A DNA stretch of 64,000 nucleotides from assembly GCA_028866995.1 (NCBI GenBank), contig JAGWHD010000001.1, forward strand, positions 247,218-311,217, read 5' to 3'. The notes beneath the pieces were generated by a model, which ran no database searches, was not told where the DNA came from, and saw nothing but the letters and a program-made list of their open reading frames with translations. The DNA is from Microcaldota archaeon. Lineage in GTDB: Archaea; Micrarchaeota; Micrarchaeia; Micrarchaeales; CABMGC01. Position 1 is the first letter of the stretch; each line of letters begins with the position of its first letter. The position numbers and the translations under genes were made by a program. This document shows, piece by piece, positions 1-64,000 of the stretch.

Positions 1-2
1 AG

Positions 3-479
3 GCCCTCTACAAGGGATACAGCGTAGCGAACAACTTCATAAGCGACCTTGGCGTTGGGACCACTGCCCCGATATTCAACTCGTCTATAGTGCTCATGGG
101 CATGATGATTGTTGCTGCTGCATACCTGCTTGCAAAGGCAAAGAAGGAGATCTACATGTGCGCGCTGCTGGCGATAGTAGGCATTGCGGCTGCGTGCGTA
201 GGCATCTTCCCGGAGACGACCGGGCTTCCGCACATAGCTGCCGCATCGTGCGCCTTCATGCTTGGCGGAGTCTTCGGCCTGCTCTCCTACAGGATAGTGA
301 AGCTGCCGCTGGGGTACGTGACAGGCGCGCTGGGAATCGTGACCCTCTTTGCTGTCGTATCCTACCTTTTCCTGCACAGCGACTACGGGCTGGGGCATGG
401 CGGCCTTGAGAGGATGATTGCCTACCCGCTCATCATGGTAGTCCTGCTTGTAGGGTCCGCTTTGATCAAGAGCAAGTAA
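3..479 (+). CDS. DUF998-like multi-pass membrane protein (5' truncated by window edge)
   Basis: Frame is open from base 3: ALYKGYSVANNFISDLGVG..., SDLG motif and several TM segments. Confidence 0.6.
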   Translation, partial: ALYKGYSVANNFISDLGVGTTAPIFNSSIVLMGMMIVAAAYLLAKAKKEIYMCALLAIVGIAAACVGIFPETTGLPHIAAASCAFMLGGVFGLLSYRIVKLPLGYVTGALGIVTLFAVVSYLFLHSDYGLGHGGLERMIAYPLIMVVLLVGSALIKSK

Positions 480-482
480 TGA

Positions 483-1043
483 TTAATGTTTCTTCAGCTT
501 CCTTGCCATGTCGACGAGCGCGGAAAGGAGCTTGCCCATCCTGTCCCTAACCTTCTCGTCGGTAAGCTTGCCGTTCACGTCCATCTTGTCCTGAGCGAAA
601 GGGACATAGACCTCAGGCTTGTTGATCGGCACCATGTTAAGGTCGACGAAGACGTGCCTGAGCTGGTCCTGCGACCTTATGCCTCCAAGGTATCCGTCGG
701 ACGCGCTCATGAGCGCGACCGGCTTCCCATACCAGGTGTGGCTTCCAGGCGGCCTTGTCGCCCAGTCCAGCGCGTTCTTTATCACCGGGGTCATTGAATG
801 GTTGTATTCGGGGCTCGCTATGAGCACCGCATCGGCATCCTTTATCCTTTCCTTGAACTGCGCGACCCTCTCCGGAAGAGGGTCCTCGTCGTCCTGGTTG
901 TACAGAGGTATGCCTGCAAGGTCGAATACCTCGAGCTCGACTCCGTCCGGCAGGAACTCCCTGGACGCATTCAGCAGCATCCTGTTGAGAGAGCCTTTCC
1001 TGAGGCTGCCTGCGATGCCGAGTATCCTGATTCTTTCCTGCAT
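483..1043 (-). CDS. NADPH-dependent FMN reductase family protein
   Basis: GIAGSLRKGSLNRMLL, SPEYNHSMTPVIKNALDW motifs. Confidence 0.9.
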   Translation of the reverse strand: MQERIRILGIAGSLRKGSLNRMLLNASREFLPDGVELEVFDLAGIPLYNQDDEDPLPERVAQFKERIKDADAVLIASPEYNHSMTPVIKNALDWATRPPGSHTWYGKPVALMSASDGYLGGIRSQDQLRHVFVDLNMVPINKPEVYVPFAQDKMDVNGKLTDEKVRDRMGKLLSALVDMARKLKKH

Positions 1044-1132
1044 GAAGGTTTTCGCTCATTAAACCTATATAAAGAGTTACCGCGCGCTGGATCCTGCAAA
1101 AGATATTTAAGGTGGATTGGCTCAGTAGCTGT

Positions 1133-1627
1133 ATGGGAACGGTTCACGCAGTCAGGACCATGAGGCTCGGCTGGCAGGAGTTCGGGGCAAGGGCAGAGGA
1201 GCTCGCCAGGAGGATAGAGCGTGGGATGGACGGCAGGGGAAGGTATGATATCGTTGTCAGCATAGCCAGGGGAGGGACTCCCCTCGCGATGGTCCTTGCC
1301 GACAGGCTGGATGCAGACATGCAGATAATAGACGTCAAGTCCTACAAGGGTATAAACGAGAGGGTCGAGCCGCAGATAATGTCGAAGCTCAAGGCGAACC
1401 TCAGGGGCAGGAGGGTGCTCGTTGTTGATGACCTCGTTGACGAAGGGCATACGCTGCAGGCTGTCGTAGCTCACGTCAAGGAGAAGGGAGCTGTTGATGT
1501 TGCGACAGCGGTTATGTTCAGGAAGCCGTGGACGAATTTCGAGCCGGATTTCCATTCAGGCGTCACCAAGAGATGGGTTATCTTCCCCTGGGAGGAGGGA
1601 GAGTACAAGAGGCTCATGAGGAAGTAG
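1133..1627 (+). CDS. Phosphoribosyltransferase family protein
   Basis: PRPP-binding loop VLVVDDLVDEGHTL and SIARGGTPLA; ATG at 1133 preferred over 1112. Confidence 0.85.
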   Translation: MGTVHAVRTMRLGWQEFGARAEELARRIERGMDGRGRYDIVVSIARGGTPLAMVLADRLDADMQIIDVKSYKGINERVEPQIMSKLKANLRGRRVLVVDDLVDEGHTLQAVVAHVKEKGAVDVATAVMFRKPWTNFEPDFHSGVTKRWVIFPWEEGEYKRLMRK

Positions 1628-1720
1628 AGCCGTAGTTATCTGCAATAGACGTAGCTTGCCGCACGCTTAAATACCTGGAAAACAGCCATATCTGCTGCTG
1701 GGGCATACGGTTCTTCCCAG

Positions 1721-2929
1721 ATGATGATTATCATGACTTCCAGACCGCCCAAGATCGTCGACCCCATATCCAAGAGGGAGATAAACAGGCTCTTCTACGC
1801 TGCGGAGAGGAGGGAGCTTCCTTTCGCTACGCAGGCGGGGTTCGAGCCTTACCAGGAGGGGGTTGTAAGGATAATACGGGACATAGCAAGGCAGCAGGGC
1901 AGCGAGAGACTTAGGATAATGGAGCTGGGTGCGAACGACTGCTCATTCGCCATGGACATCATGGGCAGGCTGGCGAATGATGGCATACGCACAGGCGTTG
2001 ACTACCTAGCTGTCGACTTTTCTGCCAGCGCGCTTGACAAGGGCTACGCAAGATACTCGCAGATGCCAGGCAAGGGCTTCGAGATGGTGCGGAACGTAGA
2101 GGTGCCGGACTCTGCGAAGCCCAATGGAAAGCAGGATAATGTAATCTATCTTGTCCAGAGGGATGCTGCAGGCTTCAAGGATGCATGGGCTTCAGGACTC
2201 GATGTCGTAATCATGAACGAGCTGCTCGACGACCTGAGCTATGATGTATATTTCACGGATAAGGATGGAAGGGCATACAGGCTCGAATGCTCGGTCAGCA
2301 GGCCGCAGCTGAGATGGCAGGTCAACATAGACGCTGAGCGCGTAGATAGGAAGGAGCTGCCGGTGCAGATGCCTCCAAGGTCAGTCACTGCGACATCAGC
2401 AGAGGCCATGGGCATAATCGAGAACGCTGCAGCGCTCCTCAGGAAGGGAGGCGTGATGCTTGTGCACGACTACGGCTTCGCGGACAGGTACGACAGCGTA
2501 GACACATATGGGACCCCTAATGTCAGCTACAAGATAACGCAGGTCAATTTCCCGAAGCATCCGCAGTTGAGCATGCCTTATGACTTCTTCAGAGTGTACG
2601 AGGACGTCGCAGAATTCGCGTTCGAGCCCGCATCGAACATGATACAGGTGACAAGCCCGGTCAACTTCGGGGAGATAGAGGCGAGGCTGGAGAAGGAAGG
2701 CAAGGTGCTCATACTGCCGCACGGCAGGATAATACTCCACAAGATGCAGAGGGGCGAATCGCTGGCGAAAGGAGACGATGTCTTCATGAGCGAGTTCGGA
2801 CTTATGGAGCAGGACGAGACGGTTGCAGGAATAATGGACTCGCTGAAGCCGAGGCAGCAGGAGATAATAGACTACCACGGAAAACTGTATTCGCCGGACT
2901 TCTACGACCTAGTTTTCCTGAAGCGATGA
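1721..2929 (+). CDS. Class I SAM-dependent methyltransferase-like protein
   Basis: IMELGANDCSFAMDI, VIMNELLDDLSYDVYF; 402 aa. Confidence 0.6.
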   Translation: MMIIMTSRPPKIVDPISKREINRLFYAAERRELPFATQAGFEPYQEGVVRIIRDIARQQGSERLRIMELGANDCSFAMDIMGRLANDGIRTGVDYLAVDFSASALDKGYARYSQMPGKGFEMVRNVEVPDSAKPNGKQDNVIYLVQRDAAGFKDAWASGLDVVIMNELLDDLSYDVYFTDKDGRAYRLECSVSRPQLRWQVNIDAERVDRKELPVQMPPRSVTATSAEAMGIIENAAALLRKGGVMLVHDYGFADRYDSVDTYGTPNVSYKITQVNFPKHPQLSMPYDFFRVYEDVAEFAFEPASNMIQVTSPVNFGEIEARLEKEGKVLILPHGRIILHKMQRGESLAKGDDVFMSEFGLMEQDETVAGIMDSLKPRQQEIIDYHGKLYSPDFYDLVFLKR

Positions 2930-2936
2930 TGGCGTT

Positions 2937-3422
2937 TTAGCCTCCCAGGGCCTTCAATGCGATGTAGACAAGTATCCCAGGCCATAAGACTGCTTTTACA
3001 ACTCCGAGGATGCCCATCCAAAAGCTCGTGGCTGTAGATAGATAATATACGAGCGCGCCTAGGAATCCTAGTCCGTAAACCGCGCCGCCCATACCGTATC
3101 CGCCGCACCCGCGCCACTTGTTCTCCCATTTCTTGTCCATTTTCTCATCCCACTTGAATGATGAATCGTGCCTCATCTTGTTCTGCATCCACCACTTACC
3201 TTGTTTCATCCCGAACGATGCCCATACTGCTCCCATCAGTGCCACAAAAATCAGGAACATGACGATTACGGCTGCAAGGTTCTGGTATATGCTGTAGCTG
3301 CCGGCATAGAAGAAGAGCCACAGAATTGCGCCTGCGACTGTGCCGAAGAAGACGATTATGGATAAGCCTACCCTCCAGTCCATGCCTTCCATGAACCCTT
3401 GGCCCGTATTTTTACCAGCCAT
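2937..3422 (-). CDS. Hypothetical membrane protein
   Basis: 161 aa ORF with several hydrophobic segments. Confidence 0.6.
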   Translation of the reverse strand: MAGKNTGQGFMEGMDWRVGLSIIVFFGTVAGAILWLFFYAGSYSIYQNLAAVIVMFLIFVALMGAVWASFGMKQGKWWMQNKMRHDSSFKWDEKMDKKWENKWRGCGGYGMGGAVYGLGFLGALVYYLSTATSFWMGILGVVKAVLWPGILVYIALKALGG

Positions 3423-3587
3423 GGTATCTGATATTATTTGGGGATTACACTTTATATGAGTTTTTGATTTTGCATAATCCGGTTATAGAGATTGACATCA
3501 TAAAACTAGGACTGGGATGCAACTGGATAAGGCTTGGCGCTATATGTGATCCTAGCTTTATACGCCTTGCAAAGGCAGTTGAACGCG

Positions 3588-4751
3588 TCACTTAAGCCCA
3601 AAAAGGTTTTTGAAGAATGTCACTATTTTATCGATTATGGATGGTTGGCCCGCCTGAGTGCCCGAATTATCCTGGCTTATTGTGGTCGTTTGGACGGTCG
3701 TGATAGCAGTAGTATATACAGTTGATGCTGCAGATGTCGCGCTCTGGTTCACCGTTGTGGTTTGAGGTTGTTCGTTTGGTTTGGCATAGTACAGGCCGCC
3801 GCCATAATACATCGAATAGCTAGGTAGCTGGAATTGGGGCTGCCCATAATAACCGAAGATCATCACGTTGCCATTCACAAATCCGTAGATTTCACTGCTG
3901 TCCACGGCGAACCTTTCCAGGCTCCAGTTCATTCCGTCTTTCGATGTTGCGACCAGGCTCGGATTGGACAGGCCGCCAATTGTAGGATGCTGGACCTTTA
4001 CAAGCCCCGTGTCAAGATACATTACCCACGTATCGTTCTGCAATTCATAGACAAGGGGATGGCTTTCGCCGCTTATCGCATATCCTGCGATGCTAAGGTT
4101 CGAACCTATCCTGATTCCTGGATCCTGAGTGAAAATGAATCCATCTGCTGAAGAATAACTGATGACCTGCGTTCGGCCGTCTATCGGGCTGCTTCCAGAG
4201 ACAAAGTAAGCCCAGTATGCCTTGAAGGTGCCGTTATTCAGGAGCAGCACCTGCGGGGCTCCAACAGACTTTTTCCCGGCAGGCAATTGCATCTGGACTT
4301 GCTTATTGGTCCTGCTAAAATTCAACCCGCCATTCGACTGGAATATACCGCATCCGGAGTATAGCCGAATGGTGCCATTCTGAAGCCGCATTACAGAGCC
4401 CTGCCATGGCGGGCACGGGAACCCCTGGTTCGTTGCCCGTGCGCCGTTATCGGCTGACCAATGGATGCCGTCCCTAGTGGTTGCACTGTCTATTGTTCCT
4501 GAACTTCCTTGGGTATTGTACTGCCCCGTCGGTTCGGTGAAATTTGAGTAATACATCCTATAGGTGCCGTTTCCGAGAGGCAGTATGGCCGCGTCGGCGT
4601 AATTGAATCGTATGCTACCTGCAGTTTGTGGAGGAAATATTGCTGCGATGGCACTCCAGTTGGCGGCAGGACTTATGTTCAACTTGTACTGCGCGCTGGC
4701 GACCTGCGCAAGGCAGAGGAGTCCCGCAAGTATTGCATAGAGCTTCAGCAT
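3588..4751 (-). CDS. Secreted beta-propeller-like (glycosidase/sialidase-like) protein
   Basis: Signal peptide MLKLYAILAGLLCLAQVASAQ if started at ATG 4751; repeated GTYRMYYS/DGIHWS-type blades; Thr-rich C-terminus. Confidence 0.55.
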   Translation of the reverse strand: MLKLYAILAGLLCLAQVASAQYKLNISPAANWSAIAAIFPPQTAGSIRFNYADAAILPLGNGTYRMYYSNFTEPTGQYNTQGSSGTIDSATTRDGIHWSADNGARATNQGFPCPPWQGSVMRLQNGTIRLYSGCGIFQSNGGLNFSRTNKQVQMQLPAGKKSVGAPQVLLLNNGTFKAYWAYFVSGSSPIDGRTQVISYSSADGFIFTQDPGIRIGSNLSIAGYAISGESHPLVYELQNDTWVMYLDTGLVKVQHPTIGGLSNPSLVATSKDGMNWSLERFAVDSSEIYGFVNGNVMIFGYYGQPQFQLPSYSMYYGGGLYYAKPNEQPQTTTVNQSATSAASTVYTTAITTVQTTTISQDNSGTQAGQPSIIDKIVTFFKNLFGLK

Positions 4752-4810
4752 GCTATCTAGTAAGACATCAAGATTTATAATCTGGCATAACTGACGCATC
4801 CCGTAGACGC

Positions 4811-6556
4811 CTATGCGCTGCTGTTGGCCGGGTTGTAATTGTTGAATGTTGAATTGCTGAAGCCGTTGGGTATTGTGACCGGCTCTCCGACAGTTGCCCA
4901 TGCAGGGTTTGCAGTTGAATTTATCTGGTTCACTGCAAGATAGAACGCGCCTATGTTGGAATATTGGCGCTGGCCTATGGTCCTGGAGAAGTTGAAGTTC
5001 GTTGAGATGTTCAGCACCGCTGCAGGCTGTCCGTTTATCGATGTGACAGCGGAGAGTCCGATTACGAAATTGTTGTAGCGCGTTGACTGCCCCACGTACA
5101 GTTTAGTATACTGCGCGGCTTGGTCGGAGTTCTGCTGGATGACATTGACCGCTATCGTGGTCGCATGGTCGGATCCTGAACCGTTGCTTGCCTGCCCAGT
5201 AAAGCCGCAATGCGTGGGTTCTGACTTGCAGTAATCCTGGCATTGCGACTCAGGCACTCCGGCTTTCTTGCAGTATGCCAAAGCAGCAGCCATGGCGGAT
5301 GCATTTTCAGACGAGCCAGGGGATCCGCCTGTCCCGACCGTAGGCGTGATAACGATTTGCGGGGCAGGAGCGCTTAGCATGGAAGTGCTTGACAGGTGCG
5401 ATATGAAAAAGCTTGCAGTCGCATTCGTTATGTTGGCCAGGCTCGGGTGTATCGTGCTGTTCGGCGGATTCGGGATGAGCTCGTGGTCTCCATTGTACAC
5501 GATTATAAGCTCCGCGTTGTCGTTCCCGTAGGCCTTGAGCTTGTTGTAGAAGCTGACGCTCTGAGATTCCTGCGTCAGGGTGTCGTTGTTGCCCTGCACG
5601 ACCATTATCGGGGGCTCACCCCGCACCACAAAGTCCACGCCATCGGCCCAGCTTATTATCGTGGTATTGAGCCTGAAGGCCTGGCTGAATATTGTTGCAA
5701 GGTCAGGGGTAGACTTGTTGATAAGATCAAGGATGAACTTGGAGCTCGGCATATTCTCGCTGCCGTAATAGTCCACAGCCGCATATGGCCTTGATGGTAT
5801 GCTTTCATATTCGCCGTGGGTGAGATTGCCGTGCATGACAAGGTCAGGCGGATTCTGCCATGGGGCGGTGCCGTTCAGGACTGCAGCAAGGCCGGACAGC
5901 TGCCCGCCGACGCTGTTGCCGAAGGTGCCTATATGGTTCTGGTCGCCGTCGAAGCTGTACGAGTAGTACCTCAGGAAGCGCATTGCACAAAGAACATCGT
6001 CGGTCTGGTTCGGGTATGGGTAGTCGGGCGCAAGTAGGTAGTTAATCGACGCCACCACGAACCCGCGACCCACAAGGCTAAGTATCAATGGCGACATGTC
6101 TCCGTTGAACCTGGTCTTGTTGCCTGATGTGAAGCCTCCGCCGAATATGTAGAGGGCGATGGGTCTCGTGCCGTTGGACATGTCAGAGGGCCCGAGAGGC
6201 CTGTCCGCATACAGGTCCATGAGCAATGGCTGCCCTCTGTACGTGCAGTACGTTATGTTAGAGGCAATGTACATGGTGCTGTTGGCCAGCGAATACAGAG
6301 CCATCCTCCTTGGCGAATTCTCGAAACCCATGCCTACAGGTGTAGTTGTGGGCAGCGCGGCCAGCAGTCCGTTTATCGGAACCCAGCTGATGTTGATGCT
6401 GTTTCTATAGTCTGTCGTCAGCTTTGAGGCGTTGTAGCTTTCCACTTTGTAGTTTGGATTTGCCCCTCCCATGAGGAGCATAAACACTACAGCGGCTATA
6501 GCAAGAACAACCAGGACAACCGCTATAGCAACTATTATTTTCTTTTTTACACCCAA
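4811..6556 (-). CDS. Membrane-anchored alpha/beta hydrolase (esterase-like)
   Basis: IFGGGFTSGNKTRF oxyanion region, GTFGNSVGGQLSG nucleophile elbow, N-terminal TM. Confidence 0.75.
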   Translation of the reverse strand: MGVKKKIIVAIAVVLVVLAIAAVVFMLLMGGANPNYKVESYNASKLTTDYRNSINISWVPINGLLAALPTTTPVGMGFENSPRRMALYSLANSTMYIASNITYCTYRGQPLLMDLYADRPLGPSDMSNGTRPIALYIFGGGFTSGNKTRFNGDMSPLILSLVGRGFVVASINYLLAPDYPYPNQTDDVLCAMRFLRYYSYSFDGDQNHIGTFGNSVGGQLSGLAAVLNGTAPWQNPPDLVMHGNLTHGEYESIPSRPYAAVDYYGSENMPSSKFILDLINKSTPDLATIFSQAFRLNTTIISWADGVDFVVRGEPPIMVVQGNNDTLTQESQSVSFYNKLKAYGNDNAELIIVYNGDHELIPNPPNSTIHPSLANITNATASFFISHLSSTSMLSAPAPQIVITPTVGTGGSPGSSENASAMAAALAYCKKAGVPESQCQDYCKSEPTHCGFTGQASNGSGSDHATTIAVNVIQQNSDQAAQYTKLYVGQSTRYNNFVIGLSAVTSINGQPAAVLNISTNFNFSRTIGQRQYSNIGAFYLAVNQINSTANPAWATVGEPVTIPNGFSNSTFNNYNPANSSA

Positions 6557-6643
6557 ATTATCCAGTTTCTATGTCTAAGGCAAAAATTAAAAATGACTCT
6601 GGAGTTTATAACTGGATTATATTTTGTCGTCGTAAAACGAAAT

Positions 6644-6716
6644 CGGGGAGACCGTGATTTGAACACGGGTCGCGAGCTCCCAAAGCTCGAAGCCTACCAA
6701 GCTAGCCTATCTCCCC
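6644..6716 (-). tRNA. tRNA-Pro(TGG)
   Basis: Reverse complement GGGGAGA...CGAGC TTTGGGA GCTCG...CCGTG TTCAAAT CACGG TCTCCCC; full cloverleaf, anticodon TGG. Confidence 0.95.
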
Positions 6717-6764
6717 TTGAGAATGAGATTGCCGTCAGGGATATTTAAATGGTTGCGGCTGCGG

Positions 6765-7217
6765 CTACTGCTGCCCAGTGTCGTATACCAGCACGCAGGA
6801 ACCGTCCATTACTGTGCAGCTCATGTTGCCAATGACATAGTACATGGCGCAGACCACGGATCCTGTCCTGTTGCTTATGCTGCCGAACTGCCGCTGGTAC
6901 GAAGCCTTGTAAGCGCTGTTTATGCAGACCGCCTGTGAAGGCGCGTTGTTCCAGCACTGGCTTATCCTGGCAAGCTCGCAGTCGGATGAGGGGTTTGCCG
7001 CGAACACTGAGTAGTTGAACGCGAAGCCCTCGTTGAGCGAGTTGTTCAGCTCCGCAGAGGCGTTCACTATGGTAATCGTCGCGTTCGTGCCGCCGTGCGG
7101 CGGTACCGTACCGGTTGCATTGGAAGGCGGCTTGCTAGACGAGTAGGTCGCAAGGGACGCGACTATCAGGACGAAGATAGATATTGATACTATGAACATC
7201 ATGCTTTCGGATACCAT
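6765..7217 (-). CDS. Hypothetical secreted/membrane-anchored protein
   Basis: N-terminal hydrophobic segment then Cys/Asn-rich extracellular-type sequence. Confidence 0.55.
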   Translation of the reverse strand: MVSESMMFIVSISIFVLIVASLATYSSSKPPSNATGTVPPHGGTNATITIVNASAELNNSLNEGFAFNYSVFAANPSSDCELARISQCWNNAPSQAVCINSAYKASYQRQFGSISNRTGSVVCAMYYVIGNMSCTVMDGSCVLVYDTGQQ

Positions 7218-7270
7218 GATGCTAGCTTCTCAACAAAGCCTTTTAACGCTTTTCAGGAACGGCGCATGCG

Positions 7271-7720
7271 TTACTTCTTTTTCTTCGCGCCAGGCAGTCT
7301 TCCTTTCGGCATCGGAGGCATCTTGAGGTTCGAGTAGACGTCTGCAAGCATCTCCTGGTTGACATCGAAGTCGAACTTGAGCGCAGTCACTATCTTCCTG
7401 AACATGTAGATCCATGCTGCCTGCTGGTGCTCCTGGCTCGCCTGCTTGATCACGCTCTTTGCCTCTGGCTCATCTATCTTGACTATGAAATCTGCAAGGT
7501 TGTTGAAGCTCCTTCTCTTGCCGCCGATCATCTTCTCGACGTATTCGTCTATCATGAAGGTGTTAATGCCAAGCATCTCGAAGGACTTCCTGTCCAATGC
7601 CTGCCTTATTGAGGCCAGCTGGAACGCCACCTCCTCGGGGCCCGTGTTGTCCCTGCAGGACATCTTCTTCACAGATACCCAGTCATTGACCTTCGCGGTG
7701 AAGAGTATAGAGTCTTCCAT
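7271..7720 (-). CDS. Conserved hypothetical protein, paralog of adjacent 7725..8114
   Basis: Shares the (S)FSAK/FTAKVNDW..., ALDRKSFEMLGINT pattern with its neighbour. Confidence 0.65.
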   Translation of the reverse strand: MEDSILFTAKVNDWVSVKKMSCRDNTGPEEVAFQLASIRQALDRKSFEMLGINTFMIDEYVEKMIGGKRRSFNNLADFIVKIDEPEAKSVIKQASQEHQQAAWIYMFRKIVTALKFDFDVNQEMLADVYSNLKMPPMPKGRLPGAKKKK

Positions 7721-7724
7721 CGCA

Positions 7725-8114
7725 TCACTTCCTCTTTCCGCTCAGGTAGAAATCGAAACCGAGGTTGGAGCTTATGCATCTTATGAGATATGAGGATGCG
7801 ACCTTCTCCAGCTCCGGCTTTTCGCCACAAGCCTTGAGTATTATACCGCTGCCCTCCTTCGAGCCTATCTCCCTGAAGGCTTCTGAAAGTCCTGATACAC
7901 CTTTCTTTCCCTTGCTGACAGATGCGGCATACGCGTCGAGCGACTTCGTGTCTATGTTCAATATCTCGAACGCCTTCCTGTCCACAGCTGTCCTCAGCTC
8001 GCTAATCTGTTTTACTATCTCCTCAGGAGAAGAGCCTTCCGGTATGGGAATGACCTTCGACGCGGACCATCCCCTGTACTTGGCTGAGAACTCGATCGCG
8101 TCCTGGGAGGGCAT
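7725..8114 (-). CDS. Conserved hypothetical protein, paralog of adjacent 7271..7720
   Basis: AVDRKAFEILNIDTKSLDAY versus ALDRKSFEMLGINTFMIDEY in neighbour. Confidence 0.65.
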   Translation of the reverse strand: MPSQDAIEFSAKYRGWSASKVIPIPEGSSPEEIVKQISELRTAVDRKAFEILNIDTKSLDAYAASVSKGKKGVSGLSEAFREIGSKEGSGIILKACGEKPELEKVASSYLIRCISSNLGFDFYLSGKRK

Positions 8115-8124
8115 TGGAGGACCT

Positions 8125-8358
8125 TTAGGCTGCTCCCTGTATCACGTAGTATCCTGACGCCTTCTCCCTTGCGACCCTCTTGACCACGTTCTTGGTCGTG
8201 AGCGAGACGAGAGCGTTGTTGACCATGCTCTTGGGCCTGTTGCACTTCTTCGCTATGTCGTCTGCCGTCTTCTTCTTATCCTCTGAGGTGGCGCCTATGT
8301 CCTTCATAGCCTGCACCACGAGGCTTTCTATAGGGTTCAGATCTGCCATTGACATCAT
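8125..8358 (-). CDS. Small winged-helix DNA-binding protein
   Basis: 76 aa; KKTADDIAKKCNRPKSMVNNALVSLTTKNVVKRV wHTH pattern. Confidence 0.6.
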   Translation of the reverse strand: MMSMADLNPIESLVVQAMKDIGATSEDKKKTADDIAKKCNRPKSMVNNALVSLTTKNVVKRVAREKASGYYVIQGAA

Positions 8359-8371
8359 CCTTTGTTAATCG

Positions 8372-8524
8372 TCACTTCTTGACTCTCTTCTCCTTCCTCT
8401 TCGGCCTCATGTAGATTGAGCCGCACTTCCTGCACTTCTCGGATCCGGCCTTGTTCCTGGCCTTGCACTTCCTGCATATCCATATTTGGGTCAGAACTTC
8501 GTCTGCCAGCGGAAACTTTCCCAT
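8372..8524 (-). CDS. rpl40e: 50S ribosomal protein L40e
   Basis: Not in the supplied ORF track; my translation is MGKFPLADEVLTQIWICRKCKARNKAGSEKCRKCGSIYMRPKRKEKRVKK, a CxxC...CxxC zinc ribbon typical of archaeal L40e. Confidence 0.85.
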   Translation of the reverse strand: MGKFPLADEVLTQIWICRKCKARNKAGSEKCRKCGSIYMRPKRKEKRVKK

Positions 8525-8620
8525 AATCAGCACGATCAGAAAGGAATAATCTTATCGTATATCCGTAAAGGTATAAAAAGGCATGGCTTCAATTTAAATC
8601 AGGTTTGGATTGGTGTCTGG

Positions 8621-9205
8621 ATGATAATAGTAGACGACTATAAGAATGCGATAAACAGCATGCTGCACCCAAGTGCAGGCACGAAGAATAAGATGAAGGT
8701 CGGGGAGGCAATAATACATTTCTGGAAGGCAAGCGCGATACCGTTCGTATTGTGGGTACTTACCTCGATGGTACTGGGCAGCGCAGTCGGCGGACTGTTC
8801 GGCACTGCGGCAACTGGCCTTGGCCCCGTTTTAGGCGGCCTTCTCGCTGGAGGCATTACCTTCCTGATCATACTCTTCTACATAATCCTGATGCCGGTAT
8901 CGATAATCATAAATGCTGCGTGGATACACCTGTTTGGCAAGTTTCTCCTCAGGTTCTTCAAGAACGACTATGCGGCCACTGCCACAGCGGTCTCGTATTC
9001 TACGACCGCTGCGATGAGCTTCATCTGGGTGCCTTTCATAGGCAGTCTGATAGCGCTGTGGGCCGTAGTGGTGGAGGTGCTGGCACTTGCGAACCAGCAG
9101 GGAATAAGCTGGGTCAAGTCGCTGGGAGTCCTTATAGCGTGTGTTGTGATTCCGATAGCAGTCGTGCTTGTAGCTGCCTTCGCCATAGGTTTTGCACTAG
9201 GTTAG
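8621..9205 (+). CDS. Yip1-like multi-pass membrane protein
   Basis: Several TM helices, glycine-rich; ATG 8621 avoids overlap with L40e. Confidence 0.5.
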   Translation: MIIVDDYKNAINSMLHPSAGTKNKMKVGEAIIHFWKASAIPFVLWVLTSMVLGSAVGGLFGTAATGLGPVLGGLLAGGITFLIILFYIILMPVSIIINAAWIHLFGKFLLRFFKNDYAATATAVSYSTTAAMSFIWVPFIGSLIALWAVVVEVLALANQQGISWVKSLGVLIACVVIPIAVVLVAAFAIGFALG

Positions 9206-9417
9206 CAGCAATCGGAGCGTCACCGAGGTCCTGGCCCTTAGATGCGTTGCCTGTTTTTGGGCCTTTTTGTGCCCTATTTTGTCGTCGTGGAGAGGGTATG
9301 GGACAGTTCGCATTATAAACCCGTTTAAAAAGCTTCCTGACTCACATTAATATAGGAGGAGCGACCATAAGAGTATATCGTGGGTTTCGGACGGACGGGA
9401 TTGGGTTGGTGATGTAA

Positions 9418-10218
9418 ATGGATAGGGTTAGAACCGGCATTGGAGGATTCGATGGGTTGGTCGAGGGAGGGTTCCCGGCAGGCTCAAACATACTGCTTAC
9501 CGGGTTGCCAGGTACTGGAAAGACGATTTTCGCTTTGCAGTACCTGTACAACGGAGCAATGAACGGCGAGAACGGGATATACGTCACCCTTGACGAGTCC
9601 TTCGAGATGATTAAGGAGCAGGCGAAGCAGTTCGGATGGGACTTCGACAAGCTGGAGGCCGAAGGCAAGGTGGCCTTCATAAGCGTGAGGCTGGGAAGGA
9701 CCAAGCTAGACATATTCGACCAGATACGTGAAGCAAGGGACAAGGTGAACGCTAAGAGGCTGGTTTTCGATAACCTTGCCACATACGCGGTGAACCTTGA
9801 CCTCTTCACGATACCTGTTGGATATGCAGGAAGCATAGCCTCTACGGTGGAGATGACTGCGAGAGGCATAGAGAGCGGCGGCAACCTGCTCGCGGAGAAG
9901 GGCGACAAGATATACTATACAGGGAACATGGAGAAGAGGCTGATATACCTGATAGTCGAGCATCTCTCGAGGCTCGGAACGACGAATCTGGTGCTGACTT
10001 ACGGCAACCCGGACCTCAACCAGCTTACCATAGACGGGGTCAGCGAGTTCGCTTGCGACGGCATAGTCGAGATGTTCAACCAGTTGGTAGGGGCGAAGCA
10101 CGTCAGGACCATAACTGTCATGAAGATGAGGAACACGAAGCAGAGCCCTTACATCAATGACCTTGAGATAACGGGCCAGGGATTGGTCGTGAAGCCTGTG
10201 GAGAAGGTATACGGATAG
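9418..10218 (+). CDS. KaiC/RadA-superfamily ATPase
   Basis: Walker A GLPGTGKT, RVRTGIGGFDGLVEGGFPAGSNILL, YVTLDESFEMI. Confidence 0.9.
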   Translation: MDRVRTGIGGFDGLVEGGFPAGSNILLTGLPGTGKTIFALQYLYNGAMNGENGIYVTLDESFEMIKEQAKQFGWDFDKLEAEGKVAFISVRLGRTKLDIFDQIREARDKVNAKRLVFDNLATYAVNLDLFTIPVGYAGSIASTVEMTARGIESGGNLLAEKGDKIYYTGNMEKRLIYLIVEHLSRLGTTNLVLTYGNPDLNQLTIDGVSEFACDGIVEMFNQLVGAKHVRTITVMKMRNTKQSPYINDLEITGQGLVVKPVEKVYG

Positions 10219-10250
10219 AGCCAGAGCTTCAGCGGGTTTGGTGGTTGGGG

Positions 10251-10796
10251 ATGAACATATTCGAGAGGTTACTACTTTCAAGGGAGGTGACCCTGAGAGA
10301 GGGGGAGATTACGCTAGACAATCAGAGAGTGCTGATGTTCCCCGTGAATTTCATAGCCTCTTATACGCTTAAGCTTGCGAATAACGAGGCCGAGGGAAGG
10401 AAGCTGTACGAGATAATGAAAAAAGGCATGTACGACTTCTCCATACCAATAGGCAAGGAGTATGGCCTTTCGTACAAGGACTTTCTTGACAGATGGATAA
10501 AGTACAACGCGTTTGCAGGGTGGGGGATGGTGGAATACAAGGTGATCGACGCAGACGCAGCTCACGGGTTCCTGACCTACAAGAACCTTACGCTGCACCT
10601 GTATCTGAAGAGCAAGGACGTGAGGAAGCATTCCGACAGGCTGCTGGAGGGCATAATAGCGGGGGCGCTGTCCAGCACGTTCAAAGTAGACATAGACGCT
10701 GTTGAAACGCAGTGCGTCTGCTCAGGAAACGATGTGTGCGTATTCCATTGGGGGCCCAAGGACTACCTTAGGAAAGAGTTCCCAGGTCTGATATGA
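10251..10796 (+). CDS. V4R-domain-like protein (copy 1)
   Basis: C-terminal AVETQCVCSGNDVCVF typical of V4R domains; paralogous to next gene. Confidence 0.65.
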   Translation: MNIFERLLLSREVTLREGEITLDNQRVLMFPVNFIASYTLKLANNEAEGRKLYEIMKKGMYDFSIPIGKEYGLSYKDFLDRWIKYNAFAGWGMVEYKVIDADAAHGFLTYKNLTLHLYLKSKDVRKHSDRLLEGIIAGALSSTFKVDIDAVETQCVCSGNDVCVFHWGPKDYLRKEFPGLI

Positions 10797-10812
10797 CAGG
10801 TGTTTGCAAATG

Positions 10813-11358
10813 AATTTCTTTGAAATGCTGATAATGAGCAGGAAGATGGCGTTCCAGGACGGAACGGTTACCCTGTACGGGGAAAACGTGCTCATCTTCC
10901 CCGCTCCGAGCATAATAAAGTACATATGCCTGACAGGCACAGACCCTAAGAACGCGAAGGAGCTGTACCACATGGCAAAGGAATCTATCCTCGAACGCAG
11001 GGGCAACATCAACAGCACCGGCAATTCGGAGGCTGATGTCTCTTGGGTGATAGATACGGTGAACCTGTATGGGCTTGGCAAGCTGCATTACCAGGAAACC
11101 GCAGGCACGGCGCCTGCAGGGATAATAATAGTGGAGAATTCACCTTTCTCGAATAGCCCTGACTGCATGGTCGGTGCACCGATGGACCACATACTGCGTG
11201 GCATACTGGCAGGCATGGCCTCGGCGGTCTTTAACAAGGAACTTGAAGCAGTTGAGACCGAGTGTAGGGTAGTAGGAAGCAGCGTGTGCAAGATTGCGCT
11301 CGATACCAAGGAAAACCTGATGAAGAGGTATCCTGCCATGTACAAAGCGCAGACATGA
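10813..11358 (+). CDS. V4R-domain-like protein (copy 2); start 10804..10813 uncertain
   Basis: MNFFEMLIMSR parallels MNIFERLLLSR of upstream gene; AVETECRVVGSSVCKI. Confidence 0.65.
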   Translation, partial: NFFEMLIMSRKMAFQDGTVTLYGENVLIFPAPSIIKYICLTGTDPKNAKELYHMAKESILERRGNINSTGNSEADVSWVIDTVNLYGLGKLHYQETAGTAPAGIIIVENSPFSNSPDCMVGAPMDHILRGILAGMASAVFNKELEAVETECRVVGSSVCKIALDTKENLMKRYPAMYKAQT

Positions 11359-11371
11359 TGCGGATCCTGCG

Positions 11372-12346
11372 CTACCAGGTGTCGACCTTCATCTCATAGG
11401 CCTTCTCTATATACTCCCTTTCCTTAAGGAACCTTTCCATGTCCACGGACTTTATCTCGTTGGCTATCTCCTTTATCAGCTGGTAGTAGTCCTGCCATTC
11501 CCTGATTATCTTCTCCTCGAACCTCGGGTAGCGGCTTTCGCGCTTGAGCAGCTTGTTGAGCTTGAAGGTTATTCCGCCCTCCCTCTGCTTTATGAACTTG
11601 AGGACTGCCTCGCTGGACATATCAGATTCTAGGAGCTCTCTCGGATACGTGCCCAAAAGGTTCCCTATCCTTGCCATTTTCTGGGAGATGTAGTTGAGCT
11701 GCCTCAGCATTCCTAGCTCGGCTTCATTGAAACCTTTGGAGCACATGAGGTCCAGGTCCATCTGGATCATTATCTGCATGCCGTGCGGTATGTAGGCCTC
11801 GTTCTCTATCACGTTTGCTGTCTTCTCGTCCTCGTTCACGAATTTGCTGTACCTAAGGGCGTTGAGCAGCTGCATGACGTCGAAATTGAAGGCCTTCTCG
11901 TACCTCTCGTAGTGGGGGTACTTCTTTATGACCCCCATCAGGTCGTTTTCCCATATGTCTTTGGTCACTTCAAGGTATGATACCTCATTCGCACTCAGCT
12001 TTGACCTGTCTATGTGGCCTGAGTCAAATGGTATCTTCATCAGCTCGTCGAACAGCTTGAAGTTGCGGGTATCCGCGTTGTCAACGAGGTCGTCAAGCAG
12101 GACCTCCCACAGCGCGAATTCGGTCTTTATGATTGCGAGCGAGCCCAGGTATTGGGGTTCTACTGTCGATAGGCTGCAGTTCTCAAGGACGCGCAGGGTC
12201 CAGTCGAACATGCTCACATCCCTTCTGCCTATCCTTGCATACTTGTCTACAGTAGTCGACATCTGTTTTATGAGCTCCTCGTGCTTCGCCACGGTCTCCG
12301 GTCGTAGTACAGTCGAAGGAAAGCCCTCATCAGGATATCGTTTCAT
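11372..12346 (-). CDS. Class I terpene synthase-like protein
   Basis: DDLVD (DDxxD) and RIGNLLGTYPRE, fitting the N...(S/T)...E NSE triad, about 140 aa apart; 324 aa from ATG 12346. Confidence 0.6.
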   Translation of the reverse strand: MKRYPDEGFPSTVLRPETVAKHEELIKQMSTTVDKYARIGRRDVSMFDWTLRVLENCSLSTVEPQYLGSLAIIKTEFALWEVLLDDLVDNADTRNFKLFDELMKIPFDSGHIDRSKLSANEVSYLEVTKDIWENDLMGVIKKYPHYERYEKAFNFDVMQLLNALRYSKFVNEDEKTANVIENEAYIPHGMQIMIQMDLDLMCSKGFNEAELGMLRQLNYISQKMARIGNLLGTYPRELLESDMSSEAVLKFIKQREGGITFKLNKLLKRESRYPRFEEKIIREWQDYYQLIKEIANEIKSVDMERFLKEREYIEKAYEMKVDTW

Positions 12347-12467
12347 AGTTCCCACTCCGGTTTGGCAGCTAAGAGCCGCACAATAACGCACCCTCCCATT
12401 CGTATATATTGTATCGTAACACATATAAAAATCATAATCATACTCTATAAAAACACAAGGCGATTAT

Positions 12468-12872
12468 TTGAGGTTCGGGAACCTGTGGAGGGAGATAGTG
12501 CTAGGGATATTCTTCCTTGACGGCATTTACGCGTCGCTGCAGGTCAGCCCTCTCGCGACGGCCTTCGGGATCCTGGACAACAGCACAGCCACCCTGGACC
12601 GTGCGATGGGGCTGCAGGTGCTGAGGACATCTACGATATACCTGTACGTCTCCATCGGCGCTGAGGCGCTGGGGATAGTGATAGGGATCGTCGTTGCCGG
12701 GATCCTCGGGCTCATAGCCATAGCGCTTGCGTACGCGTCAGGGTACATGCTGCTTTCCTATCCGTTGCTGGGCATAGCGCTCTTCGTGCTCTCGGCGATA
12801 CTCCTCTTCGTGGGGCACAGGGGGAAGAGGAAGAGAGCAGAGGAAAGGAGGAAGGCTGCGAAGGGATTGTGA
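12468..12872 (+). CDS. Hypothetical membrane protein (TTG start)
   Basis: 134 aa with 2-4 TM segments and basic C-terminal tail. Confidence 0.55.
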   Translation: MRFGNLWREIVLGIFFLDGIYASLQVSPLATAFGILDNSTATLDRAMGLQVLRTSTIYLYVSIGAEALGIVIGIVVAGILGLIAIALAYASGYMLLSYPLLGIALFVLSAILLFVGHRGKRKRAEERRKAAKGL

Positions 12873-12903
12873 AAACTCTTTAAGCTTTTGGTGAGAGATT
12901 CTC

Positions 12904-13431
12904 TTGATTGCTATGGAGAGGAGAAACGGGATAGCGAGAATGGGGATTGCGGCTCTGGACAGGGTTCTCGGCTTTGAGGATGCTTACGCGCACTGCGACA
13001 TACCCTGCGGCATATACGATCCGCACATGGCGCAGCTTTCGGCGCACACGGTCATAAGGATGATAGACCTGGCAAGCGCGCTCCCTACGGATCCCTCGAA
13101 GATAACGGCCGAGGACAGGGAGAAGTTCGTGAGGTACGTGCATGTCAAGGAGGAGCACGCGGCAACGGTCAAGGACGAGGTCAGGATAATATGGGGGGAC
13201 TACTTCAAGCCAGAGCACATAAAGGCGCACCCAGAGCTGCACGAGCTGGTCTGGAACATAATGAAAGGGGGATCCAAGGCGAAGCAGACGCTCGACATCA
13301 AGGCAGCGGAGGAGCTTCTGGAGAACGTGCAGAGGTTCGCCGAGATATTCTGGGAGACGAAGAACGTCAAGACCAAGAGGGCCAAGTCCTTCTACCCGAC
13401 AGAGAGGACATTCGTGTATCCGCAGGTATAG
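12904..13431 (+). CDS. sodN: Nickel-type superoxide dismutase
   Basis: HCDIPCGIYDPHMAQ Ni-hook (HCxxPCxxY) after a 20-30 aa leader ending AYA. Confidence 0.93.
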   Translation: MIAMERRNGIARMGIAALDRVLGFEDAYAHCDIPCGIYDPHMAQLSAHTVIRMIDLASALPTDPSKITAEDREKFVRYVHVKEEHAATVKDEVRIIWGDYFKPEHIKAHPELHELVWNIMKGGSKAKQTLDIKAAEELLENVQRFAEIFWETKNVKTKRAKSFYPTERTFVYPQV

Positions 13432-13433
13432 GC

Positions 13434-13718
13434 GTGCTCCCGATAAAGATATACAGGGTAAGGAGCAGGAGCATGGAGCCGGCATTGCGCGAGGGCGACT
13501 ACGTGATAGTTAGGGCATGGAGGGGCGGTATCAAGGATGGCGATGTTGTGATACTGAGGCATCCGCTGAAAAACATGTCCTTGGTGAAAAGGGTTAAATG
13601 GATTGACAGCAAGAGCGTGTATGCGGTCGGTGACAACGGCGCTGAGAGCGAGGACAGCAGGACATTGGGACCGTTTGACGTCAGCAGCATAATGGGCAAG
13701 GTGCTCTTCTCTGTATGA
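13434..13718 (+). CDS. sodX: Ni-SOD maturation protease, S26 signal-peptidase-like (GTG start)
   Basis: VRSRSMEPALREGDYVIV and LVKRVK S26 boxes; GTG 3 nt after sodN stop. Confidence 0.88.
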   Translation: MLPIKIYRVRSRSMEPALREGDYVIVRAWRGGIKDGDVVILRHPLKNMSLVKRVKWIDSKSVYAVGDNGAESEDSRTLGPFDVSSIMGKVLFSV

Positions 13719-13736
13719 CGCTTTGTAGATGATGGC

Positions 13737-14906
13737 ATGCATGGAATAGAATGGGAGCTCAGGTTCCTTAAGGAGATGGTAGCGATGCCGACTGTTGCTG
13801 GGGATGACGATGCTTACAGGAGGATGGAGAAGTTCCTAGTATCTGCATGCAGGAGGTTGGGCGGCAAGGTCAAGGTAATAGACCCCATGAGGGATGGCAA
13901 GTCGAAGGTGCCGAAGCCGAACATCATAGCGGATTTCGACTACGGCAAGGACAAGACGGTTGTGCTCAACTGCCATTACGACGTCGTGCCTTCAGGCGAC
14001 GGATGGAGGAGCAACCCGTTCAGGATGCTTACTAAAAGCGGCAAGGTATACGGCAGGGGCACGTGCGATGACAAGGGGCCTTTGGCGCTGTCTGTGGGGC
14101 TTGTCCGCGAGATGAACTCGGCAAAGAGGCGCAACTACAACATCAGGCTCATGCTTACATGCGACGAGGAGGTCGGGAGCGAGCTCGGCCTCAAGTACGT
14201 GATAGGCAGGACAAGGGTCAAGGACATAGACCTCGCGATAGTCATGGACGCGCACAGGGTGCCGATAGCGGGATGCAGCGGCGTGGTCCAGGGAAGGTTC
14301 ATGATAAAAGGGCTGCAGTGGCACGCAGGAGAGGACTGGAGGGGCAGGAACGCGATACTTGACGGGATGAGGTTCATAGGCGCGATGCAGGGATTCAAGA
14401 GGATAAGGGCAAGGCACCTTTCGAGGCTCGAGCTGTCAGAGACCGATGCGCCGTACAGGAAGGTGTTCGGGAGGTTCAACATAACCAAGGTCAAGAGCGG
14501 CCATGCGCCGAACGTGATGCCGGGGGAGTTCGAGGCAACGTTCGACATGAGGCTCATACCGGAAGAGGATCCGGATGCAGCGATAGGGGAGCTGAAGCGG
14601 TACGTGAAGAAGGTCGAGAACAGGACAGGGATAAAGGTCCCGTTTGAGATAACGATGAAGTCGAGCGGTTATTCCACAGACCTCAAGAACGGGCTTGTCA
14701 GGAAATTCATAAAGGCTGACAACGCCAGCAAGGCCTATGGCACGTGGGGAGGGCTTGACGGCAGGTTCTTCGCCGAGAAGAGAATACCGACGATTGCCTA
14801 CGGCATACCGTTGGGCAACAGCACAGACCATGCGGCCAACGAGTACGTGGTGCTGAAGGACATGCAGAAGGCGAAGGAGACTCTAGTGCGCTTCGCTATG
14901 GGCTAG
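13737..14906 (+). CDS. M20-family metallopeptidase/deacylase
   Basis: VLNCHYDVVPSGDGW, GRGTCDDKGP, LTCDEEVGSE. Confidence 0.9.
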   Translation: MHGIEWELRFLKEMVAMPTVAGDDDAYRRMEKFLVSACRRLGGKVKVIDPMRDGKSKVPKPNIIADFDYGKDKTVVLNCHYDVVPSGDGWRSNPFRMLTKSGKVYGRGTCDDKGPLALSVGLVREMNSAKRRNYNIRLMLTCDEEVGSELGLKYVIGRTRVKDIDLAIVMDAHRVPIAGCSGVVQGRFMIKGLQWHAGEDWRGRNAILDGMRFIGAMQGFKRIRARHLSRLELSETDAPYRKVFGRFNITKVKSGHAPNVMPGEFEATFDMRLIPEEDPDAAIGELKRYVKKVENRTGIKVPFEITMKSSGYSTDLKNGLVRKFIKADNASKAYGTWGGLDGRFFAEKRIPTIAYGIPLGNSTDHAANEYVVLKDMQKAKETLVRFAMG

Positions 14907-14930
14907 CATCAAACAAGGTTCGGAGAGGGA

Positions 14931-16214
14931 TTATCTCTTGACCTTTCTCTGCGAGTTTATGTGGGCCTGCAGATCGTCCCTGAGGCCAGGCATGTTGCGC
15001 TTTACCTCGTGGAGCAGCACCTTCTTTGCCCTTACAGCCGTATCCTCGGCAAGGTCTATCCACTTCTTGCCCTGGCCGTTCCTGAAGTAAGCCCTGAGCT
15101 CGTCGGCCTCATCCCCTTCTATCGCGCCGAACTGCCTCCTCCTCTCAGCGAGGTCATGCAGGCCTCTGTCCTTGCCCTGGAATCCTATCATCTCTATCAG
15201 GTACTCGGCGCGCTCCTCAAGGTGGCCCCTGCCCTCTATGCCGGGGAGCACGAAGATCGCAGGATTAACACCGGGCATCTTCTCTATCACGCCGTTCCTG
15301 ACGAATGAGTATTTCACGTTGGTGCTGACGGCTTCGAGGCCTATCACAAGGGGTATAAGGTCGAAGATCACGTTCTTCCCTTCTGCTGTCACCACATGCC
15401 TAGGTATGCTGCCCTCGATCAGCCAGTTCTCAAGGTTCGTGTTTCCGAGGCCGTCAACGAAGTTGTCGATATCTGCCCTGTCCCTTATTATAGTGACACC
15501 TACCGCCCTTCCGCCGACCTTGTCGGGCTTGGCTACCACTGTGCCGTGCTGCTCGAGCATCGCGGCCAGCTTCTCCCTTACAATTGAATGCTCCTCCCTG
15601 TCGTTGATGACTATGTGGTCGGGAACGTTAAGGCCAGCTGCCTTCATCTTCCCGTAGAGGCCGGACTTGGTCATGAGCGTGTTTAGCTGCATGTTCGCGG
15701 GGCACCAGCACGCTGTGGGCCAGTTGACCCACGAGCCGGTGAGCGTAGGCTCCAGCTCGGGGGTGTTGTTCATTATCCTGAACAGCTTCCTGAGGTCTGA
15801 GTCAAGCTTCTCCCTGTTGCTCATGGCCTCGAAGTCCCTGTAGTAGAATATCTGCGTAGGCTCGTTCCTGAAGGTGAAGGCGCCCTTGTTCACGTCCATG
15901 CCCCCAAGGCCGTAAGCGACCGTTGTCTCTTCGGCACCGGCCAGCCCCACAAGGTACTTCAGCGTAAGGTCGTATATTGTCCCGAAGTTCAGCTCCGGCC
16001 AGGAGGTGCTTCCAGCTATGTGGACTCTCTGCCCTCCCAGGAGCGCCTGGGTCTCCCTCACGAACGCGGCCTCGACTGCCTCCCTCTTGTTGAGGAGGTG
16101 CACCGAATAGCCCTCCTGGAACCTGTTGAAGTCAACAACGTACGCCTTGCCATCTGCTCCTATTACAACATCGACGCTGGCCTGAAGCAGCGCGTTTGAG
16201 GGTATGTCCACCAT
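14931..16214 (-). CDS. ATP-grasp-like protein
   Basis: KMKAAGLNVPDHIVI...GTVVAKPDKVGGRAVGV...NWLIEGSIP order. Confidence 0.5.
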   Translation of the reverse strand: MVDIPSNALLQASVDVVIGADGKAYVVDFNRFQEGYSVHLLNKREAVEAAFVRETQALLGGQRVHIAGSTSWPELNFGTIYDLTLKYLVGLAGAEETTVAYGLGGMDVNKGAFTFRNEPTQIFYYRDFEAMSNREKLDSDLRKLFRIMNNTPELEPTLTGSWVNWPTACWCPANMQLNTLMTKSGLYGKMKAAGLNVPDHIVINDREEHSIVREKLAAMLEQHGTVVAKPDKVGGRAVGVTIIRDRADIDNFVDGLGNTNLENWLIEGSIPRHVVTAEGKNVIFDLIPLVIGLEAVSTNVKYSFVRNGVIEKMPGVNPAIFVLPGIEGRGHLEERAEYLIEMIGFQGKDRGLHDLAERRRQFGAIEGDEADELRAYFRNGQGKKWIDLAEDTAVRAKKVLLHEVKRNMPGLRDDLQAHINSQRKVKR

Positions 16215-16365
16215 CGTCTCACTCTACATATAAGTGCAGGGATGTGGAAATGGCTCATATATAAAGCATTTGTATGGCACATGGCTTATGACGATTAAGC
16301 CTTTAAGGCGCGCCAATTAGATATTTTTATATACTTTAACTGAACATTAGAAAGCACGTGTTTTC

Positions 16366-16893
16366 ATGAAGCTAAGACCCGCACGCTCAGTCAGGAGCAT
16401 ACACAGCCAGGCATGGGCCAGGTACTCGGTGAAGAAGCCGAAGAAGAACTACATCAAGGCGCTTCCGCACACCAGCCTATTGATATTCAACATGGGAGTG
16501 GAGAAGCCGACATACGACCTCAAGCTCACCCTTGACTCGCACCAGTACGTGCAGATCAGGAGCAACGCCCTTGAATCCGCAAGGCAGGTTGCTAACAAGT
16601 TCCTCGAGAAGAGCCTTGCCACTGACTACTCCTTCAGGATACTCACCTACCCGCACAACGTCATACGCGAGAAGAAGAGGGCGACAGGCGCAGGAGCGGA
16701 CAGGATCTCGCAGGGTATGAGCCTCTCCTTCGGGAGCCCTTCATCGCTCGCAGCGAGGATAAAGGCGGGCCAGTCGGTCCTCATGGTAAAGACCCTGAGC
16801 GCCAACAGGAAGGTAGCTGAAGAGGCGCTGCACAGGGCCGCATCGAAGCTCTCAGGCACCTATTCGATAGTAAAGACGCCGATAGCGCGCTGA
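16366..16893 (+). CDS. rpl10e: 50S ribosomal protein L10e (L16 family)
   Basis: MKLRPARSVR...LRILTYPHNVIREKKRATGAGADRIS-type sequence. Confidence 0.92.
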   Translation: MKLRPARSVRSIHSQAWARYSVKKPKKNYIKALPHTSLLIFNMGVEKPTYDLKLTLDSHQYVQIRSNALESARQVANKFLEKSLATDYSFRILTYPHNVIREKKRATGAGADRISQGMSLSFGSPSSLAARIKAGQSVLMVKTLSANRKVAEEALHRAASKLSGTYSIVKTPIAR

Positions 16894-16909
16894 TGGCTGC
16901 TGAAGCGCC

Positions 16910-17434
16910 TTACTGCATCTCCTCGTACGCCTCTGTTACCCTGTTTATGCTGATGACAAGCCAGGGCGAGAACTTCTTAGGGTCCTTTGATATCTCCTTC
17001 TTCAGCTCCGGCAGGCTTATCCACTTCCAGTCACCCACCTCCTTGGGATCGGGCTTCGGCTCCTTGTCGTAGAAGCCGAAGAATACATGGTCGTACTCGT
17101 GCTCAGTGAGCCCCTCGCCCACATCTGCCCTGTACGTGAAATGGAATGCCTCCTTGAGGTTGCAGTCGAAGCCCATCTCCTCCTTGAGCCTCCTCCTTGC
17201 AGCTGTTATCGTAGCCTCGTTCGGGTACGGGTGGGAGCAGCAGGTGTTGCTCCATATGTTCTTTGCGCTGTGCTTGGTCTCTGCCCTCTTCTGCAGCATG
17301 GTCTCGCCCTTGCTGTTGAAGACAAATACAGAGAATGCGCGATGGAGCCTGCCACCGTTCTGGTGCGCCTTGATCTTCTCCTCCGTGCCTATCTGGTTGT
17401 CGTTCTCGTCTACAAGTATGACGTTTGTGACCAT
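16910..17434 (-). CDS. idi: Isopentenyl-diphosphate delta-isomerase type 1
   Basis: NIWSNTCCSHPYPNE, RRLKEEMGFDC Nudix box, EHEYDHVFFG. Confidence 0.93.
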   Translation of the reverse strand: MVTNVILVDENDNQIGTEEKIKAHQNGGRLHRAFSVFVFNSKGETMLQKRAETKHSAKNIWSNTCCSHPYPNEATITAARRRLKEEMGFDCNLKEAFHFTYRADVGEGLTEHEYDHVFFGFYDKEPKPDPKEVGDWKWISLPELKKEISKDPKKFSPWLVISINRVTEAYEEMQ

Positions 17435-17504
17435 GTTTAGATATTCCAAGAAAAGCATAAATAGGTGCCATGGGCATACGTTGTATATCTAATGCTTGAT
17501 CAAC

Positions 17505-18431
17505 ATGCGGATACTGCTGCAGTTCCCAGAAGGCCTTAAGCAGAGGGCCCTGGAGCACGCCAAGAGGCTCGAGGCCGAGGGAAACGAGGTCTTCATATCG
17601 GCTTCGCCTACCTTCGGCGCCTGCGATTTGGCGATAGACGAGGCCAAGAACATAAAGGCTGACAAGCTTGTGCATTTCGGCCATGCGGAGTTCCACAAGG
17701 TCGATTTCAACGTCGAGTACATAGAATACAACACTGATGCGCCGCTTGACATGCTCAACGAGTCGCTCAAGCAACTCGAGGAGTACAAGACCATAGGCAT
17801 TGTGACCACGATACAGCAGATAAGGCAGCTTGACGACATAAAGGCCTTCTACGAGCGCAACGGCAAGACAGTAATCATAGGGAAGCCGTATGGTTTCGCC
17901 AAGAGGCGGGGGCAGATACTTGGCTGCGACATAGGCAGCGCGGCCACGATAGACAGGAACGTGGACGCGTTTGTCTATTTCGGCGGAGGGCTGTTCCATC
18001 CCCTGGGGGCGCTCCTCAGCACGACCAAGCCTTTCCTGGTCGTCGAGCCTTATACGATGAAGGTGGAGTTCATAGACAGGTACAGAGACATATACAGGAA
18101 GAGGAGCAGGGGCAAGATACTGGGTTCCGTTGATGCGAGCAACTTCGGCATACTTGTAAGCACCAAGAACGGCCAGTTCAACATGAACCTGGCGAAGATA
18201 ATCAAGGAGAAGATAGAGGGGCTAGGATTGAAGGCCGCGATACTCGTCTCGAACAACATAGACTTCGACTCTGTCAACAACATGATGGAGTTCGACGCGT
18301 TCGTCAACACCGCATGCCCAAGGATAGCGATAGATGACATAGACAGGCTGAGGAAGCCGCTGCTGAGCGCCAACGAGCTGATGGAAGTGCTCAGGATAAA
18401 GAAGGAGCAGAAGGCGATGGCGGCGCGCTAA
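17505..18431 (+). CDS. dph2: Diphthamide biosynthesis enzyme Dph2
   Basis: LLQFPEGLKQRALE, PTFGACDLA, VNTACPRIAIDD. Confidence 0.92.
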   Translation: MRILLQFPEGLKQRALEHAKRLEAEGNEVFISASPTFGACDLAIDEAKNIKADKLVHFGHAEFHKVDFNVEYIEYNTDAPLDMLNESLKQLEEYKTIGIVTTIQQIRQLDDIKAFYERNGKTVIIGKPYGFAKRRGQILGCDIGSAATIDRNVDAFVYFGGGLFHPLGALLSTTKPFLVVEPYTMKVEFIDRYRDIYRKRSRGKILGSVDASNFGILVSTKNGQFNMNLAKIIKEKIEGLGLKAAILVSNNIDFDSVNNMMEFDAFVNTACPRIAIDDIDRLRKPLLSANELMEVLRIKKEQKAMAAR

Positions 18432-18516
18432 GGCGCGAAGCCACGGCTAATCCTTTTGAAAAATAAAGAAAAAGAGGTAAGGGCAGAGGCCCTTACGAAC
18501 CAAGGCCCTATGGGCT

Positions 18517-19098
18517 TTAAGTTACCTTTATCGAGATTGTCGCGACCTTGACAGCCGTTGAGGCTGCAGCGGTAGCAGATGACACGCTGTAGTTCATCCA
18601 GAGGTATCCGGAGTACGCCGTTCCCAGCGCGTTCGTCGCGACCTGGCTCGTAGTCATGTCTATCGTCACTACAGTTGTGCCTCCCGTAACCAGTGAGGTT
18701 ATCCCTGAAGGGCTTCCATAAACACCAGTTGCGCCGCTGTTGGTCGTTATCATTCCGTTATATCCGTTTATCGTTGTCGGGAATCCTGCCGAGCTGAGCG
18801 CCGAGCTCTGCGGGGCTGCCCCTATTATAACGTTATACACTGTTGATCCGGTGTTCTGCCCGAATGTGAACTGCAGCTGCGCGACAGTCGTTGACGTTCC
18901 TCCAGAGGAGAGCACGTGCGTCAGCACGGGGCTTGAGCACTGGTAGCCTGAGAAGGCTATGCATGCAGTTGGTGTGAATCCGCCGCTGAACAGTCCGAGA
19001 CTGAAGAGCGATACCATTACTATGGCTATGACCAGGATCGCCCATCCATAAGTCATCAGGTATTCCATTGCGCTTTGCAGCTTTAGTATTCTGGCCAT
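18517..19098 (-). CDS. Type IV pilin-like protein with class III signal peptide
   Basis: MARILKLQSAMEYLMTYGWAILVIAIVMVSLFSLG N-terminus. Confidence 0.75.
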   Translation of the reverse strand: MARILKLQSAMEYLMTYGWAILVIAIVMVSLFSLGLFSGGFTPTACIAFSGYQCSSPVLTHVLSSGGTSTTVAQLQFTFGQNTGSTVYNVIIGAAPQSSALSSAGFPTTINGYNGMITTNSGATGVYGSPSGITSLVTGGTTVVTIDMTTSQVATNALGTAYSGYLWMNYSVSSATAAASTAVKVATISIKVT

Positions 19099-19187
19099 TT
19101 TGTCTACCTTTACTCTAAATCTTAAAGGGTAAAGTATTTAAAGGTGTTTTAGGCAGTCGGCGCAGGCGCCGTTGGGAACTGAGGTTC

Positions 19188-19763
19188 TTAAGCCTTGCCT
19201 ATCGCCCTTGCCTCAAGGTAGAGGATCTCGTTTATGGTGCCCTCTATCTGGATCCTTGCGCTGTCCTGCTTGCGCCTGAAGTCTGGCAGGATCGAGCTCG
19301 CGAAGCGCATGTGGAGCGTCGAATCGTATATGTCCAGCATGAATGCGTAATAGGCCTTGGCATCGTTGAGGTCGCTCTTCCTCAAGGCCTCGAATGCCTC
19401 CCTCTTGAGCTCCCCGACCACGTCCATGAGTCCTAGTATGTATGGGGCCGCCTCTTCGCCCAGCGACCCAGCATCAGGTATCCTCCTGCTCGCTATTATG
19501 CTCTCAAGCGCCTTAGCTTCGACGTACTCCTGGTGCGCCTGCAGCGTGTAGTACTCAAGGCCCTTCTCCACGGCCTTTAGCGCCTTCCTGTTTGCCTCTA
19601 GCTTCTGGAAGAGCGACTTCGCCCCCTTCAAGTCCCTCGCGTGCAGCAGAGTTATCGCCTTGCCCGCGTTCCTTATGAGCTCCCTTGAGAGCTGCAGCGC
19701 CCTGTCTCTTTTCGTCTCGATCTCGAGAAGCCTCTTCTCCATCCTGTCCATGTCAGGTATCAT
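19188..19763 (-). CDS. Translin family protein
   Basis: All-helical; QEYVEA, GLMDVVGELKREA, LPDFRRKQDSARIQIEG. Confidence 0.8.
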   Translation of the reverse strand: MIPDMDRMEKRLLEIETKRDRALQLSRELIRNAGKAITLLHARDLKGAKSLFQKLEANRKALKAVEKGLEYYTLQAHQEYVEAKALESIIASRRIPDAGSLGEEAAPYILGLMDVVGELKREAFEALRKSDLNDAKAYYAFMLDIYDSTLHMRFASSILPDFRRKQDSARIQIEGTINEILYLEARAIGKA

Positions 19764-20662
19764 GTTCCCACCTTCAGGCTCCTGCCGTTCCAGAATAGGT
19801 ACTGCTGAACGTAGCCCAGCAGTTCAGGTTGCCAACGCCTCTCCGCGAACTTGTGGAGCTCCTTTATGCTCTTATTCCTGCCTTTGAAGTATACCGTTTC
19901 TATTATCCTCTTTATCCATGTGTCTATAGGGAACGCCTCTGTCTTATGGTAGCCGAACAGGAGTATGCAGTCGGCGACCTTGTCACCGACGCCGTCGAGC
20001 TCCATCAGCGCCTCCTTTGCAGATGCGTAGTCCATGCCGTAAAGTTTCTTTAGGTCAAGGTTCTCCGAACATACCTTTGCCGCGCTCTTCAGGTACTTGC
20101 CCCTGAAGCCAGTGCCGCATGCGTTGATGTCGCCGATGCTTGCACCCGCGACTGCCTCTGCTGAGGGGAACATGCTGATGATGGTGCCGCCATCTGAATA
20201 AGGCTGCCCGAAGCGCTCTATCATCCTCCTCGTTATCAGCCTTATCCTCTTGATGTTGTTGAACTGCGAGAGTATGAAGCACATGGTGGTCTCCCAAGAG
20301 TCGTTCTCTGTTATCCTCATGCCTTTGAAGTTCCTTATCGCGCTGTCCATGAACGGGTCCGTGTTCATGCCCTCGTATATCCTTTCCATGTCGTCATTGA
20401 GGCCCATCCTCTTGATGACCTCTACCCTTGCCGTTGCCCTGGAATACCTTCCTGAATGGCTGATGTGAAGGATGTTCCCGCTGCTAGATACGCTGATCCT
20501 GCCTATGCCAGTGGAGTACGCTAGGTTTCTCGAAAATCCGTCCTCTGAATAGTCAGCGTGGAAGGTAAGCGGCTGCCCGCTCTCGAACGTGTGCCTCATG
20601 TCGAATGCGTCCGCCCTTATAGCGTCAGTGCGCTCTACTGTCTGAGTCTCGTACGATGCCAT
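19760..20662 (-). CDS. ogg: 8-oxoguanine DNA glycosylase (HhH-GPD)
   Basis: LMELDGVGDKVADCILLFGYHKTEAFPIDTWIKR. Confidence 0.9.
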   Translation of the reverse strand: MASYETQTVERTDAIRADAFDMRHTFESGQPLTFHADYSEDGFSRNLAYSTGIGRISVSSSGNILHISHSGRYSRATARVEVIKRMGLNDDMERIYEGMNTDPFMDSAIRNFKGMRITENDSWETTMCFILSQFNNIKRIRLITRRMIERFGQPYSDGGTIISMFPSAEAVAGASIGDINACGTGFRGKYLKSAAKVCSENLDLKKLYGMDYASAKEALMELDGVGDKVADCILLFGYHKTEAFPIDTWIKRIIETVYFKGRNKSIKELHKFAERRWQPELLGYVQQYLFWNGRSLKVGT

Positions 20663-20666
20663 TGAA

Positions 20667-22163
20667 TCATGCGAACTTGTTTATGTCGAAGGTCGTGTTA
20701 TCGGATATGAAGCCTTCCAGCTCGTCTACCTTCACCCTCTCCTGCTTCTTGCTGTCCCTGTGCCTTACCGTGACCGTGTTGTGGTTGGGCGAGCTCTTGT
20801 CCACGCTCTCGAAGTCTATGGTTATGCAGAATGGCGTGCCTATCTCGTCAAGCCTCGCGTACCTCCTGCCTATGGACCCCGAGTCGTCGAGAGCTATCCT
20901 GGCATGCCTCCTCAGCTTCCTGTATATGGACTCTGTCATCTTCTGGAGCGCCTCGTCCTTCTGCAGCGCGAACAGTCCTGCAGAGAAAGGCGCAAGGTAT
21001 GCAGGCACCTGGAGCACATCCCTGTCCTCGATCTTCTTGTAGAACTGGTCGATGAGCATCCACACGTTCCTGTCCACGCCGAAGCTGAGCTCGAGGACAT
21101 TTGGCATTATCCTCTTGCCGTTTATGTTGACCGAAAGGTCCTTGTTCGAGCCCTTTGAATGCGACGTGAGGTCGTAGTCGGTCCTGTAATGGAGGCCGCC
21201 TACCTCCTTGAAGCCGTTCCAGCTAGTTACGTTGACCTCTATGTCCATGTGCACCTTGTTGTAGAACGCCTTTTCAGTGCCGCCTTTCTCGCGGAACCTG
21301 AAGCTGTCCCGCGGCACCTGCAATACCTCCGTGTAGAAGGTGTCTATCAGCGCGAGATGGTATGCGTAGAACTCTGGTATCTTGTACTTCTCCATCCACT
21401 CCTTTATCGTGATGCTCTCCATCTGCTCCTGCTGGTACATGAGTACGTTTACCTTCCTGCTGCCAAGCCTGCCCAGAATCGGCTTCCATTCGTCGGGGTC
21501 GAAGAATATCTGCAGCTCAGCCTGGATCAGCTCCCTTAGCCTGTAAAGCCCTTGTCTAGGAGATATCTCGTTCCTGTATGCCTTGCCTATTATCGCGAGA
21601 CCCATCGGCAGTGTCTTCCTGAGCGCGTTGAATTCTCTCGAGAAATTCAGGTACACGGACTGCGCAGTTTCCGGCCTCAGGTATCCCTTCTCGTCCTTCT
21701 CCGGACCGATTCCCAGGTCGAACATCATGTTGAAGGGTTTTGCATGCGCCATCGCGCCTTTGCATTTCGGGCACTTGACGGCCTGTTCCTTGACTATTTT
21801 GTCTATCTCGTCTACGGTTGCACCGTCAGAGACATCTATGCCCATGTCGTTGAGCAGCACGTCTGCGCGGTAGTATGTATTGCACTTCGAGCAGTTTATC
21901 AGTATGTCGTTGAAGAGAGCTGCGTGTCCCGATGCTACCAGTGGCTTCTCAGGCAGGATGTTCGAGCCGTCTATCATGTAATAATCGTCTTGCGACTCCA
22001 CGAAGTAAGCGGTCCAGACCTCCTCGAACCTCTTCTTGAGGAGCGCGCCTATGTGCCCGTATTCGTAGACGCCAGCTACCCCTCCGTATATCTCGGCGCT
22101 GGGCCAGAAAAGCGCCCTCCTCTTAGCATAAGCCATGAGCTCTTCGACGTTCATCCGCATCAT
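20667..22163 (-). CDS. glyS: Glycyl-tRNA synthetase
   Basis: RRALFWPSAEIYGGVAGVYEYGHIG, RPETAQSVYLNF. Confidence 0.95.
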   Translation of the reverse strand: MMRMNVEELMAYAKRRALFWPSAEIYGGVAGVYEYGHIGALLKKRFEEVWTAYFVESQDDYYMIDGSNILPEKPLVASGHAALFNDILINCSKCNTYYRADVLLNDMGIDVSDGATVDEIDKIVKEQAVKCPKCKGAMAHAKPFNMMFDLGIGPEKDEKGYLRPETAQSVYLNFSREFNALRKTLPMGLAIIGKAYRNEISPRQGLYRLRELIQAELQIFFDPDEWKPILGRLGSRKVNVLMYQQEQMESITIKEWMEKYKIPEFYAYHLALIDTFYTEVLQVPRDSFRFREKGGTEKAFYNKVHMDIEVNVTSWNGFKEVGGLHYRTDYDLTSHSKGSNKDLSVNINGKRIMPNVLELSFGVDRNVWMLIDQFYKKIEDRDVLQVPAYLAPFSAGLFALQKDEALQKMTESIYRKLRRHARIALDDSGSIGRRYARLDEIGTPFCITIDFESVDKSSPNHNTVTVRHRDSKKQERVKVDELEGFISDNTTFDINKFA

Positions 22164-22321
22164 TAAAGCAATTAGTATACTACAATATCATTAATTATTA
22201 ATAAGGAATCTGATTGGCATGCAGTTATTTCTATTTTTGTTATCAGTTCCTGCTATGCGCCCGCAACATGAAGCTTTCTGGAACTTATTTTAAGCTTTCA
22301 TGGCAGAGATAACCGTTTGCC

Positions 22322-22852
22322 ATGGCCACATTAACGCAAGAGGCGTACAGGAAGTTCAAGCACATGAGGAACAAGCACAACGTCCTCATACCAATCCTGC
22401 TTGTCACTGTTGTGCTGCTTGTCCTTGTCTTCATGCTTGACATAGTGGACGTAGGCCTGGACAGGAACTTCGGCTCCTCTGCGATCATCTTCACCTCCTT
22501 CGCCAGCAGCACCTTCATCATGTTCATGATGCCGTACACCAAGTCTGCAAGCCCGAAGAGGTTCGTGAAGAGCTATGCCATAGCGACGGTTTTCGGTTAT
22601 CTTGGCCTTTTGCTGATCTCATACTTCGGCATCTACCTCGCCACGGTTGTTGTGGTGTTCCTTACTGCTCTTTTCCTGTTCGAGACTGACAGCGAGCATC
22701 CTCCCGCTATGGGGCTGCTGTTCGCGTTCGTGCTCTACCATGTAGGCATACTCAGCGCTTTCGTGATAGTTTCCGGGGTGCTGATAATAGCGGTGCTGCA
22801 CATCGCGATGACGAAGATGGGCATGGTCTACCCGAAGAGGGCATGGCTATAA
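22322..22852 (+). CDS. HPP-family membrane protein
   Basis: Four TM segments with EHPPAMG motif. Confidence 0.75.
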   Translation: MATLTQEAYRKFKHMRNKHNVLIPILLVTVVLLVLVFMLDIVDVGLDRNFGSSAIIFTSFASSTFIMFMMPYTKSASPKRFVKSYAIATVFGYLGLLLISYFGIYLATVVVVFLTALFLFETDSEHPPAMGLLFAFVLYHVGILSAFVIVSGVLIIAVLHIAMTKMGMVYPKRAWL

Positions 22853-22894
22853 ATATTTTGCAAAAGAGCTTAATTCGTAATTCTGGGGGTTTTC

Positions 22895-23803
22895 CTGAAG
22901 GAGACAATAGAGCAAAAGAGGAACAGGCTGTTAGGGCTTGCAAAGGCGAGCGTAAGCAACGCGTACTCTGTTGGCGACCACGCGGTAATGCAGGCAATTG
23001 CGGCTTACAACGAGCTGGAGAAGACGAGGAACCTGATACACGAGAAGCTGGAGGAATGGTACGGCATTTACTTCCCGGAGCTTAGGCTGAGCAACCAGCT
23101 CAACTATGCGCGCTTCGTCATCAGGTTCGGCGCCGACAAGAAGGGCGCTACGAAGGACGCGCTTGACGATGTCCTTGGAGGCAACGGGGATGCGATACTA
23201 AACAGCATAAGCAGGAGCATAGGCAGGGAGCCGGATGCGCAGGAATACGAGATGCTCAAGGGGCTCGCGGAACAGGAGCTTGCGATATCGAAGCTGCAGG
23301 ATTCTCTCGATATGTACCTTGAAAGGGGTGTCAAGCAGCTGATGCCCAACATAGCGTACATGATAGACTACAAGATAGCGGCGGAGCTGCTTGGCAGGGC
23401 AGGTTCTTTGCAGAAGCTCTCAGTCATGCCCGCAGGCACGATACAGCTTCTCGGTGCGGAGAAGGCGCTTTTCAAGCACATCAAGTTCGGGTCAAGGCCT
23501 CCCAAGTACGGGGTTCTCTACAAGCTGCCGCAGATAGGGACTGCAAGGAAGGACATACGTGGCAGGATAGCCAGGGTATATGCTACCAAGCTGGCCATAG
23601 CGGCAAGGGCCGATGCGATAACCAAGAACTTCATAGCGGAGAAACTTAAGGCGCAGCTCGACAGCGCCGTCGAGAGGATAACAAGCTCGCCTGTCAAGGA
23701 GAAGCCTGAGCGCAGGAGGTTCGACAATAGGGATAACAGGAACTTCGGGGGAAACAACAGGAACTTCAGGAGGAACAGCCAGAGGTTCAGGGGAAGGCGC
23801 TGA
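22895..23803 (+). CDS. nop5: Nop5/Nop56-58-type box C/D RNP core protein, N-terminally short (CTG start suggested)
   Basis: Nop domain MIDYKIAAELLGRAGSLQKLSVMPAGTIQLLGAEKALFKH...PPKYGVLYKLPQIG; coiled coil continues upstream of ATG 22988; in-frame stop at 22871. Confidence 0.8.
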   Translation: MKETIEQKRNRLLGLAKASVSNAYSVGDHAVMQAIAAYNELEKTRNLIHEKLEEWYGIYFPELRLSNQLNYARFVIRFGADKKGATKDALDDVLGGNGDAILNSISRSIGREPDAQEYEMLKGLAEQELAISKLQDSLDMYLERGVKQLMPNIAYMIDYKIAAELLGRAGSLQKLSVMPAGTIQLLGAEKALFKHIKFGSRPPKYGVLYKLPQIGTARKDIRGRIARVYATKLAIAARADAITKNFIAEKLKAQLDSAVERITSSPVKEKPERRRFDNRDNRNFGGNNRNFRRNSQRFRGRR

Positions 23804-23845
23804 GGCTCGCGACTCTTTTTTATTATTTCCCAGCAATCTTCATTC

Positions 23846-24724
23846 ATGCGATTGAAAGGCGCAAGGCTCCAGTCAGCGATGGAGTACCTGATGACTTATG
23901 GATGGGCGATACTCGCCATCGCAATAGTCATGGTCTCGCTATACTCGCTTGGAATATTCAACATCGGAAGCCTGCAGCCGACCGCGACTCCCGGATCCTG
24001 CCAGGTCCTGCGCACGGCAGCGCAGACGAGCCTTGCTGGCCAATGCGCAAGCCTTATCCCTAAGTATGTCGGGCAGTTCAACGGCGCTAACGCGTATTCT
24101 CAGGTACCGTATTTCCCGCAGGTCAACCCGTCGAAGTTCACTGTCGTCATATGGACTTACGTTAAAGGCAGCCAGGGATCCTACAGGAGCCCGATGACCT
24201 CTAGGTGCGTTGTCGCGAGCGTAAACCAGGGATACATGCTGTACGCTTCGGACACAAACCAATGGAAGCTGCAGATAGGCTGCGGGACTGGTTGCTGGGG
24301 AGGGCCTGCGGCAGGTACTGTAACTCTGAACAATTGGGTCCAAGTAGCAGGAACCTACAACGGCACAGCTGCAGCACTCTACGTGAATGGCACCAACATA
24401 GCGTCTACCAACGTCACCTATGTCGTGAATCCTTCCTGCGTCATGAGGATAGGGGCCGGTTACACCGAATCCAATCCGTCATACTACTTCAACGGGTCCC
24501 TGGCAAACCTCCAGATATACAACACCACCCTATCTGCGGCTGACATCAAGGCGCTATACCAGGAGGGGATAGGAGGGGCGCCGATAAACGTGCGCAACCT
24601 TACAGCCTGGTATCCTCTCAACGGCAACGCGAATGATTACTCCGGCGGCTTCAGGAACGGCAATGTCGTAAACATAGTATGGAATGCGAATTGGGAGTCA
24701 GGATACAGCTCCCCGAAGACATGA
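23846..24724 (+). CDS. Pilin-like protein with class III signal peptide and LamG-like C-terminal domain
   Basis: LQSAMEYLMTYGWAILAIAIVMVSLYSLG plus AGTYNGTAAALYVNGTN...FNGSLANLQIYNTTLSAADIKALYQEGIGG. Confidence 0.8.
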   Translation: MRLKGARLQSAMEYLMTYGWAILAIAIVMVSLYSLGIFNIGSLQPTATPGSCQVLRTAAQTSLAGQCASLIPKYVGQFNGANAYSQVPYFPQVNPSKFTVVIWTYVKGSQGSYRSPMTSRCVVASVNQGYMLYASDTNQWKLQIGCGTGCWGGPAAGTVTLNNWVQVAGTYNGTAAALYVNGTNIASTNVTYVVNPSCVMRIGAGYTESNPSYYFNGSLANLQIYNTTLSAADIKALYQEGIGGAPINVRNLTAWYPLNGNANDYSGGFRNGNVVNIVWNANWESGYSSPKT

Positions 24725-24820
24725 TATCGTTATGTGACGGGAGTGTGTAAGTCAATCGACCTAGAGTATTGGTTAGCCTTTTATACCTTTTTCTAAAACA
24801 GAGTAATAGAAGGTGTATAT

Positions 24821-26833
24821 GTGAGCTTAGATGGGAAAATCGACGGGACTTCAGCCACTGAAATAATAGACCAGAACCTTGTCATAAACATCAACAACAA
24901 GAGGCCTGAGCAGCCTGCTGACAGCACCGACTATTCAGGCAACCCGATCCTTGCGCCGTACCACAGGAGCCTCGAGGAGATAGCGAAGATGCCTGTGCTC
25001 GAGAGGACCAAGACAGTATGTCCTGAATGCAAGCTTATCGTAGACGGTGTCATCTACAAGGACGGCGAGAACGTCATGATAAGGAAGACGTGCGAGGAGC
25101 ACGGCATGACCGTCGAGAAGTACTGGGAGGACTACGAGATGTACGTCAAGATGAGGAATTACAATTATTACGGAAGGGGATTCGACAACCCGAACTACAT
25201 AAACAAGGGCGAGAACTGCCCGTTCGACTGCGGTATATGCGAGAGGCACAAGTCGCACACCGGACTCGCTAACGTCGTAATAACGAACAGGTGCCACCTC
25301 TCATGCTGGTACTGCTTCTTCTACGCAAAGGAGGGAGAGCCCATCTACGAGCCTACGCGTGATGAGATAGGGAAGATATTCAAGGTCCTCAGGACGCAGA
25401 AGCCGATACCGGCCAACGCGCTGCAGATAACCGGCGGTGAACCTACAATGAGGAGCGACCTTGTCCAGATAGTGCAGATGGCCAAGGACGCGGGCTTCGA
25501 CCAGATACAGCTCAACACGACCGGCATCAACATAGGCGCAAACCCTACCGAGGCCATGAGGCTGAAGCATGCGGGAGTGAGCTGCCTGTACATGTCCTTC
25601 GACGGAGTGAGCAAGAGGGCGAACCCGAAGAACCACTGGGAGGTGCCTTCGACGCTCGAGGCGTGCAGGAAGGCCAACCTTGGCGTCGTCATGGTGCCTA
25701 CGGTCATCAGGGGCATAAACGACCACGAGCTAGGGGACATGATAAACTTCGCGCTGAACAACATAGACATAGTGAAGGCAGTAAACTTCCAGCCTGTCTC
25801 GCTGGTGGGAAGGATGCCTTCTAGGCTCAGGGAGAAGCAGAGGATATCCATTCCTGGAGCCATCAAGCAGATAGAGGAGCAGACGGATGGGGTCATAACG
25901 AAGGAGGACTGGTTCTCGGTGCCATATGTAGGCGGGATAAACAAGTTCATAGAGGCATTGTCAGGCGAGTACAAGTACGACCTTTCCATCCACTTCGCAT
26001 GCGGAGCGGGCTGCTACCTCTTCCTGGATAACAACAACAAGATAGTTCCGTTGACAAGATTCATCGATGCGCCAGGTCTCATGGAGCACCTGCAGGCCTC
26101 GATCAACGAGATGGACGGCAAGGGCAAGCTCCAGAGGAGGCTCATAGCGCTCAAGGCGATAACCGGCATAAACAGGTACATAGACAAGAGCAAGCAGCCG
26201 AAGTCGCTCAACTTCAGCAAGCTCTTCATGAGCCTGATACTGAAGCACGATTTCGCGACGATGAGCAAGTTCCAGCTGAAGAGCCTGTTCCTGGGAATGA
26301 TGCACTTCCAGGACGAGTATACATACGACATAAAGAGGGTCGAGAAGTGCGACATCCACTACGCGATGCCTGATGGAAGAGTGCTTCCTTTCTGCACGTT
26401 CAACGTGTTCCCAGAGGTATACAGGGACAAGATACAGAAGCAGTACTCCATACCTTCGAAGGAATGGGAGAACATGCACCATGACTGGACCTACAAGTCC
26501 GACAAGTACACGCGCAACGTCAAGGAGCTCGAGGCCAGCGACATCTACAAGAAGACCTATGTCGAGGCAACTGACTACTTCAAGCTTCCTGTCAATGTGG
26601 CAGAGGCGCAGCAGATAATGGCCCTGAGGGGAAGAACAAGGGCATCAAGCGCTGCGTCAGAGGAGGCCTTCATGCACAAGATGGAGGCTGCGCAGCACAA
26701 GCACATGCCTGCGCACATCCAGGCCGCAATGAAGAAGGAGGATGAATCGTGCGCCTGCGGGAACGGTGCAGGGGCGTGCGGATGCGGCAAGGCCGAGGCT
26801 GGCGGGGAAGGCTGCGGATGCGGCGCCTGCTGA
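24821..26833 (+). CDS. Tes/MJ0619-like radical SAM protein with Cys/Gly-rich C-terminal tail (GTG start)
   Basis: TVCPEC, CPFDCGICERHKSHT, NRCHLSCWYCFF (CxxxCxxC), HYAMPDGRVLPFCTFN, tail CACGNGAGACGCGKAEAGGEGCGCGAC. Confidence 0.75.
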   Translation: MSLDGKIDGTSATEIIDQNLVININNKRPEQPADSTDYSGNPILAPYHRSLEEIAKMPVLERTKTVCPECKLIVDGVIYKDGENVMIRKTCEEHGMTVEKYWEDYEMYVKMRNYNYYGRGFDNPNYINKGENCPFDCGICERHKSHTGLANVVITNRCHLSCWYCFFYAKEGEPIYEPTRDEIGKIFKVLRTQKPIPANALQITGGEPTMRSDLVQIVQMAKDAGFDQIQLNTTGINIGANPTEAMRLKHAGVSCLYMSFDGVSKRANPKNHWEVPSTLEACRKANLGVVMVPTVIRGINDHELGDMINFALNNIDIVKAVNFQPVSLVGRMPSRLREKQRISIPGAIKQIEEQTDGVITKEDWFSVPYVGGINKFIEALSGEYKYDLSIHFACGAGCYLFLDNNNKIVPLTRFIDAPGLMEHLQASINEMDGKGKLQRRLIALKAITGINRYIDKSKQPKSLNFSKLFMSLILKHDFATMSKFQLKSLFLGMMHFQDEYTYDIKRVEKCDIHYAMPDGRVLPFCTFNVFPEVYRDKIQKQYSIPSKEWENMHHDWTYKSDKYTRNVKELEASDIYKKTYVEATDYFKLPVNVAEAQQIMALRGRTRASSAASEEAFMHKMEAAQHKHMPAHIQAAMKKEDESCACGNGAGACGCGKAEAGGEGCGCGAC

Positions 26834-26887
26834 GCCCGTAGGAAAGCTTTATACATCTCCATTGAGATGCCTTATCGAGGTGAAAGG

Positions 26888-27577
26888 ATGGACCATAGGG
26901 ACAACCTGAACAAGGGCAACGCCTACATGAAGGACCTTGAGGCTGACGGCGAGTTCAACGACATGATAACGGAGAACGGGAGGACGTTCAGGGTGCCTTA
27001 CAGGATGGTGAAGGAGGTAATCTTCAAGAACATAAAGAAGGAAGAGATGAAGGACATGGAGCACTCAGCAAGGCTCCAGTACAGGTTGCTCCTCATGGAC
27101 CCGATACTCAAGGCGAAGGTCGAATTCAACAAGCAGAGGGTCATCATCGTATACAATCCCGTCGGCGCGGACAACAGGAAGGAGAAGATAAGCGAGCGCG
27201 AGCTTATAGAGTTCCTTGCCAAGGAGGGCGTCAACGTCGACAAGAGCTCGATGGAGGAACGGGATGTCGACTACTACAACGAGATATACAAGTACCAGTT
27301 CGAGCCGGAATCGATAAGGGAGCACCCTCCGTACGGATACACGAGGGAGCAGTGGAAGCAGATGAAGCCCTCGTGGGAGAAGATGAGGGACGAGGCTGAG
27401 GCCGCCAAGATCGAGAAGTTCCACGCGTGGCAGCAGGGCTTCGTGGAGAAGCACCCGGAGCTGCACGCAGAGCAGGGCTTCGTGCCGCAGAAGAAGAAAA
27501 AGGCAGGCCTCATGGAGAGGATCTTCGGCAAGAAGAAGGAGGAGAAGGAGAAGGGCTTCTGGTTCCACGGCGCCTGA
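26888..27577 (+). CDS. Conserved hypothetical protein (ORF may start at 26867)
   Basis: 229 aa charged soluble protein with a Lys-rich C-terminus. Confidence 0.6.
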   Translation: MDHRDNLNKGNAYMKDLEADGEFNDMITENGRTFRVPYRMVKEVIFKNIKKEEMKDMEHSARLQYRLLLMDPILKAKVEFNKQRVIIVYNPVGADNRKEKISERELIEFLAKEGVNVDKSSMEERDVDYYNEIYKYQFEPESIREHPPYGYTREQWKQMKPSWEKMRDEAEAAKIEKFHAWQQGFVEKHPELHAEQGFVPQKKKKAGLMERIFGKKKEEKEKGFWFHGA

Positions 27578-27649
27578 ATACGGCAAAGCTACCCAAGGAG
27601 AACGTTAATATACGTGGGCAGCGGCAGCATTATTTCACTGTGATGGCAT

Positions 27650-28369
27650 ATGCTGGTTGAGGCAGGAACCCTGCGCACGATAGGCAGATATCCTGTAAAG
27701 AGCATGGCTAGGGACGAGATGGGGAGGGCTGCAGTGCTCGAGCACGGCATTCACGGCGACAGGGTATACCACTTCGCCGACCAGTCAAGGAATGAGGGCA
27801 AGGCCTCGTGGATAACGGCGAGGAGAATAAGCGGCCTTGTGCTTTACAAGCCACAGTTCATAAGCGTGCCCTATAACGTAGAGGTGACCACGCCCTCCGG
27901 ACACCTGTGGAACGCCGAGAACCCAAAGCTCGCCGCAGAGATATCCAAGCTTTACGGCAAGGATGTGGAGCTGAGGTCGACGCCGGATGGCACCATGGAC
28001 CAGAGCCCGATCTCGATGATAAGCATGCAGACTGTAAGGGCCCTATCCAGGGAGATGGGCGCTCTTCTTGGATCGAAGATTGACCTTGATCCCTGGAGGT
28101 TCAGGGCGAACCTATACGTAGACTGGCATGCCGAAGGCGCGTTCTTCGAGGACACGCTGGTGGGCAGGGAGATGGTAATAGGGACAGCGGCGTTCAGGAT
28201 CGTCGGAAGAGACCCAAGATGCGTGATGATAGACATAGATCCGGATAATGCTGAGAAGGTAGACCTTTACAGGCTTGTCCAGAGGGAGCATGAGAGGCAT
28301 GCGGGGGTGTATGCCGAGGTGCTGCGCGACGGGGTAATCGCGAGGCAGGATCCCGTGTACATCATCTGA
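27650..28369 (+). CDS. MOSC domain-containing protein
   Basis: IGRYPVKSMARDEMGRAAVLEHGIHGDRVYHF, RDPRCVMIDIDPD. Confidence 0.88.
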   Translation: MLVEAGTLRTIGRYPVKSMARDEMGRAAVLEHGIHGDRVYHFADQSRNEGKASWITARRISGLVLYKPQFISVPYNVEVTTPSGHLWNAENPKLAAEISKLYGKDVELRSTPDGTMDQSPISMISMQTVRALSREMGALLGSKIDLDPWRFRANLYVDWHAEGAFFEDTLVGREMVIGTAAFRIVGRDPRCVMIDIDPDNAEKVDLYRLVQREHERHAGVYAEVLRDGVIARQDPVYII

Positions 28370-29759
28370 CTGACTTGAGCCTCTCGACAAGCGCCTTTAT
28401 GACCTCCTTCTTCGACTCCTTATTGTAAACCTTTATGCTTGCCGCGCAGTCATGCCCTCCCCCTGCTTCTATCTCGTCGGGTTTTGACGACTTGAGTTCT
28501 GATATTATCGGCAGTATGCTCATGGTGCTGCATACTTTCTTGCTTAGCCTTATGGAGATGTACGAACCTGCGTGCACTATAACCGCGCATTCCCCGTTGC
28601 CGGATTCCATGACCTTGTCCAGCAGCCTCGTGGCGAACCTTCCGGGCAGCGGGTACTTAGAGTCGTGGTCCCTTATGTCCTCGAAATCCAGGAGATATAT
28701 GGCATATCCTTCTGCCTTGTACTGCTTGAGGTACGGCAGCGCCCTGTCCAGCGCCTCCTCCAGCCTCATCTTTGCGTAGTTGTACAGTTCGTTCCTTCTC
28801 TTCCCGTCTCCCAGCACCACGTCGAGCTCCTTTGGGGTGATGTCGTTGCCCGTGTACCCGTAGACTATCCTCGGGTCGCTCGTGAGCAGGTCCATTATCA
28901 TCGAGAGCTCGTATCCCTTTGCCTTCTCGTCGGCGTACCTGCTGTAGTCGCCTATGAATGAGGCGTTCTCGGTCTCCTTGGTATCCGTCTTGGAGAAGGT
29001 CTTCGCCAGCGCAGCTGCAAGGAAGCCCGCGGTGTAGTTGGAGTCGCCTCCGTTGTCCCACGGGTTTATGTAGTGCTCGAGAGACGTGCCTGAGAACCCC
29101 TCAGGTATTGGGTGGTGATCCAGCCAGACAACGTCGGCTCTCGTGCCTATCGACTCCATCCCGCTGTTGCTGTCCTTCGACGTCCCGAAGTCTATCATCA
29201 CCAGCAGCGGCTTCTCTATCGTCTCGTATCCGTTGAGCAGGAATGTGTCGTTGCCCGCGTCCTCCCTTGTGTAGGATACGCCCTTGTTCATGAGCCATAT
29301 GATGTTGGGGCATATGCCTACGCCTCTGTCCTTAAGCTCCCCTATTGACTTGTAGAGGGCGTAGGCGCCCCCGAGGCCGTCGCTGTCGTTGTGGAAACGG
29401 ACTATCACGGGAAGGCCCAGCAACAGCTTGCGGACCAGCAGCGATGCCGCGCTTGCCAGCCTCGGCCATATCCTCTCGGTTATCGAATCGACATCCCGTA
29501 TGCCGCTGGCATAGGGCTCAATTCCGCATACGCCGGCTGAAGCCTTTGATGCTGCGTCGAGAACCGATGACACGTATCCTTTGTCCTGCTCTATCAGCGC
29601 CGTGCTTATCCTGCCCTCTTCTTCCGTCTCAACAGTCTCTCCGGTATGCAGGGTTATGTCGCTCTGGCGGGCATCGGTCGAGACACCGTTTCCGTCAATC
29701 GAGGCCACGAAGTATTCGGTTGTCGAGCCGTGCCTTATGCATGATACTACCCCGCGCAA
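28362..29759 (-). CDS. DHH-family phosphoesterase (RecJ-like)
   Basis: VRFHNDSDGLGGAYAL, VVWLDHHPIPEG, AGGGHDCAASIKV. Confidence 0.85.
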   Translation of the reverse strand: MRGVVSCIRHGSTTEYFVASIDGNGVSTDARQSDITLHTGETVETEEEGRISTALIEQDKGYVSSVLDAASKASAGVCGIEPYASGIRDVDSITERIWPRLASAASLLVRKLLLGLPVIVRFHNDSDGLGGAYALYKSIGELKDRGVGICPNIIWLMNKGVSYTREDAGNDTFLLNGYETIEKPLLVMIDFGTSKDSNSGMESIGTRADVVWLDHHPIPEGFSGTSLEHYINPWDNGGDSNYTAGFLAAALAKTFSKTDTKETENASFIGDYSRYADEKAKGYELSMIMDLLTSDPRIVYGYTGNDITPKELDVVLGDGKRRNELYNYAKMRLEEALDRALPYLKQYKAEGYAIYLLDFEDIRDHDSKYPLPGRFATRLLDKVMESGNGECAVIVHAGSYISIRLSKKVCSTMSILPIISELKSSKPDEIEAGGGHDCAASIKVYNKESKKEVIKALVERLKSVR

Positions 29760-29763
29760 TGCA

Positions 29764-30846
29764 TCACGTCACTGTCGTGTTCCTGTACTGCAGGCTCGTG
29801 TAGCAGGCGCTGCTGACTGTCCCGTTCTTTATGTATGAGCAGTAGACCGAGTCGTTGAGCTCCTGCGCCAGGGAGGAGTAGCAGCTGTACGAGTAGTTCG
29901 TCGGGAGCGTCGCGCATATGGTGGCGTTGCCGGTGCTTATCGCCTTGAGGGACATGTACGTGCTGTTGCACGACTGGTAGTCCCCGGTGGAGTTGTAGCA
30001 AGAGTATATCAGCTGGGTATAGTTTATCGTGCCGTATGCCTGGGAGCTGGAGCGCAGAGTGTCGTTGACCAGCGAAGCGCATATCCCTACGGCGGTGCCG
30101 TTGCCCGCTCCAGAGCAGTAAGAGAGGTTCTTGGACTGGTAGGCCACCGACGCTATGCAGAAGTCCCTGGCCCCTATCGTGACATTTCCGAACTCGTAGT
30201 AGTTGAGTATCGGCGCAAGGGTGAGATTAGCGCCGTGCGAAGCCGCTGCATCTGATACTATCCTGTTGGTTACTGAGTAGTTGGACCGCTGCATGACGCT
30301 GGAGCAGTATGAGACGTTGCCGGACTTGACTGCGAGCGACAGGTATATCGATGAGCTGCACTCGCTCCTGCCCAGCGGGTCGGATATCCCGTCGCATATG
30401 GCGCTTGAGTTGGAGGCGGCCGACATGGTCATCAGGCAGCTGTCCTTGACAGCCTGTGGGGCGTAGGAGCATAGCGTGTAATTTCCGGTAGCTATCGCAA
30501 GCGACTCGAAGCAGCTGCCCGACGCGTTGCTGTCGGAGATCTTGCCGCAGAGAGTTGCGTCGCTCAGGTTCTGCGCCATGGCGCCGTAGCATTGGTCGGC
30601 CGTGGCGCTCGGCAGGCTGGAGCACAATGTGCTGTTGCCTGTCGCGAACGCGAGAGTCTCGATGCAGCTGTACCTGTTTCCGATGAGAGGGCTTGACATG
30701 CACCTGTCAGCGGCAGAGCCTCCAGGCGAGAGAAGGAAGGAGAGCGCTGCCAGTGCCAGGATTATTATGACCACGGCGCCGTAAAGCCTGAGCTTCTCGT
30801 CATGGCCCATAGAATCCAGAAATGACTTGACGCCGTTCTCCTCCAT
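29764..30846 (-). CDS. Membrane-anchored Cys-rich repeat surface protein
   Basis: N-terminal TM, then repeated C-x(n)-(L)A.(A)TGN.(T/S).C units. Confidence 0.65.
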   Translation of the reverse strand: MEENGVKSFLDSMGHDEKLRLYGAVVIIILALAALSFLLSPGGSAADRCMSSPLIGNRYSCIETLAFATGNSTLCSSLPSATADQCYGAMAQNLSDATLCGKISDSNASGSCFESLAIATGNYTLCSYAPQAVKDSCLMTMSAASNSSAICDGISDPLGRSECSSSIYLSLAVKSGNVSYCSSVMQRSNYSVTNRIVSDAAASHGANLTLAPILNYYEFGNVTIGARDFCIASVAYQSKNLSYCSGAGNGTAVGICASLVNDTLRSSSQAYGTINYTQLIYSCYNSTGDYQSCNSTYMSLKAISTGNATICATLPTNYSYSCYSSLAQELNDSVYCSYIKNGTVSSACYTSLQYRNTTVT

Positions 30847-30889
30847 TCAATTCCGATATGCCTACGCTTTCCAGGCTTATATAAGTTGG

Positions 30890-31624
30890 CTACATCAGCG
30901 TGGAGACGTCGTCGGTAGTGAATATCTTGAAGCCCTCCGGGGTTATTTCGTACGGAGCGGTCACGAAGCTGTGCTTGTTGCCCCTCATCTTTATGACCTC
31001 TATGCCAGGTATCCTCCTCTGCTCCTGGACCATCTGGTACATGACTATTATCCCGTCGAAGATGAAGTATGTGCTCCTGAACCTGAGCCCCGTCCTCTCA
31101 GGGTCCGGCAGCTCCGATGTGAGCATCGATGTCACCCCGAGCCTCCTGAAGTTCGTAGCCATAGAGATCATGGACCTCCTGAACGACAGCTGGTCCTTGA
31201 CGAGCATCTCAAGTATGCTCGACGAGTCTATGACTATCCTTGTGGCCTTCTCGGATGTCACCAGCGACTCTATGTCGGACACGAGCTTCCCGAACTCGTA
31301 GTTGCTGTTCTCCGAGCTGCCGAAGAGCGATGTCTGCGGGTCCTCTCCCTCGACTATCAGATTCCTCGATTCCATCAGCTGGTCCATGTCTGTGAATGAA
31401 GAGAAAGCCTCCTTCGCGTTCTTGACGACCCTCTCAGGGCTCTCGTCAAGCGAGAAGAAGATGGACTTGTTGCCCATCTTGGCGTTCTTGTACAGGAACT
31501 CGAACGCAAGCAGGGTCTTTCCGGCTCCCGGACCTCCCGCGAGTATGACCTGGTTCTTCTGCGGTATGCCGCCGAACAGCATCGAGTCTAGTCCGTTTAT
31601 GCCAGTCTGGATTACATCCGCCAC
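30890..31624 (-). CDS. KaiC/RadA-superfamily ATPase (second copy; GTG start)
   Basis: TGINGLDSMLFGGIPQKNQVILAGGPGAGKTLLAFEFLY; GTG at 31624 avoids overlap with the + strand gene. Confidence 0.88.
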   Translation of the reverse strand: MADVIQTGINGLDSMLFGGIPQKNQVILAGGPGAGKTLLAFEFLYKNAKMGNKSIFFSLDESPERVVKNAKEAFSSFTDMDQLMESRNLIVEGEDPQTSLFGSSENSNYEFGKLVSDIESLVTSEKATRIVIDSSSILEMLVKDQLSFRRSMISMATNFRRLGVTSMLTSELPDPERTGLRFRSTYFIFDGIIVMYQMVQEQRRIPGIEVIKMRGNKHSFVTAPYEITPEGFKIFTTDDVSTLM

Positions 31625-31684
31625 CGAACCACTTTTATTATTTTTTGCTGCATGGTTATTTATAGCTGATGCTGAGATGCTACC

Positions 31685-32449
31685 ATGGACAGGAGACTGT
31701 TGCTCGTAGGCGTTGTTGTATTCGTATTCGGTTCTGCCATATCGTGGGTCGGGACCAGCCAGAGCATAGACCAGATATCCGGGGCGAGCGCAGGATACCA
31801 GGAAGCGGCGCTCGCTGCGGGCTCTGATGCCTATGTCCCTTTCTCGTCGAACGGTAGCACCACGCTTGTAAGCGCGTACGAGACCGTGCCCAACGCGTCG
31901 ATAGACTTCTACATAATGAACAGCTCGGCGTTCGCGTCGGTCAGCGGCACGGTGAATTCCGACGGCAGGCTGGAGCAGCAGGCCCGATCGCTGGTCGGCG
32001 GAGGGCTTGTCGCCATGATACTGGGGAGCAGCGCGGGCCAATATCCTTACACGTCGGTATACGGCAGTTTCATACCTGTGCCAGACTATTCAGCCAACTA
32101 TTCGAGGCTGCCTGAAGGCACCTACTACCTCGTTTTTGAGAACCCGACGCAGACCAACACTACAGTATTCTATTCCATTGTCATGAGCAACGCCTTCTCA
32201 TCCATACAGGGGCAGCTCACAGGCAGCTCCAGCGCCACTGGAGTGGTCGGCGTGCTCGTGGCAGTTGCAGGGCTAGCTGTCTGCGTTTACTCGTTATTCA
32301 GGAAGAGCGCCAGGAAGGAATCAGCTGGGCCCGCCCAGGAGGAGGTTGACAGGCTTTACGCAGGTGTTGAGAGAAGGGGCATCAAGGAGAAGAGGAAGGC
32401 ACGAAAGGGAACTGCTAAGAGGAAGCGGAGGAGGGGACAAGGTCGTTGA
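31685..32449 (+). CDS. Hypothetical membrane/secreted protein
   Basis: N-terminal TM, extracellular-type middle, C-terminal TM and basic tail. Confidence 0.6.
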   Translation: MDRRLLLVGVVVFVFGSAISWVGTSQSIDQISGASAGYQEAALAAGSDAYVPFSSNGSTTLVSAYETVPNASIDFYIMNSSAFASVSGTVNSDGRLEQQARSLVGGGLVAMILGSSAGQYPYTSVYGSFIPVPDYSANYSRLPEGTYYLVFENPTQTNTTVFYSIVMSNAFSSIQGQLTGSSSATGVVGVLVAVAGLAVCVYSLFRKSARKESAGPAQEEVDRLYAGVERRGIKEKRKARKGTAKRKRRRGQGR

Positions 32450-32506
32450 TTAACTTGCCCCGTTCCGTTGATTAGCTTAATAAACGTTCTTTGCAACTAT
32501 CCTTGC

Positions 32507-33196
32507 ATGGACAGCCTGCAGGAGAGGATAGCGGGAGAGATAACGCTCTCCGAAAGCCCTGGAAGCACGATGAAGAAGTGGAGGGAGCTGTTCGGTGTAT
32601 CGCAGGTTGAGCTCGCCAAGGCGCTCAAGATATCCACATCTACGATAAGCGACTACGAAGGGAACAGGAGGGCGAGCCCTGGTGCAGGCATAATCAAGAG
32701 GTTCGTGCACACGCTCTTCACCATAGACAGCAGCAAGGGAGGAGAGGTAACAAGGAACCTCGAGAAGTATAATCTTCCGGTAGAGAAGGAGCCGTTCTAC
32801 TCGGTGCACGACTTCTCGTCGCCGATAACCGGGACCGATTTCGCAAGGATAATAGACGCGAAGATAGTCGCGAACCCTTCATATCTGGACACGATCAAGC
32901 TGTTCGGCTACACACTCCTTGATAGCCTCAGGGTCATCCTGGAGGTATCGCCCAGCGACTATCCGAGGCTGTTCGGCACCACTAACGAGAGGGCCTTCGT
33001 CTTCGACCAGGTAAGCACAGGAAGGAGCCCCATGGTCGTGATAAGGGTTGCGCCGATAAAACCGAGGGTCGTTGTGATCCAGAACGTGGACAATGTTGAC
33101 AAGCTCGCGATAAAGATCTCGCAGATAGAGAAGATACCGCTGCTGACGACCAAGCTCAACGCGGAGCAGCTCAGGGCAAGACTGAACAACATCTGA
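32507..33196 (+). CDS. XRE-type HTH transcriptional regulator
   Basis: MKKWRELFGVSQVELAKALKISTSTISDYEGNRRASPG. Confidence 0.85.
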   Translation: MDSLQERIAGEITLSESPGSTMKKWRELFGVSQVELAKALKISTSTISDYEGNRRASPGAGIIKRFVHTLFTIDSSKGGEVTRNLEKYNLPVEKEPFYSVHDFSSPITGTDFARIIDAKIVANPSYLDTIKLFGYTLLDSLRVILEVSPSDYPRLFGTTNERAFVFDQVSTGRSPMVVIRVAPIKPRVVVIQNVDNVDKLAIKISQIEKIPLLTTKLNAEQLRARLNNI

Positions 33197-33301
33197 TAAC
33201 TGTTCCTTCCAAGGCATGTCTGCTGGTCTCTCACACGGGTACTGTTGTCCTTTCGTTGTTTTTCCAGAACAAATAGGTGTTCGTAGGCTCTGGCGCATGT
33301 C

Positions 33302-34252
33302 CTAGACTAGGTAAGTCACAGCTATGGCTACGAAGTACAGGACAACGAGGGAGATGCCGTTGAGCAGCGTCACCCTACCATTGCTCATCGCCCACAGGGC
33401 GAGCATGTTTATCACTATGACCGCTATGAATGCGGACATGGAACCGTGCAGCGAGACAGGCGAAGATGCCAGTATGCCTATGATTCCAAGCAGCACGGTG
33501 TTGTTCTGCAGCTTTCCGCCTATGAACGAGACTATTGCAGTGGATCCGCCGCCGTGCGTCTTCGTCGCTATCTTGTACGCGCCGAGGTTCTCCTCCAGCT
33601 CAGCTGCGAGCGGCGATATCACGAGCGCCAGCCATATCGCCGGGACGCTGATCGCGTTTGACAGCCCTGTCAGCAGGTGCACGAACGTCTCCGAGAGCAG
33701 AAGGACTATGATGGTGCCGATCGCGAGCATGACCATGCCCTCCGCCATTATCTTCCTTGCGGCGCTGTTCCTTGTCCTGGCATATATCTGCTTCCTGGAC
33801 TTCGCGTACCTGTATCCGAGGTATACTGCATATATCAGTATCAGCAGGACTCCAGAGAGCTTGCCGAGGTTCCCGTAGATCAGCAGCACGACCATCGCCA
33901 AGGTCGCTACGAGCAGGAATATCGACTCGACGTGGTAGTCCTCCTTCATCACTATGGGCTGTTTCCATTTCATGGCGTAGACTATGCCGACTATCCCTAT
34001 GCCCAGGGTGAACAGTATTACGTTGCCTCCCAGCGCGGAGCCAAGGGCCACGCCGTCGGAGCCATGCAGCATCGCGATTATGACGAACATCGTTTCGGGG
34101 AGGGCGCCCATTAGCCCCAGTATCACGCCGCCGGCCATTCCCTGGCCCAGGAGCGGCTCAAGCTTGCCCGTAGCCCTGGCCACCAGCTCTGCAGCTATGC
34201 CGAAGCCGGCTATCACTATTACTATCTGAATTATCAGGGATTCGAGGGGCAT
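33302..34252 (-). CDS. CaCA-type sodium/calcium exchanger family protein
   Basis: Two alpha-repeat-like regions: GALPETMFVIIAM...GSALGGNVILFTLGIGIVG and PLAAELEENLGA. Confidence 0.75.
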   Translation of the reverse strand: MPLESLIIQIVIVIAGFGIAAELVARATGKLEPLLGQGMAGGVILGLMGALPETMFVIIAMLHGSDGVALGSALGGNVILFTLGIGIVGIVYAMKWKQPIVMKEDYHVESIFLLVATLAMVVLLIYGNLGKLSGVLLILIYAVYLGYRYAKSRKQIYARTRNSAARKIMAEGMVMLAIGTIIVLLLSETFVHLLTGLSNAISVPAIWLALVISPLAAELEENLGAYKIATKTHGGGSTAIVSFIGGKLQNNTVLLGIIGILASSPVSLHGSMSAFIAVIVINMLALWAMSNGRVTLLNGISLVVLYFVAIAVTYLV

Positions 34253-34330
34253 GCTGATCTGCTCTATATCCAGCTTCTGTTGTAAAGCTTATAAGGCAGT
34301 TCCCGACCGTCCGCAGGGAGGTGCCTGCCC

Positions 34331-34492
34331 TCAGGCGACCTCGAGGTACAGCCAGATGGCGTCTGCCACGAATATGATTATGCCGAGGAGCAGCCATGTG
34401 ATGTCGAAGTAGCTGGTGTAGGTCCAGTAGAGGTCAGCAACAGCTATCACTATGCCCATCAGGATCGCTATGTTGTGCCTCATGTTTGCCAT
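34331..34492 (-). CDS. Small 53-aa membrane protein
   Basis: Below track cutoff; MANMRHNIAILMGIVIAVADLYWTYTSYFDITWLLLGIIIFVADAIWLYLEVA. Confidence 0.45.
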   Translation of the reverse strand: MANMRHNIAILMGIVIAVADLYWTYTSYFDITWLLLGIIIFVADAIWLYLEVA

Positions 34493-34517
34493 TCAATCAC
34501 ATCGATGCCCTTTGGGC

Positions 34518-35060
34518 TCATACCTTCGCGGCGACGAATCCGCCTACGCCGTTGCCTGCAGCCTCGTCAGCCCTCTTGTCTCCGGCATACCTGTACAGCG
34601 GCAGGCCTTTGTACGTAGTCTGCATCGACCCGTCAGCCCTTGTTATGGTGCCGAACTTGGATATGTCAAGGCCTTGCTCCAGGGTGAGGTTCGCGGTATA
34701 GAATACAGGCCACGCAGTTATGCATCCTCCTGTGCATTCGCTCATGCCGCTGTTCTGCGTATCTGAGTTGTAGGTGTAGAGCGCGAATCCGGATGCGTTG
34801 GTAAGGTACATCCCTATAGACGAGTCGTTCACGAACCCCACGCTGTAATTTCCGTAGTAGCCAGTGCTGTTCGTCTGGTTCATCACAGCATGTGTCGTGT
34901 TTGTCCCGTTCATGCCTGCGTTGGCCGCAGTTGTCGTCGCTGGGGCCGTTGTCGGTGCGGTGCTGGGTGCGCTGCTTCCCATTGAGCTCTCTATGACGTA
35001 TACTGCTGCTATCACTACTATAACTGCAACTGCTATCCCTACCAATGCGGACTGATTCAT
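34518..35060 (-). CDS. Secreted repeat (PF03640-like) lipoprotein-type surface protein
   Basis: GMYLTNASGFALYTYNSDTQNSGMSECTGGCITAWPVF...TYKGLPLYRYAGD. Confidence 0.85.
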   Translation of the reverse strand: MNQSALVGIAVAVIVVIAAVYVIESSMGSSAPSTAPTTAPATTTAANAGMNGTNTTHAVMNQTNSTGYYGNYSVGFVNDSSIGMYLTNASGFALYTYNSDTQNSGMSECTGGCITAWPVFYTANLTLEQGLDISKFGTITRADGSMQTTYKGLPLYRYAGDKRADEAAGNGVGGFVAAKV

Positions 35061-35107
35061 ATAATCCCGTTATTAACTTTCCTGAAAGCTTTAAATAGAC
35101 TAGTGGC

Positions 35108-35551
35108 TCATCGCAGTTCGTCCAGGAACTCCTTCGGCAGCATGAATGAAAGGTGCTGCCTTGCTTCTTCTATCGGCACCCACTTGTACTCTGAGTGCTC
35201 CTTGCTGAGCCTTATCTCGGCTCCGCCATCCGTGCTGCACCTGTATATCAGGAAAAGCAGGTTGTCCTTGCCGTCGTTTATCCTGAAGTTGGCCGTGACA
35301 GCAGCATAGAGCTGGCCTACCTTTATCCCCTTTATGCCCGTCTCCTCCTCGACCTCTCGTACGAGCGTCTCCTTGACTCCTGGATCCTGCATCTTGCCTC
35401 CGGGCAGGTCCCAATACGGGGCGAAGTTCTGTCCTGGCTTGTGCGGCACTGCCTTAAGCAGAAGGACCTTGCCTTCAGGGTTCTCTATGAGCGCCTTGAC
35501 GCCTATGTAGAATTGAATGTCATCATTGCCCATCCTATCAACTTGCATCAT
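35108..35551 (-). CDS. Nudix hydrolase
   Basis: GGKMQDPGVKETLVREVEEETGI Nudix box. Confidence 0.88.
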   Translation of the reverse strand: MMQVDRMGNDDIQFYIGVKALIENPEGKVLLLKAVPHKPGQNFAPYWDLPGGKMQDPGVKETLVREVEEETGIKGIKVGQLYAAVTANFRINDGKDNLLFLIYRCSTDGGAEIRLSKEHSEYKWVPIEEARQHLSFMLPKEFLDELR

Positions 35552-36255
35552 TAGTCTATTACTGGCCTTTTTGTCCACGTTCCGGTGCCCTCGGTGTCGA
35601 CGTAAGAGGATCCCTCTCCTTTGGAGATGGACAGATATGCGTCCCTTATGCCCTCCCTGGCTTTCAGCTTTGCGGATACGCTTTCGAGTGCTCTGAAGCC
35701 CCGCACGCTGGTGCGCCTCGCGAACGGCATTATGTACCTCTCGCTCTCGATTATGTACTGGGCGCATTTGTCGTAGGACCATCTCGTCCCGTACAGCATG
35801 GTCCTCAGGTTGTCTATCCTGTCTGCGACCTTTATCAGCCTGCTGCCCATGCCTGCCTTATTGAAATGAGACATGTAGGAGCTTCTGCTGCTGAAAAGGT
35901 TCTGCGATTCGGAAGCGACAAGGGATGCGACCGCCTTACCGAATCTCTTCTCCAGGAAACCTTTCTTGACTCCGCAGTCCTCTATCGTGTCGTGCAGTGC
36001 GGCCGCTGCAAGCACCTTGGGGTCCCTGACCTTGAGCTCATCGATGAGGATCCTCAGCACCCCGTATATGTGTATTATGTAAGGGGTGCGCTTGAGGTAT
36101 ATGCGGAGCTGGCCGTCGTGCCACTTCTCCGCTGACTTTAGCGCCGCAAGCACCTGGTCCCTGCGGTCCTTGGGCAGCTTTGATACTGAGGAATAGCATC
36201 TCCTTCTCTGGAAGGCAAGATTGTCGTAGTTCCGCACCGCAGCACCAGCCGTCAT
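35551..36255 (-). CDS. HD-domain hydrolase (RelA/SpoT-like HD)
   Basis: PYIIHIYGVLRILIDE...AAALHDTIEDCGV. Confidence 0.8.
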   Translation of the reverse strand: MTAGAAVRNYDNLAFQRRRCYSSVSKLPKDRRDQVLAALKSAEKWHDGQLRIYLKRTPYIIHIYGVLRILIDELKVRDPKVLAAAALHDTIEDCGVKKGFLEKRFGKAVASLVASESQNLFSSRSSYMSHFNKAGMGSRLIKVADRIDNLRTMLYGTRWSYDKCAQYIIESERYIMPFARRTSVRGFRALESVSAKLKAREGIRDAYLSISKGEGSSYVDTEGTGTWTKRPVID

Positions 36256-36500
36256 ATCTGCTTCAGCTTCCTTGCTGACCTGTCCAGCTCCTTCCTGGCC
36301 CTGTCCATGTGCGCCATGACTATCTCAAGGCTCTCGACAAGGTCCGGCTTTGAGGGGCCGCTCACCTTGTTCATTATCCTTTTGTTTATCCTGACGATCT
36401 CGTTCCTCGCCTCGAGCAGCTGCCTTGACATGCCGTTGAGCATGCTGTAGTCCTTGAGCAGCGCGTTCCTCCTGATGTTTGCCTTTGCCATGCCGATCAT
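36252..36500 (-). CDS. Small helical hypothetical protein
   Basis: 82 aa ORF overlapping the next gene by 4 nt (operonic). Confidence 0.55.
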   Translation of the reverse strand: MIGMAKANIRRNALLKDYSMLNGMSRQLLEARNEIVRINKRIMNKVSGPSKPDLVESLEIVMAHMDRARKELDRSARKLKQI

Positions 36501-36509
36501 CCCATCCTG

Positions 36510-37016
36510 CTATTTGCCCTTGTGAATCTTATACTTTTCGTAGATGTGCAGCGCCTCGCCTATTATCAGACCGGTAGAGAACGCGAGGAGCATGTTGACG
36601 AATACAGTGGCCAGGAACATGCCCGGAAGCACGATCTCTATCGCGAACCTTGCGATGAACGCGGCCATCCATGCAATGAGTATGTACGGGGCGCGCTTGT
36701 AATGCGTCCTGCCCTCCTTCTCGAAGAACTCTGCGCCGCTGGCATATCTCATGCCTAACAGAAGTCCAACGACCAATGACACTGCTGCTCCTGCGACTAT
36801 CTCAAGAAGGTAAGGACTTGCATAGTAAGATGCAAAAGACACGAGCATAAGTATGGTGTAGACCGCAGGCAGCCTCGCAAGGGTGAACATGCTGAACTTC
36901 GTGCCCTTCATGCTCCTGTATATCCTCAATGTCAGTATAACAGCCACTACAATAAGTACTACGTAGACTGATGGGCCGCTCAGCTGCGATGCCGGATATG
37001 CCTGTAGGAGCTGCAT
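36510..37016 (-). CDS. Hypothetical multi-pass membrane protein
   Basis: Several TM segments. Confidence 0.6.
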   Translation of the reverse strand: MQLLQAYPASQLSGPSVYVVLIVVAVILTLRIYRSMKGTKFSMFTLARLPAVYTILMLVSFASYYASPYLLEIVAGAAVSLVVGLLLGMRYASGAEFFEKEGRTHYKRAPYILIAWMAAFIARFAIEIVLPGMFLATVFVNMLLAFSTGLIIGEALHIYEKYKIHKGK

Positions 37017-37063
37017 GATATGGATACTGTTGCTCTGTTATTATAATCCTGGCACTTTCCGCT

Positions 37064-37615
37064 TTATAGCCTGCGATACATCATGATGATTGTCTGCTTC
37101 TTCCCTTTCCTCACGACCCCTTCAGGCAGTCTGCCATAGGTCTTGAACCCCATCCGCTTATAGAGCTTGAAGGCGCGAGGATTGAGGCTCCACACGCCAA
37201 GCGCCATGATCTTGTACCTCTTCCTTGCCCTCTGTATCGAATGACGTATGAGCGCGGTTCCTATCCCCATGGACCTGTATCCTCTTCTTACAGATATGCC
37301 AAGCTGCCCTACGTGCGAGCTTTCTGCATTCGGATACTTCGGGGATATGTCGCATGTGCCGACAACTCTGCCGTTGACCTCTGCAACCGAGAATATCCTG
37401 GATCCTTTCCCTACTCCTTTCATCATCTCGTTGAACCACTTCCTCTCATGCTCCATCGTCGGTTTTTTCTTGTACAGCCCCACCCCCATGTCAGGGTTTG
37501 TCTTAACCTCATCGTATCTTTCGTAATAGCAGGATATGATGTCTTTCATATCGCTCCTTCTGATTCCCCTTATCTTGAATTCTTCCTTGACGTCCATGTT
37601 CATCCTAATTGGCAC
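37064..37615 (-). CDS. GNAT-family N-acetyltransferase
   Basis: VGQLGISVRRGYRSMGIGTALIRHSIQRAR acetyl-CoA-binding motif. Confidence 0.88.
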   Translation of the reverse strand: MPIRMNMDVKEEFKIRGIRRSDMKDIISCYYERYDEVKTNPDMGVGLYKKKPTMEHERKWFNEMMKGVGKGSRIFSVAEVNGRVVGTCDISPKYPNAESSHVGQLGISVRRGYRSMGIGTALIRHSIQRARKRYKIMALGVWSLNPRAFKLYKRMGFKTYGRLPEGVVRKGKKQTIIMMYRRL

Positions 37616-37648
37616 TGCGGATTTATAAGATAAAGGAGATATCTTCAG

Positions 37649-38755
37649 TTGATGGATTCTGATGAGATAGCAGACATGAGGCTGCTAAGCCAAGGGATAA
37701 CTTCGGAGACGTCTGCAAGGCCCGAGGATGTTGTCTCTAGGATGGGAGCCATGCAGGCGCAGGATTACGATGCAGCAATGTGGGCGATAGGCCTAAGGTG
37801 CAGAGGGGGAGTCACGAAGGCGGATGTTGAATCTGCCATAGACAAGAGAAGGATAGCGAGGACGTGGCTTATGAGGGGCACGCTGCACTTCGCCCATTCG
37901 AACGACATCGGGTGGATGCTGAAGCTCTTCGCGCCCAGGCTGATAAGGACCGCGATGCTGCGCGATGCGCATCTCGGGCTCTCCGATAAGGTTATTGACA
38001 GGACAATGGCGCTTTTCGAGAAGGCGCTGAAGGGAGGGAGGCAGCTCTCGAGGAAGGAGATGTACGGGGTGATGAGGAAAGGCAATGTGCCTACGGCAAA
38101 CAACCTCGGCTACCACATGCTCTACAGAGCAGCATGGGACGGGCTGATATGCTTCGGGCTGCACGATGGGAAGCAGCCAACGTTTGCGCTGATGGACGAG
38201 TGGCTGCCCAAGCAGAAGGGGATGGAGAGGGATGATGCGTTGAAGGAGCTGGCAAGGAGGTATTTCTCAAGCCACGGCCCGGCTACAGTGAAGGATTACG
38301 TGTGGTGGTCAGGCCTCAAGGTCTCCGAGGCAATGGAAGGCATTGGAAAAGCCTCGGGCGACATCAAGACAGAGGAGGTGAAAGGAGTCACATATTACTT
38401 TCCAAAAAAGATGCCAAGGCAGAATGGAAACACGCGCAATGCGCACCTCCTTCCTGCCTTCGACGAGTACCTGGTTTCTTATAGCGACAGGTCAGCGATG
38501 CTCGACAGCAGGAAAACCCAGGAATGGCTGCGCAGCGGCAAGATGGCCGTTATCCACAGCAACGGGATATTCACGCCAGTGATAGTCATAGATGGGAAGG
38601 TGGTCGGAGCATGGAAGAGGAGCAAGGAGAAGAAAGGCATTTCTGTGAGGCTGGTACCGTTCGGCAGGATCTCGAAGGAGCACATGGCCCAGATCAAGGA
38701 CGCTGTCGAGGATTATGGCAGGTTCTTCGGGACTGAAGCAATGCTCAAGGCCTGA
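37649..38755 (+). CDS. Winged-helix DNA-binding protein, AlkZ-like DNA glycosylase family
   Basis: MGAMQAQDYDAAMWAIGLR, RTWLMRGTLHFAHSND. Confidence 0.8.
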   Translation: MMDSDEIADMRLLSQGITSETSARPEDVVSRMGAMQAQDYDAAMWAIGLRCRGGVTKADVESAIDKRRIARTWLMRGTLHFAHSNDIGWMLKLFAPRLIRTAMLRDAHLGLSDKVIDRTMALFEKALKGGRQLSRKEMYGVMRKGNVPTANNLGYHMLYRAAWDGLICFGLHDGKQPTFALMDEWLPKQKGMERDDALKELARRYFSSHGPATVKDYVWWSGLKVSEAMEGIGKASGDIKTEEVKGVTYYFPKKMPRQNGNTRNAHLLPAFDEYLVSYSDRSAMLDSRKTQEWLRSGKMAVIHSNGIFTPVIVIDGKVVGAWKRSKEKKGISVRLVPFGRISKEHMAQIKDAVEDYGRFFGTEAMLKA

Positions 38756-39173
38756 ATCCCTGCTCCAGCAGCCTTTGCACAGGGACGAAAAGCGGTTTTG
38801 GCAGCCTCTTCCATTCGAACCATCCGATGGCCTCGCATTTGTCCGGCTCCATTATCCTGGGAGTGCCGGACTTTATCCTGCAGGTGAAGAAAAGTGTTAT
38901 TGAATGCCTGCCCTCTTTCCTGAATATGTTGTTGGTTACTGATGCGAAGCGGAGGCCCTTCACCTTTATCCCGACCTCCTCTTCCAGCTCCCTTTTCACT
39001 GCATCCTCGAACTCCTCGCCGTATTCGAGCCTGCCTCCAGGAGGGGCCCAGGTCCCTCCGCCATGGTTGCCTTTCCTCCTGCACAGCAGGACCTTCCCAT
39101 TCTTGATGACGATCCCTGCGACGCCGATGAAAGGAACGTTCTCTTTTGATATTTTGGTATTGTGTTTATTCAC
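38745..39173 (-). CDS. Nudix hydrolase
   Basis: GGRLEYGEEFEDAVKRELEEEVGI. Confidence 0.88.
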   Translation of the reverse strand: MNKHNTKISKENVPFIGVAGIVIKNGKVLLCRRKGNHGGGTWAPPGGRLEYGEEFEDAVKRELEEEVGIKVKGLRFASVTNNIFRKEGRHSITLFFTCRIKSGTPRIMEPDKCEAIGWFEWKRLPKPLFVPVQRLLEQGFRP

Positions 39174-39177
39174 AGTA

Positions 39178-39756
39178 TCATTTTTTGTATTCGTAAAGTG
39201 ATATGACTACTCCGAAAGTGAGGTATATGGAGAAAATTGCGTAGTTTGTAAGGTACTGCGCCATAAATAACGGGCCGCTATTAGCATATCCAAGAAATTC
39301 AAGACTGATTAGTGAGAATGATATCGCCAAGAATAAAAGAAGATAAAACGGGGTCATAATCGATCTTACTCCTTGCTTTGATTTAATCGTAAAAAGGTTG
39401 CTACTCAGGGCAATTACGATGCTTGCAGCTATAATAAGCACCGAGTCTATTTGGGATAAGATATTTTGATCTATAGCAATCTTTGTGCCATAGGTTATAG
39501 CGGATACGGGAGCCGCCACAGTAAGTAACATTAAAGCCACAGAAAGTTCGAGATTTTTTGTAAGTATGCCATACATATCTTTAGGATGTTTATTCCTCCA
39601 CCATAATACAAAGAAAATCAATGTAAGCAAAATTAATACAAGTGAGACTGTCTTGTATAGTATATTCATTGGTTGATTGGAAAGCATAGCTACAATGGTC
39701 GTACCTACAAAACCTACCAATGCAATAATTATCCATAGAGTTTCTTTTCGGACCAT
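39178..39756 (-). CDS. Hypothetical multi-pass membrane protein in AT-rich island
   Basis: 192 aa, hydrophobic, unlike surrounding codon usage. Confidence 0.6.
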   Translation of the reverse strand: MVRKETLWIIIALVGFVGTTIVAMLSNQPMNILYKTVSLVLILLTLIFFVLWWRNKHPKDMYGILTKNLELSVALMLLTVAAPVSAITYGTKIAIDQNILSQIDSVLIIAASIVIALSSNLFTIKSKQGVRSIMTPFYLLLFLAISFSLISLEFLGYANSGPLFMAQYLTNYAIFSIYLTFGVVISLYEYKK

Positions 39757-39943
39757 GATATAGGATAGGTAGCATAATTATAAATGATTTAATATTTGCA
39801 ATTTCTTGATGGGAAGATAAGTAGTATGATGATTTGGGTTGGCACTTTTTCAAGGCTTAATAAAATCAAATTGGTTAGTTAAATCATCGTAGAAAGGGAA
39901 GGAATAAGAGGATTTCATCTGAAATACCTATGGGGTAGTGTTT

Positions 39944-40087
39944 ATGAGTAGACAAGAAAAGAATTGGGCAGGATTTCTCTTGATAGTTGCTGGACTCGTG
40001 ATGATTACATTTAACCAGAATAATATAATAAATGAAATGCTTGGATTCGGAATTCTGGGTGTCGGAGTAATAATGATATTATCCTAG
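39944..40087 (+). CDS. 47-aa two-TM membrane protein in AT-rich island
   Basis: MSRQEKNWAGFLLIVAGLVMITFNQNNIINEMLGFGILGVGVIMILS; below track cutoff. Confidence 0.45.
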   Translation: MSRQEKNWAGFLLIVAGLVMITFNQNNIINEMLGFGILGVGVIMILS

Positions 40088-40094
40088 TGATAAA

Positions 40095-40868
40095 TTGAAT
40101 AAAGATTTAGCAAAAATACAGAATGAACAGCTTGTTGGCTTTCTACAAGCAAAGCTTGCATTAGTCATAGGTGTTATTCTAATCTTCTTAACGTTTATAG
40201 ATAAATTTAACGTAAAAATAGAGATGGACGGAATACCTATAACGCTAAACAACATCGTAGCTGTAGGTTTTATCCTTATGGCCTTCATCTACATAGATGC
40301 CGATAATAAGGCGTATTCAATTTTGTATTTCTTTGGTTACAGAGAGAGAAAGTCTCGAACTATTGAAGGAATTAAAAAGGCTTTAAAGGAGGTATGGAAA
40401 AAGTATATTATGTCAGATAGGAGATCGTCTAACAGAAGAGAGAACTTATATATAACGGATTTTGGACACGAAGTAAATTTTGTCCAAATCCTTGTGATAG
40501 TATCTACACTTCTTGTTGCTCTGAAAAACCCGTTTGAAACCAATACCTTCACATTTGTATCGAATACATTTTTCATAGGTTTTGTTGTCTTAATTATAGC
40601 ATACTATTTCATGTTAGATTTTGGATTTAATAGGAAAAGTAGAAGCTTCCTGTTGATAACGTTCTTAGCTGCTGTGTGTTTTGCAGCTACTATAGGGTTA
40701 GAAATAGGTGTAGGCATAACCATAACTTCAGGCGCTCCGATAGCCAGCATATACGCTGATGCATATATAATCATTGTAGCGGTTGTGGTCTTCTTGGTAC
40801 TTACGAAACCTATTTCCATAGAGTGGATAAGAGCAATTAGGAGAAGACTTGGGGTTGCGGGGATTTGA
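40095..40868 (+). CDS. Hypothetical multi-pass membrane protein in AT-rich island (TTG start)
   Basis: 257 aa, multiple TM segments; 3' end lies inside the tRNA-Trp gene on the opposite strand. Confidence 0.6.
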   Translation: MNKDLAKIQNEQLVGFLQAKLALVIGVILIFLTFIDKFNVKIEMDGIPITLNNIVAVGFILMAFIYIDADNKAYSILYFFGYRERKSRTIEGIKKALKEVWKKYIMSDRRSSNRRENLYITDFGHEVNFVQILVIVSTLLVALKNPFETNTFTFVSNTFFIGFVVLIIAYYFMLDFGFNRKSRSFLLITFLAAVCFAATIGLEIGVGITITSGAPIASIYADAYIIIVAVVVFLVLTKPISIEWIRAIRRRLGVAGI

Positions 40869-40990
40869 ACCCCGACTCGCAGGTTACTTCATATTTATTT
40901 TGCAATTCCAGATCCTAATCATCGCACAATGTGCTCAATTCTAGATAAACATCTGGAGCCTGCTGCGCTGCCAAGTTACGCGACAACCCC
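40850..40990 (-). tRNA. tRNA-Trp(CCA) with 68-nt intron at 37/38 (40885..40952)
   Basis: RC: GGGGTTG...GCAGG CTCCAG|intron|A CCTGC GAGT CGGGG TTCAAAT CCCCG CAACCCC; BHB-like CTCCA/TGAAG central pairing next to the anticodon stem. Confidence 0.92.
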
Positions 40991-41053
40991 TTGGTGCTAC
41001 ATTATCTGAACGCTTATTTTTATAGCTTCAGTATAATCTGATAGTGTCTTAAT

Positions 41054-41902
41054 ATGTCCATGCTCAGCAGGCTCGGCGTCGTCTTTGCAAGGCAATGGAT
41101 CGCAGGCACGAGCATTGCAGATGTGATAGAAAGATCCAAGGAGATAAACGGCAATCGGGAGAAGGTTCTGGTAAACTACCTTGGTGAGGACATAACGGAC
41201 AGGAGGGCGATAGGCCTGGAGATGGAGAAATACAGGGAGCTTATCGACGCCATGCACAGGAACAGGATACGCGGCGCGATATCCGTGAAACCGACACAGC
41301 TTGGATTGGCCCTCAGCGGGGAACTCTTCGAGAATGAGCTGGATAGCCTTGCGGACTACGCCTCGAAGAAAAGGATGTTCATATGGCTCGACATGGAGGG
41401 CTACGATACGGTCGGCAAGACGATTAATGGTTACCTGAAGGTCTTCGGGAGGAGAAGGAACATAGGCATCTGCATCCAGGCAAAGCTGAGGAGGAGCTAT
41501 GGCGACATCAAGATGCTGGTCGGGAAGGGAGCCGCGATAAGGCTGGTCAAGGGAGCCTACAGGTATTCCGGGGAGGTCGCCTACAGGGACGGCGCCAGGA
41601 TAGACGCGAACTACATGAGATGCGCAGAATACCTTTTCAGGAAGTCAGGCAACTTCATGATAGCCACGCATGACGACAGGATAATAGAGCGCTGCAGGGG
41701 ATTCGAGAAAAGGAAAAGGAGGAGGATGTCGTTCGCGATGCTGAACGGAATAAGGGGCAAACTCGCGAAGGAGCTTGCCCAAGCGGGCGAAGAGGTCTAC
41801 ATATACCTTCCTTTCGGCGATGACTGGTTCTGGTACTCGGTAAGGAGGCTTGGCGAGGAGGGGCATGCCCTCCTTCTCCTAAGGTCCGTATTCCAGGGTT
41901 GA
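41054..41902 (+). CDS. Proline dehydrogenase family protein
   Basis: VKPTQLGL, IWLDMEGYD, IRLVKGAYRYSGEVAY. Confidence 0.85.
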   Translation: MSMLSRLGVVFARQWIAGTSIADVIERSKEINGNREKVLVNYLGEDITDRRAIGLEMEKYRELIDAMHRNRIRGAISVKPTQLGLALSGELFENELDSLADYASKKRMFIWLDMEGYDTVGKTINGYLKVFGRRRNIGICIQAKLRRSYGDIKMLVGKGAAIRLVKGAYRYSGEVAYRDGARIDANYMRCAEYLFRKSGNFMIATHDDRIIERCRGFEKRKRRRMSFAMLNGIRGKLAKELAQAGEEVYIYLPFGDDWFWYSVRRLGEEGHALLLLRSVFQG

Positions 41903-41906
41903 TCGC

Positions 41907-42518
41907 ATGATAAAGGGGATAATCTTCGACATTGGAGGGGTCATAGTCAGGTGGGACAACAGGACCTATTACAGTTACTTGGGGAGGGTGAGCGGGATCC
42001 CTGCAAACAAGGTCGGGAAGATAGTCGATGGGATAAGCGTAAGGCACGGTTTCGAGAGCGGCAAGATGACGGTGTCGGGATTCGAGGGCCTTCTGGCGAA
42101 GAGGTTCGGGATAAGCAAAAGGAAGGTGAAGTGGTTCCACTACTACAAGACCAAGATGAGGGTGGACAGGAGGGTAATCGCCGTGGCCAGGGAGCTGCAC
42201 AAGAGCCATGTGACGGCTTATCTCAGCAACATAGACAAGATGAGGCACAGCTACACGAGGCATGTAATGGACACCAAGGTCTTCGACTACGCATTCGCGT
42301 CGTTCGCGATAGGCTGCATCAAGCCAAACATCAGGATATACAGATATGCAGTAAGGAAGATGGGGATGAAGCCCGACGAGCTGCTATTCATAGACAACAT
42401 GAGGGAGAACGTTGCAGGAGCGAGGAAGGCTGGGCTCAGGTCCTTCCAGTTCACAGGAATCGCGAACCTGAGGAGGAGGCTGCAGAGGATGGGTCTCCTG
42501 GGTTCAAAATATAAATGA
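41907..42518 (+). CDS. HAD-superfamily hydrolase
   Basis: IIFDIGGVIVRWDN; CIKPNIRIYRYAV...LFIDNMRENV. Confidence 0.85.
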   Translation: MIKGIIFDIGGVIVRWDNRTYYSYLGRVSGIPANKVGKIVDGISVRHGFESGKMTVSGFEGLLAKRFGISKRKVKWFHYYKTKMRVDRRVIAVARELHKSHVTAYLSNIDKMRHSYTRHVMDTKVFDYAFASFAIGCIKPNIRIYRYAVRKMGMKPDELLFIDNMRENVAGARKAGLRSFQFTGIANLRRRLQRMGLLGSKYK

Positions 42519-42547
42519 ATACGGCAATATAGCTTAGGTGCTTCCCT

Positions 42548-43996
42548 TTGGACAAGAAGGACGAGAACGAGTACATAACCGTAAAGAAGAGTGAGAACTT
42601 CTCCGAGTGGTACTCGCAGGTGATAATAAAATCCGGCTTTGTAGACCACAGCGAGGTCTCTGGCTGCCTCGTCTTCAGGCCCTCTGCATATGGCGCGTGG
42701 CAGATAGTCGTTGGGGCCATCGACAAATTGTTCCGCGAGGATGGCATAGAGAACGTATACTTCCCGTTGCTTATACCAGAGAAGTTCCTGAGGAAGGAGC
42801 AGGAGCACCTGGAAGGGTTCAGCCCTGAGGTTGCATGGGTGACGCAGACCGGAGACACGGAACTTGAGGAGAGGCTCGCCATAAGGCCGACATCAGAGAC
42901 CATAATGTATGCAAGCTACTCGAAGTGGATAAGGTCATGGAGAGATCTTCCTATGCGCTACAACCAGTGGAACAACGTGCTGAGATGGGAATTCAAGCAC
43001 CCAACGCCTTTCATAAGGAGCAGGGAGTTCCTCTGGAACGAGGGCCATACGGTATTCGCGACAGAGAAAGAGGCATACGCCGAAGGAGAGGTAATCCTTG
43101 GCATATACAACAAGGTGCTCTTGGAATATCTGGCTCTCCCGGGCATACCTGGGAAAAAGACAGACAAGGAGAAGTTCGCGGGTGCGCTGGAGAGCCACAG
43201 CATAGAGCACATAATGCCTGATGGATGGGCGATACAGGGTCCGGACTGGCACTTCGACGGCCAGAACTTCGCGAAGGCATTCGATATAAAGTTCTTGGAC
43301 AAGGAGGGGAAGACGCAGTACGCATGGCAGAACACCTTCGCGATAAGCACTAGAGAGCTCGGTGTCATGGTATCGGTGCACGGGGATGACAAAGGCCTTG
43401 TCCTGCCTCCGAGGGTCGCGTACATCCAGGTCGTCATCGTGCCGATATACAAGAAGGACAACCAAGGCAAGGTCAATGAGTATGCTGAATCAGTATTCAA
43501 GAGGATAAGGAAGGAGTTCAGGGCAAGAATGGACCATAGGGACGGATACAGCCCTGGATTCAAGTTCAACGAGTGGGAGATGAAGGGAGTACCCATAAGG
43601 ATTGAGATTGGCGAAAGGGACATGGCGAAGGATATGGCGGTGCTGGCGCTGAGGGACACCGGAGAGAAGAAGGAGGTCAAGGTAGAGGATATCGCAAAGA
43701 CGCTGGCAGCAGAGCTCGATGCGATGCACGCAAGAATGCTTGCTAAGGCCGAGAAGTTCCTAAAGGACAACACGCACCATGCTGGCAGCTACGAAGAGCT
43801 GAAGAGGATTCTCAAGGAGAAGGGAGGGATAGTCGGCGCGCCGTGGTGCGGCTCAAGGAAGTGCGAGGACAAGGTAAAGGACGAGATAGGTGCGAAGATA
43901 ACCAATATACCGTACCACCAGAAGAAAGAGGATAAGAAATGCGTGGTATGCGGTGAGAAGGCTGATTCGCTGGCGAACTTCGCAAGATCATATTAG
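42548..43996 (+). CDS. proS: Prolyl-tRNA synthetase, archaeal type (TTG start)
   Basis: ENFSEWYSQVIIKSG, RPTSETIMYASYSKWIRSWRDLPMRYNQW. Confidence 0.95.
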   Translation: MDKKDENEYITVKKSENFSEWYSQVIIKSGFVDHSEVSGCLVFRPSAYGAWQIVVGAIDKLFREDGIENVYFPLLIPEKFLRKEQEHLEGFSPEVAWVTQTGDTELEERLAIRPTSETIMYASYSKWIRSWRDLPMRYNQWNNVLRWEFKHPTPFIRSREFLWNEGHTVFATEKEAYAEGEVILGIYNKVLLEYLALPGIPGKKTDKEKFAGALESHSIEHIMPDGWAIQGPDWHFDGQNFAKAFDIKFLDKEGKTQYAWQNTFAISTRELGVMVSVHGDDKGLVLPPRVAYIQVVIVPIYKKDNQGKVNEYAESVFKRIRKEFRARMDHRDGYSPGFKFNEWEMKGVPIRIEIGERDMAKDMAVLALRDTGEKKEVKVEDIAKTLAAELDAMHARMLAKAEKFLKDNTHHAGSYEELKRILKEKGGIVGAPWCGSRKCEDKVKDEIGAKITNIPYHQKKEDKKCVVCGEKADSLANFARSY

Positions 43997-44111
43997 TTTC
44001 AGAGACTCTCTTTCTCATCACTGGTCAGAAATACCTCATCTCATCATCAACAGTATGCTAGACGGAGGCGCAGTATTTATTCCTATGCAGGGCCTATGAT
44101 TAAGCGAGGCC

Positions 44112-44717
44112 ATGATACAGAACCATTTCACCACGCATGTCTGGAAGAAAGGCGAGATCAGGTGGACCTTCAGCGTCTTTCCTGATGACAAGGTAAGGGA
44201 CATGATAGCTTCCTACCAGAGGCATCTGGACAGGAAGGTCATCTTCGCGCCAATACCAAGGAAATGGCTTCACATGACCATACTTTCGCTTGGAAATGTG
44301 GAGGAGATAACTAACGAGGAAGCAAGCAGGATAGCCGACAGGCTGCAAGGACCTTGCAGGAGGATGAGGATGCCCAGGCTCACAGTTGGGCCGTGGTGGA
44401 GCTGGTCCGGAAGCCCTGAGATACAGGTAAGGCCGGAGCCACCTATCAGGGAGCTGTTCGGTGAGGTGATCAAAGCATCGAAAGCGGTCCTTGGTAGCAG
44501 GATGCCCATCCACAGCATGGCGTTCATACCGCACATATCCATGGCATATTCAAGGGACTACTACAAGACACAGCTGGTCGACAGAGAGCTTGAAAGGCTG
44601 AGGATAAAGGATGTGGGATTCAGGGCCAGGAAGCTCTCGCTGGTAAGGCAGGCGCAGACGCCCCCGTATTACCAATGGAGGGAGTACGAGGAGATAGAAC
44701 TGGGCCAGGCTGATTGA
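44112..44717 (+). CDS. 2H phosphoesterase / 2'-5' RNA ligase-like protein
   Basis: Two HxT/S-type motifs: LHMTILSLG and PHISMAYS. Confidence 0.7.
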   Translation: MIQNHFTTHVWKKGEIRWTFSVFPDDKVRDMIASYQRHLDRKVIFAPIPRKWLHMTILSLGNVEEITNEEASRIADRLQGPCRRMRMPRLTVGPWWSWSGSPEIQVRPEPPIRELFGEVIKASKAVLGSRMPIHSMAFIPHISMAYSRDYYKTQLVDRELERLRIKDVGFRARKLSLVRQAQTPPYYQWREYEEIELGQAD

Positions 44718-44740
44718 GTATTAATTGGAAGGAAATGCAA

Positions 44741-44758
44741 GGGTTGGGATGGGTTGGG
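44741..44758 (+). other. G-quadruplex-forming motif framed by 7-bp inverted repeat (44736-44742 / 44768-44774)
   Basis: GGGTTGGGATGGGTTGGG; flanks TGCAAGG...CCTTGCA. Confidence 0.75.
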
Positions 44759-45005
44759 ATAAATAGACCTTGCACACCGTTCCAAATATATTACTCAGCC
44801 TATATTTATATACCCTGTTTTTTGTGCAAATATTTGAGATTCCTTTGTTATTTTGTAACTAAAATGATTACATTGACAGTCGAAATCGAATAGCAACAAA
44901 ACCATCCGATAAGTGGAGGTTCCGACGGATTATGGTAAATTCGTCAATCAACTTATCGAAGATGCTCTTTAATATATGAAAAACTGGCTATTTGTTTTGG
45001 TACTT

Positions 45006-45698
45006 ATGAAAGGCAATACGAAGGCGGTTCCCCTTAGAGGGAACTTCGGTGAAATGGATAGGCAGATTGTAGACACTTTGGCCAAGGCCTTAAGGCTTCG
45101 CTATGCAGACGTGAGACTGGAGGATGGCGCTCTGGTGCTATCTGGTGGCACGTCCGTGATTGACCCAGTAAGGATAACAAGTGCTAGAATAAAGCCGTTT
45201 TATGAAGAGTTTGAACGAAGGAAGAGGGCAATTTCTCGGATGCTACTGCCTCGAGAGTTCAAGGATGAGAGGGAATACGATAACTATGTGATTAAACCTC
45301 TATTACGACCTTTGGCGGGCGATATCAGGAGACACCCTGAGCAGTATCATGCTGTTGAGGGGAGCATATCCGCATTTGATGCCACCATGAAAGGGAGAGC
45401 TGTGGAGTTCATTAAAACGCCGGTCTATAGGATTGCGGACTCTTTTCTGGCAAGGCCATTGGCGGGAGTGGCGATCGGCGCGTCGATTGCAGTAGCCGGA
45501 GTTGTCAATGCTGCTGAGGGCGTGATGGTGAAGGACGTTGCTGTTTATGGAGGCCAAGCTGCAATGCATGTAGAGCACTTCACGACTCAAGGAAACGTTG
45601 GGCTTGGATTGCTTGCTGCTGGGTTGGCCGGTTCTTTCCTTAGCGGATGGAGATTTATCTTCTACAGCGATGATCCTGGCGTCAAGTTGGCTAAATGA
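45006..45698 (+). CDS. Hypothetical protein with C-terminal TM segments
   Basis: 231 aa from ATG 45006; two hydrophobic segments. Confidence 0.55.
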   Translation: MKGNTKAVPLRGNFGEMDRQIVDTLAKALRLRYADVRLEDGALVLSGGTSVIDPVRITSARIKPFYEEFERRKRAISRMLLPREFKDEREYDNYVIKPLLRPLAGDIRRHPEQYHAVEGSISAFDATMKGRAVEFIKTPVYRIADSFLARPLAGVAIGASIAVAGVVNAAEGVMVKDVAVYGGQAAMHVEHFTTQGNVGLGLLAAGLAGSFLSGWRFIFYSDDPGVKLAK

Positions 45699-45723
45699 CA
45701 TCGCCAACAGACAGAGTAGCTCA

Positions 45724-45796
45724 TAGTCCCGACCAGATTCGAACTGGTGTTCAGGGGTCCAAAGCCCCTTGTACTTGGCCACTATACGACGGGACT
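45724..45796 (-). tRNA. tRNA-Gln(TTG)
   Basis: RC AGTCCCG...AGGGG CTTTGGA CCCCT...CCAG TTCGAAT CTGG...CGGGACT A. Confidence 0.95.
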
Positions 45797-45835
45797 ACGG
45801 ATAGCTATCCGCATAACAGCTATAAATAATAAGAC

Positions 45836-46588
45836 TCAGCGCCTGCCTATCGCTGCTATCTCGCTTACCTTGCCGAAGTCAAGGAGCTCCCCTTCGCCTA
45901 TGCATATAGCTTCCATCGGCCCCACATCAAGCATCTTCTTGAATACAGGCGAGTTCTCCCCCAAATGCCCAACAGCGACGTCTATGCCCTCTGCGAAGTA
46001 GTTCATTGCGGGCAGTATGATTATCTCCCTTTTATCCCTTGTCTTGCCGTATAGGAAGCACTTGAGCTTCTCCTTTATGCCAAGCTTGTTGTAGATCCCT
46101 ATTGCAGGATGGAGATGCCCCATCACCAGGAACTTCGCGTCCTTGTCCTTTGGCAATTCCTCACCGTGGAAGAACAGGAACCCATCCATCAGCGCCTCCT
46201 GCCTGTATAGCTTGATGCTTGATGATTTCTCGTACCTGTCTATGAAGTTGTCATGGTTGCCCTTGACCAGGTCTATGTATTTCAGCTTCAGTTCTTCCCT
46301 CAGGAACTTGGTGAACTCGTAGAACTCGTTGAACTCCTCGACGTGGACATCGGAGAACTCGTTCTTTATGTCCCCGTCTATGATTATCCTGTCGGCCTTT
46401 GTCATCTCTATGGCCTTCTTTATCGTCTTCTTTATGTTCCTGAGATTGACCTTCGGCAGGAACGTCCCTCTGTCTGCCATTACACCTTCGTATCCCAGAT
46501 GAAGGTCCGAGCAGACTATCGCGTTGAGCTTCTTTATGTAAAGGACAGGCAAGCCTTCAAGGGCCTCGACTCCCTCTGCTATCTTCAT
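45836..46588 (-). CDS. Metallophosphoesterase (COG1407-like)
   Basis: VCSDLHLGYEG, VKGNHDNF, MGHLHPAIG; overlaps helicase gene. Confidence 0.88.
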   Translation of the reverse strand: MKIAEGVEALEGLPVLYIKKLNAIVCSDLHLGYEGVMADRGTFLPKVNLRNIKKTIKKAIEMTKADRIIIDGDIKNEFSDVHVEEFNEFYEFTKFLREELKLKYIDLVKGNHDNFIDRYEKSSSIKLYRQEALMDGFLFFHGEELPKDKDAKFLVMGHLHPAIGIYNKLGIKEKLKCFLYGKTRDKREIIILPAMNYFAEGIDVAVGHLGENSPVFKKMLDVGPMEAICIGEGELLDFGKVSEIAAIGRR

Positions 46589-49242
46589 CAGAACATCTTC
46601 TTTATCTTAGACATTACCTGCTTGTGCAACTCTCTTATGTGCTTCCTCCTGTCCTTCATCATGACTATGTCGGCTTCCCCGAAGGTTATCATGTTGTGCG
46701 AGAATGGCGAAGGCACCGTAGTCTCTATCAGCTGGTATGTTATCTCCTCCTTCGACATCCGTCTGAGTATGTCCTCGGCCTTAGGCAGGTCCATCACGTC
46801 GTCGAATATCTCCCTGTATGTCTCCTTTATTATCGGGAAGTCGGGATCTATCTCCTCGGCTGCCTTGAAGACCAGTTGAGCGTTAATCTGCTGCCTCCTG
46901 ACGCTTATCTTCCTGCCCTTGTAGTTCCTGAGGACCATGAAGCCCCTCGCGGCGCAGTACCTGAACCGCCTCTTCATCATCTCCGTCCTCTTTATGTTCT
47001 CCTTGAGCATCTCGCGTATGTTGACAGTGGACATCTCCTTGAGGAAGATGTCTATGTCGCGCTTCTTGATGTCTATACCAGACTCGGTTATTATCACGAA
47101 GCCGTTGTCGACTATGTTGATGCCTATCTCTGTCTCGTACCTGTCGCCAAGGTATATCGCTAATATCCTTGAGAGCGCGTCGTTGACCCTTCTTCCGTAG
47201 AGGCTGTGGAATATTACGTAGTTCCTGTCCTGCTCCTTGTCCTTGGTCTTCTCTATGAGCATGTGGTGGTCATTGGGTATTGCCTTCGCGTACAGCAGCT
47301 GCTCCATGAAGTACCTGAATATGGAGTTCCTCGCATTGTCGTCTATCGGCATGTCCTTTAGTATCTTTATGTCGTCTATCTCCTTCTTCGGCTTCCCCGA
47401 TATCAGGCTCATCAGCTTCCTGCTCTTCGTGTACTCGGCAAGCTCCTTCGCGAGCTGCTCCCTGAACCTGCCTATCTCTATCGCAAGCTCGTACGTGAGC
47501 GGCAGCTGCTCCGAGTACCATGGAGGTATGGTAGGTATCTCGCCGGATGCGTCGCTGACTATGCACCTCATCACCCTTGAGTACTCGAACTTGTACCTGT
47601 GGCCGCCGAGGACGAACACGTCTCCAGGCTTGAGCCTCATCATGAACTCCTCCTCTATGTTGCCTATCCACTTGTTCTCCGTAGTGAAGACGTCGATGGC
47701 GACATCGTCAGGTATCGCGCCCAAGTTGAGGAAGTATATCAGCTTCGTCAGCTTGCCCCTCCTGCCGAACGTCCCCTCATTTTCGTCGTACCATATCTTG
47801 CCGTAGACCCTCCTGCTTTCAAGGCCCACGTACTTGCCTGAGAGGTAGTTTATCAGGGCCATGAAGTCCCCCCTTGGAAGGGTGTGGTAGGGGTAGGACC
47901 TCCTTATGACATTGTAGGCCTCGTCAAGCTTCCATTTCTTGTTCTGCGACATCCCGACTATGTGCTGCGATAGTATGTCCAGCGCGTTCTTTGGTGTCTG
48001 GAACCTGTCCAGATGCCTCTTCTTAGCGGCATCCAGCATTACTGAGCATTCGACGAGGTCATCCCTGTTGGTGACTATCGTCTCTCCCCTTGCTATGTCC
48101 ATGAAGCCGTGACCCGACCTGCCGAACCTCTGGACCGCTCTTGCCACGCTCTTCGGGCTTCCCAGCTGGATCACGTTGTCTATGTACCCTATGTCTATGC
48201 CGAGCTCGAGGCTGGTCGATGACACCACGCACTTGAGCTCCCCCTTCTTGAGCATCTCCTCTACCCCCAGCCTCATGTCCCTTGACAGGGAGCCGTGGTG
48301 CGCCGCTATTGACTCCTCATTATACTTGTAGCTCTTCATGAGGTTGTATACCACCCTCTCGGTGCCGCTCCTTGTGTTGGTGAATATCAGCGTAGTCTTG
48401 TTCTTCTTGATTATCGAGTTGAGCATCTTGTATATGCTCCCTTCTATGACGCCGTCAGTGGCATTGACTATGTCGCTGACCGGGCTCATGGCCATGAACT
48501 CCATCTTCTTGTCCCATGTCGCGTCCACTATGTAGCAGTCCCGCTCCTCGCCGTTGTCCTTGTACCCAACAAGAAACCTTGCGGCATCTTCCAAAGGGGA
48601 GAGAGTTGCGCCGAGGCCTATCCTGACGAAGTCGTGGCCTATCATCTCAGCAAGCCTCTCTATGGACATCGATAGGTGCACTCCGCGCTTGTTGTTTGCG
48701 AGCTCGTGGAGCTCGTCTATTATGAGGTACCTGAGCCCCCTGAAGTGCTCAGAGAACCTCTGCGAGTTGATCAGTATCGCAAGGCTCTCCGGGGTCGTCA
48801 CCAGTATGTGAGGAGGATGGGCAAGCATCTGCTGCCTCTCTTTGGTTGTGGTGTCGCCAGTCCTCGTAGCCACTCTCACCTTGGATATGTCAAGCGTCAT
48901 CTGCGAGTAGATCTCCTGAAGGGGCACCGAGAGGTTCTTGTATATGTCGTTGTTCAGCGCCCTGAGCGGCGAGACGTATATGCAGTACACCTTCTCCTCT
49001 AGCCTTCCTTTCAGTGACAGGTCCATGAGCTCGCTCATTATGGTTATGAAGGCGGAGAAGGTCTTGCCTGAGCCAGTCGGGGCCGTTATCAGAAGGTTGC
49101 GCTGCTCGCTGATCAGCTTCAGCGAGTACTTCTGCGGCGGCGTAAGCTCCTTGTACTTCTTCTCGAACCATTCTCTTATGAATATGTTGAGGTGGCTCAG
49201 GCTCTCCTCCTTTGTGAACGGCTTGGTGTAGTTTGTTATCAT
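46588..49242 (-). CDS. Lhr-type superfamily 2 helicase
   Basis: TAPTGSGKTFSAF, IDELHEL, QRFGRSGH; 884 aa. Confidence 0.93.
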   Translation of the reverse strand: MITNYTKPFTKEESLSHLNIFIREWFEKKYKELTPPQKYSLKLISEQRNLLITAPTGSGKTFSAFITIMSELMDLSLKGRLEEKVYCIYVSPLRALNNDIYKNLSVPLQEIYSQMTLDISKVRVATRTGDTTTKERQQMLAHPPHILVTTPESLAILINSQRFSEHFRGLRYLIIDELHELANNKRGVHLSMSIERLAEMIGHDFVRIGLGATLSPLEDAARFLVGYKDNGEERDCYIVDATWDKKMEFMAMSPVSDIVNATDGVIEGSIYKMLNSIIKKNKTTLIFTNTRSGTERVVYNLMKSYKYNEESIAAHHGSLSRDMRLGVEEMLKKGELKCVVSSTSLELGIDIGYIDNVIQLGSPKSVARAVQRFGRSGHGFMDIARGETIVTNRDDLVECSVMLDAAKKRHLDRFQTPKNALDILSQHIVGMSQNKKWKLDEAYNVIRRSYPYHTLPRGDFMALINYLSGKYVGLESRRVYGKIWYDENEGTFGRRGKLTKLIYFLNLGAIPDDVAIDVFTTENKWIGNIEEEFMMRLKPGDVFVLGGHRYKFEYSRVMRCIVSDASGEIPTIPPWYSEQLPLTYELAIEIGRFREQLAKELAEYTKSRKLMSLISGKPKKEIDDIKILKDMPIDDNARNSIFRYFMEQLLYAKAIPNDHHMLIEKTKDKEQDRNYVIFHSLYGRRVNDALSRILAIYLGDRYETEIGINIVDNGFVIITESGIDIKKRDIDIFLKEMSTVNIREMLKENIKRTEMMKRRFRYCAARGFMVLRNYKGRKISVRRQQINAQLVFKAAEEIDPDFPIIKETYREIFDDVMDLPKAEDILRRMSKEEITYQLIETTVPSPFSHNMITFGEADIVMMKDRRKHIRELHKQVMSKIKKMF

Positions 49243-49302
49243 GTTACCTGACCACTGGACAAAACATTTAAATTATGCGGGGCAATCTATTGTGTGAGAT
49301 TT

Positions 49303-49554
49303 ATGGCTTCTAAGAAAAGCGGGAAGAGCAAGAGCTCGAAGAAGCTACAAGCATTCAATAGGTCGCAGGAAATATATAAGCTTTTGGAGAAGGGTATCAT
49401 CGTAAACGAGGCCCTTTCGAGCAGCACTGGCGACAGGCCCGAAGAGGACGCGCATGTGTCGGAACTTCTGGGCATGGCGGCAGAAGATGAGGGTACGGGC
49501 ACAAGGCGCTCCGGCAAGAAGAAAGCGAAGAAACCGGGCAAGCGTGGCCGATGA
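49303..49554 (+). CDS. Small basic hypothetical protein
   Basis: Lys/Arg-rich termini around a helical core. Confidence 0.5.
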   Translation: MASKKSGKSKSSKKLQAFNRSQEIYKLLEKGIIVNEALSSSTGDRPEEDAHVSELLGMAAEDEGTGTRRSGKKKAKKPGKRGR

Positions 49555-49563
49555 CTGCTGCCT

Positions 49564-50757
49564 TCAGTCCTCCTTCTCCTCCTTCTTAGACCCTTTGCCG
49601 ACGTTCAGCCTTATCCCGTTCTGCCCCCTTGTTATCGTTATGTCAAGGTCGTCTCCGCCCAGCATGTGCCTGAGCTCCTCGTACGTGTACGAGCCTATAT
49701 CGTCCTTGTTCTTGAGTATCTCTGTCCTTCTCTCTATCAGCGGCCCCTTCTCTATGGCGTTGTACTGCAGATCGAGCTTCGGCTCCCCGGCGCCGTATAT
49801 GTCCTCTATGCCAAGCTCTATCGGCTTGTAGCCCTCGCTCTGGTATATGAAAGGCGCGACTGCATTGAACTCGGTCTTTATGTCAGCCGACATCTTGTCT
49901 ATCCACTGCCTGTTCCCCGCTATGACGAAGTCGTCGCCGTTCAGGAAGCCGACGAACGTGTCCTTCGACTCCCTGACCTTGTCCTGGAGAAGCTGCGAGA
50001 CGAGCCTGAGTATCGTCATTCCTGAATCGTTGCCGAACTTGCTGGCGAACTCCGCCAGCCCTTCCACGCGCAGCCTTCCCAGCTCGTAGGCGTTGTTCGT
50101 CTGCTGCACCGCCTTCTCCACAGCGTCGGATATCTTGTCCTCGTTCGGCAGGTCTATCAGCGGGTCGAACTTCTTGCCCTTCTTCTTCAGGAATATGGTA
50201 ACCAGGCTGCGCAGCTCCGTGGGGTCGAACGGCTTCTTGATGTAGTAGTCGGCGCCGTTCTTGATGCCCTTGAACCTGCTTGTCGTGGCGTCCATCGCGC
50301 TCACTATTATGACTATTATGTCCTTCAGGTTCTGGGTCTTCTTTATCGTCTGGCATATCTCCAGGCCGTCCATTCCCGGGAGCATCAGGTCGAGTATGAC
50401 AAGGTCGGGCTTCTCGAACTTTATCTTCTGCAATGCCTCCTTGCCGTCGTACACCTGGGTTATGTCGAAGCCCTTCCCGACAGACAGCGTCATGAGCTTG
50501 CTTATGTTCCGGTCATCTTCGACTACCATTATCCTCCTGAGGAGCTGCTCGTTCTGGAGCATGTAATATGTCAGTATCCCGCCGCTGCTCCTGGACGCTA
50601 TGGCGCTTGCCTCCTCCAGCTCCTTGAGGCCCTTCTTGAGCGTCTCCTCGCTAACATCGCTTGATGAAGCTAGGGACCTGAGCTCGTTGTACGTGACCTG
50701 CTGCTTGTCGTTGATTACCGCTATGATGTCGGATTTTATGTTCTCAGTGCCCTCCAT
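49564..50757 (-). CDS. Response regulator: N-terminal wHTH-like, REC, degenerate GGDEF-like domain
   Basis: IMVVEDDRNISKLM...PDLVILDLMLPGMDGLEIC...GADYYIKKPFD; then DPLIDLPNED...FVGFLNGDDFVIAG. Confidence 0.8.
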   Translation of the reverse strand: MEGTENIKSDIIAVINDKQQVTYNELRSLASSSDVSEETLKKGLKELEEASAIASRSSGGILTYYMLQNEQLLRRIMVVEDDRNISKLMTLSVGKGFDITQVYDGKEALQKIKFEKPDLVILDLMLPGMDGLEICQTIKKTQNLKDIIVIIVSAMDATTSRFKGIKNGADYYIKKPFDPTELRSLVTIFLKKKGKKFDPLIDLPNEDKISDAVEKAVQQTNNAYELGRLRVEGLAEFASKFGNDSGMTILRLVSQLLQDKVRESKDTFVGFLNGDDFVIAGNRQWIDKMSADIKTEFNAVAPFIYQSEGYKPIELGIEDIYGAGEPKLDLQYNAIEKGPLIERRTEILKNKDDIGSYTYEELRHMLGGDDLDITITRGQNGIRLNVGKGSKKEEKED

Positions 50758-50841
50758 TCGATCGCCAGTATACAATGGGTCTGGAAAATATAATATTCCT
50801 TTGCTAGCGGCCATGGCATTAGCATTGCTTAATAAAAGTTA

Positions 50842-51861
50842 TTGGATATAGATAGCGTTAGTGAAGAGATGCTCAAGGCGGCACAGCAACCTATGCACCA
50901 CCAGCACAAACCCAGGATCGGATGGCCGGTCATAGTGGTTGCGTTAGTGGTTGTGATAGCTCTTGCCTACTTCTTCATAGCAGGCAGCGGCATACAGACG
51001 GTAAGGACAAGCTCCAACTTCAGCCTGTTCAGCTCGAACAGCGTCAACTTCATGCTTCCTGGCAACGATTCCGTATACTCAATATACCTTGCGGCGGCCA
51101 GCCCTGGATCTGCGACATTCTACGTGGGCAAGGAGCCCATACTGATAAACAAGATAAGCGTCTTCACGCTCATACCAGGAAGCGCGGTCAACGTCAGCAC
51201 CGAGGGGCTGGGAACGGCCAACATAGAGGTAAAGCTGCATTCCTCCTCAAACAACTCGGCAACGGTTGAGATAGTCCACATACCGAAGGACTTCAATGCC
51301 AGGGTAAGCGGCAGCGTGACGTACCTAGCCAACTCATCGCAGGGCAGCAGCGCCACGACAGTGACAACAACGATAGCGGCCACTACGACTATAGGGCAGG
51401 GCACCACGACAGCGCCTACGACCACCGTGTCCACATCGGGAACCAGCTCTCAGGCGCTCGTAGACGCGAACCTGACGACATACGGCACCCTCATGAACAA
51501 CTACAAGGTGCTTTACAACAACGGCAAGCAGTGCACGCAGAACACATACAACATAGACATGGCAAACGCGGGCAAGAGCTACAGCCCGCCCAACGACTAC
51601 TACAACGCGAGCCAGTTCACGCCTACCGACGTGAAGAGCTCGGCTGCGAAGGTAAGCGGCTCGGTCTACAACGTGACATACATACTAAATACGCCCATAG
51701 GGAATTCCAACGTGCTCACCCTCAAGGTGGATTCTGCCTCTAACACGCTCATATCTGAGAAGTTCGGCGGCTTCTTCAGCTCGGAAACATACAGCACGCT
51801 GAACCAGAAGTACCAGGCGGCAGTGGCGATCGGCGACAACTGCGCTTCATATATACCGTAA
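50842..51861 (+). CDS. Membrane-anchored surface protein with Thr-rich linker (TTG start)
   Basis: N-terminal TM; TTVTTTIAATTTIGQGTTTAPTTTVSTSG linker. Confidence 0.6.
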   Translation: MDIDSVSEEMLKAAQQPMHHQHKPRIGWPVIVVALVVVIALAYFFIAGSGIQTVRTSSNFSLFSSNSVNFMLPGNDSVYSIYLAAASPGSATFYVGKEPILINKISVFTLIPGSAVNVSTEGLGTANIEVKLHSSSNNSATVEIVHIPKDFNARVSGSVTYLANSSQGSSATTVTTTIAATTTIGQGTTTAPTTTVSTSGTSSQALVDANLTTYGTLMNNYKVLYNNGKQCTQNTYNIDMANAGKSYSPPNDYYNASQFTPTDVKSSAAKVSGSVYNVTYILNTPIGNSNVLTLKVDSASNTLISEKFGGFFSSETYSTLNQKYQAAVAIGDNCASYIP

Positions 51862-51873
51862 CTACGCCATGCG

Positions 51874-54114
51874 TCACTGCCTTTTCCTTGCCTCTTCCTT
51901 GGCCCTCCTTGACACAGGCAGCGTGAAGTAGAAGGTGCTTCCCTTCCCAACTTCCGACTTTAGGCCCACAGAGCCATAATGCAGCTTTACTATGCCCTTG
52001 ACTATCGACAGTCCCAGCCCAGTTCCGGACTTCTCCTGCATAGTCATCCCCTTCCTCTGGAGCTGGTAGAACTTCTTGAACACCTTCTGCTTGTCCTCCT
52101 TGCTTATGCCTATGCCCGAGTCCTGCACCTCAACCCTCACGTTCTTGCCCTTCCTGCTGACATGGACTCTTATGTATCCCTTCTCGGTGAACTTAAGCGC
52201 GTTGCCTATCAGGTTGACGAACACCTGTATGAGCCTGTTGGGGTCCGCGGTTATCTCGGGAACGTTGTAGTCGTTGACCCAGGAGAACTCTATTCCTGAT
52301 TTCTCGCACATCTCGGCGAGAGCCTTTATGCTCGGGTTCTCGCTCAGCTCGTTGAAGTTCACCTGCTGCAGGTCGAGCTTCACCTTGCCCGACGAGAGCT
52401 TCGCCACGTCGAGCATCTGCTGTATCAGCCTCATCAGCCTGTCCAGCTCGTCTATGATGAGCTTCGTGTACGATTTCTGGTCGTCGTTGAGCTGGCCGAA
52501 CTCGCCGTTGAGCAGCAGTATAGAGAATCCCTTGATGTTTGTTATGGGGGTCTTGAGGTCGTGCGATATGTTGTATATGAACTGCGTCTTGAGGTCGCTC
52601 TCCTCCTTGTACTTCTCGGCCTCCTTGCTTATGCTCTCGACGTTCTCCTTCAGCTCCTCTATGAGCATCTTCGGGGACAGGTCCTTGCTTATGAAGATGA
52701 AGCCCGACGTCCTTCCAGAATCGTCGGCGAGAGCCTTTATGCTCTGGCTGACAGGTACCTTCATGTCCGAGCCTATCTGCCTCACGTTGACGAATATGTC
52801 GGTGAGGGAGCTGCTCTTCTTCGCGAGCATGATCGAGTTCGCCATCTTCTCCTGGTCCTCGATGTCGGCCCCAAGCGAGGCGATGTTTGTGCCCTTCAGC
52901 TCGTTGTTCGCGTTCCTGAGGAGCTTGTCGGCGTTCCTGTTCGTGCTGGTTATGTATCCTGAGTCATCGGTCACGATTATCGCGTCGCTCGAGAGCCCTA
53001 TTATGTCGCTGACGCTCCTGTTAGCCTGCTCCACGTATTTCCTGTAGTCCTTGGAGAGAACGCAGGAGTAGCCGCTCGCGTTCCTGTATATCTGCAGCGT
53101 TGCATCCGCATAGTTCCCGTTCCCGATGTCCATCCTTATGTCGGCAGAGTAGATGCTGTTCCCGATGCCGCTTATCTTCGCCGCTATGTCCGCCCCATCA
53201 GCGACTATCTCGCTCATCTTCCTGCCTACTATCGCCATGCTGTTGATGCCGAAGACCTTGTCCACGTTCTGGCTGGCCCAGGACACCCTTGTCGACTTGT
53301 CGAGCATCAGGAATGCGTCGCTGCTGCTGTTGAGCATTGCGCTTATGTCGTTGACCATGTCGGCCTTGGTGCTGTCCTCCAGCATCAGGTGCATCAGCTT
53401 CTCGTTGACTATGCTCGATGACACGGTGAAGCTCTTCGCCAGGTCGTTGGTGCGCCTTGCCTCGACCTGCATGCCGCTGTTCAGCTTGGCCATGTCGCTC
53501 TCGCCCACTGCGAAGAAATCGGATATGGAGCTTCCGCCAAGCTCGTTCGCAGTCTTGTCTATCAGGTTCAGCGCTGCCTTGTTTGCCTTGACCAGCCTGC
53601 CCTTCCTGTCAGCCAGGAACTGGGGGAACCTGTTGCTGAATGCGGCGTCGAAGTACTTCGCCACGTTCAGGCTCTTCTCGCGCTCGAACTTCACAGATGC
53701 CTGGGCGCTTGCCAGCCTCGCTATTATGCCCAGCATGCCCGACAGCTGGTCGTCGAAAAGGTTCTCGCTCCTGGAAAGCAGGGTCACGAGGCCGAAGGGC
53801 CTGCTGTCGCTGGTTATCGGTATGACCATGCAGCTCTTGAACCCCTGGTTGTAGTACCCGATGAGGTCAGGGAAGGCGGAGAAGCTGCTGAGCCTGTTGT
53901 CTATGTAAGGCTTGCCTGTGTTGACAGCGAACTCCTCGAACTGGCTCATCCTGGAGCCCTCTGATGCCATGTCCTTCACCGAGACGCTGTCTGCCTTCGA
54001 CAGCTCCTTGAGCTTGAGCGCGGCATTCCCGATCAGGTCGCTGATGCTAGGCGACCTCCTCTCCATCTCCATGAGCTCGAGGAGGGATTTGCCGCTTATT
54101 GACTGGTCCGCCAT
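51874..54114 (-). CDS. Sensor histidine kinase with GAF/PAS-like sensors
   Basis: FIYNISHDLKTPITNIKGFS H-box; DSGIGISKEDKQKVFKKFYQ, GTGLGLSIVKGIV ATPase boxes. Confidence 0.92.
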   Translation of the reverse strand: MADQSISGKSLLELMEMERRSPSISDLIGNAALKLKELSKADSVSVKDMASEGSRMSQFEEFAVNTGKPYIDNRLSSFSAFPDLIGYYNQGFKSCMVIPITSDSRPFGLVTLLSRSENLFDDQLSGMLGIIARLASAQASVKFEREKSLNVAKYFDAAFSNRFPQFLADRKGRLVKANKAALNLIDKTANELGGSSISDFFAVGESDMAKLNSGMQVEARRTNDLAKSFTVSSSIVNEKLMHLMLEDSTKADMVNDISAMLNSSSDAFLMLDKSTRVSWASQNVDKVFGINSMAIVGRKMSEIVADGADIAAKISGIGNSIYSADIRMDIGNGNYADATLQIYRNASGYSCVLSKDYRKYVEQANRSVSDIIGLSSDAIIVTDDSGYITSTNRNADKLLRNANNELKGTNIASLGADIEDQEKMANSIMLAKKSSSLTDIFVNVRQIGSDMKVPVSQSIKALADDSGRTSGFIFISKDLSPKMLIEELKENVESISKEAEKYKEESDLKTQFIYNISHDLKTPITNIKGFSILLLNGEFGQLNDDQKSYTKLIIDELDRLMRLIQQMLDVAKLSSGKVKLDLQQVNFNELSENPSIKALAEMCEKSGIEFSWVNDYNVPEITADPNRLIQVFVNLIGNALKFTEKGYIRVHVSRKGKNVRVEVQDSGIGISKEDKQKVFKKFYQLQRKGMTMQEKSGTGLGLSIVKGIVKLHYGSVGLKSEVGKGSTFYFTLPVSRRAKEEARKRQ

Positions 54115-54175
54115 GTCCACCGTAAGAGCTTTATTTTTGAAGAATATAAAGATATGCGCTTTTTCAGATGTTATA

Positions 54176-54835
54176 ATGACTGCAAAGAGACTTTTTGACG
54201 GCGTTTTCAGCATAGACGGGAAGCTTGCGACTGTGAACCTTGCCAAAGGCAAGAAGGTATACGGGGAGGAGCTGGTCGAGGTTGGCGGCAGGGAGTACAG
54301 GATGTGGAACCCCTACAGGAGCAAGCTTGCTGCTGCGATAATGATGGGGCTTAAGAGCATGGCGATGAAGGAGGGGGATTCGGTGCTCTACCTTGGCGCT
54401 TCGACGGGCACCACAAGCAGCCACGTGAGCGACATAGTCGGAGAGAAGGGGATCGTGTACTGCGTCGAGATATCTGAGAGGAGCATGCGCGACCTGCTGA
54501 AGGTGTGCGAGTCTAGGAGGAACATGCTGCCCATATTCGGCGATGCCAGGAACGTCGATGAGTACGCAGATGACGTGAAGAAGGTGGACGCGATATACGA
54601 GGATGTTGCGGCTCCGGACCAGGCCGACATACTGATAAGGAACGGCGCGCTCCTTAAGAAGAACGGGTTCGCGTACATAGCGATAAAGTCGCAGAGCATA
54701 GACGTCTCGAAGAGGCCCAGGGAGGTATTCGACGAGTTCCTGGAAAGGACGTCTGGGAGCTTCTCGGTGGTGCAGTCGGTTGACATAGACAGGTACGACA
54801 AGAAGCACCTCTTCGTAGTGCTTAAGAAATCTTAG
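54176..54835 (+). CDS. flpA: Fibrillarin-like rRNA/tRNA 2'-O-methyltransferase
   Basis: REYRMWNPYRSKLAAAI, VLYLGASTGTTSSHVSDIVG. Confidence 0.95.
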   Translation: MTAKRLFDGVFSIDGKLATVNLAKGKKVYGEELVEVGGREYRMWNPYRSKLAAAIMMGLKSMAMKEGDSVLYLGASTGTTSSHVSDIVGEKGIVYCVEISERSMRDLLKVCESRRNMLPIFGDARNVDEYADDVKKVDAIYEDVAAPDQADILIRNGALLKKNGFAYIAIKSQSIDVSKRPREVFDEFLERTSGSFSVVQSVDIDRYDKKHLFVVLKKS

Positions 54836-54843
54836 GGCAAGGT

Positions 54844-55686
54844 ATGTTTGGTATGGACCTGTTGAAGAGCTTCTCGAACGCAAGATACAAGGAATCCGGG
54901 TTCGGATGCAGGTGCTGCGGCTACATGCCTTACATAATAGCTGGCGAGATAGACACTATGTGCGGCTTCTGCGAGGCGTATGTAAGCATGGCCAAGCTGG
55001 ATGTCAAGGCGTTGCACCCGGAGATGGACACGCTGCTCGACAGCCTGCACGGGCTCATGAAGAACGGCGACTGGGAGGGGGCCGTGGCCCTGGCTGAGCA
55101 GATCAAGGCTGGGGACGACCCATATCTTCTGTACGGCCTGGGGGTGATGTACAGGGCACTCTCTGATGCGGTATACTCGCATGTCGACTACAGCGCCAAG
55201 GGGTTCATGGAGGGCAACGCTGCGAAGAGGAACAACGAGCCCAGCCTCAACAAGAACAATTCCATGCAACTGCTGTCAAGGTCGAAGGAGATGCTGTACA
55301 GGTCGCTGAAGATAATGGGCACTAAGGCTGATGATCCAGAACTGCTTTACCTGTCGTTCCTGGCCAACATGAAGCTGGGCATGCATGTCGGGGCCAAGGC
55401 GGCGCTCGACAGACTGAATGGAACTGGCAATGAAAGGATGAGGCTTTACGCCAACACCAAGTACTCGGTAGAGTGCAAGACTAGGGATTCCAAGGGATAT
55501 CTGGCAGCGCTTGCGAAAGGCCTGTCACCGAATTCCGCATACTACGTTGCGCTTGACCTGGCGCGCATGAAGAGATTCCGCGAGTCTAAGGGAATGCTTG
55601 GGATACTGCTCAGGAGCGCGGCGATGCCTGAGGGCAGGGAGCTGCTCAGGAGGATCTATGGGGCCGAGACGGCCTCAGGGCTCTAG
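54844..55686 (+). CDS. Hypothetical zinc-ribbon plus helical-repeat protein
   Basis: CRCCGY...CGFC then TPR-like helices. Confidence 0.5.
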   Translation: MFGMDLLKSFSNARYKESGFGCRCCGYMPYIIAGEIDTMCGFCEAYVSMAKLDVKALHPEMDTLLDSLHGLMKNGDWEGAVALAEQIKAGDDPYLLYGLGVMYRALSDAVYSHVDYSAKGFMEGNAAKRNNEPSLNKNNSMQLLSRSKEMLYRSLKIMGTKADDPELLYLSFLANMKLGMHVGAKAALDRLNGTGNERMRLYANTKYSVECKTRDSKGYLAALAKGLSPNSAYYVALDLARMKRFRESKGMLGILLRSAAMPEGRELLRRIYGAETASGL

Positions 55687-55694
55687 GTGTCGCC

Positions 55695-57467
55695 TTGGCA
55701 GAGTCTGACGAGAGGAGGCGTGCATTCCTCTCGAACGGGATGACATCCGCGCTGGAGCTTGACGGATCGATAGACTGGTTCCCTTGCCCTAGGTTCGACT
55801 CCCCGTCGATATTCTCGGCCATACTTGACAAGGCGAAGGGAGGCTACTTCTCGATGAGGCCAGAGGGAGATTTCAGGCTCTCCTCGCAGTACCTGGGCAA
55901 CAGCATGATGCTGAGGAACCTCTTCGAGACCGACAAGGGCAGGATGGAGGTGGTGGACTTTCTGCCGCTGGGGGTATGCGCCGTGATAAGGACGTTCAAG
56001 TCAGAGATCCCTTTCATAGTGGAGATAAAGCCGGTTTTCCAGTACGGGATGACGAATCCGGGAATAGAGACCAGCGACAAGGGAGTCACGTTCAAGAACG
56101 GGAGCTCGAGGGAGGGGCTCGAGGTCAGCATCAAGGGAGACTATTCAACCATAGACGACGGGGTCTTCAGGGTGAATCCCGGGGAGGGATACGTATTCGC
56201 GCTCTATTCGAAGGACCTCAAGTACGGGCTCTTCAGCAGGGCCGGGGCCGTATATCCGGATCCGTACGAGACGCTTGAAGCAACGCAGAAGTACTGGGAC
56301 GAGCAGCTTGCATCGGCCAGACAGGTTGAGAAGTTCAGGGACGCTTACTACAGGTCCCTTGCGATAGTGCTGGGCCTAATGTACATACCTTCAGGCAGCA
56401 TGATAGCGGCTGCCAGCGCGTCGTTGCCAGAGATAGTAGGCAAGAACAGGAACTGGGACTACAGGTACGTCTGGGTAAGAGACGCAGCGTACGCCGCAGA
56501 GATGCTGGCAAACGTCATGATGCTCTCAAAGTCGAGAAGGGTTCTCAACTTCCTTGTCAGCGTCATAGACCCCTCGCTCAAGAGCTTCGACCACCCGTTC
56601 TATTCGATAGACGGCACGTCGCCGCAGCCGGAGGAGGTGCTGCACTGGCTCAAGGGCCACCAGAATTCGAGGCCTGTCAGGATAGGCAACGAGGCGTTCA
56701 CGCATATGCAGAACGACGTTGAAGGAGCGTTCATGAGCGGCCTTTACGCGTACATAGAGAAGTCCGGGGACATACAGTATGCGAAGGAGAACTGGTGGGC
56801 TGTCGAGGCCATTGCAAGATGGACAAAAGAATCCTGGAAGATGAAGAGCATAAGCCTGTGGGAGGAAAGGGAGGTAACGCAGCATTACGTCCATACAAAG
56901 GTAATGGAGTGGGTCGCGCTGGATAGGGCAGTGAAGATAGGGAGGAAGATAGGGGAGAGCAAGAACCTGGAGGACTGGGCATCAACGGCTGTCGAGATAC
57001 GTGCAGAGGTGATGAAGGAAGGGTTCTCGCAGAAGCTGAACAGCTTCACAAAGTTCTACGGGTCAGAGGATGTCGACTCTTCGTTGCTGACCCTGCCCCT
57101 CTATGGGTTCATAGACGTCAAGGACCCGATGTTCGCCGGCACCCTGCAGATGATAGAGAAGACGCTCGCTGTCGATGACGGACTGCTGATAAGGTACGGA
57201 TCCGACTTCATGGGGAAGGTGGAGCATCCGTTCACGCTACTGTCAGCATGGCTGGCAAGGAACTACATAAGGCTGGGCGACGCAAAGAAGGCGGAGGCGA
57301 TAATAGGCAAGCTGCTCAGCTATGCGAACGACAACGGCCTCATAGCGGAGCACATAGACATGAAATCCAGGCAGCCGAGGGGAAACATACCGCAGCTCTT
57401 CGCGCACGTGGGACTGGTAGAGGCGATAAACGAGCTCAACGACCCTACCCTTTTATTACAGCAATAG
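55695..57467 (+). CDS. Glycoside hydrolase family 15-like (glucoamylase/trehalase type; TTG start)
   Basis: GSIDWFPCPRFDSPSIFSAILD, NRNWDYRYVWVRDAAYA. Confidence 0.9.
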   Translation: MAESDERRRAFLSNGMTSALELDGSIDWFPCPRFDSPSIFSAILDKAKGGYFSMRPEGDFRLSSQYLGNSMMLRNLFETDKGRMEVVDFLPLGVCAVIRTFKSEIPFIVEIKPVFQYGMTNPGIETSDKGVTFKNGSSREGLEVSIKGDYSTIDDGVFRVNPGEGYVFALYSKDLKYGLFSRAGAVYPDPYETLEATQKYWDEQLASARQVEKFRDAYYRSLAIVLGLMYIPSGSMIAAASASLPEIVGKNRNWDYRYVWVRDAAYAAEMLANVMMLSKSRRVLNFLVSVIDPSLKSFDHPFYSIDGTSPQPEEVLHWLKGHQNSRPVRIGNEAFTHMQNDVEGAFMSGLYAYIEKSGDIQYAKENWWAVEAIARWTKESWKMKSISLWEEREVTQHYVHTKVMEWVALDRAVKIGRKIGESKNLEDWASTAVEIRAEVMKEGFSQKLNSFTKFYGSEDVDSSLLTLPLYGFIDVKDPMFAGTLQMIEKTLAVDDGLLIRYGSDFMGKVEHPFTLLSAWLARNYIRLGDAKKAEAIIGKLLSYANDNGLIAEHIDMKSRQPRGNIPQLFAHVGLVEAINELNDPTLLLQQ

Positions 57468-58884
57468 GAACGTTCCTTGAAACGATTGTCGATATTCCCG
57501 AATCCTCGACGACCTTGACGACCTCGTCAACGTCCTTGTACGACCATTCTGCTTCTTCGCTCACCAGCTTCCTGGTCTTTATCCTTATCTCTATGTTCTT
57601 CTTCTTCAGGGACTCGAATGTCCTTGATGCAGGTATCTCCCTTATCGCCTGGTGCCTTGACATGACCCTTCCAGCCCCATGGCACGAGGAACCGAATGTC
57701 TGCTGCATGGACCCTTCTGCTCCGCAGAGCACGTAGCTCGAGGTGCCCATGCTTCCTGGAATCAGCACGGGTTGGCCTGTATCCCTGTACTTCTCAGGTA
57801 TCTCCTGCCTTCCCTTTGCGAACGCCCTTGTAGCGCCCTTCCTGTGCACGAGCAGCTTCCTCCTCTTACCATCGACGACATGCTCCTCTGCCTTCACTAT
57901 GTTGTGCGACAGGTCGTACAGTATCTCCATCTCCAGCGCATCGCTGCTCTGCTCAAATGTGCTAGCGAAGCTCTTCCTTATCGAGTCGGTTATTATCTGC
58001 CTGTTGGTGAACGCGTAGTTGACGGCGGATTTCATGGCGCATAGGTAGTCCAGGGCCTCCTTGCTGCCGATGTGCGCGTAGCTGAGCTCCGGATCCACAA
58101 GCTTTATCTCGTTCTTCCTCTGGTATTCCGCCAGGGTCCTCAGGTAGTCGCTGCATATCTGGTGCCCGAAGCCCCTGGATCCGGTATGAACCATTATCAC
58201 TATCTGGTTTTCCCTAAGGCCGAACCTCTTCGCTATCCTTCCATCGAATATCTTTTCGACCTTCTGCACCTCGAGGAAGTGGTTGCCTGCGCCGAGCGTG
58301 CCCAGCTCGTGCAGCCCTCTCGACTTCGCGTCGTCGCTGACCTTGGATATCTCTGCGCCGTGCATGCAGCCGTTCTCCTCTATGTTCATGAGATCCGACT
58401 CGTTGCCGTATCCCTTCCCTATTATGTACTCGACGCCTTCGTGCGCCACCTTCTCAAGGTCCTTCTGCGTCAGGCCTATGTTGAGCTTGCTCCCGACACC
58501 CGAAGGCACGTTGTGGAAAAGCGCGTCTGCGAGCCTGTTGAGCCTCGGCCTTATGTCCTTCTCCTCGAGATTCGTTTTGACGAGCCTGACGCCGCAGTTT
58601 ATGTCGAACCCCACTGCCCCTGGGGAGACGATGCCCTCGCTGGCGTCGAACGCCATGACCCCGCCTATAGGGAATCCGTATCCCTCATGCCCGTCGGGCA
58701 TCACAAGCACATTGCCGACTAGGCTCGGAAGCGTCGCTGCGTTCGCGGCCTGCTGCAATGTTCTGTCCTTCTTGACCTTCTCTATGAGCGTGTCTGAGGA
58801 ATAGGCGATGACGTCGGTGTTCATGCCCTGCATCGATCCCTTCGGTATCCTGAACCTGTTCTTGTCAATTTTTTCCAGTTCCAT
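57445..58884 (-). CDS. rtcB: RNA-splicing ligase RtcB
   Basis: VMPDGHEGYGFPIGGV, GVGFDINCGVRL-like, HTGSRGFGHQ, SSCHGAGRVMSRHQA; no intein. Confidence 0.95.
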   Translation of the reverse strand: MELEKIDKNRFRIPKGSMQGMNTDVIAYSSDTLIEKVKKDRTLQQAANAATLPSLVGNVLVMPDGHEGYGFPIGGVMAFDASEGIVSPGAVGFDINCGVRLVKTNLEEKDIRPRLNRLADALFHNVPSGVGSKLNIGLTQKDLEKVAHEGVEYIIGKGYGNESDLMNIEENGCMHGAEISKVSDDAKSRGLHELGTLGAGNHFLEVQKVEKIFDGRIAKRFGLRENQIVIMVHTGSRGFGHQICSDYLRTLAEYQRKNEIKLVDPELSYAHIGSKEALDYLCAMKSAVNYAFTNRQIITDSIRKSFASTFEQSSDALEMEILYDLSHNIVKAEEHVVDGKRRKLLVHRKGATRAFAKGRQEIPEKYRDTGQPVLIPGSMGTSSYVLCGAEGSMQQTFGSSCHGAGRVMSRHQAIREIPASRTFESLKKKNIEIRIKTRKLVSEEAEWSYKDVDEVVKVVEDSGISTIVSRNVPIAVIKG

Positions 58885-59000
58885 TTAGACATCTCTTTAA
58901 GGCCGTTTTTCAGATACGGAAGCTATATATATGAGATAAATTACAGAGAATAATAGTTATCTGAAGGATTATAAATAATGTTTGATAAGTAGTATGCTAT

Positions 59001-59098
59001 GCAGGGATGGCGGAGCCTGGTCAAACGCGGCAGACTCAAGATCTGTTGGCTTAGGCCTACGGGAGTTCAAAAACTTTGAACAAATCTCTCTCCCTGCA
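59001..59098 (+). tRNA. tRNA-Leu(CAA) with apparent 13-nt T-loop intron (about 59071..59083)
   Basis: GCAGGGA...GCAGA CTCAAGA TCTGT, long variable arm, GGGAG TTCAA[AAACTTTGAACAA]AT CTCTC TCCCTGC A. Confidence 0.88.
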
Positions 59099-59132
59099 TA
59101 TCATCCTTACAAAGACAAAAAAAGGCGAACGC

Positions 59133-59822
59133 GTGAAGAGGAAGTCAAAACCGAAGAGAGGCAGGGCCGCAAGCAGGCCGAAGAGGGCGGGCAAGGTGCG
59201 CGAGAAGGTCCTTTTTGAGGTTCCTCACTATCCGCAGACAGAGGAGTTCACGAGCTCTGCGGCTTGCGCGATGATGGTTCTCAAGTATCTAAATCCTAAT
59301 TTCAGGCTGAAGAAGGAGCAGGAGTACGACATATGGCAGGAAGCTGTCAACGGAAGCGTGTGGCACGGCTCGAAGTACGGGCTCGCATACGCGCTTGCGA
59401 AGAGAGGGGCAAAGGCCAACATAGTAAGCAACACCAAGGACGAGGGCTACGACAGGAAGCTCGCCGTTTACGAGAACGTCAACCTGGACACGCTCACCGC
59501 ATCTTTCAACGAGATAAGGCAGAAGTCTCAGGACATGGAGATAGGGGAGGACTACGGCAACGCCTCGATAAACTCGGTAAGGAAGACCCTGTCGGGGAAC
59601 CAGATACCGATAGTGCTCATAGACGCGAACGCGATAAATCCTTATCTGGAGTCTTCACCGCACTGGGTCGTAGTCAAGGGATACGACAAGGATGCGTTCT
59701 ACATAAACGATCCCTATTCGGACAGCACCGTGACACTGGATGCAGATGCATTCAAGTCTGCGCTCGGCTATGACAACGACTTCCACATGATAGTCGTAGG
59801 ATCTAAGCCTAGGAAGAGATAG
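59133..59822 (+). CDS. C39-like papain-fold peptidase family protein (GTG start)
   Basis: VPHYPQTEEFTSSAACAMMVLKYL...SSPHWVVVKGYDKDAFYINDP. Confidence 0.75.
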   Translation: MKRKSKPKRGRAASRPKRAGKVREKVLFEVPHYPQTEEFTSSAACAMMVLKYLNPNFRLKKEQEYDIWQEAVNGSVWHGSKYGLAYALAKRGAKANIVSNTKDEGYDRKLAVYENVNLDTLTASFNEIRQKSQDMEIGEDYGNASINSVRKTLSGNQIPIVLIDANAINPYLESSPHWVVVKGYDKDAFYINDPYSDSTVTLDADAFKSALGYDNDFHMIVVGSKPRKR

Positions 59823-59850
59823 CCATTCTTTTTGTTGCAGAAAAAACAAT

Positions 59851-59905
59851 GCATAGCGTACGCTAGCATGATATCTGCTTATCTAGAACGAACTGTGCGC
59901 TATGC
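59851..59905. repeat. Inverted repeat between convergent genes
   Basis: GCATAGCGTAC (59851) and GTGCGCTATGC (ends 59905); 11 pairs with one G:U. Confidence 0.6.
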
Positions 59906-59906
59906 C

Positions 59907-60269
59907 TTATCTCCTTGAGAGCATGCCCTTCAGCAGCGAGCTTACGAGCCTTGCCCTGTCCGATGACGGCCTCTTGTACACAGACATGGGCGTCTTAGAC
60001 CTTATGCCGTTGTAGCAGGCCACGCACATTACCCTCTTGCTGACCACTCCTGAGCGGACGTAGCTGTCCCTGTCCTGGACATACCTTGGAGGCACTATCT
60101 TTACCTCGCCGTCCTTCATGGACCTGTCGCATGACACGCAGCTGTTCTCTATGAGATAGATCAGGTCCTTGGCTTCAGTCTCGTCCACGCAGTGCTCCAG
60201 CCCGTCGGACTGGGACACCTTCCTTGCAAACCCCCTTCTCTCCTCAAAATCCATGCACTCTACATCCAT
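59907..60269 (-). CDS. Hypothetical zinc-ribbon-like protein
   Basis: CVSCDRS...CVACYN cysteine pairs. Confidence 0.5.
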   Translation of the reverse strand: MDVECMDFEERRGFARKVSQSDGLEHCVDETEAKDLIYLIENSCVSCDRSMKDGEVKIVPPRYVQDRDSYVRSGVVSKRVMCVACYNGIRSKTPMSVYKRPSSDRARLVSSLLKGMLSRR

Positions 60270-60414
60270 GCACTATCCCCTCTTACAGATGGGAACTACC
60301 CCACCCTCCCCGATAAGTAATATATAAGGGCTCATATATATAGGTTTCGCATGCGCGGTGACGCGTTTTAGGCTTAAATGTAATATTCTTACACAATCAA
60401 GGTGCGATGCGCTG

Positions 60415-61281
60415 ATGGACTACCTGCTGGCGATAGGGGGCAATGCTGTTTCAGACGACAGGGTGCCGGAAGGGCTATGCAGGCAGATAGTGGAGCTTCA
60501 CAGGAAGGGCATAGGCCTTGTAATAACCCATGGCAACGGGCCGCAGGTAGGTGAGCTCTCGATGAAGTTCAAGGGGAGGAGCCTTGCGGCGCTGACCGCG
60601 GAGACCGAGACTGCACTAGGGATGGCCATAGAGGAGGGCATACAGGACGCTGCGGAGAGCATGCGCATCAGGAGCCCGAGGACTGTGATAGTTCCTACCA
60701 GGGTCGTGGTGGACAGGAAGAGCGCTGAATTCAGGAGGCCTACAAAGCCCATTGGGAGCTTCGTGGATGCGAAAGAGGCGATGAGCCTCAGAAAAAGGGG
60801 ATTTGCAGTAAAGAGACTGGCAAACGGCTACAGGAGGGTGGTGCCGTCGCCAAAACCCGAGAAGGTGGTGGACATAGATGTCATAAGGCGCTTCCTGCAT
60901 ATGGGGTACATAGTCATAGCCGGAGGAGGCGGGGGCATAGCCGTAGACGATGAGCTCAGGTATGTTGATGCGGTCATAGACAAGGACAGGACATCGGCCA
61001 TGATTGCGGAGGTGATGGGGGCAAAGAGGCTTTACATGCTTACGAACGTCGACGGAGCATACCTTGGTTTCGGTAGGAAGAACCAGAAGCTCATAACGGC
61101 CATCAAGGCCGAAGCGATCAGGAGGCATGTGAAGAGCTTCGAGGAGGGCAGCATGAGGCCGAAGGTCGAGGCTGCGGTTGAGTTCGTCAAGGGGAGGAAG
61201 GGGCGCATTGCGGTTATAGGGAATCTTCGCAAGGCGGATGCGGTAATGGCGCTAAAGGGCTGTACGGTCATACGGAGCTAG
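60415..61281 (+). CDS. arcC: Carbamate kinase
   Basis: LLAIGGNAV, VITHGNGPQVGELSMK, VIAGGGGGIAV, DKDRTSAMIAE. Confidence 0.92.
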   Translation: MDYLLAIGGNAVSDDRVPEGLCRQIVELHRKGIGLVITHGNGPQVGELSMKFKGRSLAALTAETETALGMAIEEGIQDAAESMRIRSPRTVIVPTRVVVDRKSAEFRRPTKPIGSFVDAKEAMSLRKRGFAVKRLANGYRRVVPSPKPEKVVDIDVIRRFLHMGYIVIAGGGGGIAVDDELRYVDAVIDKDRTSAMIAEVMGAKRLYMLTNVDGAYLGFGRKNQKLITAIKAEAIRRHVKSFEEGSMRPKVEAAVEFVKGRKGRIAVIGNLRKADAVMALKGCTVIRS

Positions 61282-62362
61282 CCTTCACAGCCTTTATTAC
61301 ATCCTCTACCGAGCCGCTGATCTTGATAGCGTCCTTGTCGAACTGCGTGCGCGTTGCGGACAGCTTCCTTTTGATGAGCGCCGTTCTTACCTTCTCTGGA
61401 GATACCGAGGTGGTGTTGAGCGACTTTGTTATCCTCGGAATGGAATAGAAGAATGGAATGTCGAGTTCGTTGTATATCGTCTCAAGCTCCTTCTGGCCTT
61501 CATAGGGGCTTTTCATCAGTTTCAGCATGCCTGCTATGAACTCCTTCGACAGCAGGTTGCCTAGCCACATGGGGCCGTAGAACTCGGTGGACTTTGAACA
61601 GTATGCGCACTTCTCATTTAGTCTTGGTGCTATGCCCTTCGAATATGAGAAGCTCCTGCAGTTTCCGCAGAATGTAGCAAAGCCGTTCTCTTTTGCTGAT
61701 GCCAACGCCTCCTTGGCGCCAGCATGCAGCCTGACGAAGACGCGCATGTAATGCATGTCAGAGACGCTCAGCAACGGCTCTATTCCGAAGTTGAACAGCG
61801 CCGCATTCCTAGATATGAAGTTCAGTAGTATGCGCACGCCAGATTCCTTGCAGAGCTCGTTGTGTATGGGCCTCGAGCCGTATGTCTTGATGCATGCTGC
61901 TTCATGGGCGCCGCACAGGACAGCAGTATCAGTAGCAGTCACCATGAGCACCGCGTTGTTGTTCGCTATCTTCAATATGTCGAATACGTGCGGCGACGGG
62001 GTCCCGAACGGGTCAAGGTCTATTATGTCGAACCTTTCTGCAGTGGTATTGGCGAACTCCTGTATGCTCTTGTTGAGGATCTTGATCTTGACCTTGTTTG
62101 CCGCTATGTTCTTGCGCATGCTGTTGTAAGCGCTCTTGTTCATGTCCAGTGCAGTTATCTCCCTTATCCCCGCTTCCTTCGCGTACCTTATCGCCCTGAT
62201 GCCAGTGGCTGCGGTGCAGTCGAGCAGCCTCGCCTTCTTGTTGCCGAGCGCTTTGGCAAACAGCACCGACATGTCCCTCAGCTTTCTCATCTTGGGGTTG
62301 AAGAAGACCTTATCCCCTGCGCGTATTGCCGCCTTGCCTTCCCTTATCTGGTCCATGCTCAT
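61268..62362 (-). CDS. trm1: tRNA (guanine(26)-N2)-dimethyltransferase Trm1
   Basis: LLDCTAATGIRAIRYA, DIIDLDPFGTPSPHV, zinc-binding CGNCRSF...CAYC. Confidence 0.95.
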   Translation of the reverse strand: MSMDQIREGKAAIRAGDKVFFNPKMRKLRDMSVLFAKALGNKKARLLDCTAATGIRAIRYAKEAGIREITALDMNKSAYNSMRKNIAANKVKIKILNKSIQEFANTTAERFDIIDLDPFGTPSPHVFDILKIANNNAVLMVTATDTAVLCGAHEAACIKTYGSRPIHNELCKESGVRILLNFISRNAALFNFGIEPLLSVSDMHYMRVFVRLHAGAKEALASAKENGFATFCGNCRSFSYSKGIAPRLNEKCAYCSKSTEFYGPMWLGNLLSKEFIAGMLKLMKSPYEGQKELETIYNELDIPFFYSIPRITKSLNTTSVSPEKVRTALIKRKLSATRTQFDKDAIKISGSVEDVIKAVKASSV

Positions 62363-62589
62363 CCTTTTGTCTTCAGGATCGCATCGAGGAGGCCGTGCGC
62401 GTAGGCGATGCTGGAGAATGATGTGTAGTAGTCCTTCTTCTCCAGCCAGCTGCCAGCATCCTTTGCGTACATCTTCGCAAGCTCTACGACTTCGTCCTCC
62501 CTCGCACTGAGCTTGCTCTTATCCACCTTCTTTATGTTATCCGAGAAGATGCCGATGTCCTTCTTTATCCTGTCTTCTATTTCCATCAA
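62359..62589 (-). CDS. DUF357-like protein
   Basis: Short helical protein, SFSSIAYAHGLLDA motif; overlaps trm1 start. Confidence 0.75.
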   Translation of the reverse strand: MMEIEDRIKKDIGIFSDNIKKVDKSKLSAREDEVVELAKMYAKDAGSWLEKKDYYTSFSSIAYAHGLLDAILKTKG

Positions 62590-62639
62590 GAACCACTACT
62601 GGGCAACGATTATAATTAAGTACATCTCTTATTTAATTT

Positions 62640-63512
62640 ATGATAGCAGAGGGAAAACTCCAGTCGGCGATGGAATACCTCATGACTTACGGCTGGGCGA
62701 TTCTCGCAATCGCGATAGTCATGGTATCGCTTTATTCTCTGGGCATATTCAACGCAGGCAACCTGACCCCGACAGCTGCTCCAGGTTCGTGCGAAGTTGT
62801 GAGAACAGTTGCCCAAACTTCGTTTGCTGGACAGTGTGGAAACTTGATTCCGAAGTACGTTGGCGTCTTCCTGAATCCTAAAAACGCATATGTGACTTTG
62901 AGCAAGGGTATGAACCTGACAGGTAGCTTCACGGTATCGATGTGGACAGAGTTTGGGCTGCCAATAACCTCGCATTATTATAATCTGATTGGCGGTGCAC
63001 AGTCCAACACAAGCAAAGCCGCATTGCAGGTGTCAATGGTACCGACCTCTGACACCTCTCTCACGGCGCAGATCTGGGTTGGAATAGGCGTGGGGAGCTC
63101 TAACTGCGCCTTTCAAACAGGGCAGTTCGATAACAAATGGCATAACGTGGTAGTTACCTACAACGGGACCTACATCACGTTATACGTAGACAAACAGTAC
63201 ATAGCTAACAGGAACTGCGCAGGCCCATATGACACGCCGCTTAAGTATATAGCAAAAGGCGGATGGAACAATGTCTTCAATGGCACCATGTCAAACGTCC
63301 AGATATACAACGCCTCTCTTGACACCGCTTCGATAGTTGCCCTTTACCAGGAAGGAATTGGAGGCGCGCCAATCGATGTCAAGCACTTGATGGGATGGTG
63401 GCCTCTGAACGGTAACGCGAACGACTATTCAGGCAACAACAACCAGGGAACGCAGACGAACGTAAACTGGAATGCGAACTGGCAGAGCGGATACGCAGCG
63501 CCGAAGAGCTAG
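62640..63512 (+). CDS. Pilin-like protein with class III signal peptide and LamG-like C-terminal domain (second copy)
   Basis: LQSAMEYLMTYGWAILAIAIVMVSLYSLGIFNAGNLTPTAAPGSC...FNGTMSNVQIYNASLDTASIVALYQEGIGGAPIDV. Confidence 0.8.
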   Translation: MIAEGKLQSAMEYLMTYGWAILAIAIVMVSLYSLGIFNAGNLTPTAAPGSCEVVRTVAQTSFAGQCGNLIPKYVGVFLNPKNAYVTLSKGMNLTGSFTVSMWTEFGLPITSHYYNLIGGAQSNTSKAALQVSMVPTSDTSLTAQIWVGIGVGSSNCAFQTGQFDNKWHNVVVTYNGTYITLYVDKQYIANRNCAGPYDTPLKYIAKGGWNNVFNGTMSNVQIYNASLDTASIVALYQEGIGGAPIDVKHLMGWWPLNGNANDYSGNNNQGTQTNVNWNANWQSGYAAPKS

Positions 63513-63513
63513 A

Positions 63514-64000
63514 TCACTCTTCCATGTAAGGAGCAAGGAAGTAGGCGATGTCGGCTTCTCCTATCTTGTAGGTCATCTTCATCGGCTCGTTAGACTTCAG
63601 GTCTATCAAGACGCTGTTGCCTACCGGGCATGACTTGACCATGTTGTCCATGAACTCGAGGTTGAAGACAGCGTCTGCGCTCTTGCTCGCGTCTATCTTC
63701 TTTATGACCTCACCGTTCTTGTCGTGCAGCGCCTCCAGTTCTCCAGAGTCTCCCCTTGCGCTGACGCCGAACTGGTCCTTGGTTGCCTTGAACGCGATGT
63801 ATGAGGAGATCAGCCCCGCGTCCTTGATTATCTCCTTGAGCTGGTCGCCGCTTATCTCGACGTGGGCCTCGAAATCGACGTTGGGCTCCTTCTCCACGCT
63901 CTTCTTGACATCTATCATCTGGAGCTTGTACCTCCTCCTGCTTGATGGGCTTATGAACTCGAGCGAGAGCTTGTTGTCGGAGTCCTTCATGACAAGCGCC
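63514..64000 (-). CDS. pcn: PCNA sliding clamp, C-terminal part (start lies beyond window)
   Basis: KLSLEFISPSSRRRYKLQMIDV...AHVEISGDQLKEIIKDA...YKIGEADIAYFLAPYMEE. Confidence 0.9.
   Translation of the reverse strand, partial: ALVMKDSDNKLSLEFISPSSRRRYKLQMIDVKKSVEKEPNVDFEAHVEISGDQLKEIIKDAGLISSYIAFKATKDQFGVSARGDSGELEALHDKNGEVIKKIDASKSADAVFNLEFMDNMVKSCPVGNSVLIDLKSNEPMKMTYKIGEADIAYFLAPYMEE

Follow-up and report, generated by a model that had tools for sequence, protein, structure and literature searches.

The window, i.e. the whole stretch of 64,000 nucleotides that was analysed, encodes on its minus strand a class I terpenoid-synthase-like protein of 324 amino acids (positions 11372 to 12346; hereafter the enzyme). 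The start of the open reading frame is supported by an N-terminus, M-(K/N)-R-Y-P, that is conserved in close relatives. The protein contains the DDxxD metal motif noted in the preliminary description, at residues D85 to D89 (DDLVD; 12080 to 12094, minus strand) and not near residue 95 as given there. The NSE-like metal motif, placed by the same description about 140 residues further on, was found at N229 to E237 (NLLGTYPRE; 11636 to 11662, minus strand), with N229-T233-E237 starting 144 residues after D85. Both the open reading frame and the two motifs were thus confirmed. All six metal-motif residues were invariant across seven full-length sequences of the family (46-81% pairwise identity; 87 invariant columns), D85, D86 and D89 in the first motif being accompanied by N229, T233, Y234, P235, R236 and E237 in the second. 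A third element, E181-x3-Y185-x2-H188 (11783 to 11806, minus strand), lies near the sensor-Arg site of bacterial enzymes and is a signature of the family, as it is invariant even in a thaumarchaeal relative of 34% identity.

Tail to tail with the enzyme gene lies a run of three plus-strand genes. The first encodes a KaiC-like ATPase (9418 to 10218; PF06745, E 9e-50) with the Walker A motif GLPGTGKT. It is followed by two genes for V4R proteins: V4R1 (10245 to 10796; ATG possible at 10251), in which three Cys towards the C-terminus are conserved and whose PF02830 match (E 1.8e-6, 28.3 bits) lies just under the cut-off of 31, and V4R2 (10804 to 11358; ATG possible at 10810), which passes the same cut-off with 33.1 bits. 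The ends of the convergent V4R2 and enzyme genes are separated by 13 bases, which confirms the tail-to-tail position of the V4R genes given in the preliminary description. Directly upstream of the KaiC gene, positions 8486 to 9205 (plus strand) encode a 239-amino-acid protein with several hydrophobic stretches and no family match, which was not seen beside the module in other genomes.

Outside the module, a type 1 isopentenyl-diphosphate isomerase (16910 to 17458, minus strand; TIGR02150, 138.5 bits, cut-off 105.8) provides for precursor supply in the same genome, which also contains a PF00348 prenyl synthase. Positions 12904 to 13431 (plus strand) encode a nickel superoxide dismutase that carries the hook HCDIPCGIY and scores 172 bits with TIGR02753; it is 82% conserved in one of the related genomes (G119). 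It is followed by an S26-type peptidase (13191 to 13718, plus strand) scoring just under the model of the Ni-SOD maturation protease. Ni-SOD is probably uncommon in DPANN.

Sequence comparison and predicted fold

Known terpene synthases were reached at significance by none of the sequence searches with the enzyme, and the PDB, searched with single sequences and with profiles, yielded chance matches only. The profile of bacterial class I terpene synthases, PF19086 (Terpene_syn_C_2), scored 12.2 bits against the enzyme and 18.3 bits (E 0.002) against the best-scoring relative (G174), in both cases under the curated cut-off of 23.7 bits. The profile check initially suggested for this protein hence returned a match, but a sub-threshold one; in the best relative the match was nevertheless co-linear over profile positions 1 to 168 of 199 and included both motifs. 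With hhalign, only the NSE region was aligned to a set of 14 terpene synthases (E 0.11); as this did not surpass a prenyl-synthase control, which matched off the motif, the comparison was given no weight.

The same 14 terpene synthases, taken from plasmid records and from PDB search output, were aligned with the enzyme family in two modes without constraints. In the numbering of a sequence annotated as pentalenene synthase, D85/D86/D89 aligned in both modes on the known ligand positions D80/D81/D84, and N229/T233/R236/E237 on N219/S223/K226/E227. The enzyme thus resembles bacterial class I terpene synthases (e.g. pentalenene, epi-isozizaene, cucumene and avermitilol synthases) in its length, its predicted fold, its DDxxD motif and an NxxxS/TxxxE motif with K or R before the E, the spacing of the motifs being 144 residues in the enzyme versus 139. 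It differs from them in its sub-cut-off Pfam score, in the second residue of the NSE motif (L or V in the family, not D), in the diphosphate-sensor Arg (R173, about 46 residues before the NSE motif), whose place is taken by E183 in the enzyme and by E or G in the family alignment, and in the C-terminal RY pair, which has no counterpart, the protein ending there. The E-x3-Y-x2-H signature and the KaiC-V4R context set it apart further. Given the Pfam score and the absence of the sensor Arg and the RY pair, membership of the canonical PF19086 family is not supported; these features rather point to a divergent enzyme of the class I terpenoid-synthase fold.

Trans-prenyl diphosphate synthases (PF00348) and MoeN5 share with the enzyme the fold class and the first DDxxD. 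The second DDxxD typical of trans-prenyl diphosphate synthases is absent from the enzyme, whose second motif differs, and a search with PF00348 gave no match. We also rejected a match of one family member to PDDEXK_10 (E 0.0026; 18.1 bits against a cut-off of 21.2), since it covered 34 residues near the C-terminus in that member only. Other PF19086 matches in the phylum were likewise discarded as canonical terpene synthases, as the two that were checked overlap PF00348 prenyl synthases. No viral relative of the enzyme was found.

Two AlphaFold models were built from different query sequences of the family, using alignments of the family's own members only (model 1: pLDDT 69.4, pTM 0.67; model 2: pLDDT 73.3, pTM 0.71). 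Confidence was good for residues 20 to 165 approximately and poor after the second motif. The first 50 PDB matches returned by Foldseek were class I isoprenoid-synthase folds with one exception for model 1 (49 of 50) and without exception for model 2 (50 of 50); a different fold, the outcome named beforehand as refuting, did not turn up. The terpene cyclase AriE was the top match for both models (probability up to 1.00), and pentalenene, cucumene and epi-isozizaene synthases were near the top. The DDxxD motif is placed at the C-terminal end of a predicted helix (residues 64 to 89) and the NSE-like motif at that of another (208 to 233); both helices are long, and this placement is the one expected of motifs that line one cavity. 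With E-values of about 0.04 and above and TM-scores of about 0.4-0.5, the fold match represents consistent support, not proof, and we assign the class I terpenoid-synthase alpha fold with moderate confidence.

The low similarity to known terpene synthases would also be expected if the motif pair had arisen by coincidence in an unrelated all-helical protein. The strict DDxxD and NxxxS/TxxxE pair at the spacing of the enzyme was obtained in 89 of 100,000 shuffles of its protein sequence (about 0.1%), and in none of 160 other open reading frames of at least 250 amino acids from the window and from 16 Micrarchaeota loci without the gene. Coincidence is nonetheless very improbable in view of the invariance of the motifs and their alignment register, the agreement of the fold search for two different query sequences, the co-linearity of the sub-threshold Pfam match, and the prenyl-enzyme company kept by the sister loci described below. 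The original designation as class I terpenoid-synthase-like is therefore backed by conserved motifs, alignment register and fold search.

Relatives of the enzyme and conservation of its gene neighbourhood

Relatives of the enzyme were identified in 6 of 301 Micrarchaeota genomes, including that of the window; one is cut by a contig end. The closest, at 81% identity, belongs to a Candidatus Micrarchaeota archaeon, which confirms the DPANN host proposed earlier and identifies it as a micrarchaeon. The enzyme, V4R1 and V4R2 genes are adjacent in all five readable Micrarchaeota loci (the window, G119, G166, G174 and G200), with varying gene order, and the KaiC-like ATPase gene adjoins in all four whose contig reaches that far, the G119 contig beginning at V4R1. 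In G200 and G174 the enzyme gene lies downstream of the KaiC gene in the same orientation, the open frames being 13 and 3 bases apart, respectively, and is convergent with V4R2. In the sixth genome (G195) the contig ends inside the enzyme gene, and no KaiC gene lies upstream. Orthologues of V4R1 (at least 50% identity) were present in only 5 of the 301 genomes, all of which have the enzyme (co-occurrence P 3e-10, a value that ignores kinship).

Beyond the phylum, a Nitrosopumilaceae metagenome-assembled genome (MAG; G301) carries two divergent copies of the enzyme gene (L101 and L102), 65% identical to each other, while none was found in 249 other searched genomes of its family. Contamination was considered as their source and rejected: both copies have further genes of the MAG as neighbours (hemL/hemC-like and SUF-like genes, and a THI4-like gene), and the flanks of the first copy have the same G+C content, which makes transfer likelier than contamination. 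No V4R1 relative was detected in this MAG, indicating that the enzyme can exist without this V4R protein. The relative of 34% identity mentioned above is a fragment in another thaumarchaeal genome of the same class (G692). It keeps D85/D86/D89 and is cut short by the end of the contig at about the expected place of the second motif. A gene ending 67 bases before its start, on the same strand, encodes a protein with a V4R domain at its C-terminus (E 7e-10). Upstream of these two genes, a 448-amino-acid protein (L104, 4432 to 5778, plus strand) with the Asp-rich stretches NDDWQTKD and DDAVDLLID gave no significant Pfam match and is possibly another isoprenoid enzyme.

The absence of the sensor Arg and the RY pair, together with the tight link to a signalling-type module, might suggest that the protein has kept the class I fold but lost its catalytic function, binds a prenyl diphosphate or a hydrophobic ligand and acts as partner or sensor of the V4R-KaiC module. 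We regard this as rather improbable, because none of the six metal-binding residues varies among sequences with identities as low as 46%, with the three Asp residues of the first motif retained even in the most distant relative, and because copies of the enzyme occur in a genome in which no V4R1 relative was detected.

Prenyl-diphosphate enzymes beside sister KaiC-V4R loci

Weaker relatives of V4R1 in other Micrarchaeota (mostly 21-36% identity) mostly adjoin a KaiC gene too, and their neighbours include genes for further enzymes with prenyl-diphosphate substrates. Pfam searches confirmed cis-prenyltransferases beside V4R loci of four genomes (G160, G109, G118 and G277) and UbiA proteins beside those of four others (G203, G117, G137 and G158); G137 has a mevalonate-kinase-like gene as well. 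For the 34 genomes in which V4R1 relatives occur, neighbours within 1.5 kb of a V4R gene were counted. Cis-prenyltransferase genes were found there in 5 of 38 cases (0.22 expected, Poisson P 3e-6) and UbiA genes in 9 of 76 (0.46 expected, P 2e-9); as genome sizes were rounded and the genomes are related, these P values are indicative. In the 34 genomes, the V4R-adjacent cis-prenyltransferases are exactly the second copies, in five of five cases (L047, L054, L055, L056 and positions 1161 to 1817 of contig C17 in G178). Three of them diverge considerably (PF01255, about 53-57 bits). Methyltransferase or FIST-domain genes take the place of prenyl enzymes at some other V4R loci, so that the prenyl-enzyme link is frequent, not universal. 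Two loci form expanded arrays with several KaiC genes and up to four tandem V4R genes (G139, L049, 195 to 8754; G137, L053), that of G139 including a FIST-domain protein.

The V4R-linked enzymes found at the sister loci (UbiA and cis-prenyltransferases) all belong to the prenyltransferases, which raises the question whether the enzyme, with the same fold and metal site, might prenylate an acceptor in the manner of MoeN5 or trans-prenyl synthases and release no free terpene. MoeN5 and trans-prenyl synthases are indeed among the Foldseek matches of model 2. However, the second motif has the terpene-synthase form NxxxTxxxE and is not a second DDxxD, PF00348 does not match, and terpene synthases head the structural matches. 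A prenyltransferase is therefore an unlikely identity for the enzyme, though one to be kept in mind.

Proposed mechanism and relation to known systems

We favour, with a probability of roughly 0.6, the reading that the gene encodes a divergent, single-domain enzyme of the class I terpenoid-synthase fold that removes diphosphate, within a KaiC-V4R module whose V4R proteins would read its product or substrate. We infer that D85/D89 and N229/T233/E237 would hold a Mg2+ cluster by which the enzyme binds a prenyl diphosphate, supplied by the trans-prenyl synthase (PF00348) of the same cell. The enzyme would then ionise this substrate, remove the diphosphate and release a linear or cyclic terpene. 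In what we consider the likeliest arrangement, which is also the simplest way to read the linkage, V4R1 and V4R2 would bind the hydrophobic product, or the prenyl substrate, and pass its level on to the KaiC-like ATPase. By gene order, the reverse direction, with V4R and KaiC controlling the enzyme, is equally allowed.

According to an earlier account (PMC2253512), V4R is a domain for hydrophobic ligands and can signal either in cis or in trans; for KaiC-like ATPases, a role as signalling hubs of archaea has been suggested (Makarova et al. 2017, as cited in PMC5847659). The linkage of enzyme and V4R genes, together with the prenyl enzymes beside sister loci, makes the idea of a terpene product as V4R ligand, put forward speculatively in the preliminary description, a reasonable one. 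The link between enzyme and V4R is now stronger than first stated, owing to the adjacency in five of five loci, the distant relative and the sister loci, while the product as ligand would still be a matter of interpretation. More generally, it is conceivable, if somewhat doubtful, that KaiC-V4R represents an archaeal isoprenoid-signalling system, in which swappable enzymes make a lipid-like messenger that V4R senses and the KaiC-like ATPase relays; under this tentative reading the role of the swappable enzyme would be filled by a divergent terpene synthase at some loci and by a second cis-prenyltransferase or a UbiA prenyltransferase at others.

The V4R domain occurs widely among prokaryotes and is a relative of Bet3, a trafficking protein of eukaryotes, yet we know of essentially no natural V4R ligand in archaea. 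The repeated linkage of V4R to three unrelated kinds of prenyl-diphosphate enzyme offers a testable ligand class. V4R1 and V4R2 share a domain match with known V4R proteins (PF02830; DmpR-type phenol sensors, Bet3 relatives) but differ from them in being paired, in forming a run with a KaiC-like ATPase, and in being linked to prenyl-diphosphate enzymes. The KaiC-like ATPase of the window resembles known archaeal ones in its PF06745 domain and its adjacent sensor-type genes; a link of such ATPases to prenyl enzymes was not found in the literature searched.

Clear terpene synthases are encoded on plasmids of two haloarchaea, Actinarchaeum halophilum and Halocatena marina. Like the enzyme of the window, they are archaeal and carry class I motifs; unlike it, they show clear similarity (about 30% identity, E about 1e-24) to enzymes of actinobacteria, and no V4R gene is annotated within the 8.9-kb stretches around them. 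A preprint by Samusevich et al. (bioRxiv 10.1101/2024.01.29.577750), going by its title as cited in PMC12797696, claims terpenoid biosynthesis in archaea and may overlap with the family of the window enzyme. In the light of the plasmid genes and of this claim, class I terpene synthase genes in archaea are not new as such. What appears to be new is a divergent terpene-synthase-like family in Micrarchaeota and the link of KaiC-V4R to three kinds of prenyl-diphosphate enzyme; a description of either was not found in the literature searched. If our reading is correct, a terpene-synthase-like family that curated profiles miss exists in an archaeal phylum with small genomes and has apparently been transferred to a thaumarchaeon, and its enzyme may produce a lipid-like signal or react to one. 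The two haloarchaeal plasmid genes (L078, 3482 to 4873; L079, 3467 to 4906) are annotated as hypothetical protein and SRPBCC family protein, and each is followed by a polyprenyl synthase gene.
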